Part shown: positions 1 through 64,000 of the stretch, one piece after another | Numbering within the stretch: the first letter of the stretch is position 1 | How the letters are laid out: each line of letters opens with the position of its first letter | Assembly: GCF_000311865.1 (NCBI RefSeq) | Contig: NZ_HE978580.1 | Coordinates: forward strand, 438,673-502,672 | Direction of reading: 5' to 3' | From: Peptoniphilus obesi ph1 | GTDB taxonomy: Bacteria > Bacillota > Clostridia > Tissierellales > Peptoniphilaceae | Length of the DNA: 64,000 nt | The notes under the pieces: generated by a model | The model's database searches: none | Told to the model about the DNA's origin: nothing | The model's input: the letters and a program-made list of their open reading frames with translations, nothing else | Program-made: the position numbers and the translations under genes

Positions 1-33
1 TTTTGTGCGCTGGTTTTTCTTTTGCTTAAATAT

Positions 34-291
34 TTATTTAATTTTATGCGATCTTAATCCCCATGTCCCATTTCCTAATCCATTAACTGAATAAAATAAA
101 TCTTTTTTACCATTGAATTGCGTGCTATCAGAAGAATGCTTTTCTATTACAGCTCTAATGGAAGCTTTTAAATTTTTAGTCATCGCTTTACCAGAAACTT
201 TTGAAAATTCTTCATATAATTCTGAATAATGGGTGCTAGTTTCTAGCTTATTTAATATATAATCTATGTCATATGACCAAAATTCCTTCAT
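34..291 (-). CDS. Small HTH-like (HARE-type) protein next to mcrBC
   Basis: An 85-residue soluble protein. The stretch RAVIEKHSSDSTQFNGKKD followed by FYSVNGLGNGTWGLR resembles the small winged-helix/HARE-HTH domains found attached to or beside restriction-related proteins; this resemblance is recalled, not searched. No catalytic motif is visible. It starts at an ATG preceded by GGAGGC. It lies about 130 bases downstream of mcrC on the same strand but behind a terminator, so it probably has its own promoter. Its position suggests an accessory DNA-binding part of the McrBC locus. That role is inferred. Confidence 0.7.
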   Translation of the reverse strand: MKEFWSYDIDYILNKLETSTHYSELYEEFSKVSGKAMTKNLKASIRAVIEKHSSDSTQFNGKKDLFYSVNGLGNGTWGLRSHKIK

Positions 292-363
292 AACAGCCTC
301 CTAATCATAATCAAAATATATATTCAAAAGACTTAAATTGCAATAGCTTTATAAAATTTTACA

Positions 364-394
364 TAAAAAAGACCCTAGTATCAAACTAAGGTCT
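364..394 (-). terminator. Intrinsic terminator after mcrC
   Basis: On the minus strand AGACCTTAG and CTAGGGTCT form a 9-bp stem (one G-U pair) followed by TTTTTT. It ends the mcrB-mcrC transcript and separates it from the small HTH-like gene. A similar hairpin occurs after guaA near position 7160. Confidence 0.8.
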
Positions 395-423
395 ACTAAA
401 TGTTTAAACTTATTTTTATATTT

Positions 424-1440
424 TTAGAAAGATTTCGCTATTGTTTCTAATTGTTCTTTTACTTTTGAAAATTCACAATCTAAATCTAGTGTCTTTAAAG
501 ATATTAGATTCCCGCCCATTTTATACTCATTGTTTGGTAAAATCATTTCATCAGTCTTTGCATAAAGAAGCATTCCAGAAACATTTCCAGTTTTATCACT
601 ATCAAAGTTTTTTACATAGGTATAAATCTGATACAAATTATTTGAATGCAGAGTATTTACTCCATATCTTTCTTGAGTAGTTTTTGCATAATATTTTGCA
701 TCTATAATAAGAGTTTTTTCTTCCTTTTTAAGCATAATATCACTTTGCATAATAGGTAGCATTTCTATATATCCATCGTCTATATCCCAAGAAATTTGTG
801 ATGCAGAAGCTTTTAACTCTGGGTTCTCCTTCCTATAATATTCAAGAATAAATTTTTCATAAAGCCTATTCATATATTTTTCATCAATAAAATCTAATAA
901 TTTTACACTTCCATCAGAATTTGTTTGTAATAACCCTTTAAGAATTAAATGGCATATAGAAATTAACATCTGATAAGTCTGGTTATTCTTGTTAAATTGT
1001 AATTTCCAATTTATATTTTCTAGTTTTAATGGGTCAACTTCAATAAAAAAGTAATTTAATTTTCTAATTTTTTTCTTTATTTCTATGTTAATATCGCTCT
1101 TAACGAGAAAATTCATTGTAGTTTTTATAATTCGATTCATATATGAATTTACTGAAAATTCATCATAATTACAAACTAATTGTTTTCTTAACATAGAGTT
1201 TTCTTTAAGCGAATTTGAAATATCTATCTTTCCCCTAATAGAAGATAACGCCTCTGTTTGAATTATATATTCTTTTCCTAAACCGCGTTTAATTTGCGAT
1301 GACAATCCTTTAATTAAAATAGATGCGCATAACTCCGTAACATTTTCAAATTCTTCAGTTGCGACTTGTCTATAGCCTTGTTCATTCAATACTTGAAATG
1401 CGTATGATAGCATATAATATACATTTTGTATGCGTATCAT
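424..1440 (-). CDS. mcrC: McrC-family nuclease subunit of a McrBC restriction system
   Basis: A 338-residue protein of the McrC/LlaJI-associated family, the nuclease partner of McrB in modification-dependent (type IV) restriction. The N-terminal part (IQNVYYMLSYAF) is typical of the family. The C-terminal half carries a PD-(D/E)XK-like core, MQSDIML near residue 230 and LIIDAKYY near 246, giving the Asp and the D-A-K triad expected for a Mg2+ nuclease. The start ATG overlaps the end of mcrB by 4 bases, so the two are translationally coupled. Expected role: cleavage of DNA when McrB translocates on modified sites. Confidence 0.92.
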   Translation of the reverse strand: MIRIQNVYYMLSYAFQVLNEQGYRQVATEEFENVTELCASILIKGLSSQIKRGLGKEYIIQTEALSSIRGKIDISNSLKENSMLRKQLVCNYDEFSVNSYMNRIIKTTMNFLVKSDINIEIKKKIRKLNYFFIEVDPLKLENINWKLQFNKNNQTYQMLISICHLILKGLLQTNSDGSVKLLDFIDEKYMNRLYEKFILEYYRKENPELKASASQISWDIDDGYIEMLPIMQSDIMLKKEEKTLIIDAKYYAKTTQERYGVNTLHSNNLYQIYTYVKNFDSDKTGNVSGMLLYAKTDEMILPNNEYKMGGNLISLKTLDLDCEFSKVKEQLETIAKSF

Positions 1441-3560
1441 TTTATTGAACTCCTCAAATTTAATATCCAGTCTTTGACTTTACTTGGCTCATCAAACCAA
1501 TACTCTTTGATAAGAGGTATAATTTCATAATTAACAACTGATCTTAACCATTCATCTGTAACTTCATTATCCGTACAAAAATAGCTGTGTCCAATTTTAA
1601 ATCCTTCACCTAAAGATTCATCATTTGAAATATCTTCATTAAGAGATTCAACAACCGAAATTAATTTATCAAACTTTGAAGAATTCTTTTCTTGCAAATA
1701 ATTTTTGAAACCTTCTGATGAAAATGCCGGTTTAAAATCAAAAAAAGCAAATCTTCTCCTAAGTGCATAATCCATAAGAGCAAGACTTCTATCCGCCGTA
1801 TTCATCATACCGATTATGCGCAAATTACTTGGCACAGAAAACCATTCATTTGAATATAGCATTTTAATTTTTTCTCCACGCTTATCTTTTTCTATTAGCA
1901 TCATCATCTCACCAAGTATTTTGCTGAGATTTCCACGATTTATTTCATCAATAATGAAAAAATATGGTCTTTCATTATCCTCTTCAGCTTGTTTACAAAA
2001 ATTATAAAAAACTCCATTAACAAGCTCAAATCCATCTTTTGAAGGTCTATATCCTTGAATAAAATCCTCATAAGAATAGCTTTGATGAAACTGAACTAGT
2101 GTAACGCGGCTGGTATCTTTTTCTCCCATTATAGAATAAGCAAGTCGCTTAGCTGAAAAAGTCTTTCCAACCCCTGGAGGTCCTTGCAAAATAATATTTG
2201 ATTTTACCTCAATTAATTCTGTAAGTGTATTATATGTATCCTCATCCATGTAGACCTCATTCAAAAAGTCATCTTTTGTATAAATAGGATATTTGATTTC
2301 CCTTTGTTCAGGAATTTCTTTACCTATATCTTCAACAAATAAATCAAGTAGTTGTTTAACATAATCAGGATATGAAGAAATGCAAGTCAGTGTTTTCATT
2401 ACAGCTTGTCCTGGGTGTTCCCATTCTCCTTTATCTTGCCAATTTATTTTTCTAATATGTTTGTAAGATTTTCTCTTATCATCATAAAAATAATCTGATG
2501 TTACTACTCCTTTGCCAATAATTTTATACCTTCCCTTCTTAGCAAATACTATATCCCCAACTTTCATATCTTTTACAAATTGCCACAGACAATGAGCATC
2601 ATTTCTATATGAATAGCTTGGATCATATACTTTTTTCATACATTCTTTAATTTCTTCTTTTGAAGTAAAGTTTTTTAAATCCTTCACTTCATCCCAGCCT
2701 ATCCCCATTATTCCAAGATTATAGAATTCTTCCCACATAGAAGCATTATCACCAGGCGAATAAATCCAATAATCCACATCTTTTACATCTGAATCAACTA
2801 ATGAAGTATTTTCTTTTGGAAAAGTATTTTTCCATGCAGCATAAGATAGTTCAGGAAAACTCTTATACTTACAATCTTTTTTATTAAATACATTCTTTGC
2901 AGATTCACACATTGAAATATAGCTTTTACCATCAGGAAGTTTGTCTATATTTGAAAAAATATCTACAAAATAACTTGGCATATTAGCCGTGTCAGTAATA
3001 AAAGCACGATTAGTAGAATCTAAATTTATAAAAGTATATGGTCTTATCCAGTAAAGTCCCATTGTTATATTCCATTTAACCATCTTTTGTTTTATTACAA
3101 TATCGTAAGCATTAATAAAATCATCTTTATTTTTATCAGATGGTTTTTTTGAATATTCAAGCGCCTTTTCAAAAAACAACCAAAGATTATCTATATCGTG
3201 CTCTCCACGATCATCTTTATATGCAAAAAACCAAGCATTTAAATTCATAACAACTGGTATACCATAAAAATCACTAGGAACAGATGTCTTTATAGAAAAT
3301 TGTTTTGCAAATTGCTCTAGAAGAGCAATACGATTTGCTTCTTTAATTCCTTTATTAAAAGAAGCAAAAATAGTAAAAGGACAAATATCTACATACTCTT
3401 CTTCTCCTTTCTCTTTGAAAGGAAATTTAATTCCAGCATCATCATAAATTGTTTTTAAAATATTAATAAGTTCTGTCCTCTTATTCTTGTATTTTAATAA
3501 TTCAGAAGCCAGTTCCATATAAAAATCTGTCCATTGAAAATTATCGTTCATATATATCAC
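1437..3560 (-). CDS. mcrB: McrB-family AAA+ GTPase with EVE/PUA-like recognition domain
   Basis: A 707-residue McrB-type motor. Residues 1-240 are a helical N-terminal region. Residues about 262-400 (YWIYSPGDNA, GIMGIGWDE, VGDIVFAKKG) look like an EVE/PUA-like domain of the kind that binds modified bases. The AAA+ module has Walker A GPPGVGKT near residue 458, Walker B FFIIDEINRGN near 520 and the McrB GTPase signature MNTADRS near 585. With McrC it should restrict modified foreign DNA; the base recognised cannot be read from the sequence. A truncated copy of this gene's 5' end lies 0.9 kb upstream. Confidence 0.92.
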   Translation of the reverse strand: MIYMNDNFQWTDFYMELASELLKYKNKRTELINILKTIYDDAGIKFPFKEKGEEEYVDICPFTIFASFNKGIKEANRIALLEQFAKQFSIKTSVPSDFYGIPVVMNLNAWFFAYKDDRGEHDIDNLWLFFEKALEYSKKPSDKNKDDFINAYDIVIKQKMVKWNITMGLYWIRPYTFINLDSTNRAFITDTANMPSYFVDIFSNIDKLPDGKSYISMCESAKNVFNKKDCKYKSFPELSYAAWKNTFPKENTSLVDSDVKDVDYWIYSPGDNASMWEEFYNLGIMGIGWDEVKDLKNFTSKEEIKECMKKVYDPSYSYRNDAHCLWQFVKDMKVGDIVFAKKGRYKIIGKGVVTSDYFYDDKRKSYKHIRKINWQDKGEWEHPGQAVMKTLTCISSYPDYVKQLLDLFVEDIGKEIPEQREIKYPIYTKDDFLNEVYMDEDTYNTLTELIEVKSNIILQGPPGVGKTFSAKRLAYSIMGEKDTSRVTLVQFHQSYSYEDFIQGYRPSKDGFELVNGVFYNFCKQAEEDNERPYFFIIDEINRGNLSKILGEMMMLIEKDKRGEKIKMLYSNEWFSVPSNLRIIGMMNTADRSLALMDYALRRRFAFFDFKPAFSSEGFKNYLQEKNSSKFDKLISVVESLNEDISNDESLGEGFKIGHSYFCTDNEVTDEWLRSVVNYEIIPLIKEYWFDEPSKVKDWILNLRSSIK

Positions 3561-3723
3561 CCTTAATTAATTATTTACCCCATTAAATAGTTAATTTAAG
3601 ATCCACCCTGCAAATGTGTTAAGTTTCTCAATCATTTCTTTACGATACACAGTTAAATACCACAAATCGCATCATCAACTCTTTTGTTGCTTGTAAGATG
3701 CTTACAAACTGGGATTAAAATAC

Positions 3724-4416
3724 CTATCCAATACCAGACATAGAAAAAAGTTCTGTAATAAAGGGTGTGAAAACAAGGGACGGCAAGCAATTTGCAACTT
3801 TGTAGTCTGTGATGTCCATAATGTTTAGTCCAAGGACAATAATCATGAGTGAGCCGACACAAGCCATTTCAGCAATCATAACAGAACTAAGCACCGGTGC
3901 CAGAAATCCAGCCAAAAGAGCAATTCCTCCCTCTAAGATCAAAACACAAGCGGCAGATGCAAGTACACCTACGCCTAAGGTAGCGGCAAGCATCACTACA
4001 CTTACTCCATCCAATACAGATTTAGCAAACAGAGTAGAGTTATCACCTGTTGTACCCGCCTGAATAGATCCGACAATAGCCATAGCACCTACACAAAATA
4101 GTAGTGTCGCTGTCACAAAGCCTTGAGTAAATCCACTTGCTCCCGAGCCAATCTTTGTTTCAATCAGCTCACCCAATTTTGTGATTCTTGCATCAATGTC
4201 GATCAACTCACCTACAATAGTGCCCAATACAATAGACACGAGAAGCACCAGTGAATTTTCTCCTTTAAAAATTCCTCTAATGCCCATGCTAAATACTACT
4301 GCGCCCATAATTTTCATTACAGAGTCAATAATCCTAGTTGGAATGCCTTTTTTGAATAATAATCCGATGCCACCACCTATCAGGACTGCCGCCGTATTTA
4401 CAATTACTCCTATCAT
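3724..4416 (-). CDS. DUF554 family membrane protein
   Basis: A 230-residue integral membrane protein with about seven hydrophobic segments and the DUF554 hallmark start (GVIVNTAAVLIGGGIG). Function is not established; family members are small transporter-like proteins. The start is well supported by GGAGG eight bases upstream. The gene is clearly richer in G+C than its neighbours and sits between intact mcrB and a relic of another mcrB 5' end, so it was probably acquired laterally or stranded by rearrangement. No terminator separates its end from mcrB. Confidence 0.88.
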   Translation of the reverse strand: MIGVIVNTAAVLIGGGIGLLFKKGIPTRIIDSVMKIMGAVVFSMGIRGIFKGENSLVLLVSIVLGTIVGELIDIDARITKLGELIETKIGSGASGFTQGFVTATLLFCVGAMAIVGSIQAGTTGDNSTLFAKSVLDGVSVVMLAATLGVGVLASAACVLILEGGIALLAGFLAPVLSSVMIAEMACVGSLMIIVLGLNIMDITDYKVANCLPSLVFTPFITELFSMSGIG

Positions 4417-4469
4417 ATATGTGAACCTCCTTCAGACTTTGTAATCTATTCTCAATATTTACCTGTAAT

Positions 4470-4589
4470 TTATGTGATCTCAACTACTTTAGGAAGCACT
4501 TTCTCATAATCAAGCTCTAGCCTTTTATTTTTATAAGCTAAAATCTCTAATGCTGATTCCATATAAAAGTCTGTCAATTGAAATCTACT
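4470..4589 (-). pseudogene. Relic of an mcrB-like 5' end
   Basis: Reading the minus strand from 4589 gives FQLTDFYMESALEILAYKNK and continues for about 19 residues to a TAA at 4470. It aligns without gaps to the start of the intact McrB (FQWTDFYMELASELLKYKNK). The homologous segment is preceded by an in-frame stop rather than a start codon and ends within 40 residues. It is therefore a decayed fragment of a second mcrB-type gene, diverged rather than a recent duplicate. Confidence 0.75.
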
Positions 4590-4680
4590 TTAAGTAAATA
4601 AAATTTTTCTAAACAAAATAATTATATCATATGGGCAATTACTTATATGTTGAGCGATTAAGTATCAATTTTAAGACAAT

Positions 4681-4706
4681 AAAAAGGATAAGCCGTAGCC
4701 TATCCT
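4681..4706 (-). terminator. Terminator after small membrane protein gene
   Basis: Minus-strand AGGATAGGC, loop TACG, GCTTATCCT (one G-U pair), then TTTTT. It lies about 40 bases beyond the stop of the 54-residue gene. Confidence 0.75.
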
Positions 4707-4746
4707 ATAATTTAAATATTTATTTAACTTATTAACTTTATCTTCT

Positions 4747-4911
4747 CTATTTATTAGATGAAGAATATTCTACAAAAAACAATATTATTGAAATTACAAT
4801 TAATATTTTTCCAATTGCTATTAAAGATTGATATTGATTAAAAAAATTAAAATTCAAAAACATTATCCCTAAGACAACAGTTATAGGATAGAGTTTTGAT
4901 AAATTTTTCAT
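4747..4911 (-). CDS. Small membrane protein, 54 residues
   Basis: Start ATG at 4911, stop TAG at 4747. The protein begins MKNLSKLYPITVVLGIMF and has two hydrophobic segments (about residues 9-24 and 30-47), a short polar link (NQYQS) and a polar tail ending SSNK, so it should span the membrane twice. AAGAAG seven bases upstream is a modest ribosome site, and an intrinsic terminator follows. It lies 175 bases beyond the OLD-family ATPase gene on the same strand. It was not recognised as any family; a role as partner of the ATPase is only a possibility. Confidence 0.6.
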   Translation of the reverse strand: MKNLSKLYPITVVLGIMFLNFNFFNQYQSLIAIGKILIVISIILFFVEYSSSNK

Positions 4912-5086
4912 GCATATCTTCTTTTTAATCTATTTCTTTTATTCCCATTCTTCTTTTCCAAACGTACGATATATCCCAAACCATTCAAAATACTGAACTC
5001 TATTTTTTCTAATATCACTAAATCCATCTAATTATAGGACGTTTTCAAATTTTTAGTCCCGTCCCAGTCCCAGTACCAGAAAAAGT

Positions 5087-6994
5087 TTATTTTATAATTT
5101 TATTGATTGTTTTAAATAAGTTTTCAAAATTCTCTAATGTTTCTTCTGAAATATCCACGTTGTTTATATTTTTAGCTAAATAATTCGCTGGCATATAATG
5201 ATTAAAACTACCCTTATTTAATTTCTTTAACTGACTTAAAATAGGACCATTTTCAACTGTATTTATATCTACATTGGATTCAAATGCCCCATTATATAAA
5301 TTAATATAGTCTTCTTTTTTGAACAAATCTTCTATATCAGCATATTCACTATTTAAAATATCATGATAAAATAAAATGTTGCTTTCTCTTATTATTTTTT
5401 TTGTTACCATATTATTTAATCTTTTTTCAGCAGATTGATTAGTAAAAGTATCTAGCAAGCACACCATTTTCAATTTATTTCCTCTCAATAATGATATAAA
5501 GGATGCAACTTTGTCAGCCCCGCCTATTGGAACGATAGTAATATCTGCATCTAATCCTACTCTGTCATTATCTTGCAATAAATTGGATATTATTGATAGG
5601 TAAATTAAATCGGATATACCCTCAACTAACAAATTTTTCTTTGAAACGAATAAATTTTGAGCTAAATCATAACCAAGTGCCGCTTGTAGTGGAAATAAAG
5701 TATTAGGATCTTTTTCTTGAACAGAGTCAGATATAACTGTACCATCTTGTGTTTCATAAACAGTCCTTACTTTATTTAAACTATTTGTATCTATCATGAA
5801 TGGTGAATGTGTAGTATATATAATTTGATAGTCCTTTGATAAATCTGAAATAAATTTCAACAAATCATTTTGAGCTTTTGCATGTAAATTTAAACCAGGT
5901 TCATCTAATAAAAGTATATAAGTATTATTTCTGTCCTCTTGTATTTTCTTAAACCAAACAAGGAATGAAAAGAACCAATTAAATCCTCTGCTTCGATTTT
6001 CTAATGGTAAAGATACTCCTGTTCTTTTATTTCTTACTCTTATATTTAACACTCTATCTATTATATTTGAACTGTAGGAACTTTTTTCTTCTACCTTATT
6101 GATTCTAAATTGGATATTTAAATTTTTATTTGTTTTCCAGTATTCAAAAAGTTCATCTGATATTATTGCTTCTGTTGCTTCTAACTCTGCAATAAATTCT
6201 TCAAAATCATTTGAATCTCTGACCTTTTCTACATCAATATCTGCAAGTTCTAGTAAGGCTTTTGCCGTTTTAACATTCGACTTCGATAAATCATCATCTA
6301 TCTTTGTTAATGAAATCTCTGATGGTAAGGCATAATAATCATCATAATACATAAACTTTGGTAATCTATCTATCAGATAAGTATTAACTACATAATGGTC
6401 AATAGGACTATCATTCCATGATTCTGAATTAATAAAATATTTTTTCAACTTGTTAATCTTTTGAATATCATCTGGGTCTAATTCACCAGTATCAATCTCG
6501 TCTACAATGTTTTTAAATTGGTCTTTACTTGATACCTTTTTAAGTTTATCAGTAAGTTCTTTATTTACAAACTTTAGAGAGTTTACTTTTTTCTTCATAA
6601 ATTCAGAAGTATTAAACCAAGAAATAACCCATGCTCTAGTATTATTATATTTAAAGGTTATAGAGAAAGTATTTCCTGAAGGAGCTAATCCTATATCGTC
6701 CGTAATCAAATTTACTAATTCAGGATCTATTTCATAAGTTAATTCTACAGCTACAGGATTTTCACCACTCTTATCTACTCTCTTTTTTTGTCGTCTAGGG
6801 TAATCATAATTAAGACTATATTTGAAGTTTTCATCATTTTCAAAATAATTACTTTTTGCTAAAGCCTCTAAAATAGATGTTTTTCCAGATTCATTCATTC
6901 CGACTAAGACCGTTACATCATCTTCAACTGCGAATGACTGTGGCTTTTCTATAGGTTTGTACTTTTCTATTATCACATTTATTAATCTTATCAT
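5087..6994 (-). CDS. OLD-family AAA ATPase with TOPRIM-like domain
   Basis: A 635-residue ABC-type ATPase of the OLD/RecF group (COG3593-like). Seen: Walker A VGMNESGKTS near residue 31, a signature region RSRGFNWFFSF near 330, Walker B LLLDEPGLNLHAKAQ near 358, an H-loop TTHSPFMI near 390, and a C-terminal TOPRIM-like part starting LLVEGISD near 453. The usual TOPRIM DxD is represented only by LLDTF near 510, lacking the second Asp, so nuclease activity is uncertain. Family members include phage P2 OLD and Gabija GajA, so anti-phage defence is the likely role; no UvrD-like GajB partner is present. AGGAGG supports the start. Confidence 0.85.
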   Translation of the reverse strand: MIRLINVIIEKYKPIEKPQSFAVEDDVTVLVGMNESGKTSILEALAKSNYFENDENFKYSLNYDYPRRQKKRVDKSGENPVAVELTYEIDPELVNLITDDIGLAPSGNTFSITFKYNNTRAWVISWFNTSEFMKKKVNSLKFVNKELTDKLKKVSSKDQFKNIVDEIDTGELDPDDIQKINKLKKYFINSESWNDSPIDHYVVNTYLIDRLPKFMYYDDYYALPSEISLTKIDDDLSKSNVKTAKALLELADIDVEKVRDSNDFEEFIAELEATEAIISDELFEYWKTNKNLNIQFRINKVEEKSSYSSNIIDRVLNIRVRNKRTGVSLPLENRSRGFNWFFSFLVWFKKIQEDRNNTYILLLDEPGLNLHAKAQNDLLKFISDLSKDYQIIYTTHSPFMIDTNSLNKVRTVYETQDGTVISDSVQEKDPNTLFPLQAALGYDLAQNLFVSKKNLLVEGISDLIYLSIISNLLQDNDRVGLDADITIVPIGGADKVASFISLLRGNKLKMVCLLDTFTNQSAEKRLNNMVTKKIIRESNILFYHDILNSEYADIEDLFKKEDYINLYNGAFESNVDINTVENGPILSQLKKLNKGSFNHYMPANYLAKNINNVDISEETLENFENLFKTINKIIK

Positions 6995-7069
6995 TATTCC
7001 TCCTATGTATTTTACTAAAACATGATCTATTTAAAAAATAATTATTATAAACTTGTTAGCATTTATTTA

Positions 7070-7085
7070 ATGATAATCATATCAT
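7070..7085. promoter_or_regulatory. Possible operator (Fur-like half sites) upstream of OLD ATPase
   Basis: ATGATAATCATATCAT contains inverted ATGAT/ATCAT arms and matches the core AATGATAATCAT of the Fur-box consensus, but its right half departs from it. It lies about 80 bases upstream of the OLD-family gene, where a regulator could act. In such AT-rich DNA this is weak evidence. Confidence 0.25.
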
Positions 7086-7147
7086 ATTTTAAAATATTTT
7101 TTATAACTTAATCAATGTAGCTTTCATTGATCTTTTTTAATTTCTTA

Positions 7148-7179
7148 CAAAAAAAGACCCTAGTGTTAACTAAGGTCTT
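7148..7179 (-). terminator. Terminator after guaA
   Basis: Minus-strand AAGACCTTAG and CTAGGGTCTT pair over 10 bp with one G-U, followed by TTTTTT, about 20 bases past the guaA stop. Confidence 0.85.
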
Positions 7180-7196
7180 ATAAGTTTATATTACTT

Positions 7197-8714
7197 TTAT
7201 TCCCATTCTATTGTTGCTGGTGGTTTTGATGTTATATCGTAGACTATTCTATTTATATGGTCTACTTCGTTTACTATTCTTGTTGATGCTTTGTCTAGGA
7301 CTTCGTATGGTATTCTCGCCCAATCTGCTGTCATAAAGTCTGTTGTTTTTACTGCTCTTAATCCTAGTGTGTAGTCATAGGTTCTAAAATCTCCCATTAC
7401 TCCGACTGTTCTATTGTTGGTTAAAACTGCGAAGTATTGGTTGATGTCTTTATCTATTCCTGCTTTTGCTATTTCTTCTCTAAAGATATAGTCTGCATCT
7501 CTTAGTATGTCTAGTTTTTCTTTTGTTATTTCTCCCATTACTCTTATTGCAAGTCCTGGTCCTGGGAATGGTTGACGATCTACTAGATAGTCGGCTAGTC
7601 CTAGTTCTCTTCCTAGTTGTCTTACTTCATCTTTAAATAACATTCTAAGTGGTTCTATTATTTCTTTGAAGTCTACATAGTCTGGTAGTCCGCCTACGTT
7701 GTGGTGTGATTTTATTACTGCTGAATCTCCTAGTCCTGATTCGATTATGTCTGGGTATATTGTTCCTTGTGCTAGGTAATCAACTGATTTTATTTTTTTT
7801 GCTTCTTCTTCAAAGACTCTGATAAATTCTTCTCCGATTATTTTTCTTTTTCTTTCTGGGTCTGTTACATTTTCAAGTTTTTCTAAAAATCTTTTTTCTG
7901 CATCTACTCTTATAAAGTTCATTCCGCTGTCTTTAAAAGCTGCTTCTACTTCGTCGCCTTCATTTTTTCTCATTAGTCCGTGGTCAACGAATATGCAGGT
8001 TAGGTTTTTGCCTATTGCTTTTGAGATTAATTTTGCTACTACTGATGAGTCTACTCCTCCTGATAGGGCTAGTAGAACTTTTCCATCTTGGACTTTTTCT
8101 TGTATTTCTTTTATCGCTGTTTGTGCGTAGTTTTTCATTGTCCAATCTGCTTCTTGTTTGCAAATTTCAAAGACAAAGTTTTTTAGCATTTCTTTTCCAT
8201 ATTCAGAGTGGTTTACTTCTGGGTGGAATTGTAGGGCGTAAAGATTTTTTTCTTTGTTTTGCATTGCAGCTATTGGGCAATTGTCTGTGTATCCAATTTT
8301 TTCAAAGCCTTGAGGTAGGCTTTCTACTTTATCGATGTGGCTCATCCAAACTGTTGAATTTTCAGCTATATTTTTAAATAGGCTCGATTCTTCTCTTGTA
8401 AAGTTTGTTTTTCCAAATTCTCTTTGGTCTGATTTTTTTACTTCCGCTCCTAGACTTGCTGCCATCAATTGCATGCCATAGCAAAGTCCTAAAACTGGAA
8501 TTCCTAGTTCAAATATTTCTTTTTCAATTTTTGGAGCATTTTCTTCATATACTGAGTTTGGTCCACCTGTAAAGATTATTCCCTTTGGATTTATTTCTTT
8601 TGCTTTTGCTAGTGCTTTTTGGTATGGAACTACTTCACAATAAACGTTTAGGTCTCTAACTCTTCTTGCGATTAGTTGGTTGTACTGTCCACCAAAATCT
8701 ACTACTAATATCAT
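7197..8714 (-). CDS. guaA: GMP synthase (glutamine-hydrolysing)
   Basis: 505 residues, the usual length. It converts XMP to GMP with ATP and glutamine. The N-terminal class I glutamine amidotransferase has the nucleophile in LGLCYGMQ near residue 77 and its His-Glu pair in QFHPEV near 166. The ATP pyrophosphatase domain has the P-loop LSGGVDSS near 214. The C-terminal dimerisation domain ends with the family tail KPPATIEWE. It stands alone, with a terminator behind it and AGGAGGTAG before the ATG. No purine riboswitch was seen in the short leader. Confidence 0.98.
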
Positions 8715-8840
8715 TTTGCTACCTCCTAGCTTGATTATAGTTTATAGATAAAATTTTTTCGATTTATATTTTTAAATTTATTTATCAATTCTTATTATTT
8801 AATCATACTATAATTTTTAATTTATGAGTAGTGGGTAATA

Positions 8841-8875
8841 AAAAAATCTATACAGACCGCTGCCTGCATAGATTT
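8841..8875 (-). terminator. Terminator after tkt
   Basis: Minus-strand AAATCTATGCAG / CTGTATAGATTT (12 bp, one G-U) followed by TTTTT. It ends the long minus-strand operon running from the DUF5693 gene through tkt. Confidence 0.85.
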
Positions 8876-8900
8876 TGTTTTACTTATTTGTTTTTTTATT

Positions 8901-10847
8901 TTATAAGTTTTCTAATTCTTCTTTTACTTTTTCTACTGTTATGCCAAAGTGTTTGTATACTTCGCTTCCCTTACCTGATGCTCCGAAGCTATTCATGCCT
9001 ATTATTTTTCCTTTTAGGCCTGCATATCTTCCCCAGCCGAATGGACTTGCTGCTTCTACTACTAATCTTTTTTGACATTCTAGTGGAAGGATTTCTTCTT
9101 TGTAGGAATCTGCTTCTTGTTCAAATATTTCCATTGATGGCATTGATACAACTCTTACATCATCTTTTCCTTCTGCTGCATCTAAGGCAAGTTTTACTTC
9201 TGAACCTGTTGCTATAATTATTTTATTTAATTTTTCTTTTTCTTTTTTAATTATATAGGCTCCTTTTTCTGCTTGTCTTGATGAGTTTTCAAGTCTTGGA
9301 AGATTTTGTCTTGATAGTATTAAGCAAACTGGTGTCTTTTTAGATTTCATTGCTACTGACCAAGCTACTGCTGTTTCTCTTGGGTCTGCTGGTCTAAGAA
9401 CTATATTGTTTGGTATTGATCTTAGCATTGCTAATTGTTCTATTGGTTGGTGAGTTGGTCCATCTTCTCCAACTCCAATAGAATCGTGAGTTAGGATATA
9501 GATTGTTGGTAGTTCTTGTAGGGCTGATAGTCTAACTGCTGCTTTTAAATAGTCTGAAAATACTAGGAATGTTGCTCCGTATGATTTAAGTCCTCCGTGC
9601 AAGTTTATTCCGTTTGCTATTGCTCCCATTGCATGTTCTCTTACTCCGAAGTTTATATTTTTGCCAGATCTATTGCTTGCTGAGAAGTTATCAGAATTTT
9701 TTATTGCTGATTTGTTTGATGGAGCAAGGTCTGCACTTCCTCCAAAGAATAGATCAAATTTTTCTGCAGTTCTGTTTAGTGCTTCGCCTGATGCTGCTCT
9801 AGATGCCATGTCTTTTTCAAATTCATAGAAGTCTCCTTGGTCTAGGATTGAAAGATCATATTCTTGTTTGAAAGAGTCTGTTAGTTTTTTGTAGTCTTCT
9901 TTGTATTTATTTTTATAGACTTCTTCTATTCTTTTGTCTTTTTCATATTCAAATTTATTGTCTATATTTATTTGTTTGAAGTGTTCATATACATCGTCTG
10001 CTACTTCAAATTCTTTGCCCCAAGAATAATATTCTCTTGTTGCTTGCATATCATCGCCAAGTGGTTCGCCGTGTGCTTTTGATTTTCCTACTCTTGGTGA
10101 TCCAAATCCAATTTCTGTTTTTATTTCAATTAGAGATGGTCTATCTTTTTCTTCTTTTGCTCTTTCAATTGCTGCTTGGATTTCTGAAATATCATTTCCA
10201 TCTTCAACGTATTCTGTGTGCCAATTTAGTGCATCGTATCTTCCTCTTACGCTTTCCGTAAAAGCAAGATCTGTTGAACCTTCTATTGTTATATTGTTTG
10301 AATCGTAAAGCACTATTAGTTTTCCAAGTTTTAATGTTCCAGCTAGTGATGAAGCTTCGTTTGATATTCCTTCCATCAAGTCTCCATCTCCACAAATAAC
10401 ATAAGTGTAGTGGTCAATTATTTTTAAATCATCTTTATTGTATTTATCTGCTAGATGACTTTCTGCCATTGCCATACCAACTGCCATTGAAATTCCTTGA
10501 CCTAGTGGACCAGTTGTTGCATCTACTCCAAGTGTGTGTCCATATTCTGGATGGCCTGGTGTTAAAGATCCAACTTGTCTAAAGTTTTTTAAATCTTCTA
10601 TTGTAAGTCCATAGCCATATAAGTGAAGTAGGGAATATAATAAAGCTGATCCATGTCCAGCTGATAGTATAAATCTATCCCTATTGAACCAATTTGCTTC
10701 TTCTGGATTTTTTTTCATTTGTTTCCAAAGTGCATAAGCCATTGGTGCCGCTCCTAATGGAAGTCCTGGATGCCCAGAGTTAGCTGCTTGGACTTGGTCT
10801 ACTGAGAGCATTCTTATTGTATCGATACTTTTTTGTTCAATATTCAA
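8901..10847 (-). CDS. tkt: Transketolase
   Basis: About 648 residues; thiamine-diphosphate enzyme of the non-oxidative pentose phosphate pathway. Seen: SGHPGLPLG near the N-terminus, the ThDP-binding [13 protein letters not shown] near residue 151, the pyrimidine domain with [14 protein letters not shown] and the conserved histidine in [16 protein letters not shown], and a full C-terminal domain. A TTG at 10847 is preferred because AGGGGTGG lies five bases before it; the GTG at 10856 sits inside that site. The gene follows the glycosyltransferase gene almost directly and closes the cell-envelope operon. Confidence 0.96.
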
Positions 10848-10858
10848 TTCATCCACCC

Positions 10859-11614
10859 CTATTTAACTGAATCTTTATCTTTTATTACTGAAAATAAAAA
10901 TTTTGGAATTGCTAGCTGTCTTTTTATTCTTGATGGGTTTGTTATCAATCTATAAAACCATTCAAGGTTTAGTTTTATAAATATATCAGGCGCTCTTTTT
11001 ACATCGCCTGCTATAACATCAATAACTCCGCCATTTCCTATTACTAATCTTGTATTTAATTTATTTATGTTTGAGTTTATCCAAATTTCTTGTTTTGGAT
11101 AGCCTAGTCCTAAAAAAATTATATCAGCTTTTAGCCTATTTATCTCTTCTATAATTTCATTTTCTTCTTCATGGTTTTCATAGCCAAGATGGGCTCCTTT
11201 GAAAAATCCATTGTGGTAACCTACTAGGTTGATTTTTGGTCTTTCTTCTTTTATTCTATCATAAGCTTTTTTTACGATTTCTTCTTTTGTTCCAAGAAGG
11301 TATAGGCTGTAGCCTTCTTCTTCGCAAATGTTTAAAAGTTCCATAGATAAATCATAACCTGTTACTCTTTCTTTTAATGGTTTTTTTCTTATCTTTGATG
11401 CATAAACTAGACCTATCCCATCTGCTATTGTCATGTCTGCTTTATTTATTATCTCTGCCATTTCTTTGTTGTTCTTGGCATCATAAACTATTTCTGTATT
11501 TGGAGTTATTATATAGTGTGGCTTGTCTTCTTTTAGAAGTTTTTTTACCATCTCGACTGCTTCTTTAAAGCTTATATTTAATATATCTACTCCAAAAATA
11601 TTGACCTTATCCAA
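10859..11614 (-). CDS. WecG/TagA/CpsF family glycosyltransferase
   Basis: 251 residues, normal for the family. These membrane-associated enzymes add N-acetylmannosamine (or a similar sugar) to undecaprenyl-PP-GlcNAc, the committed step of wall teichoic acid or secondary wall polysaccharide synthesis. Seen: [11 protein letters not shown] near residue 36, the conserved [10 protein letters not shown] near 64, RVTGYDL and the C-terminal [15 protein letters not shown]. Directly upstream lie a methyltransferase and csaB, so it probably helps make the polymer that CsaB pyruvylates. The enzyme class is secure; the exact donor sugar is not. Confidence 0.9.
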
Positions 11615-11645
11615 TCTTTCACCTCTTAACTATTTTGCCTTCTAC

Positions 11646-12335
11646 TTATTGATTAGCTTTTTCTTTTTTTATTATTAAGAATAAACTGGATCCATCAACT
11701 TCTTCTATACTGTATTTATAGCCTGTAGCTTTTGCTAGTTTTTCGAAGTCTTCTTCTGTAAAGGTTATCGCTTTAAAGCCATCCTTACAAATTATTACCC
11801 CATCTTTTGTTTTGTCATAATCTATTTGTCCAAGAAGTTTTTTATCTGCTTGTTCTTCAAACCATTCTATTCTTTGGTCCCAAAAATTTTTTGAATATGT
11901 GCTTATGTAGAGTTTGCCAGAATCTTTTAACATACTAAGGGACTTAGCAATGGTTTCTTTAGGATCTCCTTTGATAGCTGAAAGAGCATTTTGAAGTAGA
12001 ATTATTACATCAAATTTTTTATCGTTTTTCATTGTATGAAAATCTGCCACTTCTAATTCAACATTTTTATAGTCTTTTAAATAATCTTTTGCAAAATTTA
12101 TTGAGTCTTTTGATATATCAATTCCCTTTACAAATCCTGCACTCCCTGCTAGTTTTTTTAAAATTCTTCCATATCCACAGCCAACTTCTAGTAATTTATC
12201 TTCTGCTTTTAAATCTTTTTTTACCCTATTGATTTCTTCTTCTAGATACTGATCTATTCTTGAGATTTTTGTGTCATAAACTTGAAATAACATTTGAGAA
12301 TTTAATTGTTCGGCATAATAATTTTTATCTTCCAT
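11646..12335 (-). CDS. Class I SAM-dependent methyltransferase
   Basis: 229 residues with a Rossmann-type SAM fold: motif I LLEVGCGYGRIL near residue 48, KGIDISKDSI after it and FDVIILLQNALSAI near 110. No substrate can be assigned by motif. It lies between csaB (11 bases upstream) and the TagA-type gene (31 bases downstream), so methylation of a wall polysaccharide or lipid-linked precursor is the natural guess. An unrelated small-molecule target is possible. Confidence 0.85.
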   Translation of the reverse strand: MEDKNYYAEQLNSQMLFQVYDTKISRIDQYLEEEINRVKKDLKAEDKLLEVGCGYGRILKKLAGSAGFVKGIDISKDSINFAKDYLKDYKNVELEVADFHTMKNDKKFDVIILLQNALSAIKGDPKETIAKSLSMLKDSGKLYISTYSKNFWDQRIEWFEEQADKKLLGQIDYDKTKDGVIICKDGFKAITFTEEDFEKLAKATGYKYSIEEVDGSSLFLIIKKEKANQ

Positions 12336-12346
12336 ATTTACTCTCC

Positions 12347-13450
12347 TTATCCTTCAAGCACTTTTACCACAGCTTGGTTATGAAGCTCTGTTAATTTATA
12401 AAACTTATCTAGGTGGGACTTGGTATCTTTTTTTAATTCCTCTAAATTATCTAAAGATTCCAAAATTTCACCTGTTAAAGATTCTGCATCAAAGTCTTCT
12501 ATATAGTGTCTTTGAACTCTGTCAAGTTCTTTCATAAATCCATCAATCTTTGGATCATAGCTGATGCCGATTGGGTAGGCTCCCATCAAAGTTGCAAAAA
12601 TCAAACCGTGTAGCCTCATTGATACAACTATATCCATGTTTTCAATAACTGATAAATAATCTAGGACATGCAGATATTCTTCTAAAATATATAGGTCTTC
12701 ATATTTATCTTTTAAATTATTAAATATTTTCTTCTCTATATCTAAGTCTAGGTGGTAGAAAAAGGGCACCAAAATTATATTTACATCGTCTCTTTTTTCA
12801 AAAATTTGAGATATTGATTGAGAAATTTCTTCTATTGTCTGATCGCCGTATTTTTTCCAATTTATCACTATAAAGCAGATGTTTTTCTTACCTTTTTTTA
12901 GTTTTAAATTTTCTAAAATTTCTTTTCCTCTTTGGCTGTCGACATCTTTTATTCCAAATACAGTATCAGTTGTAACTAGGACGTCTTTTTTTATTCCTAA
13001 TTCTTTTAATTCCCTGTTTGATTGGTTATCTCTTACATTTATGAAATCTACTTTTGATAAGATATGTTTGGTTAAAAACCTATTTCTTTTTAATCTGACT
13101 GGTCCTATGCCTTGTGAATATAAAAATGTTTTTTTCCTAAAGAACAAGGCTATAAGTAAAATCGTTAAGTAATATATGATTGATTTTTTGCTTGTTATAT
13201 CTTGAAGGAGTGATCCTCCTCCTAGAAGGACCATGTCTGATTTTATAGTTTCTTTAATAATCACAAATATATTAGACCTATCTACGCTGTCCACCTTATA
13301 TTTTTTTTGGGTAAAGTCTGGGTTTTTTGATAATATCACAAGCTCTGCATCAGAAACTTGTGATATTCCATCTACTAAACCCTTTAGTATGGCTTCATCT
13401 CCAATATTGTTGTAGCCATAATATCCAGATACTAGTATTCTCTTATTCAA
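12347..13450 (-). CDS. csaB: Polysaccharide pyruvyl transferase CsaB
   Basis: About 367 residues. CsaB adds ketal pyruvate from PEP to secondary cell-wall polysaccharide, making the anchor for SLH-domain proteins. Seen: the start motif RILVSGYYGYNNIGDEAIL, GGGSLLQD near residue 90, SQGIGPV near 120 and SMRLHGLIFA near 275. A TTG at 13450 overlaps the stop of the DUF5693 gene (TTGAATAA) and gives the typical family start; a longer in-frame reading begins at 13486. Pyruvylated wall polymer implies SLH proteins elsewhere in the genome; none is in this window. Confidence 0.9.
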   Translation of the reverse strand: MNKRILVSGYYGYNNIGDEAILKGLVDGISQVSDAELVILSKNPDFTQKKYKVDSVDRSNIFVIIKETIKSDMVLLGGGSLLQDITSKKSIIYYLTILLIALFFRKKTFLYSQGIGPVRLKRNRFLTKHILSKVDFINVRDNQSNRELKELGIKKDVLVTTDTVFGIKDVDSQRGKEILENLKLKKGKKNICFIVINWKKYGDQTIEEISQSISQIFEKRDDVNIILVPFFYHLDLDIEKKIFNNLKDKYEDLYILEEYLHVLDYLSVIENMDIVVSMRLHGLIFATLMGAYPIGISYDPKIDGFMKELDRVQRHYIEDFDAESLTGEILESLDNLEELKKDTKSHLDKFYKLTELHNQAVVKVLEG

Positions 13451-15518
13451 TATGTTTCTTGTACCCCTTTCTAATAAGTTCTGCAATTATTAATATCAGC
13501 AAGCTTATTAAAAGTGCAACAACAATTTCAACTAGAACTCTCATAAATGATATATAAAGTGGAGTTCTAATATGTGAGAATGTATTTACAATATCTGTCA
13601 TTCCTATTGTTGCAAATAGGGTTAATATTGCTGCTATAAATTGTCCTCTTTTTGTATAGGCAATATATGTTAAAAGAATTATTGCAGGATATCCTGCTAA
13701 AATTGATTTTGTTCTTGGTCTAGCTACTAAATTTTGTTCCATTAAATTTCTTAAAAATAACTCAAATTTTGGAACTTTTGCATTGGTATTTCCGCCCCTT
13801 ACAATAAATATTGCTAGAATTGCAAGGAATAATAATCCAAAAGCAGCCTGCCAAATTTTAACATTTTTTGTCATCAAATCTCTTATTTCTCTTGGCTTTA
13901 AACTGATATCTTGATGGATATCTCCTGAAAATCCAATATAGGCAGCAAAGATAATAATTGATAGGGCAAGTGGCAATAGTTGAGAAATTTTTACTCCCCT
14001 AAAGGTATCTATTTCTAAGAGATAATTAGTTCCACTCATAAAGGCAATTTCATGCAAGGCCCCTATCATTGTTATTAAGATTGAAATCACTAGGATTAAC
14101 CCTCCATGATAAAGGATTTTATTTAATTTTGTAGATTTTTTATTTGATAAAATTTCTTTGTAGTTTTCTAATATATAACATATTGATAAAAGTGGAAAAA
14201 CTATTATAGAGTTTAAATTAAATAATATATTTCCAAGACTTTCTTGTTTTCCAAGTCCAAAAAACATTATGCTTAGTAAAGCTCCAAGGACAAATATTGC
14301 AAGTGATAAAAGACTTGGCAGATTAAATAGTATTTCTAGAAGAAGTAGACTTGCTGCAAGTGAGCCTAATGCTACTGGGATTTTTAAAAAACTATTTTCT
14401 TGCCAAGATCCCATTGTCTTAGCATCTTTTAATTGGTAGCCTTTCTTTTCTACTCTTTCATTTAAGCCCTGTAAAACTTGTCCATACTTTTCTGGTTCTG
14501 ATATTAATCTGTCATTTTTTATAAATGGTGATAAAAATATCACAGAGATATTTCTTTCTGATATGGCCCTATAATAAACATTTGTGAGCTCTTGTCCATC
14601 ATTATGAAAAGGAATTTCATAGTCATATTGTGATGCCAAATAATCCCAAGTTGTAAAAGCTCTTATTTTTTTTATATCTGGATTTTTAAGGCTTGCTTCT
14701 GCTCCATCAAGGCCTAAATTTCCCCTTTGATTTGCAGTTTCGACTAAACCAAGTCCTATATTATTTTCTGTTAAAAATTTAGCAAAATCATTTTCTATTT
14801 GGTCGTCATTTTCTGTATTTTTAAAGAAATTCTTTCCTGAAAAAATTACATAGTTTTGTTCTGGATTTAATCTTTTTACTGAATCAATAAATCTTTCCAT
14901 GCAAAGTCTTGTGTCTTGAACATCAGGATTTAAAATTGGTCTAAGGTTTACACTAATTCCATCTATTGTTTTTATTTGATTGATCGCATCTTCTTCAAAT
15001 CCAAGTCCTATATATTCAAGTATTGAATGTTTATCAGGACTTTGTCCTAATTTATTTTTATATATGTCATATCCATCAGCATCATATGTAACTAGATCTG
15101 ATTTTTTACCTTCTATTTTTATTTCATTTTCTGAAAGTCTTTCAATATTTCTTTTGTCTTTTAGAGTTTCCAGTCCCTTTACTATTAAGTCTAAGTCTTT
15201 TTTATCTCCCTCAACTAGTAAATCTTTTCCCTGCATCTTAGTAGAAACATTGTGATCAAGAGATTCTCTTAGTCCTGCAATTGTTAGTTCGTTAAAAGAA
15301 ACTGTACTTACTCCATTTTTATTTAAACTTTCAAAGTATTCTTTGTTGTCCATATTTTGAGTGTCAGAAAGTTTTGAAAAAATATTATAGTCTGCTAAAA
15401 TTTCATAATTCTTATAATCTTTTTCTATTTTAGATCTCTGATAAGCAAAGTAGGTCGAAAATATGATTGAGATTAGAATAAGAATTAAAAATACTTTATT
15501 TTTATTTTTTGTATACAT
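13443..15518 (-). CDS. DUF5693 family membrane protein linked to CsaB
   Basis: 691 residues. An N-terminal membrane anchor (FLILILISIIFSTYFAYQ) is followed by an extracytoplasmic part of about 350 residues, then ten or so hydrophobic segments. DUF5693 proteins are typically encoded beside csaB in Firmicutes. The function is not known; export or assembly of the pyruvylated polysaccharide fits the layout. This is the first gene of the operon that runs through csaB, the methyltransferase, the glycosyltransferase and tkt. The 3' end overlaps csaB by 8 bases. Confidence 0.85.
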   Translation of the reverse strand: MYTKNKNKVFLILILISIIFSTYFAYQRSKIEKDYKNYEILADYNIFSKLSDTQNMDNKEYFESLNKNGVSTVSFNELTIAGLRESLDHNVSTKMQGKDLLVEGDKKDLDLIVKGLETLKDKRNIERLSENEIKIEGKKSDLVTYDADGYDIYKNKLGQSPDKHSILEYIGLGFEEDAINQIKTIDGISVNLRPILNPDVQDTRLCMERFIDSVKRLNPEQNYVIFSGKNFFKNTENDDQIENDFAKFLTENNIGLGLVETANQRGNLGLDGAEASLKNPDIKKIRAFTTWDYLASQYDYEIPFHNDGQELTNVYYRAISERNISVIFLSPFIKNDRLISEPEKYGQVLQGLNERVEKKGYQLKDAKTMGSWQENSFLKIPVALGSLAASLLLLEILFNLPSLLSLAIFVLGALLSIMFFGLGKQESLGNILFNLNSIIVFPLLSICYILENYKEILSNKKSTKLNKILYHGGLILVISILITMIGALHEIAFMSGTNYLLEIDTFRGVKISQLLPLALSIIIFAAYIGFSGDIHQDISLKPREIRDLMTKNVKIWQAAFGLLFLAILAIFIVRGGNTNAKVPKFELFLRNLMEQNLVARPRTKSILAGYPAIILLTYIAYTKRGQFIAAILTLFATIGMTDIVNTFSHIRTPLYISFMRVLVEIVVALLISLLILIIAELIRKGYKKHIE

Positions 15519-15583
15519 AAAATCTCCTTATAAATAACAATATTTGATTTAATTATACTATGAATATGTCTCTTTTTCATATA

Positions 15584-15614
15584 AAAATGGCTCCTGGTAT
15601 AAAAGAGCCATTTT
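15584..15614 (-). terminator. Terminator after mazF
   Basis: Perfect 10-bp arms AAAATGGCTC / GAGCCATTTT, followed on the minus strand by a further T. It separates mazF from the DUF5693 operon. Confidence 0.85.
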
Positions 15615-15647
15615 ATTATGTATGTATTAAATTTTTTAATATGTATT

Positions 15648-15992
15648 TTATTTTATATTTAAACTGATTTTTAAAGCCCTATTTATTTCTGAAATAACAC
15701 CATTGTCGAAATGCCCTATTTTTTCCCTCAGTCTCTTTTTATCTATGGTTCTTATCTGCTCGAGCAAGATTACTGAATTTTTCGGTAAGGGGACATCTTT
15801 TGATTCCACATTGACATGGGTGGGTAATCTAGTTTTATTTTGTTGTGATGTTATTGCTGCTATTATTATGGTTGGGGAATATTTGTTGCCTACATCATTT
15901 TGTATTATTACAACAGGCCTTACTCCTCCCTGCTCCGAACCAATTACTGGAGACAAATCAGCATAAAATATATCTCCTCTTTTTATTAACAT
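15648..15992 (-). CDS. mazF: MazF/PemK-family endoribonuclease (EndoA-like)
   Basis: 114 residues, the standard size of Bacillus EndoA (MazF), a sequence-specific mRNA interferase. Seen: [19 protein letters not shown] at the start, [17 protein letters not shown], the catalytic-region Thr-His in LPTHVNVE and [11 protein letters not shown]. In Firmicutes mazF usually follows alr and an antitoxin gene near acpS. Here the gene lies 10 bases after the AcpS-NnrD fusion and no mazE-like gene is present between them or downstream. The antitoxin must be elsewhere or absent. Confidence 0.93.
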
Positions 15993-16002
15993 ATAAGCAC
16001 CC

Positions 16003-17178
16003 TCAGTTTTTAAAGTATCCTATACCATCTTTTTTTAAAGTATCGTAATAAATGTTTGCTGTTACACTGGAAAATGATTTTATTATATCCCTTGCAAGCA
16101 TATATTCTTCTCCAACTTTTTTGCTGGCAAAATCGCCTGCCTTGCCGTGGATATATGCTCCAACACAAGCCGCATTGTACGGATCTAGACCTCTTGCAAG
16201 TAGGGCTGCTATTATGCCCGATAAGACATCTCCGCTACCTGCTGTTGCCATGCCAGCATTTCCAGTTTTGTTTATGTATGTTTTTTTTGAATCTGTTACA
16301 AGGGTTTTATTTCCCTTTAACAGTAAAATTACCTTATTTTCCTTGGCAAAATTTCTACAAATTTCTTCTTTATTAGCTTCAATTTCACTTATGCTAAGTC
16401 CTGTCAACCTTTGAAATTCAGCTGGATGTGGCGTTAAGATTGTTGAAAATTCTTTCCTATCTTTTAAAAGATCTAAATTTTCAGCTAATATATTTAATCC
16501 ATCAGCATCAATTACTATATTTTTATCCAACTTCAAAATTTTTTCAGTTAAATCTTTTGCAAGATCACTTTTAGCTAGACCCATGCCAATTGCTACCGCA
16601 TCGATTTTTTCTAAAAATTCATAATCTAAATCTTCATAGCTTTTTACTATTGCTTCTATGTATTTAATTGACATGATATCAAAAATATCTTCTGATACAT
16701 AATTATATACAAGACCTGCTCCCATTCTTAGGGCTGCTGTGGTTGAAAGATATGCTGCTCCAGTCATTCCTTTTGAGCCTGCAAAGATTGCAACTCTTCC
16801 ATAAGATCCCTTGTGAGTGTTTTGGTCTCTTTTAAATTTATGGGAAGGTGTTTTTATTTTTATTGCAACTGCTATTGCAAAACCACCATCATGACTGATA
16901 GAAAGTTTGTAGACTTGGTCAAATAATTTTGCATAGGGAGATTGTCCCTTGTAAAAAATTTTTATATCTTTAAATGATATATCTCCTATGCCAGTTTCAT
17001 TTGCCTTGGCTACTGCTTCTTTGCAAGCAAACATTGCAGCCATAGAATTGATATTATAGTTTTTCTTTTTTAATATTTCTATTTCAATATTATTTAAAAT
17101 CTTTTTTAAGAATTTATCTGAAAATTTATTATAAATATTCTCTATTCTTGAAATTTCTACTATATCTATTCCTAGCAA
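16003..17178 (-). CDS. Fusion of holo-ACP synthase and ADP-dependent NAD(P)H-hydrate dehydratase
   Basis: 391 residues with two domains. Residues 1-110 are Acp[14 protein letters not shown] and the metal/CoA motif [10 protein letters not shown] near residue 50, the enzyme that loads phosphopantetheine on acyl carrier protein. Residues about 115-385 are Nnr[26 protein letters not shown] near 220, [13 protein letters not shown] near 245 and the catalytic [15 protein letters not shown] near 305, which repairs hydrated NAD(P)H. NnrD is normally fused to the epimerase NnrE; here AcpS takes that place and no epimerase domain is seen. Both active sites look complete. Confidence 0.92.
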
Positions 17179-17261
17179 TTTAATCCTTCCTTATTATCTA
17201 TTTATTTTAATTATACTATACAATAGCTAATTTTACATATTTAGACATGATTATTTTTTAT

Positions 17262-17290
17262 TTGACATAAAATTATTCTTATAATATAAT
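17262..17290 (+). promoter_or_regulatory. tyrS promoter (sigma-A type)
   Basis: Perfect TTGACA at 17262-17267 and TATAAT at 17285-17290 with 17 bases between. Transcription should begin near 17297, giving a leader of about 170 nt before tyrS. Confidence 0.88.
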
Positions 17291-17296
17291 CTAGCT

Positions 17297-17466
17297 AAAT
17301 AATTTGATAGAAATAATGATGGTATACAGTAGGTTTTTTACCGAATTACAATACTTGAATTTCAAGACGACTGTGTCTAAACAGAAACGAGGCTATGGCA
17401 AAGAAAGGTGGTACCGCGAACGCGCCCTTTCAATTGTTATAGCTATTTTTTATTTTGGAGGGAAAA
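17297..17466 (+). promoter_or_regulatory. T-box leader of tyrS, short and possibly translational
   Basis: The T-box motif AAAGGTGGTACCGCG lies at 17404-17418 and its partner CGCGCCCTTTC at 17421-17431, the usual antiterminator arms. Only about 110 nt lie between the predicted start and the T-box, so Stem I is reduced. No second hairpin with a T-run follows. Instead CCCTTT (17425-17430) can pair with the ribosome site GGAGGG (17457-17462) just before the ATG, which would hide the start when tRNA-Tyr is charged. A candidate UAC specifier is at 17325-17327. T-box identity is firm; the translational mechanism is inferred. Confidence 0.85.
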
Positions 17467-18690
17467 ATGAAAGTTTTTGATGTTTTGGAAGAAAGAGGTT
17501 TTATAGACCAGGCAACTTATGAAGATGAGCTTAGGGAATTATTAAATAATGATAAGATAACTTTTTATATTGGCTTTGATGCCACTGCTGATTCTCTAAC
17601 TCTTGGTCACTTCTTACAAATCAGAGTAATGCAACATATGCAAAAGGCTGGTCACAGACCTATCGCCCTACTTGGCGGTGGAACAACTATGATTGGTGAC
17701 CCATCTGGTAAATCTGATATGAGAAAAGTTATGACAAAAGAAATGATTGACCACAATGCAGACTGTTTTAAAAATCAATTGTCTAAATTATTAGATTTTT
17801 CTGATGGAAAAGCAATTTTTGAAAACAATGCAGATTGGATTTTAGATTTTAATCTTATCAACTTTATGAGAGAAATCGGAGTTCATTTCAGTGTAAATAG
17901 GATGCTTCAATTTGATTGCTATAAAAACAGGATGGATCAAGGTTTAACTTTCTTTGAATTTACCTATATGCTACTTCAATCATATGACTTCCTACACTTA
18001 TATAGAAAGCACGGATGTAAATTACAATTAGGTGGATCTGACCAATGGTCAAATATGCTAGGTGGTTATGAACTTGTTAGAAAACTAGAGCAAGACAAGG
18101 TTTACTCAATGACTTTTAAACTTCTAACAACTGCTGCTGGAATTAAAATGGGTAAAACTGAAAAAGGTGCTATCTGGCTTGACCCAGAAAAAACTTCTCC
18201 ATACGAAATGTTCCAATACTTAAGAAATGTTGATGATAGAGATGTTATTAAATTCTTAAAATTATTAACTATGCTTGAAATGGATGAAATCAGAGAATAT
18301 GAAAAACTTGAAGGTGCTGAACTTAACAAGGCTAAGGAAAGATTAGCTTATGAAATTGTTAAGGATGTTCACGGAGAAGAAGAAGCTAAAAAATCTCTAG
18401 AAGCTTCAAGAGCTTTATTCAGCCAAGGTGTTGACAGTGAAAATATGCCTACTAGCGAATTTGATAAGGCTGATTTTGAAAACGGAAAAAATCTAGTTGA
18501 ATTATTAAATGAAATTGGAATAATAAAATCTAATTCTGAAGGAAGAAGATTAATTCAACAAAATGGTATATCCGTAAATGATGAAAAAGTAAAAGACTTT
18601 GCACAAGTTTTAACTCTTGATGATTTTACTGATGGATCTTTAATAGTTAAAAAGGGTAAAAAAGTTTTCCATAAGATAAAAATTAAATAA
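17467..18690 (+). CDS. tyrS: Tyrosine-tRNA ligase
   Basis: 407 residues. Class I synthetase charging tRNA-Tyr. Seen: the HIGH variant LTLGHFLQ near residue 44, GGGTTMIGDPSGKS, the tyrosine-site LLQSYDFLHLY and GGSDQWSNM, the KMSKS variant KMGKTEKG near 225 and a C-terminal S4 RNA-binding domain (EGRRLIQQNGISVN). The ATG at 17467 has GGAGGG five bases upstream; the upstream TTG at 17455 overlaps that site and is unlikely. Controlled by the T-box leader in front of it. Confidence 0.98.
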   Translation: MKVFDVLEERGFIDQATYEDELRELLNNDKITFYIGFDATADSLTLGHFLQIRVMQHMQKAGHRPIALLGGGTTMIGDPSGKSDMRKVMTKEMIDHNADCFKNQLSKLLDFSDGKAIFENNADWILDFNLINFMREIGVHFSVNRMLQFDCYKNRMDQGLTFFEFTYMLLQSYDFLHLYRKHGCKLQLGGSDQWSNMLGGYELVRKLEQDKVYSMTFKLLTTAAGIKMGKTEKGAIWLDPEKTSPYEMFQYLRNVDDRDVIKFLKLLTMLEMDEIREYEKLEGAELNKAKERLAYEIVKDVHGEEEAKKSLEASRALFSQGVDSENMPTSEFDKADFENGKNLVELLNEIGIIKSNSEGRRLIQQNGISVNDEKVKDFAQVLTLDDFTDGSLIVKKGKKVFHKIKIK

Positions 18691-18774
18691 ATTTGTAATT
18701 ATTTTACTAAGAGATTAAAAGAAAATATTAAATTTATTTTCTTATTCTCTTACCTATAATATTTAAAGATAAGA

Positions 18775-18815
18775 AAACCGACATGAGGTAAAATTTCATG
18801 TCGGTTTCTTTTTTT
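18775..18815. terminator. Bidirectional terminator between tyrS and malic enzyme
   Basis: Perfect 12-bp arms AAACCGACATGA / TCATGTCGGTTT with CTTTTTTTT on the plus side and a T-rich tail on the minus side. It serves tyrS from the left and the convergent malic enzyme gene from the right. Confidence 0.88.
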
Positions 18816-18817
18816 TA

Positions 18818-19996
18818 CTATTTATTTCTTATAACTTTATCTTTTATAGCCTGTTCTTCTACTTTTTTAGCAACTAAATCAGATAAACCTTCTTTAAATA
18901 TATTAGGAATTATAAATTCTTCATTTATTTCTTTTTCTTCTATCGAGTTTGCTATTCCAAGAGCTGCTGCCATTTTCATGTTTTCAGTAATTTTTGTAGC
19001 AGATGCTTTTAATGCTCCCTTGAACAAACCAGGAAATGCCAAAACATTATTGATTTGATTTGGAAAATCTGATCTTCCTGTTGCAACTACTCTTGCTCCT
19101 GCATCAACCGCATCTTGGTAAGAGATTTCTGGTTCAGGATTTGCAAGTGCAAATATTATTGGATCTTTTTTCATTGATTTGACCATTTCTTTTGTAACAA
19201 TCCCTGCAGTAGATACTCCAATGAAAATATCAGATTTTTTCATAGCTTCTTCCAGACTAAGATTTTCATTGTTTTTATTTGTTATGTCAACAATTTCTTT
19301 TTTTACAAAATTATAATTTTCATAATTATCTTTGTTTAATATTCCCTTAGAATCAAAGCAATATATATTTTCTATGCCTATATTTTCTATCATTTTTATT
19401 ATTGAATATCCTGCAGCACCTGCTCCAGAGATTGTAAGAGTACAATCTTTAGAATCTTTTTTTACAAGTTTTAGAGCGTTTATTAATCCTGCTGTAACAA
19501 CAATTGCTGTTCCGTGTTGGTCGTCATGAAAAACTGGGATATCTAATTCTTCTATTAGTTTTCTTTCTATTTCAACACATCTTGGAGAAGATATATCTTC
19601 AAGGTTTATTCCACCAAAACTTGGAGCAAAAGCTTTTACGCAAGTTATAATTTCTTCTGAGTCTTGAGTGTCTAAAACTATTGGAACTGCATTTACATTT
19701 CCAAATTCCTTAAACAAGGCAGCTTTTCCCTCCATAACTGGTAAGGCTGCTTGAGATCCAATATTTCCAAGTCCAAGCACAGCACTTCCATCTGATACAA
19801 CTGCTATAACATTTCCCTTCCAAGTATATTTATAGGCATTTTCTTTATCTTTTTTTATTTCTTTACAAGGTTCAGCTACTCCAGGCGAATATGCTATTGA
19901 AAGATCTTCTTGATTTTCTATTTTACAATTCAAAGATGTTTGAATTTTCCCCTTCCATTCTTGGTGTTTTTTAAGTGCTTCTTTATAGTAATCCAT
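18818..19996 (-). CDS. NAD(P)-dependent malic enzyme (decarboxylating)
   Basis: 392 residues, the short bacterial form without a phosphotransacetylase domain. It converts malate to pyruvate and CO2. Seen: IAYSPGVAEPC near residue 30, the conserved Lys-Gly segment MEGKAALFKEFGNV, FHDDQHGTAIV near 155, the nucleotide-binding ISGAGAAGYSI near 185 and FALANPEPEIS near 280. It is monocistronic, convergent with tyrS. Cofactor preference cannot be decided by eye. Confidence 0.95.
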   Translation of the reverse strand: MDYYKEALKKHQEWKGKIQTSLNCKIENQEDLSIAYSPGVAEPCKEIKKDKENAYKYTWKGNVIAVVSDGSAVLGLGNIGSQAALPVMEGKAALFKEFGNVNAVPIVLDTQDSEEIITCVKAFAPSFGGINLEDISSPRCVEIERKLIEELDIPVFHDDQHGTAIVVTAGLINALKLVKKDSKDCTLTISGAGAAGYSIIKMIENIGIENIYCFDSKGILNKDNYENYNFVKKEIVDITNKNNENLSLEEAMKKSDIFIGVSTAGIVTKEMVKSMKKDPIIFALANPEPEISYQDAVDAGARVVATGRSDFPNQINNVLAFPGLFKGALKASATKITENMKMAAALGIANSIEEKEINEEFIIPNIFKEGLSDLVAKKVEEQAIKDKVIRNK

Positions 19997-20038
19997 AATT
20001 TCCTCCCCTTAAGTCTATTTTATTAAAAAAGAGAAAGA

Positions 20039-21202
20039 TTAACTTTCTCCTTTTAATATTTCTATTGCTTTTTGTAATTGTAAATCTGTGTCTAAATATT
20101 CATATCCTATACCCTTGATATCTTCTGGCAAGTCCACTTCTATGTCTGGTTTAATTCCTTTTTTATGAATATTTTCTCCATTCGGTGTAAAGTATTCAGA
20201 TGTTGTAAGTTTTATTCCATCTCCAGTTGGGAATTGTTTTGCTGTTTGAACTATGCCTTTTCCAAAACTTTTCTTCCCTATAATAGTTCCCGCCTTGTAA
20301 TCTCTTATGGCTCCTGCAACTATTTCTGATGCTGATGCTGATCCTTCATTTATAAGAACAGCTATTGGAAGATCTAATTTTTGTGGATCTGAATCAAATT
20401 CGAATACCTTATTTTTATTTTTATCTAAGGCATAAACAATTTTTCCCTCTGGCAAGATTCTATCGCAAACTTCTGCAGCAGTATCAACTATGCCTCCTGG
20501 ATTTCCTCTTAAATCAATTATTAAAGATTTTATATTTTGTTTTAAAAGATTATCTAATTGAGTATTAAATTCATCAGCAGTTTTTTCATCAAAACTTGTT
20601 ATTCCTATATAACCTATGTCATCGATTTTTTTAGAAATAACTGTTTCTATGCTGATCTCATCTCTTTTTATTTTAAGATCTTTCGTTTTTCCGGTTGAAG
20701 GTCTGTAGATTGTAATATCTACTTCTGTCCCTCTTTCTCCCTTCATGATTTCAGTTGCCTCTGTCAAACTATCTGCTGTGAATTCTTTTCCATTTACTTT
20801 TATTATCTTATCTTGTGCTTGAATTCCAGCCTTGTATGCAGGTGAATCTTTTATTGGAGAAATTACAGTTATTAAATTGTCTTCTCCCTTGGTTATAATT
20901 ACGCCTATGCCATAAAATTTACCTGTAGTAAATTCCATAAGCTTTTTATATTCTTCTTTTGTATAATATTCTGAATATGGATCATTAAGTGAAGCAACAA
21001 CTCCCTTTAATTTTCCAACTTCAAAATCATCTTCATCTACATCATATAAATAATATTTTTTTACAAAATCTTCTAGGTATTTTATTTTAATACTTTCTTC
21101 TTCTACTCCACTTCTTCCATAAGTTAGAGAAAGTGCAGTGAAAAGGTTGGTTCCAACTAGCAATAGTAGGACTAAGATACTTATTAGTACTTTTTTCTTC
21201 AT
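20039..21202 (-). CDS. S41 family C-terminal processing peptidase (CtpA-like)
   Basis: 387 residues. One N-terminal membrane anchor, a PDZ domain (about 85-165, GIGVIITKG and SPAYKAGIQAQDKI), and the S41 protease with Ser in NEGSASASEI near residue 289 and the Lys of the Ser-Lys dyad in KKSFGKGIVQ near 314. These proteases act outside the membrane on wall hydrolases and signalling proteins. It is the last gene of the ftsE-ftsX-M23 operon, 10 bases after the M23 gene, so regulated cutting of the hydrolase is a reasonable inference. Confidence 0.94.
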   Translation of the reverse strand: MKKKVLISILVLLLLVGTNLFTALSLTYGRSGVEEESIKIKYLEDFVKKYYLYDVDEDDFEVGKLKGVVASLNDPYSEYYTKEEYKKLMEFTTGKFYGIGVIITKGEDNLITVISPIKDSPAYKAGIQAQDKIIKVNGKEFTADSLTEATEIMKGERGTEVDITIYRPSTGKTKDLKIKRDEISIETVISKKIDDIGYIGITSFDEKTADEFNTQLDNLLKQNIKSLIIDLRGNPGGIVDTAAEVCDRILPEGKIVYALDKNKNKVFEFDSDPQKLDLPIAVLINEGSASASEIVAGAIRDYKAGTIIGKKSFGKGIVQTAKQFPTGDGIKLTTSEYFTPNGENIHKKGIKPDIEVDLPEDIKGIGYEYLDTDLQLQKAIEILKGES

Positions 21203-21211
21203 AGTCTCCTC

Positions 21212-22447
21212 CTATACATAATTTAACGGATTAACTGGCTTTCCATTAACTCTTACTTCAAAATGAAGATGGGGTCCAGTAGAAAGACCTGTGGATCCTA
21301 CTAGTGATATTACATCTCCTGCATTTACATGCTGCCCTGCGGAAACTTTTAAACTTGAATTGTGTGCATAAACTGTAACTATATCTCCATGATCAATCAT
21401 AACTACATTTCCATAACCACTCATCATCTTCGACATAATTACTGTGCCTGATTTTGCAGCAACAACTGATGTTCCAGTTGGAGCTGGTAAATCTATTCCG
21501 CTATGGAATTTAGAAGTTTTTAAAATTGGGTGATACCTATATCCAAAAGGAGAAGATATACTAGTATAGCCCGGCAATGGCCAAACTAAAGCACCTTGAG
21601 ATCTTGGAGCTGCTGCTATATTCTTTGGTGCTTGAAAATTACCTGGGTTACTTGCTTGCATGCTTGCTTTTCTCTCATTTTCTTTAGCCTTGCTAATTTC
21701 TTTTTGTAATCTAATAATTTCACTATCAAGACTTGCCCAGTCTGCTTGTGCCTTGTCAAACTCTGCCCTATATGCATCGATATTTGCTTCTAAGCTTGCC
21801 ATATATTGTTTTTTTGCTTCATTTGCAAGTTCAAAACTTTGCTTTTCACTAACTAAGTTAGCTTTTGCTATGTCCAATTGTTTTTTATCTTTCTCAAGAC
21901 TTGCCTTTTTAGCCTCGATTATGCCAACTTGCTCTTTTATGTATTCAACAAGCTCCCTATCAGCACTAGAAATTGAAACAATAATTTCATTATTTCTTAT
22001 CAAGTCTTCCATGCTTTTTGAATTTAATATAACTTCTAAATAAGATGCCCTGCTATTCATATACATGGCTCTTACTCTTTCTTGGAAAAGCTCTTTTTTC
22101 TCATCTAAGTTTCTTTGCGCCTCATCAAGTTCTTCTTGAGTTTTTGATATTTGACTATTTAAGTCATTAATCTTTACTTGAAGAGAATTTATATTGCTTG
22201 AAAGACTATTTATTTGCTTATCAAGGTCTGCTATTTCTGAATTAACCTTATTTACATCTTTTTGTGTATTATCGATTACTGCCTTTTTTGATTTGATTTG
22301 ATCTTGAAGTTTACTCTTTTGATTTATTTTTTCCTGTCTTTGTTTTTCTAGCTGGGAACTTCCAGCATTTACCGTTGCTGGCAAAAGCAAAGACAAGGAC
22401 AGGGCAGCAACTGTCAATTTAGTTTTCTTATTATTAAAATTAAACAT
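21212..22447 (-). CDS. Secreted coiled-coil M23 endopeptidase (EnvC/PcsB-like) partnering FtsEX
   Basis: 411 residues. Signal peptide (about 1-28, [14 protein letters not shown]), a long coiled coil (about 30-260) rich in Lys, Glu, Gln and Ala, a linker, and a LytM/M23 domain (about 285-411) with zinc motif HSGID near residue 313 and HLHFEVR near 397, so it should be catalytically competent. Coiled-coil wall hydrolases encoded with FtsEX are activated by the ABC complex at the septum (E. coli EnvC, pneumococcal PcsB). The start overlaps the end of ftsX by 8 bases. Confidence 0.94.
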
Positions 22448-23336
22448 CTAAAAACCTTCCTGTTGATAGTAGTGAACCTAAGTAACCAACACCTATACCT
22501 ATGCATAAAAATATAACTGAAACATTTTGATAAATACTTTTAGGATCCAATAAATTTATTCCATAATTTTGTATAAAACCATCTACTCTGCCATAATAAT
22601 AACAATAAACATTATAAACTATGGCAAAAGCTATCAAAGCTCCAAGGATTCCAAAAATAATTCCTTCTATTAAAAATGGACTCCTTATGTATAAATCACT
22701 AGCTCCTACATATTTCATTATATTTATTTCTCTTTGTCTATTTGATACTCCAATTTTTACTGTATTATGTATTATTACAACTGAAACTAAAAATAGGACA
22801 AATACTATTGCATATCCAATATACTTAACGCCTCTTTCGATATTTATCATCTTATTTATTAGGTCATAGTGGTAGTCGATTTTTTCGATTTCTTCACGAC
22901 CTTCTAGCATGCCTGCAATTTCTTTAGAATAAGATAAATCTTTTAGAGATATATCTAAAGAGGCTGGTAGGGTATCTTCTTCTACCGAATTTAAAATATC
23001 AGAATTTTCCCCAAAGCTTTCTTTAAAAATTTCTAGAGCTTCTTGCTTTGAAGTATAGTTTACTTCCTTTACTCTTTTATCATTCGCTAAAACATCTATC
23101 AAATCATTAACTTGATCTGCTGAAACATTATCTTCTAAATATACAACAACCTTATCTAACTCATCTCCCAAGCGATAAACTGTTGAATTTATTCCTAATA
23201 CTAAGATAAAAACAAAGCCAAATAAAGTTAGCATTGAACCTATAGATACAATAGATATAAGAGACATGCCAGAATTTCTAAAAATACCTAAAAATGCTTC
23301 TTTAATTACATTAATTATTTGGCGAATTATTTTCAT
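22440..23336 (-). CDS. ftsX: Cell division protein FtsX
   Basis: 298 residues. Four membrane segments: one near the N-terminus (about 20-45) and three in the C-terminal half, with a large outer loop (about 50-165) that in FtsX contacts the wall hydrolase. The ATG at 23336 is chosen because GGGTGG lies five bases before it; the GTG three codons upstream falls within the site. It overlaps the end of ftsE by 26 bases. FtsX with FtsE passes an ATP-driven signal to the M23 enzyme encoded next. Confidence 0.95.
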
Positions 23337-24009
23337 AATATCCACCCTTTTCTATATCTTTGACCACATGACCATCAGCCAAACTGATAACATGCCTTTG
23401 CATATCATTTACAATATTTACAGCATGAGTTGCCATTATTACAGTTATACCTTTTTTATTAATTTTAATAAGGGCATTTATTATATCCCATGCGGTTTCT
23501 TCATCTAGATTTCCTGTTGGTTCATCACAAACTAAAACAGGTGCATTGTTTACTATTGCTCTTGCTATAGAAACTCTTTGCTTTTCTCCACCTGATAATT
23601 GGTCTGGATATTCATTTGCTTTATTAGATAAGTTTACAAGTTCTAAAACTTCATCAACTGCTTTTTTGATATTAGCCTTACTTTCTCCTTGAATTTCTAA
23701 GGCATAAGCAATATTTTCAAAAACAGTTTTCTTATCTAATAGTCTGTAATCTTGAAATACAACAGATATATCTCTGCGAAGCTTTGGTATTTGAGATTTT
23801 CTTAATTTAGTTATATCTTCTCCATCTAGTAAAATCCTACCTCTGCTTACTTGTTCTTCTCTAATTAATAATTTAATTAAAGTTGACTTACCAGCTCCGC
23901 TAGGACCTACAAGAAATACAAAATCCCCACTTGGAATTTTAAAATTTATATTCGATGCGGCTACTACACCATTTGAATATTCTTTAAAAACATTTTCAAA
24001 TTGAATCAT
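23311..24009 (-). CDS. ftsE: Cell division ATP-binding protein FtsE
   Basis: 232 residues. Walker A GPSGAGKST near residue 35, Q-loop VFQDYRLL, signature LSGGEKQR near 138, Walker B VLVCDEPTGNLD near 160 and the H-loop THAVNIV. The sequence QMQRHVISLADGHV-like tail is typical of FtsE. First gene of the ftsE-ftsX-M23-ctpA operon; divergent from the 5-formyl-THF cyclo-ligase gene. Confidence 0.96.
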   Translation of the reverse strand: MIQFENVFKEYSNGVVAASNINFKIPSGDFVFLVGPSGAGKSTLIKLLIREEQVSRGRILLDGEDITKLRKSQIPKLRRDISVVFQDYRLLDKKTVFENIAYALEIQGESKANIKKAVDEVLELVNLSNKANEYPDQLSGGEKQRVSIARAIVNNAPVLVCDEPTGNLDEETAWDIINALIKINKKGITVIMATHAVNIVNDMQRHVISLADGHVVKDIEKGGYYENNSPNN

Positions 24010-24154
24010 ATATTTTTCCTTTCATTATCAATTAATTATTATATTACAGAACGGTTACAAAATACAAGTCTATTACTTAAATCTTCACATTTCTAAAGAA
24101 TTTACATTTTTTAAAATTATATAAATTTTTTATTCAAGATTTTCAATATTAGTG

Positions 24155-24160
24155 TATAAT
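24155..24160 (+). promoter_or_regulatory. Extended -10 promoter of the cyclo-ligase/CofE-like operon
   Basis: TGTATAAT gives an extended -10 ending at 24160, about 20 bases before the ATG at 24181. The -35 (TTCAAG near 24133) is weak. Confidence 0.5.
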
Positions 24161-24180
24161 ATTAGCGGTGGAGTGATTAT

Positions 24181-24755
24181 ATGAATAAAAAAGATTTTAG
24201 ATCTCTTATGTTAAAAAAAGAAATGACTTGAATCAAGACTACATTGACCAAGCGAACAAATCAATTTCAAAAAACTTTTTAGATCTAAACCTATACAAAA
24301 ACAGTCAAAACATTTTTATTTTTGTCAGCTACAAAAAAGAAATCCACACTCATGAAATTATCAAGACAGCATTAAAAGATGGAAAAAATATTTATATACC
24401 TATTGTAAATAGGGAAACTATGTTAATGGATGTTTCTCATTTACATTCTTTTGATGATCTCAAAGAAAATTACATGGGAATCTTAGAGCCAGTCAAGGAA
24501 GATTACGATATAGTTGATCCTAATATAATCGACCTTGTAGTAACACCTGGTCTTGCCTTTGATAAAGCTGGATACAGAATTGGTTATGGCGGAGGATTTT
24601 ATGATAAATTTTTTGCTAGTCTGACAAATAATCCCCTAAAGATGGGAATAGGTTATGACAAACAGTTAGTTAAAAATGTAGTACATGATTCTAATGATAA
24701 GCCTTTGGACTATTTTTTAAGTGAAAAAGGTTTATACAAACTAGGAGGAAATTAA
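24181..24755 (+). CDS. 5-formyltetrahydrofolate cyclo-ligase, N-terminus out of frame
   Basis: The enzyme makes 5,10-methenyl-THF from 5-formyl-THF. The body reads from 24228 (175 residues) with the family motifs TPGLAFDKAGYRIGYGGGFYD and the C-terminal IGYDKQ. The natural start is the ATG at 24181, with GGTGGAG before it, reading MNKKDFRSLMLKK and then stopping at TGA 24229-24231. A -1 shift at the A7 run 24213-24219 restores KKRNDLNQDYI, the expected ATP-binding N-terminus. Either a base was lost (in the genome or the assembly), or slippage at A-AAA-AAA-G occurs. A TTG at 24228 overlaps the stop and could allow reinitiation. Confidence 0.85.
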
Positions 24756-25933
24756 TGCAAAGATATTTTGGTACAGTTGTTAGAGGTGTTAGAACCCCAA
24801 TAGTAAAAAAAGGTGATGATCTAGTTAAAATTGTCACAGATTCTGTAATTAAAGCTGTTGAATCTGAAGATATAGCTTTTAAAGATAAAGATGTAATTGC
24901 GGTTACAGAATCACTTGTTGCAAGAGCACAAGGAAACTATGCTACTATTGAACAAATTGCTGAAGATATTAAGAAAAAATATACTGGCGATGAAATAGGA
25001 CTAGTTTTTCCTATTCTAAGTAGAAATAGATTTTCTATAATTCTTAAAGCATTTGCATTAACTGGTAAAAAATTACACATACTTTTATCTTATCCATCTG
25101 ATGAAGTTGGTAACCATTTAATGGATAGAAAACTACTTTATATCAAACACATAAATCCATATTCTGATACTCTAGAAGAAAAAGAATATAGAGAAATCTT
25201 CGGAGAAGAAGTAAAACATAAATTTACTGGTATCGATTATGTAAGTTTATATAAAGAAATTGCTCCAAATAGTGAAGTTCATTTTTCTAATGATCCTAAA
25301 ACAATTTTAAATTATACAAAAGATATCTGTGTTTGCTCAATCCATACTAGAGACTTAGTTAAGGTTGAATTAAAAGATGCAGGTGCTAACACAGTATATG
25401 GACTAGATGATATACTTAACGAACCTGTTGATGGTTCAGGTTTTAATAAAGAATATGGTGTTTTGGGAAGCAATATGTCAAGCCATGACTATGTTAAGCT
25501 TTTCCCTCGTGATGGAGATGAATTTGTAAAGGCAGTTCAAAAAAATCTTATAGATTATTCTGGTAAACAAGTTGAAGTTATGATTTATGGAGATGGTGCT
25601 TTTAAAGATCCTGTTGGACAAATTTGGGAACTAGCTGACCCAGTTGTATCCCCTGCCCACACTGATGGACTTGTTGGAACACCTCATGAATTAAAGATTA
25701 AATATATAGCCGATACAGAGCTTTCAGATATGTCAAAAGAAGAAGCTGAATCCTTATTAAAACAAAAAATCAATAATAAAAACTATTCAAACCCTGAAGC
25801 TAATCTTGGAACCACTCCAAGAAGAATTACAGACTTGTTAGGATCACTTGCTGATTTAACTTCTGGTTCTGGCGATAAGGGAACTCCTGTAGTTTTCATA
25901 TCTGGTTATTTCGATAACTTCGCAAGTGAATGA
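24755..25933 (+). CDS. CofE-like (coenzyme F420-0:L-glutamate ligase family) protein
   Basis: 392 residues. Belongs to the F420-0:gamma-glutamyl ligase fold family: TVVRGVRTPIVKKGDDL, DKDVIAVTESLVARAQGN near residue 45, FPILSRNRFS near 90, YGDGAFKDPVGQIWELADP near 270 and a Gly-rich C-terminus. Firmicutes of this type are not known to make F420, so the substrate is uncertain. The start ATG overlaps the cyclo-ligase stop (TAATG) with AGGAGG upstream, so the two are coupled. A folate- or glutamate-related role is suggested by that pairing, not proven. Confidence 0.85.
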   Translation: MQRYFGTVVRGVRTPIVKKGDDLVKIVTDSVIKAVESEDIAFKDKDVIAVTESLVARAQGNYATIEQIAEDIKKKYTGDEIGLVFPILSRNRFSIILKAFALTGKKLHILLSYPSDEVGNHLMDRKLLYIKHINPYSDTLEEKEYREIFGEEVKHKFTGIDYVSLYKEIAPNSEVHFSNDPKTILNYTKDICVCSIHTRDLVKVELKDAGANTVYGLDDILNEPVDGSGFNKEYGVLGSNMSSHDYVKLFPRDGDEFVKAVQKNLIDYSGKQVEVMIYGDGAFKDPVGQIWELADPVVSPAHTDGLVGTPHELKIKYIADTELSDMSKEEAESLLKQKINNKNYSNPEANLGTTPRRITDLLGSLADLTSGSGDKGTPVVFISGYFDNFASE

Positions 25934-25971
25934 GATTAAATTATTGATCTTTTAAATTTTAAAACATTGAT

Positions 25972-26006
25972 AAAAAGACTGTGGAATATTTTCTACAGTC
26001 TTTTTT
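25972..26006 (+). terminator. Terminator after CofE-like gene
   Basis: AAAGACTGTGGAA / TTCTACAGTCTTT (one G-U) followed by TTT. It ends the cyclo-ligase operon. Confidence 0.85.
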
Positions 26007-26112
26007 ATATGTATAGATTTTCTTATATGATAAAAGAATAAGATTTTTATTTATTTTTATATTTTAAGGGCCGATAAATGATGTATAATATCAATTATAT
26101 TAGGAGGTTACA

Positions 26113-27495
26113 ATGAAAAAAATAAATTTAGACTTACCTGTTGCAAATTTAGTTGAAGAATATCCAGAACTTAAAAATATTTTAACGGATTTAGGCTTTA
26201 CTGAAATAGTGAATCCAACTGCCCTTTCCACAGTCGGAAAAGTAGTAACTTTAAAAAAGGGTTCTCTTATAAAAAATATAGATTTGGGAAAGATTGTAAA
26301 AAAATTAGAAGACGAAGGTTTTGAAGTCCTTAACTCAGGAATAAACTCTAATGAAGAAGAAAATATTTTAGAAGAAAACTTGAGCGAAAATAAAGAAAAC
26401 AACAAAGAAGATAGACTCGAACTTTTAAAATCTTATATACAAAGACTTAGTCAGGGACAAGATCTTGAAGAAGTAAGAAAAGACTTTGTAAAAAACTTTA
26501 AAGATGTTTCTTCCGAAGAAATTATGGAAGCAGAACAATCCCTTATACTTGGTGGAGTTCCGCTTGAAAAAGTTCAAAAACTTTGCGATATCCATTCTGC
26601 CCTATTTCATGACCAAGATATTATTGACCAAAGTGGCAAGGACTTAGAAAAAGTGCCTGGTCATCCCTTAAATATCTTATCTTTAGAAAATAAAGAAATA
26701 AAAAATCTAGTTGAAAATATAAAAAATAGTCAAGATAAATTGCCTGAAATAAAAAAACTTCTAGCCATAAATTCTCATTACGGCAAGAAGGCTGGACTTA
26801 TCTATCCTCTTTTAAAAACAAAATATAAAATAAATGGTCCTAGCGATGTTATGTGGGGAGTGGATGATGAAATAAGAAAATCTCTTTCACAGATTGTAAA
26901 ATCTAAAAGCTATGATGAAAAAGATTTAGAACAAGTTTTAAATAGAGTTGAAGAGATGATCTATAAAGAAGAAAATATCTTATTCCCTATTTTAAAAGAC
27001 AACTTTACAGAAGATGAATGGAATAAAATTTATGCTGACCTAAGCGAATACGGACTTGATCTTCTTGGAGATATTCCAATTTGGAAGGACTATATAGAAA
27101 AAGAAAAAATAAAAAACGAAAATTCTACAAGTTTAAATTTTGAAACTGGATCTTTGACAGCTAAAGAAGCAATTCAAATTTTTAGAACTATCGATGCAGA
27201 ACTAACATTTATAGACAAAGATGACATAGTTAGATACTATTCTGAAGGCGAAAATAAAATTTTCCCAAGACCAAAATCTTGCCTTGGAAGAGATGTTACT
27301 TCATGTCATCCACCAAAGGTAGTTCCTATTGTAAAGAACTTACTAGAAGATTTTAAAAATAAAAAACGCGACCGTCTAGTAGTATGTAGAAAAATTAAAG
27401 GCAGGGACATCTTAGTCAAGTATCTAGCAATTTATGATAATGGAAACTACATTGGTACTTTAGAAACTGTCGAAGATATAAGTGAATATAAATAA
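26113..27495 (+). CDS. DUF438 protein with DUF1858, hemerythrin-like and PAS domains
   Basis: 460 residues. Residues 1-75 are a DUF1858-type domain (PVANLVEEYPELKNILTDLG). Residues about 100-170 are DUF438 (LLKSYIQRLSQGQDLEEVRK, EAEQSLILGGVPLEKVQKLC). Residues about 175-330 contain His/Glu positions of a hemerythrin-like fold (DIHSALFHDQ, NSHYGKKAGLIYPLL, RVEEMIYKEENILFPIL). The C-terminus (about 345-460) is a PAS domain with RPKSCLGRDVTSCHPPK. Such proteins are thought to sense oxygen, NO or redox state; the target is unknown. Start supported by AGGAGG. Confidence 0.9.
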   Translation: MKKINLDLPVANLVEEYPELKNILTDLGFTEIVNPTALSTVGKVVTLKKGSLIKNIDLGKIVKKLEDEGFEVLNSGINSNEEENILEENLSENKENNKEDRLELLKSYIQRLSQGQDLEEVRKDFVKNFKDVSSEEIMEAEQSLILGGVPLEKVQKLCDIHSALFHDQDIIDQSGKDLEKVPGHPLNILSLENKEIKNLVENIKNSQDKLPEIKKLLAINSHYGKKAGLIYPLLKTKYKINGPSDVMWGVDDEIRKSLSQIVKSKSYDEKDLEQVLNRVEEMIYKEENILFPILKDNFTEDEWNKIYADLSEYGLDLLGDIPIWKDYIEKEKIKNENSTSLNFETGSLTAKEAIQIFRTIDAELTFIDKDDIVRYYSEGENKIFPRPKSCLGRDVTSCHPPKVVPIVKNLLEDFKNKKRDRLVVCRKIKGRDILVKYLAIYDNGNYIGTLETVEDISEYK

Positions 27496-27496
27496 T

Positions 27497-27523
27497 AAAA
27501 GCCACTATCAAAGTGGCTTTTTA
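27497..27523 (+). terminator. Terminator after DUF438 gene
   Basis: AAAAGCCACT / AGTGGCTTTT with loop ATCAA and a TTTTT tail, directly behind the stop codon. Confidence 0.88.
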
Positions 27524-27765
27524 TTTTATAAAAAATTTATAATATTTTGAATTGCAAAAGAATTTCATAAAATATTATAAGCTTTAAAATTCTCTAGTAT
27601 AAATAATTTTTACTTTACATACTCTAGCATATTTTATAACTCACCCCATGAAAATGAGCATAAATTTTCTATTTCTCAATTCGTCTATAGAAAAGTAGCA
27701 TATTAATTTTTAAATTTTATAATTTATTTATACTAATTCATGTTTAAGATAATACTAATTTCTAA
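27524..27765. other. AT-rich gap between convergent operons
   Basis: About 240 bases between two terminators of convergent transcripts. On both strands only short stop-ridden readings were found; no promoter pair, tRNA or repeat was recognised. Confidence 0.6.
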
Positions 27766-27802
27766 TAAAAAAAAATCAGAGACCATCTTTTAAGACAGTC
27801 CC
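27766..27802 (-). terminator. Terminator of the iron-transport operon
   Basis: Minus-strand GGGACTGTCTT / AAGATGGTCTC pair over 11 positions with several G-U pairs, followed by TGATTTTTTTT. It lies about 20 bases beyond the last permease gene. Confidence 0.7.
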
Positions 27803-27819
27803 TTTAAAATTTCTATATT

Positions 27820-29022
27820 TTAATCATTATCTCTTTGCATCAATAGTAATTCTTCTTTATTCATTTTATTAATAGCAATAATTGAAGATATTGGTCCTAA
27901 CAATGTTCCCAAAATTATTACTATTATTAACATTAAAATCATAAGGAATATATTCGGTCTTAAAAAAGGCATATTCAAAAGTGATGAAAATGCATTATTG
28001 AAAGTTATACTTAAAACAAAGGAAACAACAGAACCTATGACTGCACCTGTACCATTAATTAGCATAGATTCAATAAGAACTAATTCACTGAGTTTTTTCT
28101 TTGTTGCTCCTAATATCCTTATGGTTGCAAATTCTCTTTTCCTTTCCTTAACTGATAAGGTATTTACAAGACTTAAAATAAAGAAAGCTAGTATCCAAAT
28201 TAAAGCTATCAATATATACACATATACAAGCATGTTTTTTGCTGAATCTGAAACTTCTGTCATTATTTTTTTTGGCAATAAAGGATACACTTTTTCTTTT
28301 TTAAATTCTTCTTTAATAAGTTTTTGAATTGTTTTTGGATCTTTGTTTTTTTCAACTTTTACTAAAATAGAAGATATATCATCTTTTTTTGCCGCTGGAT
28401 GATTAATTATCTTTTCATATTCCTCGGCTAATCTATGAGTTTCTTCTATTGTCATAAAAACTGAACTATCAAAACCCATGCCAGTTTTTGCAAGCCTACC
28501 TCTTATCTCAAATTCTTGATTAAAAAATTTAACCTTATGATTAATATCCCCCACAATGTTAGCGCCTACAACAACTTGCCCAGCTTTAATTGGAGTTTTG
28601 ATCTGTTTTTCAAGCCAAGGTTTAACGCTAAAGTCATCAGAAAAGTCAATTCCTATAACTTGAATGGGAAAAGAACAGCATCCAGCAGAAAGTGTAGCTA
28701 GATAAACTTGGCCACAAGCTTTTTCTACGCCAGGTATTTTTTTTACTCTATTTAATATATCCTTGTCAAAAAAAAATGTATTAGGTTCTCCCCTTAATAT
28801 TGCACCTGTAATTTTAGAATCATAACCTTCTGGAACTACTATAATGTCTGCTCCCATCCTATCGGATAAAGATTTCATGCCATTTTTAAGAGAAAAAATT
28901 ATAAATGATGACATGAATAAAATAAAAGTTAAAATTCCTACAAGAAAAATCAAGGTAATTGACCTTGTCTTCTTATTTTCTATATTCTTTTTTGCTAAAT
29001 TAATTGTGTATAAATCTTTCAT
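27820..29022 (-). CDS. FtsX-like ABC permease (third permease of iron operon)
   Basis: 400 residues in the MacB/LolC topology: one N-terminal membrane segment (about 22-45), a large outer domain (about 50-255, with ADIIVVPEGYD) and three C-terminal segments (about 265-290, 320-345, 355-385). The cytoplasmic motif KERKREFATIRILGATKKKL is typical. No ATPase lies next to it; the first ATPase of the operon (35941-36618) or the second (29444-30163) must drive it. Its start shares one base with the stop of the FMN-binding gene. Substrate unknown. Confidence 0.88.
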   Translation of the reverse strand: MKDLYTINLAKKNIENKKTRSITLIFLVGILTFILFMSSFIIFSLKNGMKSLSDRMGADIIVVPEGYDSKITGAILRGEPNTFFFDKDILNRVKKIPGVEKACGQVYLATLSAGCCSFPIQVIGIDFSDDFSVKPWLEKQIKTPIKAGQVVVGANIVGDINHKVKFFNQEFEIRGRLAKTGMGFDSSVFMTIEETHRLAEEYEKIINHPAAKKDDISSILVKVEKNKDPKTIQKLIKEEFKKEKVYPLLPKKIMTEVSDSAKNMLVYVYILIALIWILAFFILSLVNTLSVKERKREFATIRILGATKKKLSELVLIESMLINGTGAVIGSVVSFVLSITFNNAFSSLLNMPFLRPNIFLMILMLIIVIILGTLLGPISSIIAINKMNKEELLLMQRDND

Positions 29023-29447
29023 TATTTTGCACCAGCAAGAGCATTATCACAAGCTTCTATAAATTGCTTGTAAGTTTCTGTTGCCCCTGAAATAGCATCC
29101 ACTCCTTCAGGACTTCCTTTTTCCACTAATATATCTGGGTATGACTTTGCAAGATTTATAGCTTGTTGGGCAATCTTATATAGTCCTTCATTTTGACTTT
29201 GTCCATAAGATTCATCCTTTTCTTTTCCATCTCCATCAATGTTTTGCATTGTACAAGATTCAATCTTGCTATCTTTAACGGTTATATCAACCTTTACAAG
29301 TCCTCCTCTTTCATCCTTGGCAGATTCTCCTTGATATGTGCCGTCCTTATAGCTTACACTTATGGCTTCTTCTTTTTTATCTCCTCCACAAGCAACTAGG
29401 ACAATCCCCAAAGAAAAAATTATTAATACATTTAAAATTTTTCTCAT
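29022..29447 (-). CDS. FMN-binding domain lipoprotein
   Basis: 141 residues. Signal peptide with lipobox LVACGG (Cys near residue 20), then one FMN-binding domain. The motif GVDAISGATETYKQF near residue 115 has the Ser-Gly-Ala-Thr of the site where FMN is covalently attached to Thr by ApbE in related proteins. It would sit on the outer face of the membrane. In an iron operon it could pass electrons to ferric iron before uptake; that is inferred. Start overlaps the ATPase gene by 4 bases (ATGA). Confidence 0.9.
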   Translation of the reverse strand: MRKILNVLIIFSLGIVLVACGGDKKEEAISVSYKDGTYQGESAKDERGGLVKVDITVKDSKIESCTMQNIDGDGKEKDESYGQSQNEGLYKIAQQAINLAKSYPDILVEKGSPEGVDAISGATETYKQFIEACDNALAGAK

Positions 29448-30163
29448 ATAAACTCCTTAAGCTTTTCATCTTTTTTTACAGAATCAAGAACTGGTCTTTT
29501 TCTTTTCATTTTTTCTTCTTTTGTAATTTTACCATGTTCAAGAGTTATCATTCTTTCAGATTCTTCACCGACTTCAGGGTCGTGAGTTACAACAATAATT
29601 GTTGATCCTGCATTGTGAAGTTTTTCAAATATGTCAAGAACTATATATTCATTCTTTTCATCCAAATTTCCTGTAGGTTCATCGGCTAAAAGTATTGTAG
29701 GATGATTAATAAGAGCTCTAGCAATGCATACTCTTTGTTGTTCCCCACCTGATAATTGGTTAGGTAAGTGCTTGGCTCTTTCAGCAAGACCTACTGCAGC
29801 CAAAGCTTCCATTGCTTCTTGTGCATCTGGCATAGAATGATAATATTGTGACATCATTACATTTTCCAAAGCACTTAAATAATTAACTAAATGAAATTGT
29901 TGGAAAATAAGTCCTATCTTATCCCTTCTAATAACTGTTAATTCCTTAGGTGATTTTTTTGCTATATCTTCACCATCCAAAATAACTTCGCCAAATGAAG
30001 GTTTATCCATGGCACCAATAATATTCATCATTGTTGTTTTACCAGAACCTGATGGACCCATTATAGAAATCCATTCGCCCTTTTCTACACTTAAATTGAT
30101 TTTGTCAAGGGCTTTAAGTTCACCATAAATTTTTGAAACATCTACAAGTTTTAATATATCCAT
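29444..30163 (-). CDS. ABC transporter ATPase (LolD/MacB type), second of the iron operon
   Basis: 239 residues. Walker A GPSGSGKTT near residue 37, Q-loop IFQQFHLV, signature LSGGEQQR near 140, Walker B LLADEPTGNLD near 162, H-loop VTHDPEV. It lies immediately after two FtsX-like permease genes, so it most likely forms one transporter with them. In Campylobacter jejuni the P19 locus has the same arrangement of two permeases followed by an ATPase (Cj1661-Cj1663). Confidence 0.93.
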   Translation of the reverse strand: MDILKLVDVSKIYGELKALDKINLSVEKGEWISIMGPSGSGKTTMMNIIGAMDKPSFGEVILDGEDIAKKSPKELTVIRRDKIGLIFQQFHLVNYLSALENVMMSQYYHSMPDAQEAMEALAAVGLAERAKHLPNQLSGGEQQRVCIARALINHPTILLADEPTGNLDEKNEYIVLDIFEKLHNAGSTIIVVTHDPEVGEESERMITLEHGKITKEEKMKRKRPVLDSVKKDEKLKEFI

Positions 30164-30174
30164 AAAATTCCTTT

Positions 30175-31323
30175 CTATTCTCCACGAAGCACTAAAGCTG
30201 GATCAATATCAACAGTTTTAGATACCGGTATTAAAGATGCAACTATAGTTATTACTATACAGACAATAATTGTCATAGGTACTAAAAGAGGCAAGAAGCT
30301 TACCTTTCTAGCAAATACCGAAATACTTACTCTATTGGCAAATATATATCCTAATGCAACACCTAAAAGTCCACCAAAAACCCCCAAAAATGCTCCTTCA
30401 CCTAAAAAGTCAACTATTACTGACGAATTTGTGGCGCCCAAAGCTTTCTTAAGACCTATTTCTTTACGCCTTTCAGTTACAACTGCCATCATTGTTGTGG
30501 ATACACATATCATCATTATGAATAATACTATTATTGTTACAATGAAGACAAGAGCTTGTAATTTATTCAAAACTATATCTTGTGAGGCGGTAACTCTTTT
30601 TACCATTTGTGGAGTTAGAGATGCATCCTTTTGTGAAATATTTGATACTATTTTTGAAAGTTCATTTTGTTCAGCTTCTATTGAATATTCTACGACATCA
30701 AAATTTTTATCTTTAACAAGCTGTGAAATATCATCAATACTCATAAAAATTAGGTCTTCTTCTTTACCACCTGTTGTTACAACTCCTGAAACAACAAAAT
30801 TAGTATCTATAGAACCTTCTCCATTAACTTTGGGAGTATTTATAATAATTTTATCTCCCTCTTTTAATTCCAAAGCCTTTGAAACTTCATTGCCTATTAA
30901 AACTTCTCTAGCTTTTTCAGGCCATGAACCATCAATAAGCCAGTATGGAGAATTTTCTTTCGCTCCCTTTAAATCTGTACCTGCAAGCATATAAGGTTGT
31001 TCATTAATTTTTGCATTTGTATAAATATAGGGTGCCTGACCGACAAGCTTTCCTGATGGAATTAACGATTTAATTTCATCTAACTGTTCATTGGTAATTT
31101 TTTTATCAGGGTTAGTGGGAATTACCAACATGTTTGCACCATAAGACCTAAATTCCTTACCCATTTGTCTAGGAATATCATAGTAAATAGTAACAAGCCC
31201 TGAAAGAATTGTTGCTCCCATAGCTATAGCAAGTAGTGCTGTTAACATTCTTGCACGTCTTCTTGCCAAGGAAGTCATTATCATTTTTAAATAAAATTTA
31301 TTTTTACTTTGTTTACCTTCCAT
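30175..31323 (-). CDS. FtsX-like ABC permease of the P19/FTR1 iron system (second)
   Basis: 382 residues. N-terminal membrane segment, outer domain (about 50-255) and three C-terminal segments with the cytoplasmic TERRKEIGLKKALGATNSSV. Corresponds by order to Cj1662 of the Campylobacter P19 locus. Overlaps the preceding permease gene by 11 bases, so coupled translation and a heterodimeric permease are likely. Confidence 0.9.
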   Translation of the reverse strand: MEGKQSKNKFYLKMIMTSLARRRARMLTALLAIAMGATILSGLVTIYYDIPRQMGKEFRSYGANMLVIPTNPDKKITNEQLDEIKSLIPSGKLVGQAPYIYTNAKINEQPYMLAGTDLKGAKENSPYWLIDGSWPEKAREVLIGNEVSKALELKEGDKIIINTPKVNGEGSIDTNFVVSGVVTTGGKEEDLIFMSIDDISQLVKDKNFDVVEYSIEAEQNELSKIVSNISQKDASLTPQMVKRVTASQDIVLNKLQALVFIVTIIVLFIMMICVSTTMMAVVTERRKEIGLKKALGATNSSVIVDFLGEGAFLGVFGGLLGVALGYIFANRVSISVFARKVSFLPLLVPMTIIVCIVITIVASLIPVSKTVDIDPALVLRGE

Positions 31324-32596
31324 GTAGTACCTCCGTTGGATTTAAATTCAAGAGGTATCTTATAGCTGGTATTGAACCCAATATTGTAACAAGAATAATA
31401 AGGATTGCTACAATGGGAACTACCATAGCTGTTGGAGCTATTGCTGAGCCGAAAACTGTTAGACCAATAATCTGAGTAAGTAGCAGACCAACTCCGTAAC
31501 CTATAACTGTTCCAAATATCGCTGTCAAAATTATTTCCACCAGAATTATACCAATTATTCTTCCATTTGACGCTCCTATAGCTTTTTGAAGTCCAATTTC
31601 ATTTGATCTTTCCATTACAGATGCTGTAATAAGATTAGAAATACCAAGTCCTGAACCAATCAAAGTTAATACTGTAATTAAAACCATAAGAAGAGTAGTC
31701 TTATTTAAAATATCTCCTTCACTTTCTGCAACTTGACGAATTGGCTTAGCTACAGAATCAGTCATTACTTCTGTTATTTGATAACAAATAGCAGAAACAT
31801 AAGCTGTACAATACCATACTTCCCATTCCTTAATAGTTAAAGATAGTGGGTTTTTGGCAGCCTTTCTTGCTAAGTCATTGTCTGGTGTAGTAAGAGCTGA
31901 TACTTCAACTTTATTTACAACTCCAGTAACTCCAGCAAATTCTTGTGCTGTTTTTAAAGTAGAATATATAAATGCATCTTCATCAGAACCTGATGAGAAA
32001 ATACCCTTAATTTTTAATTTTTTGTCTAAATTATTACTTTTTAGTTGGATTTCATCACCAACTTTAAATCCATTTCTATCTGCAAAAATCTTTCCAAGCA
32101 TAACTGAATCGCTATCATTTTCTGATAGCCACTCGCCTTGAACTTCCCACCAATTTTTAAGTCTAATCATACCAGTTTCAACTGATTCTCCAGTAGGCAA
32201 ATCCATATGATTATTAAACCATGTTCCTACCATCTTAGTATGTTTAGAATCATTATTACAAGAAACCCAAGTGTTAAGATATGGCGTATAGTCTACAATA
32301 TTGTAAGCCCAAAAAATAGTTTTAATATTAGGAAGTTCTGATTCCTTTAAATATTTTTGAACCTGCCCCTCTTTTTCTTGCATGCCATACAAATCATCAA
32401 GAAGGGAAGCTTCCTTAGGCAATACGTTAATATTTGCTCCATACGTCTTTAATTCTTGATTAACTTTATCTCCAACACCGAGCATAGTATTTAACATTGA
32501 AGTGGCAAGAGAAGCTCCAAGGGCAACTGTAAATGCAATAAGAGCCATCTTTCCTTTTTGTCTAAAAAGTGCTCCTTTAACTATTCTCCAAAACAT
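31313..32596 (-). CDS. FtsX-like ABC permease of the P19/FTR1 iron system (first)
   Basis: 427 residues with the same MacB-like topology; the cytoplasmic loop reads MERSNEIGLQKAIGASNGRI. The outer domain is large and includes several aromatic residues (KTIFWAYNIVDYTPYL). It follows the DUF2318 gene by 8 bases and corresponds by order to Cj1661. Together with the next permease and ATPase it forms a presumed ABC complex helping iron uptake; its substrate is not known. Confidence 0.9.
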   Translation of the reverse strand: MFWRIVKGALFRQKGKMALIAFTVALGASLATSMLNTMLGVGDKVNQELKTYGANINVLPKEASLLDDLYGMQEKEGQVQKYLKESELPNIKTIFWAYNIVDYTPYLNTWVSCNNDSKHTKMVGTWFNNHMDLPTGESVETGMIRLKNWWEVQGEWLSENDSDSVMLGKIFADRNGFKVGDEIQLKSNNLDKKLKIKGIFSSGSDEDAFIYSTLKTAQEFAGVTGVVNKVEVSALTTPDNDLARKAAKNPLSLTIKEWEVWYCTAYVSAICYQITEVMTDSVAKPIRQVAESEGDILNKTTLLMVLITVLTLIGSGLGISNLITASVMERSNEIGLQKAIGASNGRIIGIILVEIILTAIFGTVIGYGVGLLLTQIIGLTVFGSAIAPTAMVVPIVAILIILVTILGSIPAIRYLLNLNPTEVLHGR

Positions 32597-32604
32597 AAGC
32601 CCTC

Positions 32605-33828
32605 CTACTTAAATACATAAGACAATGCGTCAAGATCTTTTGGCTCAATCTTTATCTTTTTATCATGGACAATGTATGGAAAAGGTATTGGGTTACATCC
32701 ACCCTTAAAACCTATTGTACCTCTATTCATTACAACGTCACACAGCTTACAAATAACATCATCGCCTCTTTCAAAATATCCAGATGGACCACATATCTCG
32801 CAGGCATCAAGTACAACTCCATAGGAACCTTCTGATTTTTTAATACAGAAAAATCTCAATTCTACACCATCTTTTGCCTTATACAAATATCTGTGCAAAT
32901 GCATATCCTCTAAGCTACTTAAAGGAATAACAATCATTCCATTTTCAGTTTGATAATCTTCAGGTGGTGAAAGGGCCTGTTCCTTATTAGCATATGCCTT
33001 TCCAACCGTTAGTGAAAAAGTATTAATAAATAAAACGACAAGGAAAAAAATTGCCCAACGTCTTTTATTCTTCATTCTATATTTTATTTTTCTTAACTGA
33101 GCCTTATTGCTATAATCTTCATCAACTTTAATATTTTGCTTATATAAAATTACTGGAATAGCTATCATAATTAACATTGTTACAAATAAAAACACATTTT
33201 CATGATTAGCTATAAATGCAATAACTCTAAAAAAGTTAACATTCCTAGGAATAATCCCTTTAGAATAAAATCTTTGAACTATGATATTAAATTGGCTGAT
33301 ACCCGAGCATATCAAGCTAAAAAAAACTACAATCTTTAAGTTTTTACCTTCAAGTTTGACTGAAGACTTGTATATGGCAAGCCCTGATAAAATCATCATT
33401 ATTATTCCAAAAACAAAGCCTAAAATCCTAAAAAGCACAATTGTTGAAACAGCACTTTCTCCATAATATACAAATTTGTTTGATTGGTTAAATACATATG
33501 GTAAATAATAAAAACAAATTCCTACAAGATAAACAACAACCGATGCTGAAATGAAATTATCATAAATTTTAGCATTTATCTTATCTTCAAATATCATAAA
33601 AATTAATATTAAAAATACCGAGATAACTATGGGTACCATAGACAAGAAATTCAATTCTGTTCTATTAATAAAATTAGGTATATTTCTTATAATTATTGAA
33701 ACAATTGCTGCAATTATCCCTAAAACTAAAGAAATTATAACAACATACTTTTTATATTTACTTTCTTTAGTTGTATAATAGGCAAGCATTAAAGAAATCA
33801 TTAGAGAAAAGGCTATTCCTGCCTCCAT
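32605..33828 (-). CDS. DUF2318 membrane protein with Cys-rich C-terminal domain
   Basis: 407 residues. Eight or so hydrophobic segments fill residues 1-290. The C-terminal domain (about 300-407) is outside the membrane and holds a Cys set typical of DUF2318: DACEICGPSGYF, VICKLCDVVMN and GGCNPIPFPY, five to six cysteines that could bind Fe-S, haem-free iron or form disulfides. DUF2318 proteins accompany P19 and FTR1 (Cj1660 in Campylobacter). It is a candidate ferric reductase partner. Separated from the P19 gene by a hairpin-bearing 95-base gap. Confidence 0.9.
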   Translation of the reverse strand: MEAGIAFSLMISLMLAYYTTKESKYKKYVVIISLVLGIIAAIVSIIIRNIPNFINRTELNFLSMVPIVISVFLILIFMIFEDKINAKIYDNFISASVVVYLVGICFYYLPYVFNQSNKFVYYGESAVSTIVLFRILGFVFGIIMMILSGLAIYKSSVKLEGKNLKIVVFFSLICSGISQFNIIVQRFYSKGIIPRNVNFFRVIAFIANHENVFLFVTMLIMIAIPVILYKQNIKVDEDYSNKAQLRKIKYRMKNKRRWAIFFLVVLFINTFSLTVGKAYANKEQALSPPEDYQTENGMIVIPLSSLEDMHLHRYLYKAKDGVELRFFCIKKSEGSYGVVLDACEICGPSGYFERGDDVICKLCDVVMNRGTIGFKGGCNPIPFPYIVHDKKIKIEPKDLDALSYVFK

Positions 33829-33874
33829 AACTTTAATAAAAATTTTTAAAATAATTTCACCCCCATAAAGGTAT

Positions 33875-33900
33875 ATAAGGGGAACGTGAATTCCCCTTAT
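33875..33900 (-). repeat. Perfect intercistronic hairpin between P19 and DUF2318 genes
   Basis: ATAAGGGGAA and TTCCCCTTAT form a perfect 10-bp stem with a six-base loop. No T-run follows on the minus strand, so it is not a standard terminator. A processing or mRNA-stability site that raises P19 levels over downstream genes is plausible. Confidence 0.7.
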
Positions 33901-33923
33901 AAATATTAAAAATTTTCAAAACT

Positions 33924-34589
33924 TTACCATTGTGGTCCGTTCCATTCAAAGTCATTCCATTCTGCAACAAGTGGTTCTGTCCAGAATCTACCTGTTACAC
34001 CAGTTTCTTTATCTACGTGTAGTAAGTAGTCATTACCTGGTGCAGTAACTTCAAATTTTACATTATAAACGCCAACACCTTCGTCAAATTTAACATTTGC
34101 ACCATAGTGTGGACCATCAGATGCGTTCATTGGCATGAATGCAACTTCTTGAACATGGTCTGAACCTTGCTTTTGTAAATAAGCTTTTACTTGTAACCAT
34201 GGAACGAAGTCACCAACACCATAACCTAATGTAGCACCTTCTTGTGATGCTGTAATATCAGCTTCAATATGGCAATCAGCTTCTTCTTTAGGAATTGAGT
34301 TTCCTGCTGGTTCCATATCAACTGGTTGGAAATATACACCTGAGATTACTAAAGGTCCTTCAGTATGATCATCACCAATTGGAAATTCTTCAAATCCTGC
34401 ATCTTCTCCTGGAGCTGCAGCTTTTGCATCTCCCATTTCTTTTTTGTTTTCTTCAGCTGGTGCTTTTTCTTCAGTAGAAGTATTAGCTGTATTATTAGCA
34501 TTTGTATCTTCTTTTTTACCACAAGCTGTAAACATTAATGCACACACAAGCGTCATAACAATAAGAAATAAATTTTTCTTTTTAAACAT
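33924..34589 (-). CDS. P19/Tp34-family iron-transport lipoprotein
   Basis: 221 residues. Lipobox MFTACG (Cys near 23), a Glu/Ala/Asn-rich linker to about residue 65, then the P19 domain. Conserved metal-site residues are visible: His in ADCHIEADI, Met and His in FMPMNASDGPHYGAN and His in YLLHVDK, matching the copper/iron ligands described for Campylobacter P19 and E. coli FetP. Expected to bind iron outside the cell and hand it to FTR1. AGGAGGG before the ATG supports the start, which overlaps the FTR1 gene by 37 bases. Confidence 0.93.
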   Translation of the reverse strand: MFKKKNLFLIVMTLVCALMFTACGKKEDTNANNTANTSTEEKAPAEENKKEMGDAKAAAPGEDAGFEEFPIGDDHTEGPLVISGVYFQPVDMEPAGNSIPKEEADCHIEADITASQEGATLGYGVGDFVPWLQVKAYLQKQGSDHVQEVAFMPMNASDGPHYGANVKFDEGVGVYNVKFEVTAPGNDYLLHVDKETGVTGRFWTEPLVAEWNDFEWNGPQW

Positions 34590-35938
34590 AATACCCTCCT
34601 ATTTTTTTCTTGGCTGGCTTCAAGCTCAGCTCTAATTTTTTTGTTTCTATTATTTTGATATATAACAGAAACAATGGTTACTACTAATAGAATAATTTGT
34701 GGAATAAGGTTTTCATACCTATCGTATATTCCTATAGCTTCAGCAGACCATCCATTCATCCAAGAAACTACAGTTCTGCCAATTACATCTGCTTCTTGTA
34801 ATTCTCCTATGCCCTTTCCTAAGAAAGACAAGCAAAGTATAAACATTAGACAAGAAGTAAATGTAAAGAATGGTTTTAATGGTAGCCTTACAGAAACTTT
34901 AGCAATTAAATAATATACAATTGCAAGTATTATGGCAGCAACTAAAAGTCCAATCCACATATGCATTGGGTTTTCAGAAATGCTTGTTCTCATACCTTGG
35001 AAGAACAAAATAAGTTCTGCACCTTCTCTTGCTACTGCTAAGAATGAAGTGAAAGATAAGGCAAAATAATTACCCTTGGAAACAGATTGTTCAACTTTAT
35101 TTTTAATATATCTATTCCAAACTTCAACTTCAGATTTAGAAAGCATCCAATTAGATACATAGAATAGTACGATAACGGCAAGAAACATCGCAATTCCTTC
35201 GAATATTTCTTGTCCCATTCCAGACTCAACTTCTCCCACTGTATTGGCGATGATATTGAATACTCCAGCTAGGACCACTGAAAAAACAATACCTAGCAAG
35301 GCTCCAATATATACACCTTTTAAATAATTTCTATTATTAGTCTTTGTTAAATATGCAGCAATGGCAGCTACAACCAAAATGGCTTCAAGTCCTTCACGAA
35401 GTGTAAGTCCAAGAACTGCAAAAAATGTACCAAATCTTTTTAGCAACTCTCCCATCAATTGACCTGTTGAAAGGCTATTTGCATCCTCTTGGCTTTGACC
35501 GCTGGATTTAGAATCTCCAGAGGTTCCATCAAGAGTATGTGCATCTTCATGAAGATAAGTTATAAGTGCATCAATTTCATCTTTAACTTCTTTTGGGTCT
35601 GCATCTTCTTTGATAGAATTTTTTGCTTTGTAAAATTGATGTTCAACCATTGAACCTCTTTGTCCTGAAATTGCAGACATCGTTGTTTTTTCAAATCCAA
35701 TTTTTTCATAGAATTTAAAGTAAGCTACGTTAATTGCATCTGTGGCTGCTTTTTTAGCATCCTTATCTCCAGGCTTGTAAACCTCCACAGCTTTTTCTAA
35801 ATGTTCTGACATAGCATCAGCGACTTCAACCCAATTAGCATACTTAGTTTCTGCTGCAAAAGCAGGCGTAAAAGTGAGGCTAATCATGATTACCATCATT
35901 GCAAAAAAAACGCTAGTCCTTTTCTTTAATAAATTCAT
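34553..35938 (-). CDS. FTR1-family iron permease
   Basis: 461 residues. Signal sequence, an outer helical domain (about 28-165), then seven membrane segments. Both REGLE-type motifs are present: TLREGLEAILVV near residue 185 and VAREGAELILFF near 305, which carry iron across the membrane. It follows the first ATPase by two bases and precedes the P19 gene. Related to FetM/Cj1658 and EfeU. The N-terminal domain may contribute extra iron binding. Confidence 0.95.
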   Translation of the reverse strand: MNLLKKRTSVFFAMMVIMISLTFTPAFAAETKYANWVEVADAMSEHLEKAVEVYKPGDKDAKKAATDAINVAYFKFYEKIGFEKTTMSAISGQRGSMVEHQFYKAKNSIKEDADPKEVKDEIDALITYLHEDAHTLDGTSGDSKSSGQSQEDANSLSTGQLMGELLKRFGTFFAVLGLTLREGLEAILVVAAIAAYLTKTNNRNYLKGVYIGALLGIVFSVVLAGVFNIIANTVGEVESGMGQEIFEGIAMFLAVIVLFYVSNWMLSKSEVEVWNRYIKNKVEQSVSKGNYFALSFTSFLAVAREGAELILFFQGMRTSISENPMHMWIGLLVAAIILAIVYYLIAKVSVRLPLKPFFTFTSCLMFILCLSFLGKGIGELQEADVIGRTVVSWMNGWSAEAIGIYDRYENLIPQIILLVVTIVSVIYQNNRNKKIRAELEASQEKNRRVLCLKRKIYFLLL

Positions 35939-35940
35939 CT

Positions 35941-36618
35941 CTATCCCCCTTTCTTTATTAAACTTCCATCTTCCATTTGGTAAAGTGTATTACCGTATTT
36001 TAGAATATCAAGCTCATGAGTAACTATTATAAGTGCAGTACCTTTAGAATTTATTTTTTTTAATAAATCCATTATCTCTATAGTAGTATTTTTATCCAAA
36101 TCACTTGTAGGCTCATCTAAAATCAAAAGCTCTGGCGAATTAATCATAGATCTGGCTATCAGCACTCTTTTTAGCTCTCCTCCAGATAAATTTTTAGGAA
36201 AATCATCCTTCAGATGCAAAATTCCCATCAAATCGAGGAGCATGGCTGCTTTTTCATAAGCAGATTCATCTCTTTTAAATAGATAATAAGGAAGAGACAC
36301 ATTCTCTAAAACATTTAAATTTGGAAGTGTTCCTAGGCTTTGTGGCACAAAACCTATGATTTCATTCCTATATTTGCTAATTTCTCTATCCGAAAAATCA
36401 CTTATATTTTTGCCCTTAGCAAAAACTTTACCTTCAGTCGGTTTTAATAAACCAGACAAAAGATTTAAAAAAGTTGACTTTCCAGAACCACTCCTGCCAA
36501 TTATATTGACAAACTCCCCTTCATTCAGGGTAAAGTTTACATTTCTAACTGCAAAGAGTGTATTAGACCCTCTTTTAAAACTCTTACTTAAATTTTCAGT
36601 TTTAATTATTGATTTCAT
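35941..36618 (-). CDS. ABC transporter ATPase (LolD type), first of the iron operon
   Basis: About 225 residues. Walker A GRSGSGKST near residue 36, signature LSGGELKR near 138, Walker B LLILDEPTSDLD near 160, H-loop VTHELDI. The ATG at 36618 is chosen because it overlaps the stop of the DUF4418 gene (TAATG); a longer in-frame reading begins upstream at 36642. No permease adjoins it; the orphan permease at the far end of the operon is its likely partner. Confidence 0.92.
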   Translation of the reverse strand: MKSIIKTENLSKSFKRGSNTLFAVRNVNFTLNEGEFVNIIGRSGSGKSTFLNLLSGLLKPTEGKVFAKGKNISDFSDREISKYRNEIIGFVPQSLGTLPNLNVLENVSLPYYLFKRDESAYEKAAMLLDLMGILHLKDDFPKNLSGGELKRVLIARSMINSPELLILDEPTSDLDKNTTIEIMDLLKKINSKGTALIIVTHELDILKYGNTLYQMEDGSLIKKGG

Positions 36619-37013
36619 TATGAATGTCTTTCTTTCATGCAATAATAAATATTAACTAAAACCAATATTCCTGACAACAATGTGCAAAATGGAATGGTTT
36701 TTGCTCTGCATGCCATATCAGCTTTCATGCATCCACCAATAAGCACATGATCGTTTAGTATCTCTAAAATACCAATTGCTATATTTGAAATAGATAATCC
36801 TAAAGATATTTTTGAATCTTTAACCATAATAAAAATGATTGCTAACACTAAAATGACTGCACCAATACCCATAGTCATATTTCCCATCCAATGGCATTTC
36901 ATAAACATCCCATTTTCCATAGGGGGACAAACGGGTGTTATAAATTTTGGTGCAAGCATTAATAAAAGACCTACAATAGCAGAAACATATCCAGAAATCT
37001 TCTTTATACTCAT
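36618..37013 (-). CDS. DUF4418 family membrane protein
   Basis: 131 residues with four hydrophobic segments; DUF4418 features include APKFITPVCPPMENGMFMKC, KCHWMGNMTMG and GGCMKADMACRAK. Conserved Cys, His and Met residues suggest metal or redox involvement, but the function is unknown. First gene of the iron operon, directly coupled to the first ATPase; AAAGGA precedes its ATG. Confidence 0.88.
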   Translation of the reverse strand: MSIKKISGYVSAIVGLLLMLAPKFITPVCPPMENGMFMKCHWMGNMTMGIGAVILVLAIIFIMVKDSKISLGLSISNIAIGILEILNDHVLIGGCMKADMACRAKTIPFCTLLSGILVLVNIYYCMKERHS

Positions 37014-37123
37014 TTTAATAATCCTTTCTATTTATTTTTATTAATAACTTCGTAATATTAAAAGGTATTTATATTTTTTTGAAAATTACATTAATTAAAT
37101 GTATTTCGTTAATTAATATCAAT

Positions 37124-37138
37124 TAATAATAGTTATCA
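37124..37138 (-). promoter_or_regulatory. Candidate Fur box upstream of the iron operon
   Basis: Minus-strand TGATAACTATTATTA matches 12 of 15 positions of the 7-1-7 Fur consensus TGATAATNATTATCA and overlaps a possible -35 (TTGATA). It lies about 110 bases upstream of the DUF4418 start. Iron repression of this operon is expected from the families; the background is very AT-rich, so the match needs statistical testing. Confidence 0.45.
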
Positions 37139-37142
37139 ACTT

Positions 37143-37403
37143 ATAGTATATAGTTTTTGCAAATTTTTGCAATGATTTTTCTAAAATATATTTAATAAAA
37201 TTTAAAAACTCTTGGCAGACAAACTAAATATTCAAAATAAATAATTATCATCCTAGAGAACTGGAAGAACCCTTAACTATTATCAATTATTTATTTAATT
37301 TTTAGTAGAATAGCTAGATCAAATTATATTTATAAGTATTTAATTTATTTTAAATATAAATTTAAATAATCTTTAATAAGAAATTTTTTCTACATTTTAT
37401 TAT
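37143..37403. other. AT-rich gap upstream of iron operon
   Basis: About 260 bases with no credible gene on either strand. A second, poorer Fur-like sequence (TTGATAATAGTTA on the minus strand near 37288) is present. Nothing else was recognised. Confidence 0.5.
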
Positions 37404-37790
37404 TTATAAATTCCAATTTTCACTTATCAGCGATAAAACTAAAAAGACAGGATTGAATCCACCTTCTTTAAAACTTCCTAAGAGTTTTCCCTGTAAATTT
37501 TCATCTAACTCACGCTTATGGATTGATTCTCTTGAAATAATGACATTAACCTTGTAAGAATTTTTTATCCATGTGGATATAAATGGTTCGTGACTGATGA
37601 TAATATTTATTTTATCTTTTTCAAAATCTTCTATAAAATCTCTAATATTATAATTTAGAAGCTCATTATTTATAGCGAAATCTGTTTTTAAGATTTCTGA
37701 TAAAATCTCAGCACTCTAGCAGGTTCTTCATATCAATTGCAAAAATGCACTTCATATCCTTCTCTTAGTAATTTCTTTTACTTTTATAAA
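37404..37790 (-). pseudogene. Decayed gene of unknown function
   Basis: A stop-free minus-strand run ends at TAA 37404 and contains about 100 well-formed residues (for example IIISHEPFISTWIKNSYKV and LDENLQGKLLGSFKEGG). It begins next to an in-frame TAG near 37715. In another frame just upstream, LLREGYEVHFCN, a stop, then YEEPARVL continue the same apparent protein, so at least one frameshift and one stop have accumulated. The family was not recognised. Confidence 0.55.
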
Positions 37791-37816
37791 GGCTATAAAG
37801 GCTTGTTATGATTTTT

Positions 37817-37939
37817 TTAAAAATAAGGAATCCATAAATAAAATGTAATTAATACCAAAGAATAACCAACCACATAAAAAATGTGATAACCCATTCCAAA
37901 AACAAAAGCAACGATAACTTCTCCATAATCGTTGTCCAT
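37817..37939 (-). CDS. Candidate 40-residue membrane protein
   Basis: Start ATG at 37939, stop TAA at 37817. After MDNDYGEVI comes one long hydrophobic stretch ending LWIPYF. The ribosome site (AGAAG) is weak. It sits between the tandem terminators behind the tRNA genes and the decayed gene, so it may be a real small membrane protein or a leftover piece of the decayed locus. Confidence 0.35.
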   Translation of the reverse strand: MDNDYGEVIVAFVFGMGYHIFYVVGYSLVLITFYLWIPYF

Positions 37940-37972
37940 ATTTAATTCTTCTTTTTATAGAAGGCTTGAAAC

Positions 37973-38010
37973 AAAAAAATAAGGGCTCAAACCTTAGAAG
38001 GTTTAAGCCC
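37973..38010 (-). terminator. Second terminator behind the tRNA cluster
   Basis: Minus-strand GGGCTTAAACCTT / AAGGTTTGAGCCC (one mismatch) followed by TTATTTTTTT. It backs up the terminator at 38055-38084. Confidence 0.75.
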
Positions 38011-38054
38011 AAAAAATACTCACTAATAATCGCACAAATACTGCATTCCCCAAT

Positions 38055-38084
38055 AAAAAAAGAACCTACAAAAGTAAGTTCTTT
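38055..38084 (-). terminator. Terminator of the tRNA cluster
   Basis: Minus-strand AAAGAACTTAC / GTAGGTTCTTT (one G-U) followed by TTTT, starting directly after the CCA of tRNA-Phe. Confidence 0.82.
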
Positions 38085-38085
38085 G

Positions 38086-38161
<76 letters not shown>

Positions 38162-38164
38162 AAA

Positions 38165-38241
38165 TGGTGGGCCTTCAGGGACTTGAACCCCAGACCTACC
38201 GGTTATGAGCCGGGCGCTCTAACCAACTGAGCTAAAGGCCC
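38165..38241 (-). tRNA. tRNA-Met (CAT), elongator; Ile2 not excluded
   Basis: 77 nt with encoded CCA. Acceptor GGGCCTT / GAAGGCCC region, D-arm TAGCTCAGTTGGTTAGAGC, anticodon loop CTCATAA with CAT, T-arm GGGTTCAAGTCCC. It lacks initiator features. The CAT anticodon could be modified to lysidine and read AUA, since the body also resembles bacterial tRNA-Ile2. Confidence 0.9.
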
Positions 38242-38248
38242 TCACCAT

Positions 38249-38340
38249 TGGCGGAGAAAGAGGGATTTGAACCCTCGCGACCCTAAATGAGCCCTACTCC
38301 CTTAGCAGGGGAGCCTCTTCAGCCTCTTGAGTATTTCTCC
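38249..38340 (-). tRNA. tRNA-Ser (GCT)
   Basis: 92 nt with encoded CCA. Class II tRNA with a long variable arm, acceptor GGAGAAA / TTTCTCC, anticodon GCT in CCCTGCTAAGGG, T-arm GGGTTCAAATCCC. First of the three tRNAs in this cluster. Confidence 0.97.
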
Positions 38341-38514
38341 TCTTTCATGGTTATTACCTAACCACTTGGTATATTATATGTTAATTCAAAAATATTGTCA
38401 ATAATAAATTTTTATTTATTAAAAATATATTTATACTTTTCTTTCTAAATAAAATATATTTTACAAATTTATCATGAATATTTTTGATGCCCAATTATCT
38501 TTTAATTCCCAGCT

Positions 38515-40308
38515 TTAGTCTTTAATTTCTGTCCCGCTTCCCTCAGGATTATTAGTATTTAAGACTCTAATGGTAATGTTTTTATCCCTAACTGGTTCTA
38601 TTGCATCTTTTTGATAAACTCTGGCTCCAGAATCTATAATTTCATCTAGTTCTGTGTAACTCAAATTATTATATTTTTTTGCATTTTTATTTTTATTTGG
38701 ATCATCCGTCATTATCCCATCAACATCTGTCCAGTTTTCATAGACTTCAGCATCCAATGCCCCTGCTATTATTGATCCTGTATAATCTGATCCACCTCTT
38801 GCAAATGTGACAATTCTTCCCTTATTGTCCCTTGCATAAAATCCTGGAACTACAACTTTTTCACCTTTTTTGATATTTTCTCTTATTTTTTTATAAGTTT
38901 TTTCTTTATCTAATTTCCCGTCTTTATCTAAGAATATTAAATCTTTTGCATCTAAAAATTTATAATCTAAGTATTTAGCCATAAGTTTTGCATTTAAATA
39001 TTCTCCCCTGCTCAAGATAAAGTCTTTAGAATCAGAATCGTAAATATCATCAAAGGTAATGTCTATATCAGTGTTTGTCTTTTTATCAAGTTTTAATTCT
39101 AGAGCTATTTCTTCAAAACGATCTTTTGCCTGCTTATTAGTTTTTTCTAAGTGTTTTCTTGTATCTTTTATTTGTTTTTTTATTTCTTTTAAACTATCTT
39201 CTAAGAAATTTATTTGACTTTTGTATTTATATATATCAAGCAATTTGTCAGTTACCTTGAAATCTCTTATATCTCTTTTCCCCGGTGCTGAAACGACTAT
39301 AACATCTCTTTTTTCATCATTGACTATATTTTTTACTTTTGTAAATTGACTAGAATCTGAAAGTGATGATCCACCAAATTTAGATACATTTTTAATTTTT
39401 ATATTTTCTATATTGTAAGGAGTTTCTTGGTAAACGCAATAGTTTATCCAGTTTGAGAAAAATAAGTTGCCAGCAGCCTTCCATTTCATCATAATTTTAT
39501 TGTTGATATCATCATCAAAATAATAATTTTTTGGAATTTGTATATCCTTGTTTTTAGCAAGGTCTCTTATATATTCATTGTGTAAGGTATCTCTGTCATA
39601 TTCCCAATGCCCAAATGAAAATATAAGTCTATTGTCTTTTGTTGTTACTATTCCAACGCCAGTGTCTGGTCTTGAAGATATTATTTTTAAATCCTTATGT
39701 TTTTCTACTTCTTTTTCATCTACATAGGTCCATCTTGATTGTGGAACTGAAAATACATCATCAAAACCCTTAACTAGCTTGTCATCTTGAAGTTTTTCAA
39801 AGTCATATACCCCAAATATCTTTTTATCTACAAAATCATTTTTAATTCCGTAGTAGTGGTAAAGGGCTGCTTGAGCTGACCAGCAAATGAACATTGTAGA
39901 GAATACATTTTCTTTTGCAAAATCGAAAATTTCCTTTAATTCTGACCAATATTTAATCTTTTCATAGTCTAAAAGTTCCACTGGTGCACCTGTAAATATC
40001 ATGGCATCATATTTTGTGTTTTTTATCTCATCAAATGTCTTATAAAACTTTTCTAGGTGCTTGTGAGAAGTGTTTTTTGGATTGTGGCTTCTCATTCTTA
40101 CTAGGTCTATATTTATTTGTAGGGCTGTGTTTGATAGAACTCTTATTAATTGAAGTTCTGTTTCTTCTTTTTTTGGCATTAGATTTACAATTGCAATTTT
40201 TAGAGGTCTGATATCTTGGCTATCAGCTCTTTCTTGGTCCATTGTAAATATTTTTTCTTCTTTTAAAACACTTTCGCTAATAAGATCTTTTGGTATTATT
40301 AAAGGCAT
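38515..40308 (-). CDS. Fusion of homoserine O-acetyltransferase (MetA) and aspartokinase without ACT domains
   Basis: 597 residues. Residues 1-300 are MetA: nucleophile Cys in FICWSAQAALYHYYGI near 142, His and Glu in FSFGHWEYDR near 232. Glu in TGAPVE near 111 marks acetyl- rather than succinyl-CoA use in the family. Residues about 305-597 are the aspartokinase catalytic domain: KFGGSSLSDSSQF near 309, SRGEYLNAKLMAKYL, FARGGSDYTGSI and YENWTDVDGIMTDDP. The protein stops at NNPEGSGTEI, where other aspartokinases begin their ACT domains, so no lysine/threonine feedback site is seen. 15 bases after metY, in the same Met T-box operon. Confidence 0.93.
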   Translation of the reverse strand: MPLIIPKDLISESVLKEEKIFTMDQERADSQDIRPLKIAIVNLMPKKEETELQLIRVLSNTALQINIDLVRMRSHNPKNTSHKHLEKFYKTFDEIKNTKYDAMIFTGAPVELLDYEKIKYWSELKEIFDFAKENVFSTMFICWSAQAALYHYYGIKNDFVDKKIFGVYDFEKLQDDKLVKGFDDVFSVPQSRWTYVDEKEVEKHKDLKIISSRPDTGVGIVTTKDNRLIFSFGHWEYDRDTLHNEYIRDLAKNKDIQIPKNYYFDDDINNKIMMKWKAAGNLFFSNWINYCVYQETPYNIENIKIKNVSKFGGSSLSDSSQFTKVKNIVNDEKRDVIVVSAPGKRDIRDFKVTDKLLDIYKYKSQINFLEDSLKEIKKQIKDTRKHLEKTNKQAKDRFEEIALELKLDKKTNTDIDITFDDIYDSDSKDFILSRGEYLNAKLMAKYLDYKFLDAKDLIFLDKDGKLDKEKTYKKIRENIKKGEKVVVPGFYARDNKGRIVTFARGGSDYTGSIIAGALDAEVYENWTDVDGIMTDDPNKNKNAKKYNNLSYTELDEIIDSGARVYQKDAIEPVRDKNITIRVLNTNNPEGSGTEIKD

Positions 40309-40322
40309 TTTTTTCTCCTATC

Positions 40323-41594
40323 TTATGCTCTTAAAGCATTATCTATATCTTCGATAATATCTTCTACATTTTCTATTCCAATAGATAGTCTAATTAAGTT
40401 TGGACTTATTCCTGTCTTTTCTAATTCTGCATCTGATAATTGTCTGTGAGTTGAAGATGCTGGGTGCAAAGCATATGATCTAACATCTGCAACATGGACA
40501 ACTAAGGATACTAAGTTTAATGAATCAATAAATTTAGCTGCTTCTTCTCTTCCACCCTTGATTCCGAATGAAATAACACCGCTGCCACCTTTTAAATATT
40601 TTTTTGCAAGTTTATAGTCTTTGCTAGATTCTAGGAAAGGATATCTTACAAATTCTACACTTTCGTGACTTTCTAAGAATTTTGCTACCTTAAGAGCATT
40701 TTCTGAATGTCTTTCTAGTCTAAGAGCTAGGGTATCAATTCCGATTAAGGTTAAGAAGGCATTAAATGGTGCTGCAATATTTCCAAAGTCTCTTAGGTAA
40801 ACTGTTCTTATCCTTGCAGCGTAGGCAGCTGGTCCAAATTGTTCTGTAAATACTAGACCATGATAAGATTCATCTTTTTCTGTCAATTGTGGATAATTTC
40901 CTTTTGTCCAATCAAATTTTCCAGAATCAACTATAAGTCCTCCCATTGAAGTTGCATGTCCATCAAGGTATTTTGTTGACGCATAAGTTACTATGTCGCA
41001 ACCATAATCAATTGGTCTAACTAGGGCTGGTGTTGTCAATGTATTATCAAGTATTAGCGGAATATTGTGTGAGTGAGCAAGGTCTGCATATTTTTCTATG
41101 TCAAGAACTGCTGTTGTTGGGTTGGCTAAAACTTCTCCAAATATTAATTTTGTTTTTTCGTCTATATTTCTTTTAGCTTCTTCAAGGTCATTTGATGAAA
41201 CAAATCTTGTTTCTATTCCAAAATTTTTTAAAGTACTCCCAAGTAGGTTAAAGGTTCCGCCGTAAATATTATTTAAAACTACAATATTGTCTCCAGCTTT
41301 TGTTATATTTAAAATTGCATTTAAGTTTGCTGATTGTCCAGATGCTGTTGCTACTGCAGCAACTCCTCCATCAAGGGCTGCAATTCTTTTTTCAAGTGCA
41401 TCAACTGTTGGGTTTCCTAGTCTCGTATAGAAAAATCCTGCACTTTTTAAATCGAATAAGTCTGCTACTGTATCTGTATTATCATATTTAAATGTTGTAG
41501 ACTGAACTATTGGGACAACTCTTGCTTCCCCATTTTTTGGATCATATCCAGCTTGCACACATAATGTTTCTAAATTTTTAAATTCTTTACTCAT
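40323..41594 (-). CDS. metY: O-acetylhomoserine sulfhydrylase (MetY)
   Basis: About 423 residues, PLP enzyme of the Cys/Met metabolism family making homocysteine from O-acetylhomoserine and sulfide. Seen: QSTTFKYDNTDTVADLFDL, YTRLGNPTVDALE near residue 60, the PLP Lys in YASTKYLDGHATSMGG near 205, and LHPASSTHRQLSDAEL near 375. The ATG at 41594 has GGAGG; longer readings run into the T-box leader. First gene of the operon; the product of MetA encoded next is its substrate. Confidence 0.95.
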   Translation of the reverse strand: MSKEFKNLETLCVQAGYDPKNGEARVVPIVQSTTFKYDNTDTVADLFDLKSAGFFYTRLGNPTVDALEKRIAALDGGVAAVATASGQSANLNAILNITKAGDNIVVLNNIYGGTFNLLGSTLKNFGIETRFVSSNDLEEAKRNIDEKTKLIFGEVLANPTTAVLDIEKYADLAHSHNIPLILDNTLTTPALVRPIDYGCDIVTYASTKYLDGHATSMGGLIVDSGKFDWTKGNYPQLTEKDESYHGLVFTEQFGPAAYAARIRTVYLRDFGNIAAPFNAFLTLIGIDTLALRLERHSENALKVAKFLESHESVEFVRYPFLESSKDYKLAKKYLKGGSGVISFGIKGGREEAAKFIDSLNLVSLVVHVADVRSYALHPASSTHRQLSDAELEKTGISPNLIRLSIGIENVEDIIEDIDNALRA

Positions 41595-41900
41595 TTTATT
41601 TCCTCCAAATTTTTTATTTGACAGCTTTAATGAGAAATAAAAAAGAGCTCTCATCCTAAAAGGACGAAAGCTCGTGTTACCACCTTTATTTATTATATGC
41701 TCGCACATATAAACTCATCAAGTACCATCATACTCTATTGCTATAACGGGCAAACCCGAAATCATCTAAATAATTCGACAATTCCTAAAAAAAGACCATG
41801 TTCACTGACTTCTAATCTCCTTCTCTCACCAAACGAAGTTCTCTGTAATCATATCCATCAACTACTCTTCTTTTTATAAAGTTTATTTATCTTGTTGCTT
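41595..41900 (-). promoter_or_regulatory. Methionine T-box leader of metY
   Basis: About 290 nt. T-box AGGTGGTAACACGAG lies at 41671-41685 and the terminator GAGCTTTCGTCC / GGATGAGAGCTC at 41645-41673 with a T-run to 41637. The Stem I specifier region reads GTGAACATGGTC (near 41790), giving AUG, so uncharged tRNA-Met should turn on metY and the metA-aspartokinase fusion. Promoter TTGACA (41924-41929) and TAATAT (41901-41906) have 17-base spacing. Confidence 0.92.
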
Positions 41901-41957
41901 ATATTACTATTTATTTTTTGACTTGTCAAATACTTTTTTTACTTTTCATGAAAATTT

Positions 41958-43013
41958 TTATTTATTTATAAATAAACCTGTATATTCATCTTTTTCTTGG
42001 TAAAAATATTTTGTATTATTTTCAAGTCTTTTTATTTTTTCTATCAAATCCTTAGAAGATTTAGCTTCTTTAAATTCTAAAATCAATCCTGCTTTAAGAT
42101 TTGGATAGCTTAGAGCATAAAAATCTCCTATGCTATCTCCCATATATAAAATTGCTGGTTTTTTATATTTTTCTTCTAAGCTTTTCATGTAATTAGCCTT
42201 ACCTTCTAAATAGGTTAGATTTTCTTCCACAAAGTCTAGGCTAAACTTTCCATCTCCATCTTTTTCTTGCAAAAGTCCTATTGTTTGTCCCTTTTTAAAG
42301 TTATAGGCAAATAAATCTGAAGATGAAAATTCTTCTACAAGTAGCATTGATGATGCAGAACAGATATAAATATCTATATTGGCTTCTCTTAAACTATTAA
42401 ATAAATTAACCTGGTCTTTTATTTCTCTTAAACCAACTTTGTATTCTACTTCTATCTTCTTTTTATTTGATAAACTTGCTGAGAGTTTCATCCTATAATC
42501 TGGATAATCCTTGAAATATTTTATGGCAGACCTTGTAAGTTGCCTTACTTGGTCTTCTGTCATCTTATAAAAAGTGTGTAAAAACTTCCTAGCAGACCTT
42601 GCATAGTCCAAAGAATTTACAAAAACATAGATAAAATATGCAAATTTAGCTAGGAAATCTTTGTAGATAGGATCATCTTTTAAGTCTTTATAAGACAAGC
42701 CTTTTTCATATAAATAAGAAAAATCGTCTATTATATCTTTTATCAAAATTCTTGTATCTTCATCAAGGTCTTGGTCCCTTAAATCTTTATAAATTAATTC
42801 TTCAAATTCTTCTGGATTGCAGGCATAGTCTAAGCTAATTATTTGGTACAAAACTGTATTTTCTTGTATATCAAAGGCAGCGGATGTATTATCCCAGTCT
42901 GTTACTACATAGTTTCTATCGTACTTATCAATGTCTTTTTCTGATTTATATTTTTCAATCATGTCTAATAAAATATTATAATTTTCTTCTGACCAATTAT
43001 TTTTTTCTAACAT
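41958..43013 (-). CDS. HAD-superfamily phosphatase (phosphoserine phosphatase-like)
   Basis: 351 residues from the ATG at 43013 (GAGGT upstream); a longer reading from 43052 runs into the ileS terminator. HAD motif I DWDNTSAAF near residue 38 with the nucleophile Asp, motif II near ICSASSML, motif III Lys after it and motif IV MGDSIGDFYA near 315. The insert between motifs is long (about 160 residues), as in phosphoserine phosphatase-like C1-cap proteins. Substrate unknown; independent of the neighbouring ileS by a terminator. Confidence 0.85.
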   Translation of the reverse strand: MLEKNNWSEENYNILLDMIEKYKSEKDIDKYDRNYVVTDWDNTSAAFDIQENTVLYQIISLDYACNPEEFEELIYKDLRDQDLDEDTRILIKDIIDDFSYLYEKGLSYKDLKDDPIYKDFLAKFAYFIYVFVNSLDYARSARKFLHTFYKMTEDQVRQLTRSAIKYFKDYPDYRMKLSASLSNKKKIEVEYKVGLREIKDQVNLFNSLREANIDIYICSASSMLLVEEFSSSDLFAYNFKKGQTIGLLQEKDGDGKFSLDFVEENLTYLEGKANYMKSLEEKYKKPAILYMGDSIGDFYALSYPNLKAGLILEFKEAKSSKDLIEKIKRLENNTKYFYQEKDEYTGLFINK

Positions 43014-43024
43014 ATCAACCTCAT

Positions 43025-43053
43025 AAAAAAAGATGCGGAAAAGATTCCGCACC
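43025..43053 (-). terminator. Terminator after ileS
   Basis: Minus-strand GGTGCGGAA / TTCCGCATC (one G-U) followed by TTTTTTT, ten bases beyond the ileS stop. Confidence 0.87.
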
Positions 43054-43062
43054 TCTTATTAA

Positions 43063-46000
43063 TTAATTTACTTTTTCTACCTTGATCTTGCTTGGGTGAG
43101 AGTTTAAATCTATTTCTTCTGAGTCAGTATTTTCATTTACAATTTCAAGAGCTAGAGTTTCATTTTTGATGAAATCTTCATTTTCTTTAACTGCTTCTAC
43201 TACTTCCTTATCAGATTCATAGCTTATCTTGATATTATCAAGCACATCCAAGTCTTCAGATTTTCTTAATTGTTGGATTTTTGATATAAATTCACGAACT
43301 ATACCTTCTTTTATAAGTTCTGGGCTAAGTTCTGTATCAAGTATAACAAATAGGTTTTTATCAGCAGTTACATCAAAACCTTCTTTAGATTTTATATCTA
43401 TTAAAATATAATCTCTTTCGATTGGAGTTTCTTCTCCATTTAGTTCTAATGTCACTGGACCTTCATTTAATTTTTCAACAAATTCTTTTGCATCTACTTC
43501 ATTTAGATATTTAGTAAATGGTTTTATCTTTGGTCCAAGAACTGATCCAACAACCTTGAAGTTAGGTTTTAAAGTGTATTCCATAAATACAGTTAAGTCA
43601 TCTTTGTATTCAACATTTTTAACATTTAGTTCTTCTTTTATTAATTCAGTTAAATCTCCAATGATATCTTTGTATTTACCATCAATTATTACTTCGTTTA
43701 ATGGTTGTCTAACCTTTATCTTAACTTCTTCTCTTGAAGCTCTACCTAGGGTAACAAGATCTCTTACTAGGTCCATTTTTTCCTCAAGTTTTTTATCTAT
43801 CAAATCTTCATTTGCTTCAGGATAGTATTCCAAGTGAACTGATTCATTTGATGTCAATGATTGATATAATTCTTCAGCAATAAATGGAACAACTGGAGCT
43901 ATGATCTTTGTAATATTTAAAAGTGTATCGTAGCAAGTTTTATAAACTGCTTTTTTATCGTTATCTACATCAGTTTTCCAGAATCTTCTTCTGTTTCTTC
44001 TGATATACCAGTTTGAAAAGTCTTCTATAACAAAGTCTTGGATTTCTCTAACAACCTTAGTTACTTCAAACTTATCCATATCTTCTTTAACTGCTTTTAA
44101 TAGACTGTTACTCTTAGATAATAACCACTTATCTATTTCATCTAAGTCTTCATAAGCTACATCAAATTCTCTTGGATCAATTCCATCAGTATTTGCATAT
44201 AGGCTGAAGAAATTATAGATATTTCTAAGTGATCTAAAGAATTTAGAATCTATTTCTCTTAAGCCATCTTCATCAAATTTTGTAGGAGCCCATGGTGGTG
44301 AAACATACATCAAATACCATCTAACAACATCAGCTCCGTATTTATCAAATAATTCAAATGGAGCTACTGTGTTGCCCTTAGATTTTGACATCTTCTTGCC
44401 GTTTTTATCAAGAATTAAGTCATTTACCAAGACATTTTTATACGGACTCTTTCCTGTCATATAGGTTGAGATTGCTAGTAGTGAATAGAACCAACCTCTT
44501 GTTTGGTCAATACCTTCGCATATAAAGTCAGCTGGGAATAATTTATCAAAATCATCCTTGTGCTCAAATGGATAATGCCATTGTGCAAAAGGCATAGAAC
44601 CTGAGTCAAACCAAACGTCAATTACATCTGGTTCTCTTGTCATAGTTTTTCCACATTTTTCACATTTTAGATGAACATCATCAACATATGGTTTGTGTAG
44701 TTCTATGTTTTCGTCTATATCTTCAATTGCTTTTTCAGCTAATTCTTTTCTTGATCCAACGCTTTCTACGTGTCCGCATTCACATTTCCAGATTGGTAGA
44801 GGAGTTCCCCAATATCTTGATCTTGAAATTGCCCAGTCATTTAAGTTTTCTAGCCAGTTTCCAAATCTCTTATCTCCAACAAAATCTGGGAACCAATTTA
44901 CACCATTGTTATTATTTATTAATTTATCTTTAAACTTAGTTACTTCTATATACCAAGATGGGTGAGCATAATAAATTAGTGGTGTATGGCATCTCCAACA
45001 GTGTGGATAGTTGTGAGTAAATTTTTGTTTTTTAAATATTTTATTTTCTTTTGCAAGATATTTTATTATTTCTGGATCTGCATCCATTACAAAAGTGCCT
45101 TCCCATGGAGTTTGAGTAAATTTACCTGATTCATCTACTGGATTTAGAACTGGTAGATCATATCTTCTTCCAGTTTGATAGTCATCTTCCCCAAAAGCTG
45201 GTGCAGTGTGAACAATACCAGTACCATCTTCCATAGTTACATAATCAGCACAAGTTACAAAGAAGGCTTTTTTATTTGCATGAATGAAAGGAAGAAGTTG
45301 TTCATATTCTATATGTTCTAGGTCTTTACCCTTCATATTTTCTAAAACTTCATAATCTCCATCTAATACCTTAGGAGCAAGTTCCTTAGCAAGATAATAG
45401 ATTTCATCTTCAAATTTCACCTTTACATAATCTGCATCAGGGTTTACTGTAAGTGCTACGTTTGATGGTAGAGTCCAAGGAGTTGTTGTCCAAGCTAAGA
45501 AGTATTCATCCTTGTCTTTTAGCTTAAATTTAGCAGTAACAGTTGTTGTTTTGATTTCTTCATAACCTTGAGCAACTTCGTGAGATGCAAGTCCTGTACC
45601 ACATCTTGGGCAGTATGGAAGTATTTTATGACCTTCATAAATTAATCCATCTTTAAACATAGAATTAAGTATATGCCATACTGATTCAATGTAATTGTTA
45701 TCAAGAGTTATATATGGGTCATCTAAGTCGATTAGATAAGCCATTCTTTCTGTTAAATTTCTCCACTCTTTTTCATATTCAAATACAGATTCTTTACACA
45801 TTTCATTGAATTTTGCGATTCCATATTTTTGTATATCTTGTTTATTGTGAAGATCTAACTTCTTTTCAACTTCAATTTCTACTGGAAGACCATGAGTATC
45901 CCAACCAGCTTTTCTATTAACCTTATAGCCTTGCATTGTCTTATATCTACAAGTCATATCTTTTAAGGTTCTTGCCATGACATGGTGTATGCCTGGACGT

Positions 46001-46158
46001 CCGTTTGCTGTTGGAGGTCCTTCATAGAAAATGTATGGTGTTTTACCTTCTCTTGTTGTTACAGATCTGTGAAGAAGATCTATATCTTTCCAATATTTTG
46101 ATATTTCTACTTCTCTGTCTTTTACAGATTTTTTTGAAAGTTCATCAAATACCTTCAT
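43063..46158 (-). CDS. ileS: Isoleucine-tRNA ligase, long (eukaryote-like) type
   Basis: 1031 residues. HIGH variant PGIHHVMARTLKD near residue 53, editing domain (about 190-400), KMSKS in GKKMSKSKGN near 587, anticodon-binding region and a long C-terminal extension. Cys pairs YCPRCG, HCWRCH, CECGH and CEKCG suggest zinc sites. The length and the GIHHV/GRPG start are those of the IleRS2 class, which is less sensitive to mupirocin than the shorter bacterial class; that property is inferred from the class. Controlled by the Ile T-box in front. Confidence 0.97.
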   Translation of the reverse strand: MKVFDELSKKSVKDREVEISKYWKDIDLLHRSVTTREGKTPYIFYEGPPTANGRPGIHHVMARTLKDMTCRYKTMQGYKVNRKAGWDTHGLPVEIEVEKKLDLHNKQDIQKYGIAKFNEMCKESVFEYEKEWRNLTERMAYLIDLDDPYITLDNNYIESVWHILNSMFKDGLIYEGHKILPYCPRCGTGLASHEVAQGYEEIKTTTVTAKFKLKDKDEYFLAWTTTPWTLPSNVALTVNPDADYVKVKFEDEIYYLAKELAPKVLDGDYEVLENMKGKDLEHIEYEQLLPFIHANKKAFFVTCADYVTMEDGTGIVHTAPAFGEDDYQTGRRYDLPVLNPVDESGKFTQTPWEGTFVMDADPEIIKYLAKENKIFKKQKFTHNYPHCWRCHTPLIYYAHPSWYIEVTKFKDKLINNNNGVNWFPDFVGDKRFGNWLENLNDWAISRSRYWGTPLPIWKCECGHVESVGSRKELAEKAIEDIDENIELHKPYVDDVHLKCEKCGKTMTREPDVIDVWFDSGSMPFAQWHYPFEHKDDFDKLFPADFICEGIDQTRGWFYSLLAISTYMTGKSPYKNVLVNDLILDKNGKKMSKSKGNTVAPFELFDKYGADVVRWYLMYVSPPWAPTKFDEDGLREIDSKFFRSLRNIYNFFSLYANTDGIDPREFDVAYEDLDEIDKWLLSKSNSLLKAVKEDMDKFEVTKVVREIQDFVIEDFSNWYIRRNRRRFWKTDVDNDKKAVYKTCYDTLLNITKIIAPVVPFIAEELYQSLTSNESVHLEYYPEANEDLIDKKLEEKMDLVRDLVTLGRASREEVKIKVRQPLNEVIIDGKYKDIIGDLTELIKEELNVKNVEYKDDLTVFMEYTLKPNFKVVGSVLGPKIKPFTKYLNEVDAKEFVEKLNEGPVTLELNGEETPIERDYILIDIKSKEGFDVTADKNLFVILDTELSPELIKEGIVREFISKIQQLRKSEDLDVLDNIKISYESDKEVVEAVKENEDFIKNETLALEIVNENTDSEEIDLNSHPSKIKVEKVN

Positions 46159-46169
46159 CTTTTCCTCCT

Positions 46170-46396
46170 TTATCTAATAAAAAAACCCCTTTCCGAAGAA
46201 AGGGGCGAATAAATCCGCGGTACCACCCTAATTATTTAAATAACTCTGGTTGTCGAAAGTGACAAGCTTTAAACTCAAAAGCTGATTCGTATATAAATGA
46301 TTTTGTGCTATTTCACCAAGCAAGCACTCTCTGTTAAAGCTCATTTTTATATACCGGTCTTTATCATCGTTTATATATTTCTATTTAGTGATGATT
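46170..46396 (-). promoter_or_regulatory. Isoleucine T-box leader of ileS
   Basis: T-box AGGGTGGTACCGCGG at 46215-46229; terminator CCCCTTTCTTCGGAAAGGGG at 46186-46205 with TTTTTTT after it. Stem I contains AUC in CACAAAATCATTTATA (near 46295), fitting tRNA-Ile. Promoter TTGACT (46420-46425) and TAGAAT (46397-46402), 17 bases apart. Confidence 0.92.
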
Positions 46397-46417
46397 ATTC
46401 TATACTAAAAAAATAAT

Positions 46418-47695
46418 TTAGTCAACGATAAGTTTATCTTGTTTTCTTCTTAGTTCGCAAATGATTGAAGAAGAGTCAAGCTCTACATCATCATAGCTTA
46501 TGGCTTGGGATTTTTTTATATCTTTTTTTGCTATGACATTTCCTACCAAAAGCCCTATAGGAAGTAAATTTTCTTCTTTTTGGATATGTTTTTTCTCAAG
46601 CTGACCAAAAGTGTCATTAGATCCTATGCCATTAATCTTTTCTCCCTTTTTTATATCTCTTTTTGCAATAGTAATTGTTTCAGCAACAGAACCCTTAACA
46701 GGAGCAATAGTTGAATCTTTAAGTAAAACTGCCCTTGCTATTGAACTTGGAGTTTCTATACTTGTTAAATGATATGGTCTATAAATTGCAAAATTTGGAC
46801 CATCTCCCATAAGTAAAAATTTCATTTCATTTTCAATCATTCCATTTTTTGGTCTTACAATTGCAAAAACTCCTGGAGCAACGCCTGCAGCAAAATCAAC
46901 TATCCCATATGAATTAAGCTTAGATCCATTTTCCTTTAAATCTATATCTTTTGCTATTGTCTCTTTTGATGTAGTAAAGAAATGGCAACCTCTTACATCT
47001 GGCACAAAACCAGTCGCATTGCAAACTGCATTAAGTTCCATCATTGTATTTGTTCCATCTACAAAAGAAGTTAGCATCCTAGGATTAAGTCCTTTTTTCT
47101 TAGCTTCTTCTTCCAAACTTTCTACGCTAGCATAATTATTTAATTTATTATTTTTTCCCTTACAAAGTGCCAAAACTTCAAAACCTGCAAATTTTGCAAA
47201 TTCATAAATTTCCATAATAGCACCAGGTTCATCGCCAGCCGTTCCAGAATATACTACGCCAGCTTGGTCCGCCATCTTTTTTAAGATAGGTCCAATTGTC
47301 GCATCCATTTCTACATTAAGACTGACTATATTCATTTTATTTTCTATAGCCTTAAGGCTCATCATTGCCCCAGCCTCAGTATCTCCCGTGCAATCTACAA
47401 GACAGTCTCCAAGACTTGTAGAAATATCTATATTTTCACTAGCTATATAGTAACCTTCTTTATAAAATGATCTAGCCTCTTCCAAATCATTTGTTATTTT
47501 TATTTTATCTTTTTCAATTCCAGCTCTATCCAAGGCAAAAATTACCGATTCTATATGTCTTGATGAAACAATAGCTGGTCTAAAATTATCAAGTAAATTA
47601 AGCTGACTTATTAAAGATTTTCCCATAAGACCCGTTCCAACAATTGAAACATCAATATTGCCATGCTTTTCTAGTAATTTCTTTAAATAAAACAT
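46418..47695 (-). CDS. COG4091-type homoserine-dehydrogenase-like protein with SAF domain
   Basis: 425 residues. N-terminal Rossmann fold with VSIVGTGLMGKSLI near residue 16, a middle catalytic-like domain (GTAGDEPGAIMEIYEFAKF near 160) and a C-terminal SAF domain (about 330-400). COG4091 proteins are annotated as homoserine-dehydrogenase-like; some act in sugar-acid pathways. The ATG at 47695 has GGAGG four bases before it, so the GTG at 47710 was not used. It could supply homoserine to MetA, but a role in carbohydrate use is equally possible. Confidence 0.82.
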   Translation of the reverse strand: MFYLKKLLEKHGNIDVSIVGTGLMGKSLISQLNLLDNFRPAIVSSRHIESVIFALDRAGIEKDKIKITNDLEEARSFYKEGYYIASENIDISTSLGDCLVDCTGDTEAGAMMSLKAIENKMNIVSLNVEMDATIGPILKKMADQAGVVYSGTAGDEPGAIMEIYEFAKFAGFEVLALCKGKNNKLNNYASVESLEEEAKKKGLNPRMLTSFVDGTNTMMELNAVCNATGFVPDVRGCHFFTTSKETIAKDIDLKENGSKLNSYGIVDFAAGVAPGVFAIVRPKNGMIENEMKFLLMGDGPNFAIYRPYHLTSIETPSSIARAVLLKDSTIAPVKGSVAETITIAKRDIKKGEKINGIGSNDTFGQLEKKHIQKEENLLPIGLLVGNVIAKKDIKKSQAISYDDVELDSSSIICELRRKQDKLIVD

Positions 47696-47871
47696 ACTAC
47701 CTCCGATCACGCATCTCTTATATATAAATTAAAATTAAATTCTATTATCTTATTTATTAATGATACAAAATAAATAGGTAAAACTTGTGAAAAATAACAC
47801 TTTACCCTTTTTTATTATATCATCACTTCTTTTTATTAAAATAAAATAATTATTCAAAAATTATATTAAAG

Positions 47872-47905
47872 AAAAAAGCTGCAAGTCTTTTAAGACAAGC
47901 AGCTT
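47872..47905 (-). terminator. Terminator after the HI0933-type flavoprotein gene
   Basis: Minus-strand AAGCTGC / GCAGCTT with inner GTCTT / AAGAC and a small internal loop, followed by TTTT. Confidence 0.75.
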
Positions 47906-47942
47906 ATTAAAAGCTAAAGTAAATTAGAAAAATATTTTATTA

Positions 47943-49163
47943 TTAATTTATCTTGTTTGCAATATCTCTTGCGCAGCTTTGTGCAGATGAAAATGCCCAC
48001 TGTATATTATAGCCGCCGCAATCTCCATCTATATCTAAAAGCTCACCTATAATATATAAGTTTTCTATTTTTTTTGACATCATATTATTTTTATCTACAT
48101 CTTCTAAACTAATTCCACCCATGCTGACATGAGAATTTTCAAAATCTCTTGTTGATAAGACTTGGAATTCAAATGAAAAAAGATTTTCTAAAATCTTATA
48201 CAAATCATTTTGGTCCAAATTTGATAAGGCTATATTTTTATCAAAACCCGTTTTATCTAATAACATATTAATCAGTTTTTTATCGAGAATTCCCATCAGC
48301 CATCTTTCCAGGCTGTAATGGTTTAAGAGATAAAAAGATCCAATAATTTCTTCTTTTAAAGCTTTTTCATCTTTTCCTTTTAATATATTTATAAGCGGCA
48401 TGCTTATGGATAGTTCATTTTTATAAATATTTACATATTTAGAAATATTTAAAATTGGTGGACCACTTATTCCATATTTTGTAAAAAGTAATTCTCCCTG
48501 GTCTTCTTTTAAGATTTTGTCTTGTCTTTTTAAAAGAACTTTTCCATTTACCTTAACTCCTGAAATCTGTTTTAAGTATTTAGATTTTAAATTGATTTGA
48601 GTCAAAGCTGGATAAATTTCAGTCTTTTTATGACCAAGTCTTTCTAAAAGTTTGTAAAATTTCCCATCAGTTCCTAGTTTTGGAGCAGAAGACCCACCAG
48701 CTGCACAGATTAAAAAATCTGCCTGGTAAGTCTCTTCATTGGTAGAGACTATAAATTTACCCTTTTCTTTTTTAATATCTAAAACAAAACTTTCTGTCAA
48801 AATTTCTATTCCAAGATCTTCTATTTCTGCCAAAAGCTGGTTTACAACTGTCTGAGCCTTTAAAGTTATTGGGTAAATTCTTCCAAACTCTTCTTCTATT
48901 GTGATTATTCCCAAGCTCTTTAAATAATTTCTAAAGTCTCCGTTGTCGTTTAATTCTAGGGACGGCTTAACAAAATCTTTATCGTTATAGTTATCGCAGC
49001 TTAAATCTGCATTAGTGATGTTGCACCTGCCATTTCCAGTTACAAGCATCTTTTTTAAAATTCGATCTTTTCTTTCCAAAACTAAAACGTCTAATCCCGA
49101 TCTTTTAAGTTCTATGGCTGTAAATATGCCAGATATCCCACCACCAACAACTATTGCTTTCAT
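47943..49163 (-). CDS. HI0933-family NAD(P)/FAD-dependent oxidoreductase
   Basis: 406 residues. FAD-binding VVGGGISGIFTAIEL at the N-terminus, LVLERKDRILKKMLVTGNGRCNI typical of the HI0933/YhiN family near residue 30, LICAAGGSSAPKLGTDG near 150 and C-terminal IGELLDIDGDCGGYNIQWAF near 380. Function of the family is not settled (a flavoprotein possibly acting on tRNA or small molecules). Start ATG at 49163 overlaps the stop of the small membrane protein gene (ATGA). Confidence 0.92.
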   Translation of the reverse strand: MKAIVVGGGISGIFTAIELKRSGLDVLVLERKDRILKKMLVTGNGRCNITNADLSCDNYNDKDFVKPSLELNDNGDFRNYLKSLGIITIEEEFGRIYPITLKAQTVVNQLLAEIEDLGIEILTESFVLDIKKEKGKFIVSTNEETYQADFLICAAGGSSAPKLGTDGKFYKLLERLGHKKTEIYPALTQINLKSKYLKQISGVKVNGKVLLKRQDKILKEDQGELLFTKYGISGPPILNISKYVNIYKNELSISMPLINILKGKDEKALKEEIIGSFYLLNHYSLERWLMGILDKKLINMLLDKTGFDKNIALSNLDQNDLYKILENLFSFEFQVLSTRDFENSHVSMGGISLEDVDKNNMMSKKIENLYIIGELLDIDGDCGGYNIQWAFSSAQSCARDIANKIN

Positions 49164-49321
49164 TGCAACCACTCTCTATAAAAATAAATTGCATATAGTA
49201 TTGCTAAAATAGCAAATGCTATGGCAAGTTGATATTTTTTATTTTTTATATAATGATATGTTATTCCTAATATTAATAATAAAAATACTCCATTTGTAAA
49301 AGCATTGTTTGTAATTTCCAT
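49160..49321 (-). CDS. Small membrane protein, 53 residues
   Basis: Start ATG at 49321 with GAGG six bases before it; stop TGA at 49160 overlaps the flavoprotein start. Two membrane segments (about 10-23 and 31-47) flank a basic loop (HYIKNKKY), with a polar tail ending REWLQ. Placement and coupling to the next gene argue that it is translated. Family not recognised. Confidence 0.65.
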   Translation of the reverse strand: MEITNNAFTNGVFLLLILGITYHYIKNKKYQLAIAFAILAILYAIYFYREWLQ

Positions 49322-49478
49322 GATTTACCTCATTTCATCTTTTGTAATAATTATATATAATTTGAGATTGTTTTAAAAGCTAGACCTGTTTTTAAATTAT
49401 TACTAATAAAAATATTTTTGCTAAATATTATATAAGATTTTATATTATGATATAATTTTTTTATGGAGGCGATTGAAA

Positions 49479-50702
49479 ATGGATATAGTTGAAAGATTTT
49501 TAAAATATACAAGTTTTGAAACAACATCTGATGATAGTTCTGAAACTGTTCCTTCTACAAAAATCCAATTAGAACTTGGAAAATATCTTGTTGAAGAATT
49601 AAAAGGACTTGGCTTAGATAATGCGAGAATTGACGACAAGGGTTATGTTTATGCTCATCTTGAATCAAATACAGATAAGGATTTAGCAAAAATTGGTTTT
49701 GTTGCTCATATGGATACTTCTCCTGAAATGAGCGGTAAAAATGTTAAGCCTAGAATTGTAAAGTATGAAGGCGGCGACATAAAGCTTAACGAAAAATATA
49801 CTACTAAAGTTTCTGAATTTCCTTTCTTAAATGATTTAGTTGGACAAGAGCTTATTGTTACTGATGGAAATACCCTTCTTGGTGCTGATGACAAGGCAGG
49901 AATAGCAATAATAGTCTCTGCTATTGAGCACCTAGTTAAGAATCCAGAAATAAAACACGGAGATATAAAGATTGGCTTTACTCCTGATGAAGAAATTGGA
50001 AGAGGGGCTGACCACTTTGATGTAGAAGGCTTTGATGCAGATTTTGCCTACACTGTTGATGGTGGACCTCTAGGAGAATTAGAGTATGAAAACTTTAATG
50101 CTGCTTCTGCAAAGATTTCTATTGAAGGAAAAGGAGTTCATCCTGGATCTTCAAAAAATATCATGATAAATTCTCAACTTCTAGCTATGGAACTGCACAA
50201 TATGCTTCCTGTTAATATGAGACCTGAATACACTGAAAGCTACGAAGGTTTCTATTTACTAGAAGGAATTAAAGGAAGTGTTTCAAATACAGAAATGCGC
50301 TATATAATTAGAGACCATGATATGGAAAAATTTGAAGCTAAAAAGAATTTATTGATTGAAATAGTTGAATTTTTAAATAAAAAATACGGCGACCTCATCA
50401 ATTTAGAAATAAAAGATAGTTACTACAATATGAAAAAAATGATTGAACCTCATATGGAAATAATAGAACTTGCAAAAAAATCAATGGAAGAAGTTGGAAT
50501 TGAACCATTGATATCTCCAATTAGGGGCGGTACTGACGGAGCAAGTCTTTCCTATAAGGGACTTCCTTGCCCTAACATATTCACTGGTGGTTACAATTAC
50601 CACGGAAGATATGAACTACTTCCTGTTGAGTCTCTAAAAAAAGGTAAAGAACTTCTTCTTCAAATTATAAAAAATCTTGAAAATTTTAATTTTGAAAAAT
50701 AA
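49479..50702 (+). CDS. pepT: Peptidase T (tripeptidase)
   Basis: 407 residues. M20-family zinc aminopeptidase removing N-terminal residues from tripeptides. Zinc ligands: VAHMDTS near residue 76, GADDKAG near 140, TPDEEIGRG near 173, TVDGGPLGELEYE near 196 and GGYNYHGRYE near 380. The ATG at 49479 has GGAGG nine bases upstream; the TTG at 49473 lies too close to it. Confidence 0.97.
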   Translation: MDIVERFLKYTSFETTSDDSSETVPSTKIQLELGKYLVEELKGLGLDNARIDDKGYVYAHLESNTDKDLAKIGFVAHMDTSPEMSGKNVKPRIVKYEGGDIKLNEKYTTKVSEFPFLNDLVGQELIVTDGNTLLGADDKAGIAIIVSAIEHLVKNPEIKHGDIKIGFTPDEEIGRGADHFDVEGFDADFAYTVDGGPLGELEYENFNAASAKISIEGKGVHPGSSKNIMINSQLLAMELHNMLPVNMRPEYTESYEGFYLLEGIKGSVSNTEMRYIIRDHDMEKFEAKKNLLIEIVEFLNKKYGDLINLEIKDSYYNMKKMIEPHMEIIELAKKSMEEVGIEPLISPIRGGTDGASLSYKGLPCPNIFTGGYNYHGRYELLPVESLKKGKELLLQIIKNLENFNFEK

Positions 50703-50780
50703 ATATCAAATTATTATTTTTAAATCTTAGCTAATTTTAAATATTAAACTAGATTTTAAATCGATTAGTTTATTGCATAA

Positions 50781-50807
50781 AAAAGAGGTCATTAAATGAC
50801 CTCTTTT
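50781..50807. terminator. Bidirectional terminator between pepT and TRAP permease
   Basis: Perfect arms AAAAGAGGTCATT / ATGACCTCTTTT; T-runs on both sides serve the convergent genes. Confidence 0.88.
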
Positions 50808-50818
50808 ACTTTTTTCTT

Positions 50819-52843
50819 TTAAGCTACAGCTTCTTTTCTTATAAATTTTTGAACAACAAATACTAAAATTAAAGCACTAAGTCCAATAATATCTGTTTTT
50901 AAACCTGGTGATAATAGTGAAAGTGCTGCAACTAATAGTAATGCACGTTCCCAAATCTTACATTTCTTTATTACATAACCTTCAATAAATCCTGCCAAGC
51001 AGAATGTTCCAATAAGGGCTGATGCAATTGTTGGAAGTGCTGTAACCATTGGTAACCATTCAACTGTTGTTCCAGTTATTTCTTTAACCATAATTAAGTG
51101 AGAATCTATAGCAAATATATATGGTATTATAAAGGCTCCTATGGCGAGCTTAAAGGCCTGAACCCCGGTTCGCATAGAGTTTGCTCCTGCTATTCCGGCA
51201 CCAGCATAAGCTGCAAGTGCAACTGGTGGAGTAACATCGGCTACAACACCAAAGTATAAGATAAATAAGTGAGCAGACATTAAGTTTACACCAAGTTTTG
51301 TAATTGCTGGAACTGCCATAGTTGCAAGTACTATATATTTTGCAGTTGTTGGAAGTCCCATACCTAATATTATTGATGCACACATTGTTAGGATAAGAGT
51401 TGGTAGTAATTGTCCTTGAGCTATCTTAACTATAAGTTCAGCTATTCTTAGACCAAAACCTGTAAGTGTTACTACACCAACTATCATTCCAGCACAAGCA
51501 CAGGCACAAGCTACTCCTAGAGCAGATTTTGCTCCAGATTCAAGTGCTCCCAAAATTTCCTTGTAGGTAAAAGATTTATCCTTCTTTATCAGAGAAGCTA
51601 TTCCTGCGACAACTATTGCAGTTATTATACCGCCAAGAGCTGCATATGTTGGAGTTCTTTGTTGAACTAACATAGTTATGATAACTATTAGAGGTATAAC
51701 TAGATAACCAGATTTAACAAATATATTTGAAAGTCTTGGTAATTCTTCTCTTGGTAAACCTTTTAGACCTAGCTTACAAGCTTCTAAGTGTACCATTGTA
51801 CCAACTGCAACATAATATAAAACAGCAGGTATAATAGCAGCTTTAACTATATCTATATATTTAAGACCAGTAAAATCTGCCATGATAAAGGCAGCTGCAC
51901 CCATAACAGGTGGCATAATCTGTCCACCAGTTGATGAGGTCGCTTCTACTGCTCCTGCATAATATGGTTTATATCCAACTTTTTTCATTAGTGGAATTGT
52001 AAAAGCACCTGTTGTTACTGTGTTTGCTACTGATGATCCTGAGATTGATCCCATAAGTCCTGATGAAAGAACTGATGTCATAGCAGGACCTGATCTTGTA
52101 GATCCAGTTAAAGCATAGGCAAAATCTATAAAGAATTGACCTACACCAGTCTTATCAAGGAAGGAACCAAACAGTATAAACATAAATACAAAGGTTGCTG
52201 AAACTCCCAAAGGTGTACCCATTATACCCTCAGTTGTAAAATACATATGTCCTACAATTCTTCTTATATCAAATCCTCTATGAGCTAACATGCCCGGCAT
52301 AGACCTTCCAAAATATGCATAAAGTAAGAATATTATAGTTACTATCGGAAGTTCTGGTCCAACCGATCTTCTTGTTGCTTCTAGAGTCACAAGTATTCCT
52401 ATAAATCCAAATATCATATCCATTTGAGATAACTTACCACCCTTTAATGTTATGGTTTCAACATTAAAGAATACATAGCCCCAAACAACGACTGTTAAGA
52501 TTACAAAAATCCAGTCTAAAATATTTGCTTTTTTCTTATCTGATTTTTCTGTCGCTGGATAAAGTAAAAATACTAAAACAAAAGCAAATATCATATGTAG
52601 TGATCTTTGTCTCATGGCTAGAAGTGTTCCCCTAGCAGCTGTATACAAATGGAATATACTCATTAAAATTGCAATAACAGTAATAACTGTTGCTAAAATA
52701 CCAACTGGTTTTCTTAGCCTTGATGTATCTTTGTCATATTGTGATAATAAATCATCAACATTGGCAGTATTATCAGAATCTATATTTTGCTCGTTGATAA
52801 TTTCATCATTTTTCTTAATATTGTCATCTTTCTTCTTAACCAT
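50819..52843 (-). CDS. TRAP transporter fused permease (TAXI type)
   Basis: 674 residues with about 16-18 membrane segments: the small 4-TM and large 12-TM TRAP subunits joined in one chain. Seen: TSVLSSGLMGSISGSSVANTV near residue 265 and SILGMGLPTTAKYIVLATM near 495, both typical of the DctM part. It imports organic acids or amino acids with Na+ or H+. Overlaps the DUF1850 gene by 8 bases; GGAGG precedes its ATG. Substrate unknown. Confidence 0.95.
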   Translation of the reverse strand: MVKKKDDNIKKNDEIINEQNIDSDNTANVDDLLSQYDKDTSRLRKPVGILATVITVIAILMSIFHLYTAARGTLLAMRQRSLHMIFAFVLVFLLYPATEKSDKKKANILDWIFVILTVVVWGYVFFNVETITLKGGKLSQMDMIFGFIGILVTLEATRRSVGPELPIVTIIFLLYAYFGRSMPGMLAHRGFDIRRIVGHMYFTTEGIMGTPLGVSATFVFMFILFGSFLDKTGVGQFFIDFAYALTGSTRSGPAMTSVLSSGLMGSISGSSVANTVTTGAFTIPLMKKVGYKPYYAGAVEATSSTGGQIMPPVMGAAAFIMADFTGLKYIDIVKAAIIPAVLYYVAVGTMVHLEACKLGLKGLPREELPRLSNIFVKSGYLVIPLIVIITMLVQQRTPTYAALGGIITAIVVAGIASLIKKDKSFTYKEILGALESGAKSALGVACACACAGMIVGVVTLTGFGLRIAELIVKIAQGQLLPTLILTMCASIILGMGLPTTAKYIVLATMAVPAITKLGVNLMSAHLFILYFGVVADVTPPVALAAYAGAGIAGANSMRTGVQAFKLAIGAFIIPYIFAIDSHLIMVKEITGTTVEWLPMVTALPTIASALIGTFCLAGFIEGYVIKKCKIWERALLLVAALSLLSPGLKTDIIGLSALILVFVVQKFIRKEAVA

Positions 52844-53372
52844 AAATGCACCTCCTAATTATAAATTCTATAAACGGAATTTTTTCTACTGTAAATGCAA
52901 TAGCCTGTCTTTTTCTTGAGAAATCTGTAAAATATTCTTCCTTGCCATCTATATTGAGCCTATGATTGGCTATTACCATACCAGTCCTATAAACCACTTC
53001 TTCAAAAGGTAAGTTTATATCATAGAGTACAAATGAATCTTTTGTATGTTTAAATTTATACTTCGTTTCTGTAGGAAGTCCAGCACCTTGAGACTTATAT
53101 CTTTCTTCCATAAGAATTAATTTTCCATTTTCTATCCTATACCATTCGCTGGTAGTAGTTTTTTCTACAGAATGCTTATATATAATTCCAATATAAGAAT
53201 CAGCTTTTAGTTTTCTAGTGGCAAGTATATTTCCATCAAATTTATCTCTCATTACTAGCGTATCAACTTTTATTAAACTAAGTGCTAGTAAAATTAAAAG
53301 TATAAGACCAATAAAGAAGGCAAAAATCTTGCCCTCTTTATTGTCAAAGTTTAAATTATTTAGCTTGTTCAT
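52836..53372 (-). CDS. DUF1850 protein of the TAXI-TRAP operon
   Basis: 178 residues with one N-terminal membrane segment and an outer domain (YKHSVEKTTTSEWYRIENGK, RYKSQGAGLPTE). DUF1850 genes commonly sit between TAXI binding protein and TRAP permease genes. The role is unknown; help in docking the binding protein is a guess. ATG at 53372 is chosen; a TTG directly before it is possible. Overlaps the binding-protein gene by 17 bases. Confidence 0.88.
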   Translation of the reverse strand: MNKLNNLNFDNKEGKIFAFFIGLILLILLALSLIKVDTLVMRDKFDGNILATRKLKADSYIGIIYKHSVEKTTTSEWYRIENGKLILMEERYKSQGAGLPTETKYKFKHTKDSFVLYDINLPFEEVVYRTGMVIANHRLNIDGKEEYFTDFSRKRQAIAFTVEKIPFIEFIIRRCIYG

Positions 53373-54375
53373 CAAAGTATTTTTGAGCGCCTGGATGAAC
53401 GTCTATACTCATACCTTCAAGTGCTGTTTCAAGTTGTAAATCTTTACCTCTTGCGTGAGCTTCTGCTATTGTATCTAAGTTTTCAAATAAAGCTTTTGTT
53501 ATATTATAAACAGTTTCATCTGACATTGATTTATTAACAACTAGCATAGCCTTAACTGCAACTGTATTTACAGGTGCTGTCATTCCCTTGTAAGCATCTT
53601 GTGGAATTTCCACAGGACTGTAGTATGGATATTGACTAAGTTTTTCAGCATCTATTGGTAAGAAACTTACATCGTAAGTTGTTGCAAGTTCTGTAATTGA
53701 AGATGTTGGAACACCAGTTGTTGCAAAAGCTGCATCTATTTGACCATTTTTAATTTGGTCTGCTGATTCTGAGAATGATAAGTAGTCAGTTTTTGCAAAA
53801 TCATCATATGTTAAGCCGTAAGCTTCAACAACTTGTCTACCATTTACTTCTGTTGAAGATCCTGGAGCTCCAACTGCAACTCTTTTACCTTTTAAATCTT
53901 CTACAGTCTTTATTCCAGATTCATTAGAAACTATAACATGAACAACTTCAGGATAAACACAGCAGATACCTCTTAAATCATCATAAACTCCTGCTGTAGC
54001 TTCTGATCCTTCAACTTGTTTATTTGCATCGAAGAATTCTTCTCCTTTAAAAGCGTAGTAAGCAACATCATTTTGGATAAATGCAAGTTCTGCATCTCCA
54101 TTATGTATTAATTCTACGTTTTCAATTGATGCTCCAGTTGATTGTGCATTGGCTTGAACTCCTATATCAGCATTGTTTAATACTGTTGCCATAGCTCCAC
54201 CTAGTGGATAATAAGTTCCGCCTGTACCACCTGTTGCTATTGAAATGTAACTTTCATCTTTTGCTCCTGCTTCTCCTCCATCACTTGCTGTGTTGTTAGA
54301 TCCACCACAAGCTGTTAGCACTAATGCCATCATTAGAACTGCAAGAGACATACTAAGTAGTCTTTTCTTATTCAT
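53356..54375 (-). CDS. TAXI-family TRAP substrate-binding lipoprotein
   Basis: 339 residues. Signal peptide with lipobox VLTACGG (Cys near 23), then the periplasmic-binding fold with the TAXI start ISIATGGTGGTYYPLGGAMA near residue 45, ENVELIHNGDAELAFIQ and KRVAVGAPGSSTEVNG near 170. It captures substrate (glutamate or C4-acids in known TAXI members) for the permease. First gene of the three-gene operon. Confidence 0.96.
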   Translation of the reverse strand: MNKKRLLSMSLAVLMMALVLTACGGSNNTASDGGEAGAKDESYISIATGGTGGTYYPLGGAMATVLNNADIGVQANAQSTGASIENVELIHNGDAELAFIQNDVAYYAFKGEEFFDANKQVEGSEATAGVYDDLRGICCVYPEVVHVIVSNESGIKTVEDLKGKRVAVGAPGSSTEVNGRQVVEAYGLTYDDFAKTDYLSFSESADQIKNGQIDAAFATTGVPTSSITELATTYDVSFLPIDAEKLSQYPYYSPVEIPQDAYKGMTAPVNTVAVKAMLVVNKSMSDETVYNITKALFENLDTIAEAHARGKDLQLETALEGMSIDVHPGAQKYFDEQAK

Positions 54376-54635
54376 AATTCCCTCCTATTAAGTAATTAAG
54401 TAGTTTTGTTTACGTTTTCCCTTGCTTGAAATTTTTAAAGAGAATTAACGTACAATTATAATAGCTTACAATAATTTTCTACCCTAATTTTAGGATATTA
54501 AATATATTTTTACATATTATGATTTAATAGTCAAATATTTTTACTAATTGTAAAATCTATAAGATTTTTTATTCTAAATGTTTTTTTATTTTATTCTTAT
54601 AATCTTTTAAAATTTCTATAAGTAATTTAGTACAT
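54376..54635. other. AT-rich gap between TAXI operon and groEL terminator
   Basis: About 260 bases that should hold the TAXI operon promoter (a TATAAT-like sequence on the minus strand near 54460). No gene, riboswitch or repeat was recognised. Confidence 0.5.
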
Positions 54636-54662
54636 TAAAAAAGGGCTATAAATAGCCCTTTC
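54636..54662 (-). terminator. Terminator after groEL
   Basis: Minus-strand AAAGGGCTAT / ATAGCCCTTT followed by TTT, about 25 bases beyond the groEL stop. Confidence 0.87.
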
Positions 54663-54687
54663 TTATATATTATTTATAATCTTTTTT

Positions 54688-56621
<1,934 letters not shown>

Positions 56622-56658
56622 TTCGAGCCTCCTAAATTAATATATCCTTTAATATATT

Positions 56659-56719
56659 TTAGCACTCATGTATCTCAAGTGCTAATAAGTATATTAATAC
56701 ATTACTTAAATTTTTTCAA
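56659..56719 (-). promoter_or_regulatory. groESL promoter with CIRCE element
   Basis: TTAGCACTC, nine bases, AAGTGCTAA (56659-56685) is the CIRCE inverted repeat bound by HrcA, with one mismatch to the consensus GAGTGCTAA arm. On the minus strand it lies just after TTGAAA (56714-56719), 17 bases and TAATAT (56691-56696), so HrcA would block the start of transcription. Confidence 0.95.
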
Positions 56720-56833
56720 GTCTTTTTTACCATTTTTTACCTTTGTATTAAATTTAATTTTTATATACTAAGAAGAAATAAAAAACTAGCTTAAAATATA
56801 AGCTAGTCTAAATAATTTATTATTCTAAAATAA

Positions 56834-57712
56834 TCATCCTATCTTATGGTCTCTTCCATAATAAAATAAATATTGTTGGGCAAAACCTGCAATATCTCCA
56901 AATAATCTTCTTCCCTCATCTGCTATCTTGGACTTTGGAGTTTCTTCGTGCAAATATAAAACTTCCATAACTCTTTTTATCCATACATCAACCGGAAAAG
57001 ATTCAGATTTTTTAAAGGCAAAAAGAAGAACGCAGTCTGCAACCTTGGGTCCAATTCCTGGAAGTTTCATAAGTTCCTTTCTTCCTTCTTCGATTGGCAT
57101 TCTATGAATAGCATCAAGATCTATTTCCTTATTATTTATCATCTTTGCAGTTTCAACAATTCTTTTGTCTCTAAAACCAACCCTCGCATATTCTCTTAAC
57201 TGTTCAGGTCTTGCAATAGAAAGTTCTTGAGGGCTCGGAAAAGCAAAATAAGTTTCTCCCTGGTAAGATCCAATTTCAGAACCATACATCCTAGAAATCA
57301 TCTCAACACTTCTTTTTATATTATTAATTCCATTGTTGGCACTGATTATAAAACTTATTATAGTTTCAAATGGATCTTGGTTTAAAATTCTAATTCCATT
57401 TCCATATTCTATGGCAGCCTTTAGAGTCTCATCCTTGGATAACCTTTCTTTTATCTCGTCATAATCTCTCATAATATCAAAATAGTTAAACCAGTACTTA
57501 TAAAAATTCTTTATATTAGAATTTTTGATTGTAACTGTCCTATCCTCATCTGAGCTTGAGATATTTATTACCCTGCCAAAGGCAACATTAGTAAAAGACC
57601 CATCTTCATTTTCTGTCCACCTAAAAGCTTGGCCGCATTTAAAAATCTGGTCTACATTAAAACTTCCTATATCTTCAATAACTAAATTTCCATCAATTTC
57701 TTTTAAATCCAT
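56834..57712 (-). CDS. 8-oxoguanine DNA glycosylase (OGG1-like)
   Basis: 292 residues. N-terminal OGG domain with VDQIFKCGQAFRW near residue 20, then HhH-GPD fold: KLPGIGPKVADCVLLFA near 212 with the catalytic Lys, and FPVDVWIKRV near 238 with the catalytic Asp. It excises oxidised guanine and cuts the strand by its lyase activity. Divergent from the ABC-F gene; no terminator or operon partner evident. Confidence 0.93.
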   Translation of the reverse strand: MDLKEIDGNLVIEDIGSFNVDQIFKCGQAFRWTENEDGSFTNVAFGRVINISSSDEDRTVTIKNSNIKNFYKYWFNYFDIMRDYDEIKERLSKDETLKAAIEYGNGIRILNQDPFETIISFIISANNGINNIKRSVEMISRMYGSEIGSYQGETYFAFPSPQELSIARPEQLREYARVGFRDKRIVETAKMINNKEIDLDAIHRMPIEEGRKELMKLPGIGPKVADCVLLFAFKKSESFPVDVWIKRVMEVLYLHEETPKSKIADEGRRLFGDIAGFAQQYLFYYGRDHKIG

Positions 57713-57894
57713 AACTTCTCCTATAATTTTAAATATTATATTTTCATTTTAAATTTTAATATAAAAACAAAATTTTTATCCTAAATTTCATAAATAATTT
57801 CCTAAAATTTTAGCTTATTTCTAATAGTCTTAATAAATTCTATCAATCTTTTTTTAATTTGTAAAATTTGATACAATTAAAAACGAGGTGCGAT

Positions 57895-59781
57895 ATGCTG
57901 ATTAATATTAAAAATCTATCTAAAACATATGTAACAGAAAAAATCTTAGACGATGTAGATTTGATTGTTGAAGACACAGATAAAATTGGCCTAATTGGAA
58001 ATAATGGTTCTGGAAAAACTACACTTTTTAAGATTTTATTAAATGAAATTTCCAGCGATTCTGGTGAAATTTATATGAAAAAAAATATAAAAATAGGCTA
58101 CTTGGAACAACAATTAGACATCCATTCAGAAAACACTCTATATAATGAATGCCAAGAAATTTTTAAAGATATAATAGCCATGGAAAAAAATTTAAGAAAA
58201 CTTGAACATGCTATTTCAGATTCTGACAATCAAAACCTAGATAGAGATATTGAACAGTACGGCAAACTCCAAGAAAAATTTCAAGACTTGGACGGCTACT
58301 CCTACCCTTCCAGGATAAGAGGAGCCTTGATAGGACTTGGCTTTACTGAAGATGACTTTGATAGGTCTGTAAATGAATTATCAGGAGGACAAAAATCAAG
58401 ACTTGCCCTTGCAAAACTTCTCTTATCATCGCCTGATTTAATGTTACTAGACGAACCTACCAACCACCTCGATATAGATGCTATCAGCTGGCTAGAAAAA
58501 TATTTAAAAGACTATAAAAAAGCAGCAATAATAATATCCCACGATAGGTATTTTTTGGATAGTATAGTTAATAAGATTTCTCTTTTAGAAAACAAAAAAC
58601 TAACTCACTTTAATGGAAATTATTCAGTCTACTTAAAAGAGAGAAGAAAACAAATTGAAATATTAAAAAAACAATATCTCAACCAGGAAAGAGAAATAAA
58701 AAGACAAGAAGAAATTATAAAAAGATATTTGAATATGGGAAGGGACCGTTTTATCAGGGCTGGAAAATCAAGACAAAAACTCTTAGATAAGATGAAACAA
58801 GTAGATCCACCTGGAGAAAAGAAAAGTTTAAATGTATCCTTTATTCCAAAATTTGATTCTGGCCACGATGTTTTGATGGTTGAGGACTTGAAAAAATCCT
58901 ATGGAGAAAAACTTATTTTTGAAAATATCTCTATGAATGTATACAAAAAAGATAAGGTCGGAATCATTGGACCAAACGGGGTTGGAAAATCTACTTTATT
59001 TAAGATTTTAAATAATAAACTTGATAAGGACCAAGGAGAAGTTAAATTTGGTTCTAGGGTAATAGTTTCTTATTTTGACCAAGAAATGGAAAACCTAAAT
59101 TCAGACAATACAGTAATTGATGAAATTTGGGATAATTTTCCAAAACTAAACCATTATGAAGTCAGAAGTTACCTTGCCAAGTTTTTATTTATTGGCGATG
59201 ATATTTTTAAAACAATAGATGAACTTTCTGGTGGCGAAAAAGCTAAAGTTTCTCTTTTAAAAATCATGCTAAAAGGAGCAAACCTACTTTTACTAGACGA
59301 ACCTACCAACCACTTGGACATAGATTCAAAATCAGTCCTAGAAGATGCTTTAAATTCTTATGAAGGAACTGTAATTTCAATCAGCCACGATAGGTATTTT
59401 TTAAATTCTACTTGCAATAAAATTCTTGCCATGTCTCAGGACAGGATGGATGAATACCTTGGTAACTATGATTATTATTTAGAAAAAACTAAAAAATATG
59501 ACGATTTTGAAGAAGAAGAGATTTCAAAAACTCAAATTGCCAACCAAAAGAAATTAGACAGAGAAGAGAGAAACAGAGAAAAGAAGAGAAAAGAAAAATT
59601 AGAAAATTTAGAAAATCAAATCCATGATAAAGAAGATCGTGTTAAAAAAATAGAAGAAGAATTATCTAAAAATGAAACCTATGAAGATATAGAACTTGTT
59701 CAAGATCTCTCTAAGGAAAGAGAAAGCTTGCAAGAAGAACTCGATGCACTCTATATGGAATGGATTGAATATAATGAATAA
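57895..59781 (+). CDS. ABC-F family ATPase (translation factor type)
   Basis: 628 residues, two ABC domains in one chain without membrane segments. Walker A GNNGSGKTTLF near residue 32 and GPNGVGKSTLF near 360; signatures LSGGQKSRLA and LSGGEKAKVS; Walker B LLDEPTNHLDI twice. The linker (about 235-310) is the P-site-tRNA interaction region and the C-terminus (about 545-628) is a charged coiled coil. ABC-F proteins act on stalled or antibiotic-bound ribosomes. ATG at 57895 is preceded by GAGGTG; an upstream in-frame ATG at 57868 lacks a site. Confidence 0.94.
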   Translation: MLINIKNLSKTYVTEKILDDVDLIVEDTDKIGLIGNNGSGKTTLFKILLNEISSDSGEIYMKKNIKIGYLEQQLDIHSENTLYNECQEIFKDIIAMEKNLRKLEHAISDSDNQNLDRDIEQYGKLQEKFQDLDGYSYPSRIRGALIGLGFTEDDFDRSVNELSGGQKSRLALAKLLLSSPDLMLLDEPTNHLDIDAISWLEKYLKDYKKAAIIISHDRYFLDSIVNKISLLENKKLTHFNGNYSVYLKERRKQIEILKKQYLNQEREIKRQEEIIKRYLNMGRDRFIRAGKSRQKLLDKMKQVDPPGEKKSLNVSFIPKFDSGHDVLMVEDLKKSYGEKLIFENISMNVYKKDKVGIIGPNGVGKSTLFKILNNKLDKDQGEVKFGSRVIVSYFDQEMENLNSDNTVIDEIWDNFPKLNHYEVRSYLAKFLFIGDDIFKTIDELSGGEKAKVSLLKIMLKGANLLLLDEPTNHLDIDSKSVLEDALNSYEGTVISISHDRYFLNSTCNKILAMSQDRMDEYLGNYDYYLEKTKKYDDFEEEEISKTQIANQKKLDREERNREKKRKEKLENLENQIHDKEDRVKKIEEELSKNETYEDIELVQDLSKERESLQEELDALYMEWIEYNE

Positions 59782-59806
59782 AAGGGATTTAAGTCCCTTT
59801 TTTATT
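59781..59806 (+). terminator. Terminator after ABC-F gene
   Basis: AAAGGGA / TCCCTTT with a six-base loop and TTT tail, immediately after the stop codon. Confidence 0.85.
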
Positions 59807-59819
59807 TTTGTTTTTTTAT

Positions 59820-60155
59820 TTTAAACACATATTCATAAATAGTTGGACATTATTATTTTATAAACATACTTATCCACATAATCAACAGTTGATTTTTAGC
59901 GATTTGTTTTTTCAATCTTTTTTAAAGCTAGTATTTAAGCCACTTTCTCTTATAATACACACAATATAAATATCAACAAGTGAATTTGTGTAAAACATCG
60001 TATTAACAAGCTTATCCACATTATCCACAAGCATCCAGCTTGGATAAGTGTAAACTTTGTGAATAATTTAAGAAAGCTTTATATAAAGCCTTTATCCTAT
60101 ATTTATAAAAATTTTTACTAAAAATATAAATTTAAGTATTTGTTTTATATTTTTC
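59820..60155. other. DnaA-box cluster in an AT-rich gene-free region
   Basis: Perfect DnaA boxes TTATCCACA occur on the plus strand at 59870-59878, 60012-60020 and 60021-60029 (the last two abut). A one-mismatch box TTATTCACA lies on the minus strand at 60058-60066, and several weaker ones (TTTTACACA on the minus strand near 59990) are nearby. An AT-only stretch follows at 60085-60145. The inverted repeat ATCAACAGTTGAT lies at 59881-59893. No gene was found on either strand. Candidate replication origin or DnaA-binding control site. Confidence 0.65.
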
Positions 60156-60157
60156 AC

Positions 60158-60186
60158 AAAAAAAAGAAGGGTCAAACCCTTCTTTT
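60158..60186 (-). terminator. Terminator after stalk-domain lipoprotein gene
   Basis: Minus-strand AAAAGAAGGGT / ACCCTTCTTTT followed by TTTT, ten bases beyond the gene. Confidence 0.87.
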
Positions 60187-60194
60187 AATTTGTT

Positions 60195-61757
60195 TTATTT
60201 TGCTTTTGTTTGTATTGATGTCGCTCCATCAGCTCCACCGATAATACCAACTGATTTTGCTGATTCTTTAGATTTTTCTTTATCTTCAGTTTTCATTTCT
60301 TTTTCTAATTCTTTAAGTTGAGCTTCTTGTTTCTTTTGAATTTCTTCATCGCTTATATTATTAACTTCAATTGTATAGAAGATTGGTGAAGCTTTTTCAA
60401 ATTTTACAGTATAGCCAAAGTTTTCAGATATAAATCTTAGTGGAACCATAGTTCTATCGCCAATGATTTGTGCAGGAACATCAAGTTCTACTTTTTTATC
60501 TCCAACAATTGCAACCTTGTTATCAATTTCAAGAGCTATCGCCTTGTCGCCTTGTTTTGCTCTAACAGTTCTGTTAGCTGCGTCCCAAGTTATATCAGTT
60601 GCACCCATTTGTTCAAGTAGAGCCCTAAATGGTACTAGAGTTCTATCATTAACAATTACAGGTTCTTGGTCTGGAAATTCAACTGCATCTCCATTAATAG
60701 TTACAAAAATAACTGGTTCTTGGTTCGGCATAGTAAGTTGAATATATTCATCTTGACTTAATTTTTTAACAGAAGTTGGCATAGTAACTTTTATGCTTTC
60801 GTTCTTCTTAGTTTCAGAATTAACTTTAATATTCATCTTAAAATCATTTTCAACATTGATATAAAGGCTAATATTTTGTTTTACCTTATCTTTGTCAAAA
60901 ACTGTATCCATTTTAACTTTTGAACCCTTTAAAGTTTCTTTTATTTCGCTAGCTTGTTTTGTAATTTCATCTTTATTAAATTCAGATGCGTCCATATCTA
61001 GGTCTTCAACCTTTACTGGAGCGCCCATTTTATTTAATAAATCAGCTAAAATAGTTTTTGCTGAATCCCAGTTTTTAACCATTGCTGCAAGAGCATTTAC
61101 ACCATCATCAGTTAATTGGTTTATATCAGCTTCGTAGCTAAATTTGTTTCCATCAACTTTGATATCATTCTTAGCTTCAAATCCTTTAAATGCAGTTTCT
61201 GCAAAATTTATTAAATCAGATTCAAATTCTGCTGAGTTAAGATATGCAATAGCTTTTTTGTTAAGACCCATGTTTGTGTCTGTTGGAAGTTCAATATATT
61301 CTTCTTTAATGGAATCTAAAAATTCATTTTCTTCTCCAGCAGTCATTGCCTTAAAGAATCCTTTATCCATGATCATTCTTGTATTATTAGGATCACTTGC
61401 ATCAACAAACATATTTAATTCTAATTTGTCTTTTAAAGGAAAATCTTTTAGTGCATCAGGTTCTTCTTGAGCTACAAGATTTTTTAAAGCAGTAAAATCA
61501 TATACTAGCTTTACTTCAGCCTTATCTTTTCCTTCTGTCTTAGTTGTTACACTTACAGGAATTTTAAGGCTTATATCTTTTTTGCTTTCGTCGTCTTTGA
61601 AGCTAACAGTTACTTCGCCAGTTCCAACTCCTTCGGCACCAGCCCAGTTGTTAACTTCTTTAGTTTTGTCCATATAGGCTTTAAAATTAGGACTACAAGC
61701 TGTTACTGTAAATAACATTACTAGTGCTAAAAATAAAGCTGTAAATCTTTTCTTCAT
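60195..61757 (-). CDS. Lipoprotein with copper-amine-oxidase-type (stalk) domain
   Basis: 520 residues. Lipobox FTVTACS (Cys near 21). Residues about 25-330 are an unassigned outer domain. Residues about 355-470 are the copper amine oxidase N-terminal-like (stalk) domain: VNDRTLVPFRALLEQMGA, ITWDAANRTV and IGDRTMVPLRFISENFGY. A charged tail rich in Lys and Glu follows and ends with GGADGATSIQ. The stalk domain is a wall-surface module in Firmicutes with no oxidase activity. Function unknown; likely surface-bound. Confidence 0.9.
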   Translation of the reverse strand: MKKRFTALFLALVMLFTVTACSPNFKAYMDKTKEVNNWAGAEGVGTGEVTVSFKDDESKKDISLKIPVSVTTKTEGKDKAEVKLVYDFTALKNLVAQEEPDALKDFPLKDKLELNMFVDASDPNNTRMIMDKGFFKAMTAGEENEFLDSIKEEYIELPTDTNMGLNKKAIAYLNSAEFESDLINFAETAFKGFEAKNDIKVDGNKFSYEADINQLTDDGVNALAAMVKNWDSAKTILADLLNKMGAPVKVEDLDMDASEFNKDEITKQASEIKETLKGSKVKMDTVFDKDKVKQNISLYINVENDFKMNIKVNSETKKNESIKVTMPTSVKKLSQDEYIQLTMPNQEPVIFVTINGDAVEFPDQEPVIVNDRTLVPFRALLEQMGATDITWDAANRTVRAKQGDKAIALEIDNKVAIVGDKKVELDVPAQIIGDRTMVPLRFISENFGYTVKFEKASPIFYTIEVNNISDEEIQKKQEAQLKELEKEMKTEDKEKSKESAKSVGIIGGADGATSIQTKAK

Positions 61758-61912
61758 AATTACCTCCTAAATTTTACTAAGTAAATTATAACAAATATTT
61801 ATTTCTGGTTAAAGCTTGAATTTTAAGCCACTTTAACTCCTACTTAAATCCTACCCAGATAAGCTTAAAATATTATTAAATATTTCTAAAGATTTTCTAA
61901 ATTTATTTTTAG

Positions 61913-62857
61913 CTAATTTTTATAGAAATTAGAATATCTATTTAAATCTTTTTGCATAGCCTCTAAGCTTGCTGCAAGCTCTTTTATATAATCATCAAGA
62001 TAAGGAGGTTTTTTCCTTCCTTCTTTCATCAAATCTAAATTATATATTATCTCATTACTAGCATAAGCTGCATTTTCCATTTCTTCATAAATCTTTGGAT
62101 AATAATTATAGTCGACTAATTTATGGTCCCTATTATTTATTTCTACAGTAAAATCATCTCTTAAATTCACAAGACTTTGCCTATAACAGTCTGTACATAT
62201 TACATCTTGGTCCCCATCTGCTATCAAATTTGCAAACATAATTGGCTTCTTTATAAGAGGCATAATAAAATCATTTAACTTAAAATATTCTTTTTTGTGA
62301 TTTTTGATAAAATCTTCCCTGCTTTCAAACTTGTAGGGACTTTTTAAATCAATTATCAAATTGTCCTTAACATAATCATAATAAAGAGAGAAATCTAAAA
62401 ACTCTGCAAGATCTCTAATTTTTATATAGTTTATTCCATTGATATTGTAGCCACTTATCTTAGCTATATTTTTTCCACCGTCTTTAGTGACTTTTATATC
62501 TTTTTCTATTGTTTTTAAGTCTGCTAAGTCTTTTTTGTCGTAGTGATAACTTTTAAATACATCAGCTCTCTTATAATCACTTAGCCCATACAAACCATCC
62601 TTAAATAGGATTAAGTCCTTGTCCTTATCATATTCAATGTAAATTGAATTTTCGCTTAAAATCTGCCTAGCCAGGTCTTTTATGCTTATGTAGTTTTGTC
62701 CGTCTATATTATATAAATCATAAGTTTGAGGTCTATAGGATGATCCTTCTTCTAAAATAATTCTTTGATATGATTCTACAATAGAATTAGCCTTGACCTT
62801 AGTCGGAATAAAAACAAGCAAGGCAAGTAATAATATTATTCTTCTAACTTTTATCAT
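61913..62857 (-). CDS. Secreted protein with stalk-type domains
   Basis: 314 residues. Signal peptide (about 1-23, ILLLALLVFIPTKVKA) without lipobox. Two weak repeats of the copper-amine-oxidase-like fold: YNIDGQNYISIKDLARQIL near residue 50 and YNINGINYIKIRDLAEFLD near 137. The C-terminal 120 residues are helical and unassigned. Its start has AGGAGG. A terminator hairpin and candidate leader peptide lie upstream on the same strand, so it may be under attenuation control. Confidence 0.82.
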   Translation of the reverse strand: MIKVRRIILLLALLVFIPTKVKANSIVESYQRIILEEGSSYRPQTYDLYNIDGQNYISIKDLARQILSENSIYIEYDKDKDLILFKDGLYGLSDYKRADVFKSYHYDKKDLADLKTIEKDIKVTKDGGKNIAKISGYNINGINYIKIRDLAEFLDFSLYYDYVKDNLIIDLKSPYKFESREDFIKNHKKEYFKLNDFIMPLIKKPIMFANLIADGDQDVICTDCYRQSLVNLRDDFTVEINNRDHKLVDYNYYPKIYEEMENAAYASNEIIYNLDLMKEGRKKPPYLDDYIKELAASLEAMQKDLNRYSNFYKN

Positions 62858-62871
62858 AATTCCTCCTTAAC

Positions 62872-62898
62872 AAAAAAAGCTAACTCGAGGTTAGCTTT
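62872..62898 (-). terminator. Terminator-like hairpin in the leader of the secreted protein gene
   Basis: Minus-strand AAAGCTAAC, loop CTCGA, GTTAGCTTT, then TTTT: a perfect 9-bp stem and T-run, 15 bases before the start codon at 62857. No full-length gene ends here from upstream on the minus strand, so it is best read as a leader attenuator. Confidence 0.75.
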
Positions 62899-62994
62899 AA
62901 TAAACAATATTTAGTTTTATTTTCGATTATAGCTTTTTATATATAAGATAAGTCTTATTTGCTCCAGCATTTAGCTGCCAAAAAAATCAATTCA

Positions 62995-63051
62995 CTATAA
63001 TCTTTTTAAATTTTCCTTTTCTTCTGAAAAGCTAACAAACTGACTTTTCAT
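62995..63051 (-). CDS. Candidate 18-residue leader peptide
   Basis: ATG at 63051 preceded by AGGGGTGAG with four bases between, stop TAG at 62995; reads MKSQFVSFSEEKENLKRL. Codons for FVSF contain GTTAGCTTTT (63036-63027), identical to the 3' arm of the downstream terminator. A -10 TATAAT (minus strand, 63092-63097) lies upstream. Expression is unproven. Confidence 0.4.
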   Translation of the reverse strand: MKSQFVSFSEEKENLKRL

Positions 63052-63182
63052 CGGTCTCACCCCTAAATATTTTTAAATTCTTTTTCTTTTCATTATAAAT
63101 ATACCCAGCAATTTTAAAATAAAACAATATTTGTAATTTATTTTACTAAATAATATAATCTATATAATATTAGGAGGTAAAT

Positions 63183-63896
63183 ATGAACAAAGTAACTTAT
63201 AAGACCGGCTTTATTATTCTTATTTCTATAGCCTTTCCTTATTTATTTTCAGGAATCTTGCATCTAGAACCCTTAATCGAAGGCACGACAATTTATATGG
63301 CAATTTGGATGATGTCAAATTATTTATTCTTAACAACCATGGAAGATCTTTTCCCAAAATACAGAAAAGTTTTATCCCTAAAAGGTTTAAAAATTTCTAA
63401 ACTGCCTTATATCCTAAAATTTTTAGTTTATATAGTTTTTTTAGCATTCATAAACTTATATATGATTCAAATTTTATTTATCAGAGATAATGACTTCATA
63501 AATTCTTTGGTCTCTATTCCAAGCCTTGTTTTAATTTTATTTATCTTTTTCTTAAGTCTTAGCTACGGAGCCTTCCCTGAGCTAAAAGAAGAAGATAACT
63601 TCAATCTTTACTCTGTTTCTAATAAAAACTCATTCAAACTAGGTAGAGACAAGTTTGGAACTGTAGTAGGGTCTTATGAAGATGGAATAATTATTGGGGA
63701 TATTTACTTATCTTACGATCAAATATCTAGCATCTATTCCAATAAAAAAGATAAATCACTTATGATGAAAGCGGACGGAGAAAAGAAAAATATTATTGTC
63801 AGCATCGAATCTGACAAGAGCAAGCAAAAAATGATAGAAATAATTAAAAATGCTCAAAAAAATAATAGGATAGAAAAAAAGCTAGTCAACATATAA
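63183..63896 (+). CDS. Membrane protein with C-terminal PH-like domain
   Basis: 237 residues. Four hydrophobic segments (about 10-30, 35-55, 75-100, 110-130), then a soluble domain of about 90 residues (GRDKFGTVVGSYEDGIII, LSYDQISSIYS, KNIIVSIES) with the beta-rich pattern and C-terminal helix of bacterial PH-like domains. AGGAGG precedes the ATG. Function unknown; family not recognised with certainty. Confidence 0.75.
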   Translation: MNKVTYKTGFIILISIAFPYLFSGILHLEPLIEGTTIYMAIWMMSNYLFLTTMEDLFPKYRKVLSLKGLKISKLPYILKFLVYIVFLAFINLYMIQILFIRDNDFINSLVSIPSLVLILFIFFLSLSYGAFPELKEEDNFNLYSVSNKNSFKLGRDKFGTVVGSYEDGIIIGDIYLSYDQISSIYSNKKDKSLMMKADGEKKNIIVSIESDKSKQKMIEIIKNAQKNNRIEKKLVNI

Positions 63897-63915
63897 TTGA
63901 CTAGCTTTTGTATTT
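63877..63915. terminator. Bidirectional terminator at the right end
   Basis: Perfect AAAAGCTAGTCAA / TTGACTAGCTTTT; the left arm lies in the last codons of the PH-like protein gene. It serves that gene and the convergent truncated gene. Confidence 0.87.
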
Positions 63916-64000
63916 TTAATCTACATCAAAACCCTGTTTTCTTAAAGCATCCAAAACTTGGCTCTTATTTTTCAATAAAGCGTAATGGAATTTACCAGCT
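63916..64000 (-). CDS. Truncated gene at window edge (C-terminal 27 residues)
   Basis: Minus-strand reading enters from the right edge, gives GKFHYALLKNKSQVLDALRK and ends in GFDVD with a stop at 63916-63918. Too short to assign. Its position before the shared terminator supports it being a real gene end. Confidence 0.6.
   Translation of the reverse strand, partial: AGKFHYALLKNKSQVLDALRKQGFDVD

Follow-up and report, generated by a model that had tools for sequence, protein, structure and literature searches.

A MetA–aspartokinase fusion without ACT domains in an operon preceded by a probable methionine T-box leader in Peptoniphilus obesi

Aspartokinase is the textbook example of branch-point control, which is exerted by feedback through its ACT domains. 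Fused aspartokinases are a known kind: in ThrA and MetL of E. coli (PRK09436, PRK09466) the kinase is joined to homoserine dehydrogenase, a later and non-consecutive enzyme of the aspartate family, and in PRK08961 it is joined to the branch-specific enzyme diaminopimelate decarboxylase. Methionine T-boxes are known too, as before the methionine biosynthesis genes metICFE of S. aureus (PMC3771891). In the 64,000-nucleotide stretch of the Peptoniphilus obesi ph1 genome analysed here (the window), we identified a gene that joins MetA to an aspartokinase, in an operon that is likewise preceded by a T-box but differs from metICFE. This fusion differs from ThrA and MetL in that the partner is MetA and lies at the N-terminus, no ACT or other regulatory region is present, the kinase is nearest to the PRK09034 aspartokinases and control would be by a T-box or SAM riboswitch; from PRK08961 it differs in partner, branch and domain order. 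No description of a MetA–aspartokinase fusion, with or without ACT, was found in the open-access literature searched. The features of the locus are as follows.

38515–40308, minus strand: MetA–aspartokinase fusion gene (ORF, Pfam, 30 family orthologues)
39411–40308, minus strand: MetA (HTS) domain, residues 1–299 (Pfam, Foldseek, invariant residues)
39390–39414, minus strand: interdomain linker, approximately residues 299–306 (pLDDT <50)
38518–39387, minus strand: aspartokinase catalytic domain, residues 308–597 (Pfam, 3tvi boundary, Foldseek)
39097–39252, minus strand: predicted long helix, residues 353–404 (DSSP on the model)
40323–41594, minus strand: metY, O-acetylhomoserine sulfhydrylase, first gene of the operon (TIGR01326, PF01053)
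41645–41673, minus strand: intrinsic T-box terminator, a 13-pair stem followed by TTTTTTATTT
41657–41886, minus strand: T-box leader with AUG specifier and T-box sequence GGTGGTAACACG (RF00230)
41901–41929, minus strand: promoter-like TTGACA-17-TAATAT 5' of the T-box (consensus match only)

The fusion gene starts 14 bp after metY, with a Shine–Dalgarno-like AGGAG immediately 5' of its ATG, and encodes 597 residues with no internal stop. Pfam analysis of the product detected HTS/MetA (PF04204) at residues 2–298, over the complete profile (1–298) and with 410 bits against a cut-off of 27, and AA_kinase (PF00696) at residues 308–584 with 145 bits. Neither an ACT family along the 597 residues nor a homoserine dehydrogenase domain was matched by Pfam, and the protein thus falls outside the AK–HSDH (ThrA/MetL) class. 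The predicted structure (AlphaFold2, 22 fused proteins, that of Acetoanaerobium being left out) had a mean pLDDT of 88, and its sole very weak stretch was residues 299–306; with a pTM of 0.52, the relative placement of the two halves in this model is unreliable. In the Foldseek search, the MetA half matched 2h2w and 2vdj (target TM-scores of 0.95 and 0.91, respectively), and the kinase half matched aspartokinase structures including 3tvi. These matches suggest that the gene encodes a bifunctional enzyme, combining homoserine acyltransferase (step 4) with an aspartokinase (step 1) that lacks ACT domains. One chain carrying two non-consecutive steps of methionine synthesis had been proposed from the sequence-only reading, and both the Pfam matches and the orthologues described below bear this out.

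Full-length orthologues of the fusion were found in 30 of 130 genomes of the family, including three of the four genomes of the genus; they are spread over nine genera, share 51–76% identity, and nearly all end at approximately residue 598. An assembly artefact or a frameshift that joins two separate genes was ruled out by the same junction and end in these 30 separate genomes, and its probability is negligible. Broken copies, detected in two family genomes (G041, L128; G015, L129), are recognisably different; that of G041 is broken into two frames (419 and 174 residues) behind an intact-looking T-box. Two other apparent MetA fusions were discarded, one of 592 residues (L130), whose N-terminal part appears to be metY read out of frame, and one of 906 residues (L195), whose N-terminal part has no Pfam match. 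Within the order, no ACT-less fusion was seen beyond the family; outside the family it was found in Acetoanaerobium noterae and in genome G690, and the same pair of domains with ACT occurs in family f20. The domain pair, which the first reading suggested looking for, recurs across genomes.

In the MetA half, Glu111, Cys142, Lys163, His234 and Glu236 are invariant in 23 fused proteins; the catalytic Cys, His and Glu of MetA/HTS enzymes and their Lys are thus present as C142, H234, E236 and K163. The acetyl model of NCBIfam (NF047918) gave 427.5 bits, under its cut-off of 460.5, and scored better than the succinyl model (392 bits, cut-off 495). Glutamate at position 111 favours acetyl-CoA as the donor. 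Because of this residue and of the O-acetylhomoserine-type MetY encoded in the same operon, O-acetylation is likely, which would make the MetA half a homoserine O-acetyltransferase, the acyl donor being deduced from these features. It resembles the homoserine O-acetyltransferase MetA of B. cereus (2ghr, 2vdj) over the whole domain, with approximately 47% identity, the same catalytic residues and Glu111; the B. cereus enzyme, however, stands alone.

The closest solved structure to the kinase half is the C. acetobutylicum aspartokinase 3tvi (approximately 42% identity by Foldseek). The alignment with this 446-residue protein ends at its residue 276, opposite residue 595 of the 597 in the fusion, and the kinase half stops at the boundary where the ACT domains of 3tvi start, as had been claimed. 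Since the gap between the stop codon and the tRNA gene at 38340 is only approximately 175 bp, there is no room for an ACT pair 3' of the fusion. The nucleotide and aspartate motifs of aspartokinases are present on the AA_kinase fold; K310, F311–G313, S315, S340, T353 and G435–E436, together with F490, R504–D508, T527–V529 and D536–P537, are invariant in the 23 fused proteins. With the motif residues of both halves invariant, the two active sites are intact at the sequence level, in agreement with the earlier description. Because the C-terminal ACT region is missing, as judged by Pfam and by the end of the chain, this half corresponds to the catalytic domain of an aspartokinase rather than to a full regulated aspartokinase. 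Its best-scoring aspartokinase model, and closest family, is PRK09034 (NF006540), with 259–262.9 bits; the cut-off of 434 is missed because the ACT part of the profile is absent from the fusion. The fusion thus misses the NCBIfam cut-offs for both halves, which leaves a gap in annotation.

Compared with 3tvi and the PRK09034 relatives, which carry ACT, the fused kinase not only ends earlier but also has a segment approximately 18 residues longer, predicted to form part of one long helix. Between the TD and R(F/Y) motifs, 29 of 32 fused kinases have 42 residues, whereas 51 of 52 measurable unfused ACT aspartokinases have 24. Our guess is that the lengthened helix (352–404) takes part in assembly. 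As separate observations, three tRNA genes lie directly 3' of the fusion in the same orientation (38089–38340), with a perfect TTGACA-17-TATAAT in between, and three tRNAs likewise follow the fusion at L103; in Gemella bergeri (L025:7992-8927), an aspartokinase frame of only 311 residues ends soon after the catalytic domain, which may reflect a truncation, a frameshift or a genuine loss of ACT.

We then compared the fused kinases with 68 unfused relatives, almost all long enough to include ACT, at the 50 positions where at least 95% of those relatives agree. The window protein keeps 44 of these positions, and 38 are retained by at least 95% of the 32 fused kinases. The 12 departing positions, several of which fall within the C-terminal segment 551–566, might be taken to mean that the kinase half is no longer an aspartokinase but has become an accessory part of MetA, with a structural or regulatory role, or phosphorylates another substrate. 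We regard this as very unlikely, as the motif residues of the nucleotide and aspartate sites are invariant. The departures are strongest at positions 555 (R), 559 (Y) and 566 (H), and the common residue is retained at all three in the f20 fusion, which keeps ACT; segment 551–566 may therefore formerly have contacted the ACT region. Furthermore, four genomes (G024, G082, G084 and G690) have no recognisable aspartokinase other than the fused one, on the criteria of frame length and a PF00696 match. In G024, asd and hom lie directly 3' of the fusion, and this genome provides the best sequence evidence that the fused kinase is active. The genomes G082, G084 and G690 carry asd along with the fusion; no homoserine dehydrogenase (PF00742) was found in these three or in G083, the four genomes being 81–93% complete.

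The product of metY scored 586 bits with TIGR01326 (cut-off 495) and also matched PF01053. Its start is probably 41594 (GGAGG, then ATGAGTAAAG) rather than 41708 as in the ORF list, since the longer ORF reaches back into the T-box terminator. The methionine T-box proposed for this operon was recovered 5' of metY by RF00230 with 77.3 bits (E = 1.8e-16), a score under the Rfam gathering score of 93; the leader contains a specifier codon, the T-box sequence and a terminator, and the specifier position reads GAAC-AUG-G. Promoter-like consensus matches such as that upstream of the leader were not clearly more numerous than in shuffled sequences. An AUG specifier T-box is present at all 30 intact family fusion loci, in the context GAA(C/G/T)-AUG-G(T/C)C. 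This codon was read by script at 28 loci (the 29 of the script include the broken copy in G041) and by eye at L103 and in the window; among the 30 loci, Rfam was run on the window, L103 and L114, the others being recognised by motif. The RF00230 scores of the orthologous leaders were 93.4 bits (L114), 100.7 bits (L193) and 77.2 bits (L103). In S. aureus, the specifier of the metICFE T-box alone did not decide the choice of tRNA (PMC3771891), and the AUG codon is therefore strong, rather than final, evidence for Met-tRNA. In the window genome, the corresponding position reads AUC in the T-box of a branched-chain transporter and UCC in that of serS.

The T-box precedes metY and the fusion in the genus and in several other genera, and lies directly before the fusion in g37 and others. 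A T-box was also detected by Rfam at the fusion of G690, and in Acetoanaerobium the leader before metY is a SAM riboswitch, not a T-box (Rfam). The gene order metY–fusion–asd was observed at L122, L123 and L193, and fusion–asd–hom at L127; at L126 the fusion is followed by a broken hom.

The window genome encodes three aspartokinases: the fusion and two with ACT (L001/L135 and L134), so that there are two ACT-bearing aspartokinases of the kind sought at the outset. Two of the three have a branch-specific RNA leader, namely, the ACT-bearing LysC (L001/L135), in a lysA–lysC–dapA operon behind a lysine riboswitch, and the ACT-less fusion, behind the methionine T-box; none was found for the third (L134). 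Methionine synthase of the MetE type is encoded behind an AUG T-box, and PF02574 (MetH type) was not found in this genome. Another T-box, whose specifier is AUG-like, probably lies before a transporter of the NhaC type (perhaps MetT). This genome uses distinct RNAs to sense Met-tRNA, SAM and lysine; the leaders and associated entries outside the window are as follows.

L135:8140-8278, minus strand: lysine riboswitch before lysA–lysC–dapA
L134:7983-8075, plus strand: SAM riboswitch before a metNIQ-like operon
L204:2766-2860, minus strand: SAM riboswitch before metK
L203:5613-6779 and L203:5322-5536, both minus strand: entries for the MetE-type synthase and the NhaC-associated T-box

In conjunction, these observations make it likely that the fusion is a bifunctional MetA with an ACT-less but competent aspartokinase, placed under a methionine T-box and run on methionine demand. 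With charged Met-tRNA, the leader would terminate; with uncharged Met-tRNA, it would be read through, and the fusion and MetY would be raised together. Read-through would then increase entry to the pathway (aspartate to aspartyl phosphate), commitment to the methionine branch (homoserine to O-acetylhomoserine) and the MetY step to homocysteine, with Asd and Hom, encoded at other sites in the genome, supplying the two intervening steps. Because it lacks ACT, the kinase should not answer lysine or threonine as ACT aspartokinases do, and would admit aspartate to the pathway according to the demand for methionine; the lysine branch would be served by its own ACT-containing LysC behind the lysine riboswitch. 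E. coli MetL is controlled by repression, not by feedback, and this enzyme, methionine-controlled in its expression, is comparable as a demand-run entry kinase.

The sequence-only reading went further in two respects, each of which holds in part. The first was that T-box control replaces feedback, which fits a kinase without ACT, but feedback could still act on the MetA half. In other organisms, MetA enzymes are subject to inhibition by methionine or SAM, and aspartokinases of ACT-bearing length are present in most of the genomes. An active kinase that is still under feedback, either because methionine or SAM binds the MetA half or because another aspartokinase provides ACT domains in trans, is a reading that we hold to be doubtful rather than remote; the four genomes that contain no other recognisable aspartokinase could not lend such a domain. 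The second was that the kinase is dedicated to methionine. This fits the window genome with its three kinases, but G024, G082, G084 and G690 have no other recognisable aspartokinase, so that the fused one would supply all the aspartate-family products that those cells make.

The operons shared by the fusion, asd and hom in some genomes would also fit a fusion that mainly scaffolds a complex with Asd and Hom for passing labile intermediates, the loss of ACT being incidental. A fusion of MetA with homoserine dehydrogenase in G486 (L194:1635-3926, minus strand; 763 residues, 3' of metY), which joins consecutive enzymes, points the same way. We consider this scaffold improbable, however, since asd and hom of the window genome lie on another contig (C4), and AK–HSDH fusions also join non-consecutive steps with, to our knowledge, no channelling established.

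By a class-wide search, MetA–aspartokinase frames of 753–782 residues were identified in six genomes of family f20 (G620, G471, G249, G342, G488 and G587; loci L187–L192). They combine the same two enzymes in the same order as the window fusion. By BLAST, all six align with the entire ACT aspartokinase encoded in the window genome, and ACT_9 was detected by Pfam in the three tested; neither a T-box nor a SAM riboswitch was detected at these loci by Rfam. The f20 fusion thus keeps ACT and has no Rfam-detectable methionine or SAM leader nearby, whereas the window fusion lacks ACT and has a methionine T-box.

In the kinase tree, the ACT-less fused kinases formed one clade (100/99) and the f20 kinases another elsewhere, while joining the two was not rejected by the AU test (p = 0.167). 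In the MetA tree, a single origin of all MetA–aspartokinase fusions was rejected (AU p = 6e-10), and the best reading of this rejection is that the fusion arose at least twice. Stand-alone MetA proteins (L163, L166, L172 and L177) are nested among the ACT-less fused ones, which suggests that the kinase half was later lost or MetA replaced; because of this nesting, part of the rejection may come from these proteins and not from f20 alone.

Loss of ACT co-occurs with a methionine-sensing leader; this is essentially a comparison of two lineages, for which no statistical weight is claimed, and the difference between T-box and SAM riboswitch falls inside the ACT-less one. We tentatively propose, as a possibility somewhat short of even, that the two enzymes were fused at least twice and that, in the lineage with a Met-tRNA or SAM leader, ACT was discarded, the lengthened helix or the MetA dimer took over assembly, and control of the aspartokinase became RNA-only. 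If this is true, protein allostery was traded for RNA sensing. The ACT-less fusion and its separately evolved, ACT-bearing f20 counterpart offer a direct test of whether RNA control replaces allostery, and a naturally ACT-less aspartokinase, if active, would be of practical use in amino-acid production. Unfused arrangements of related genes were also observed: a SAM riboswitch followed by a metY–metA–hom–aspartokinase operon in G156 (L136), and metY–metF–metA–aspartokinase (with ACT)–metH in Ilyobacter (L098).
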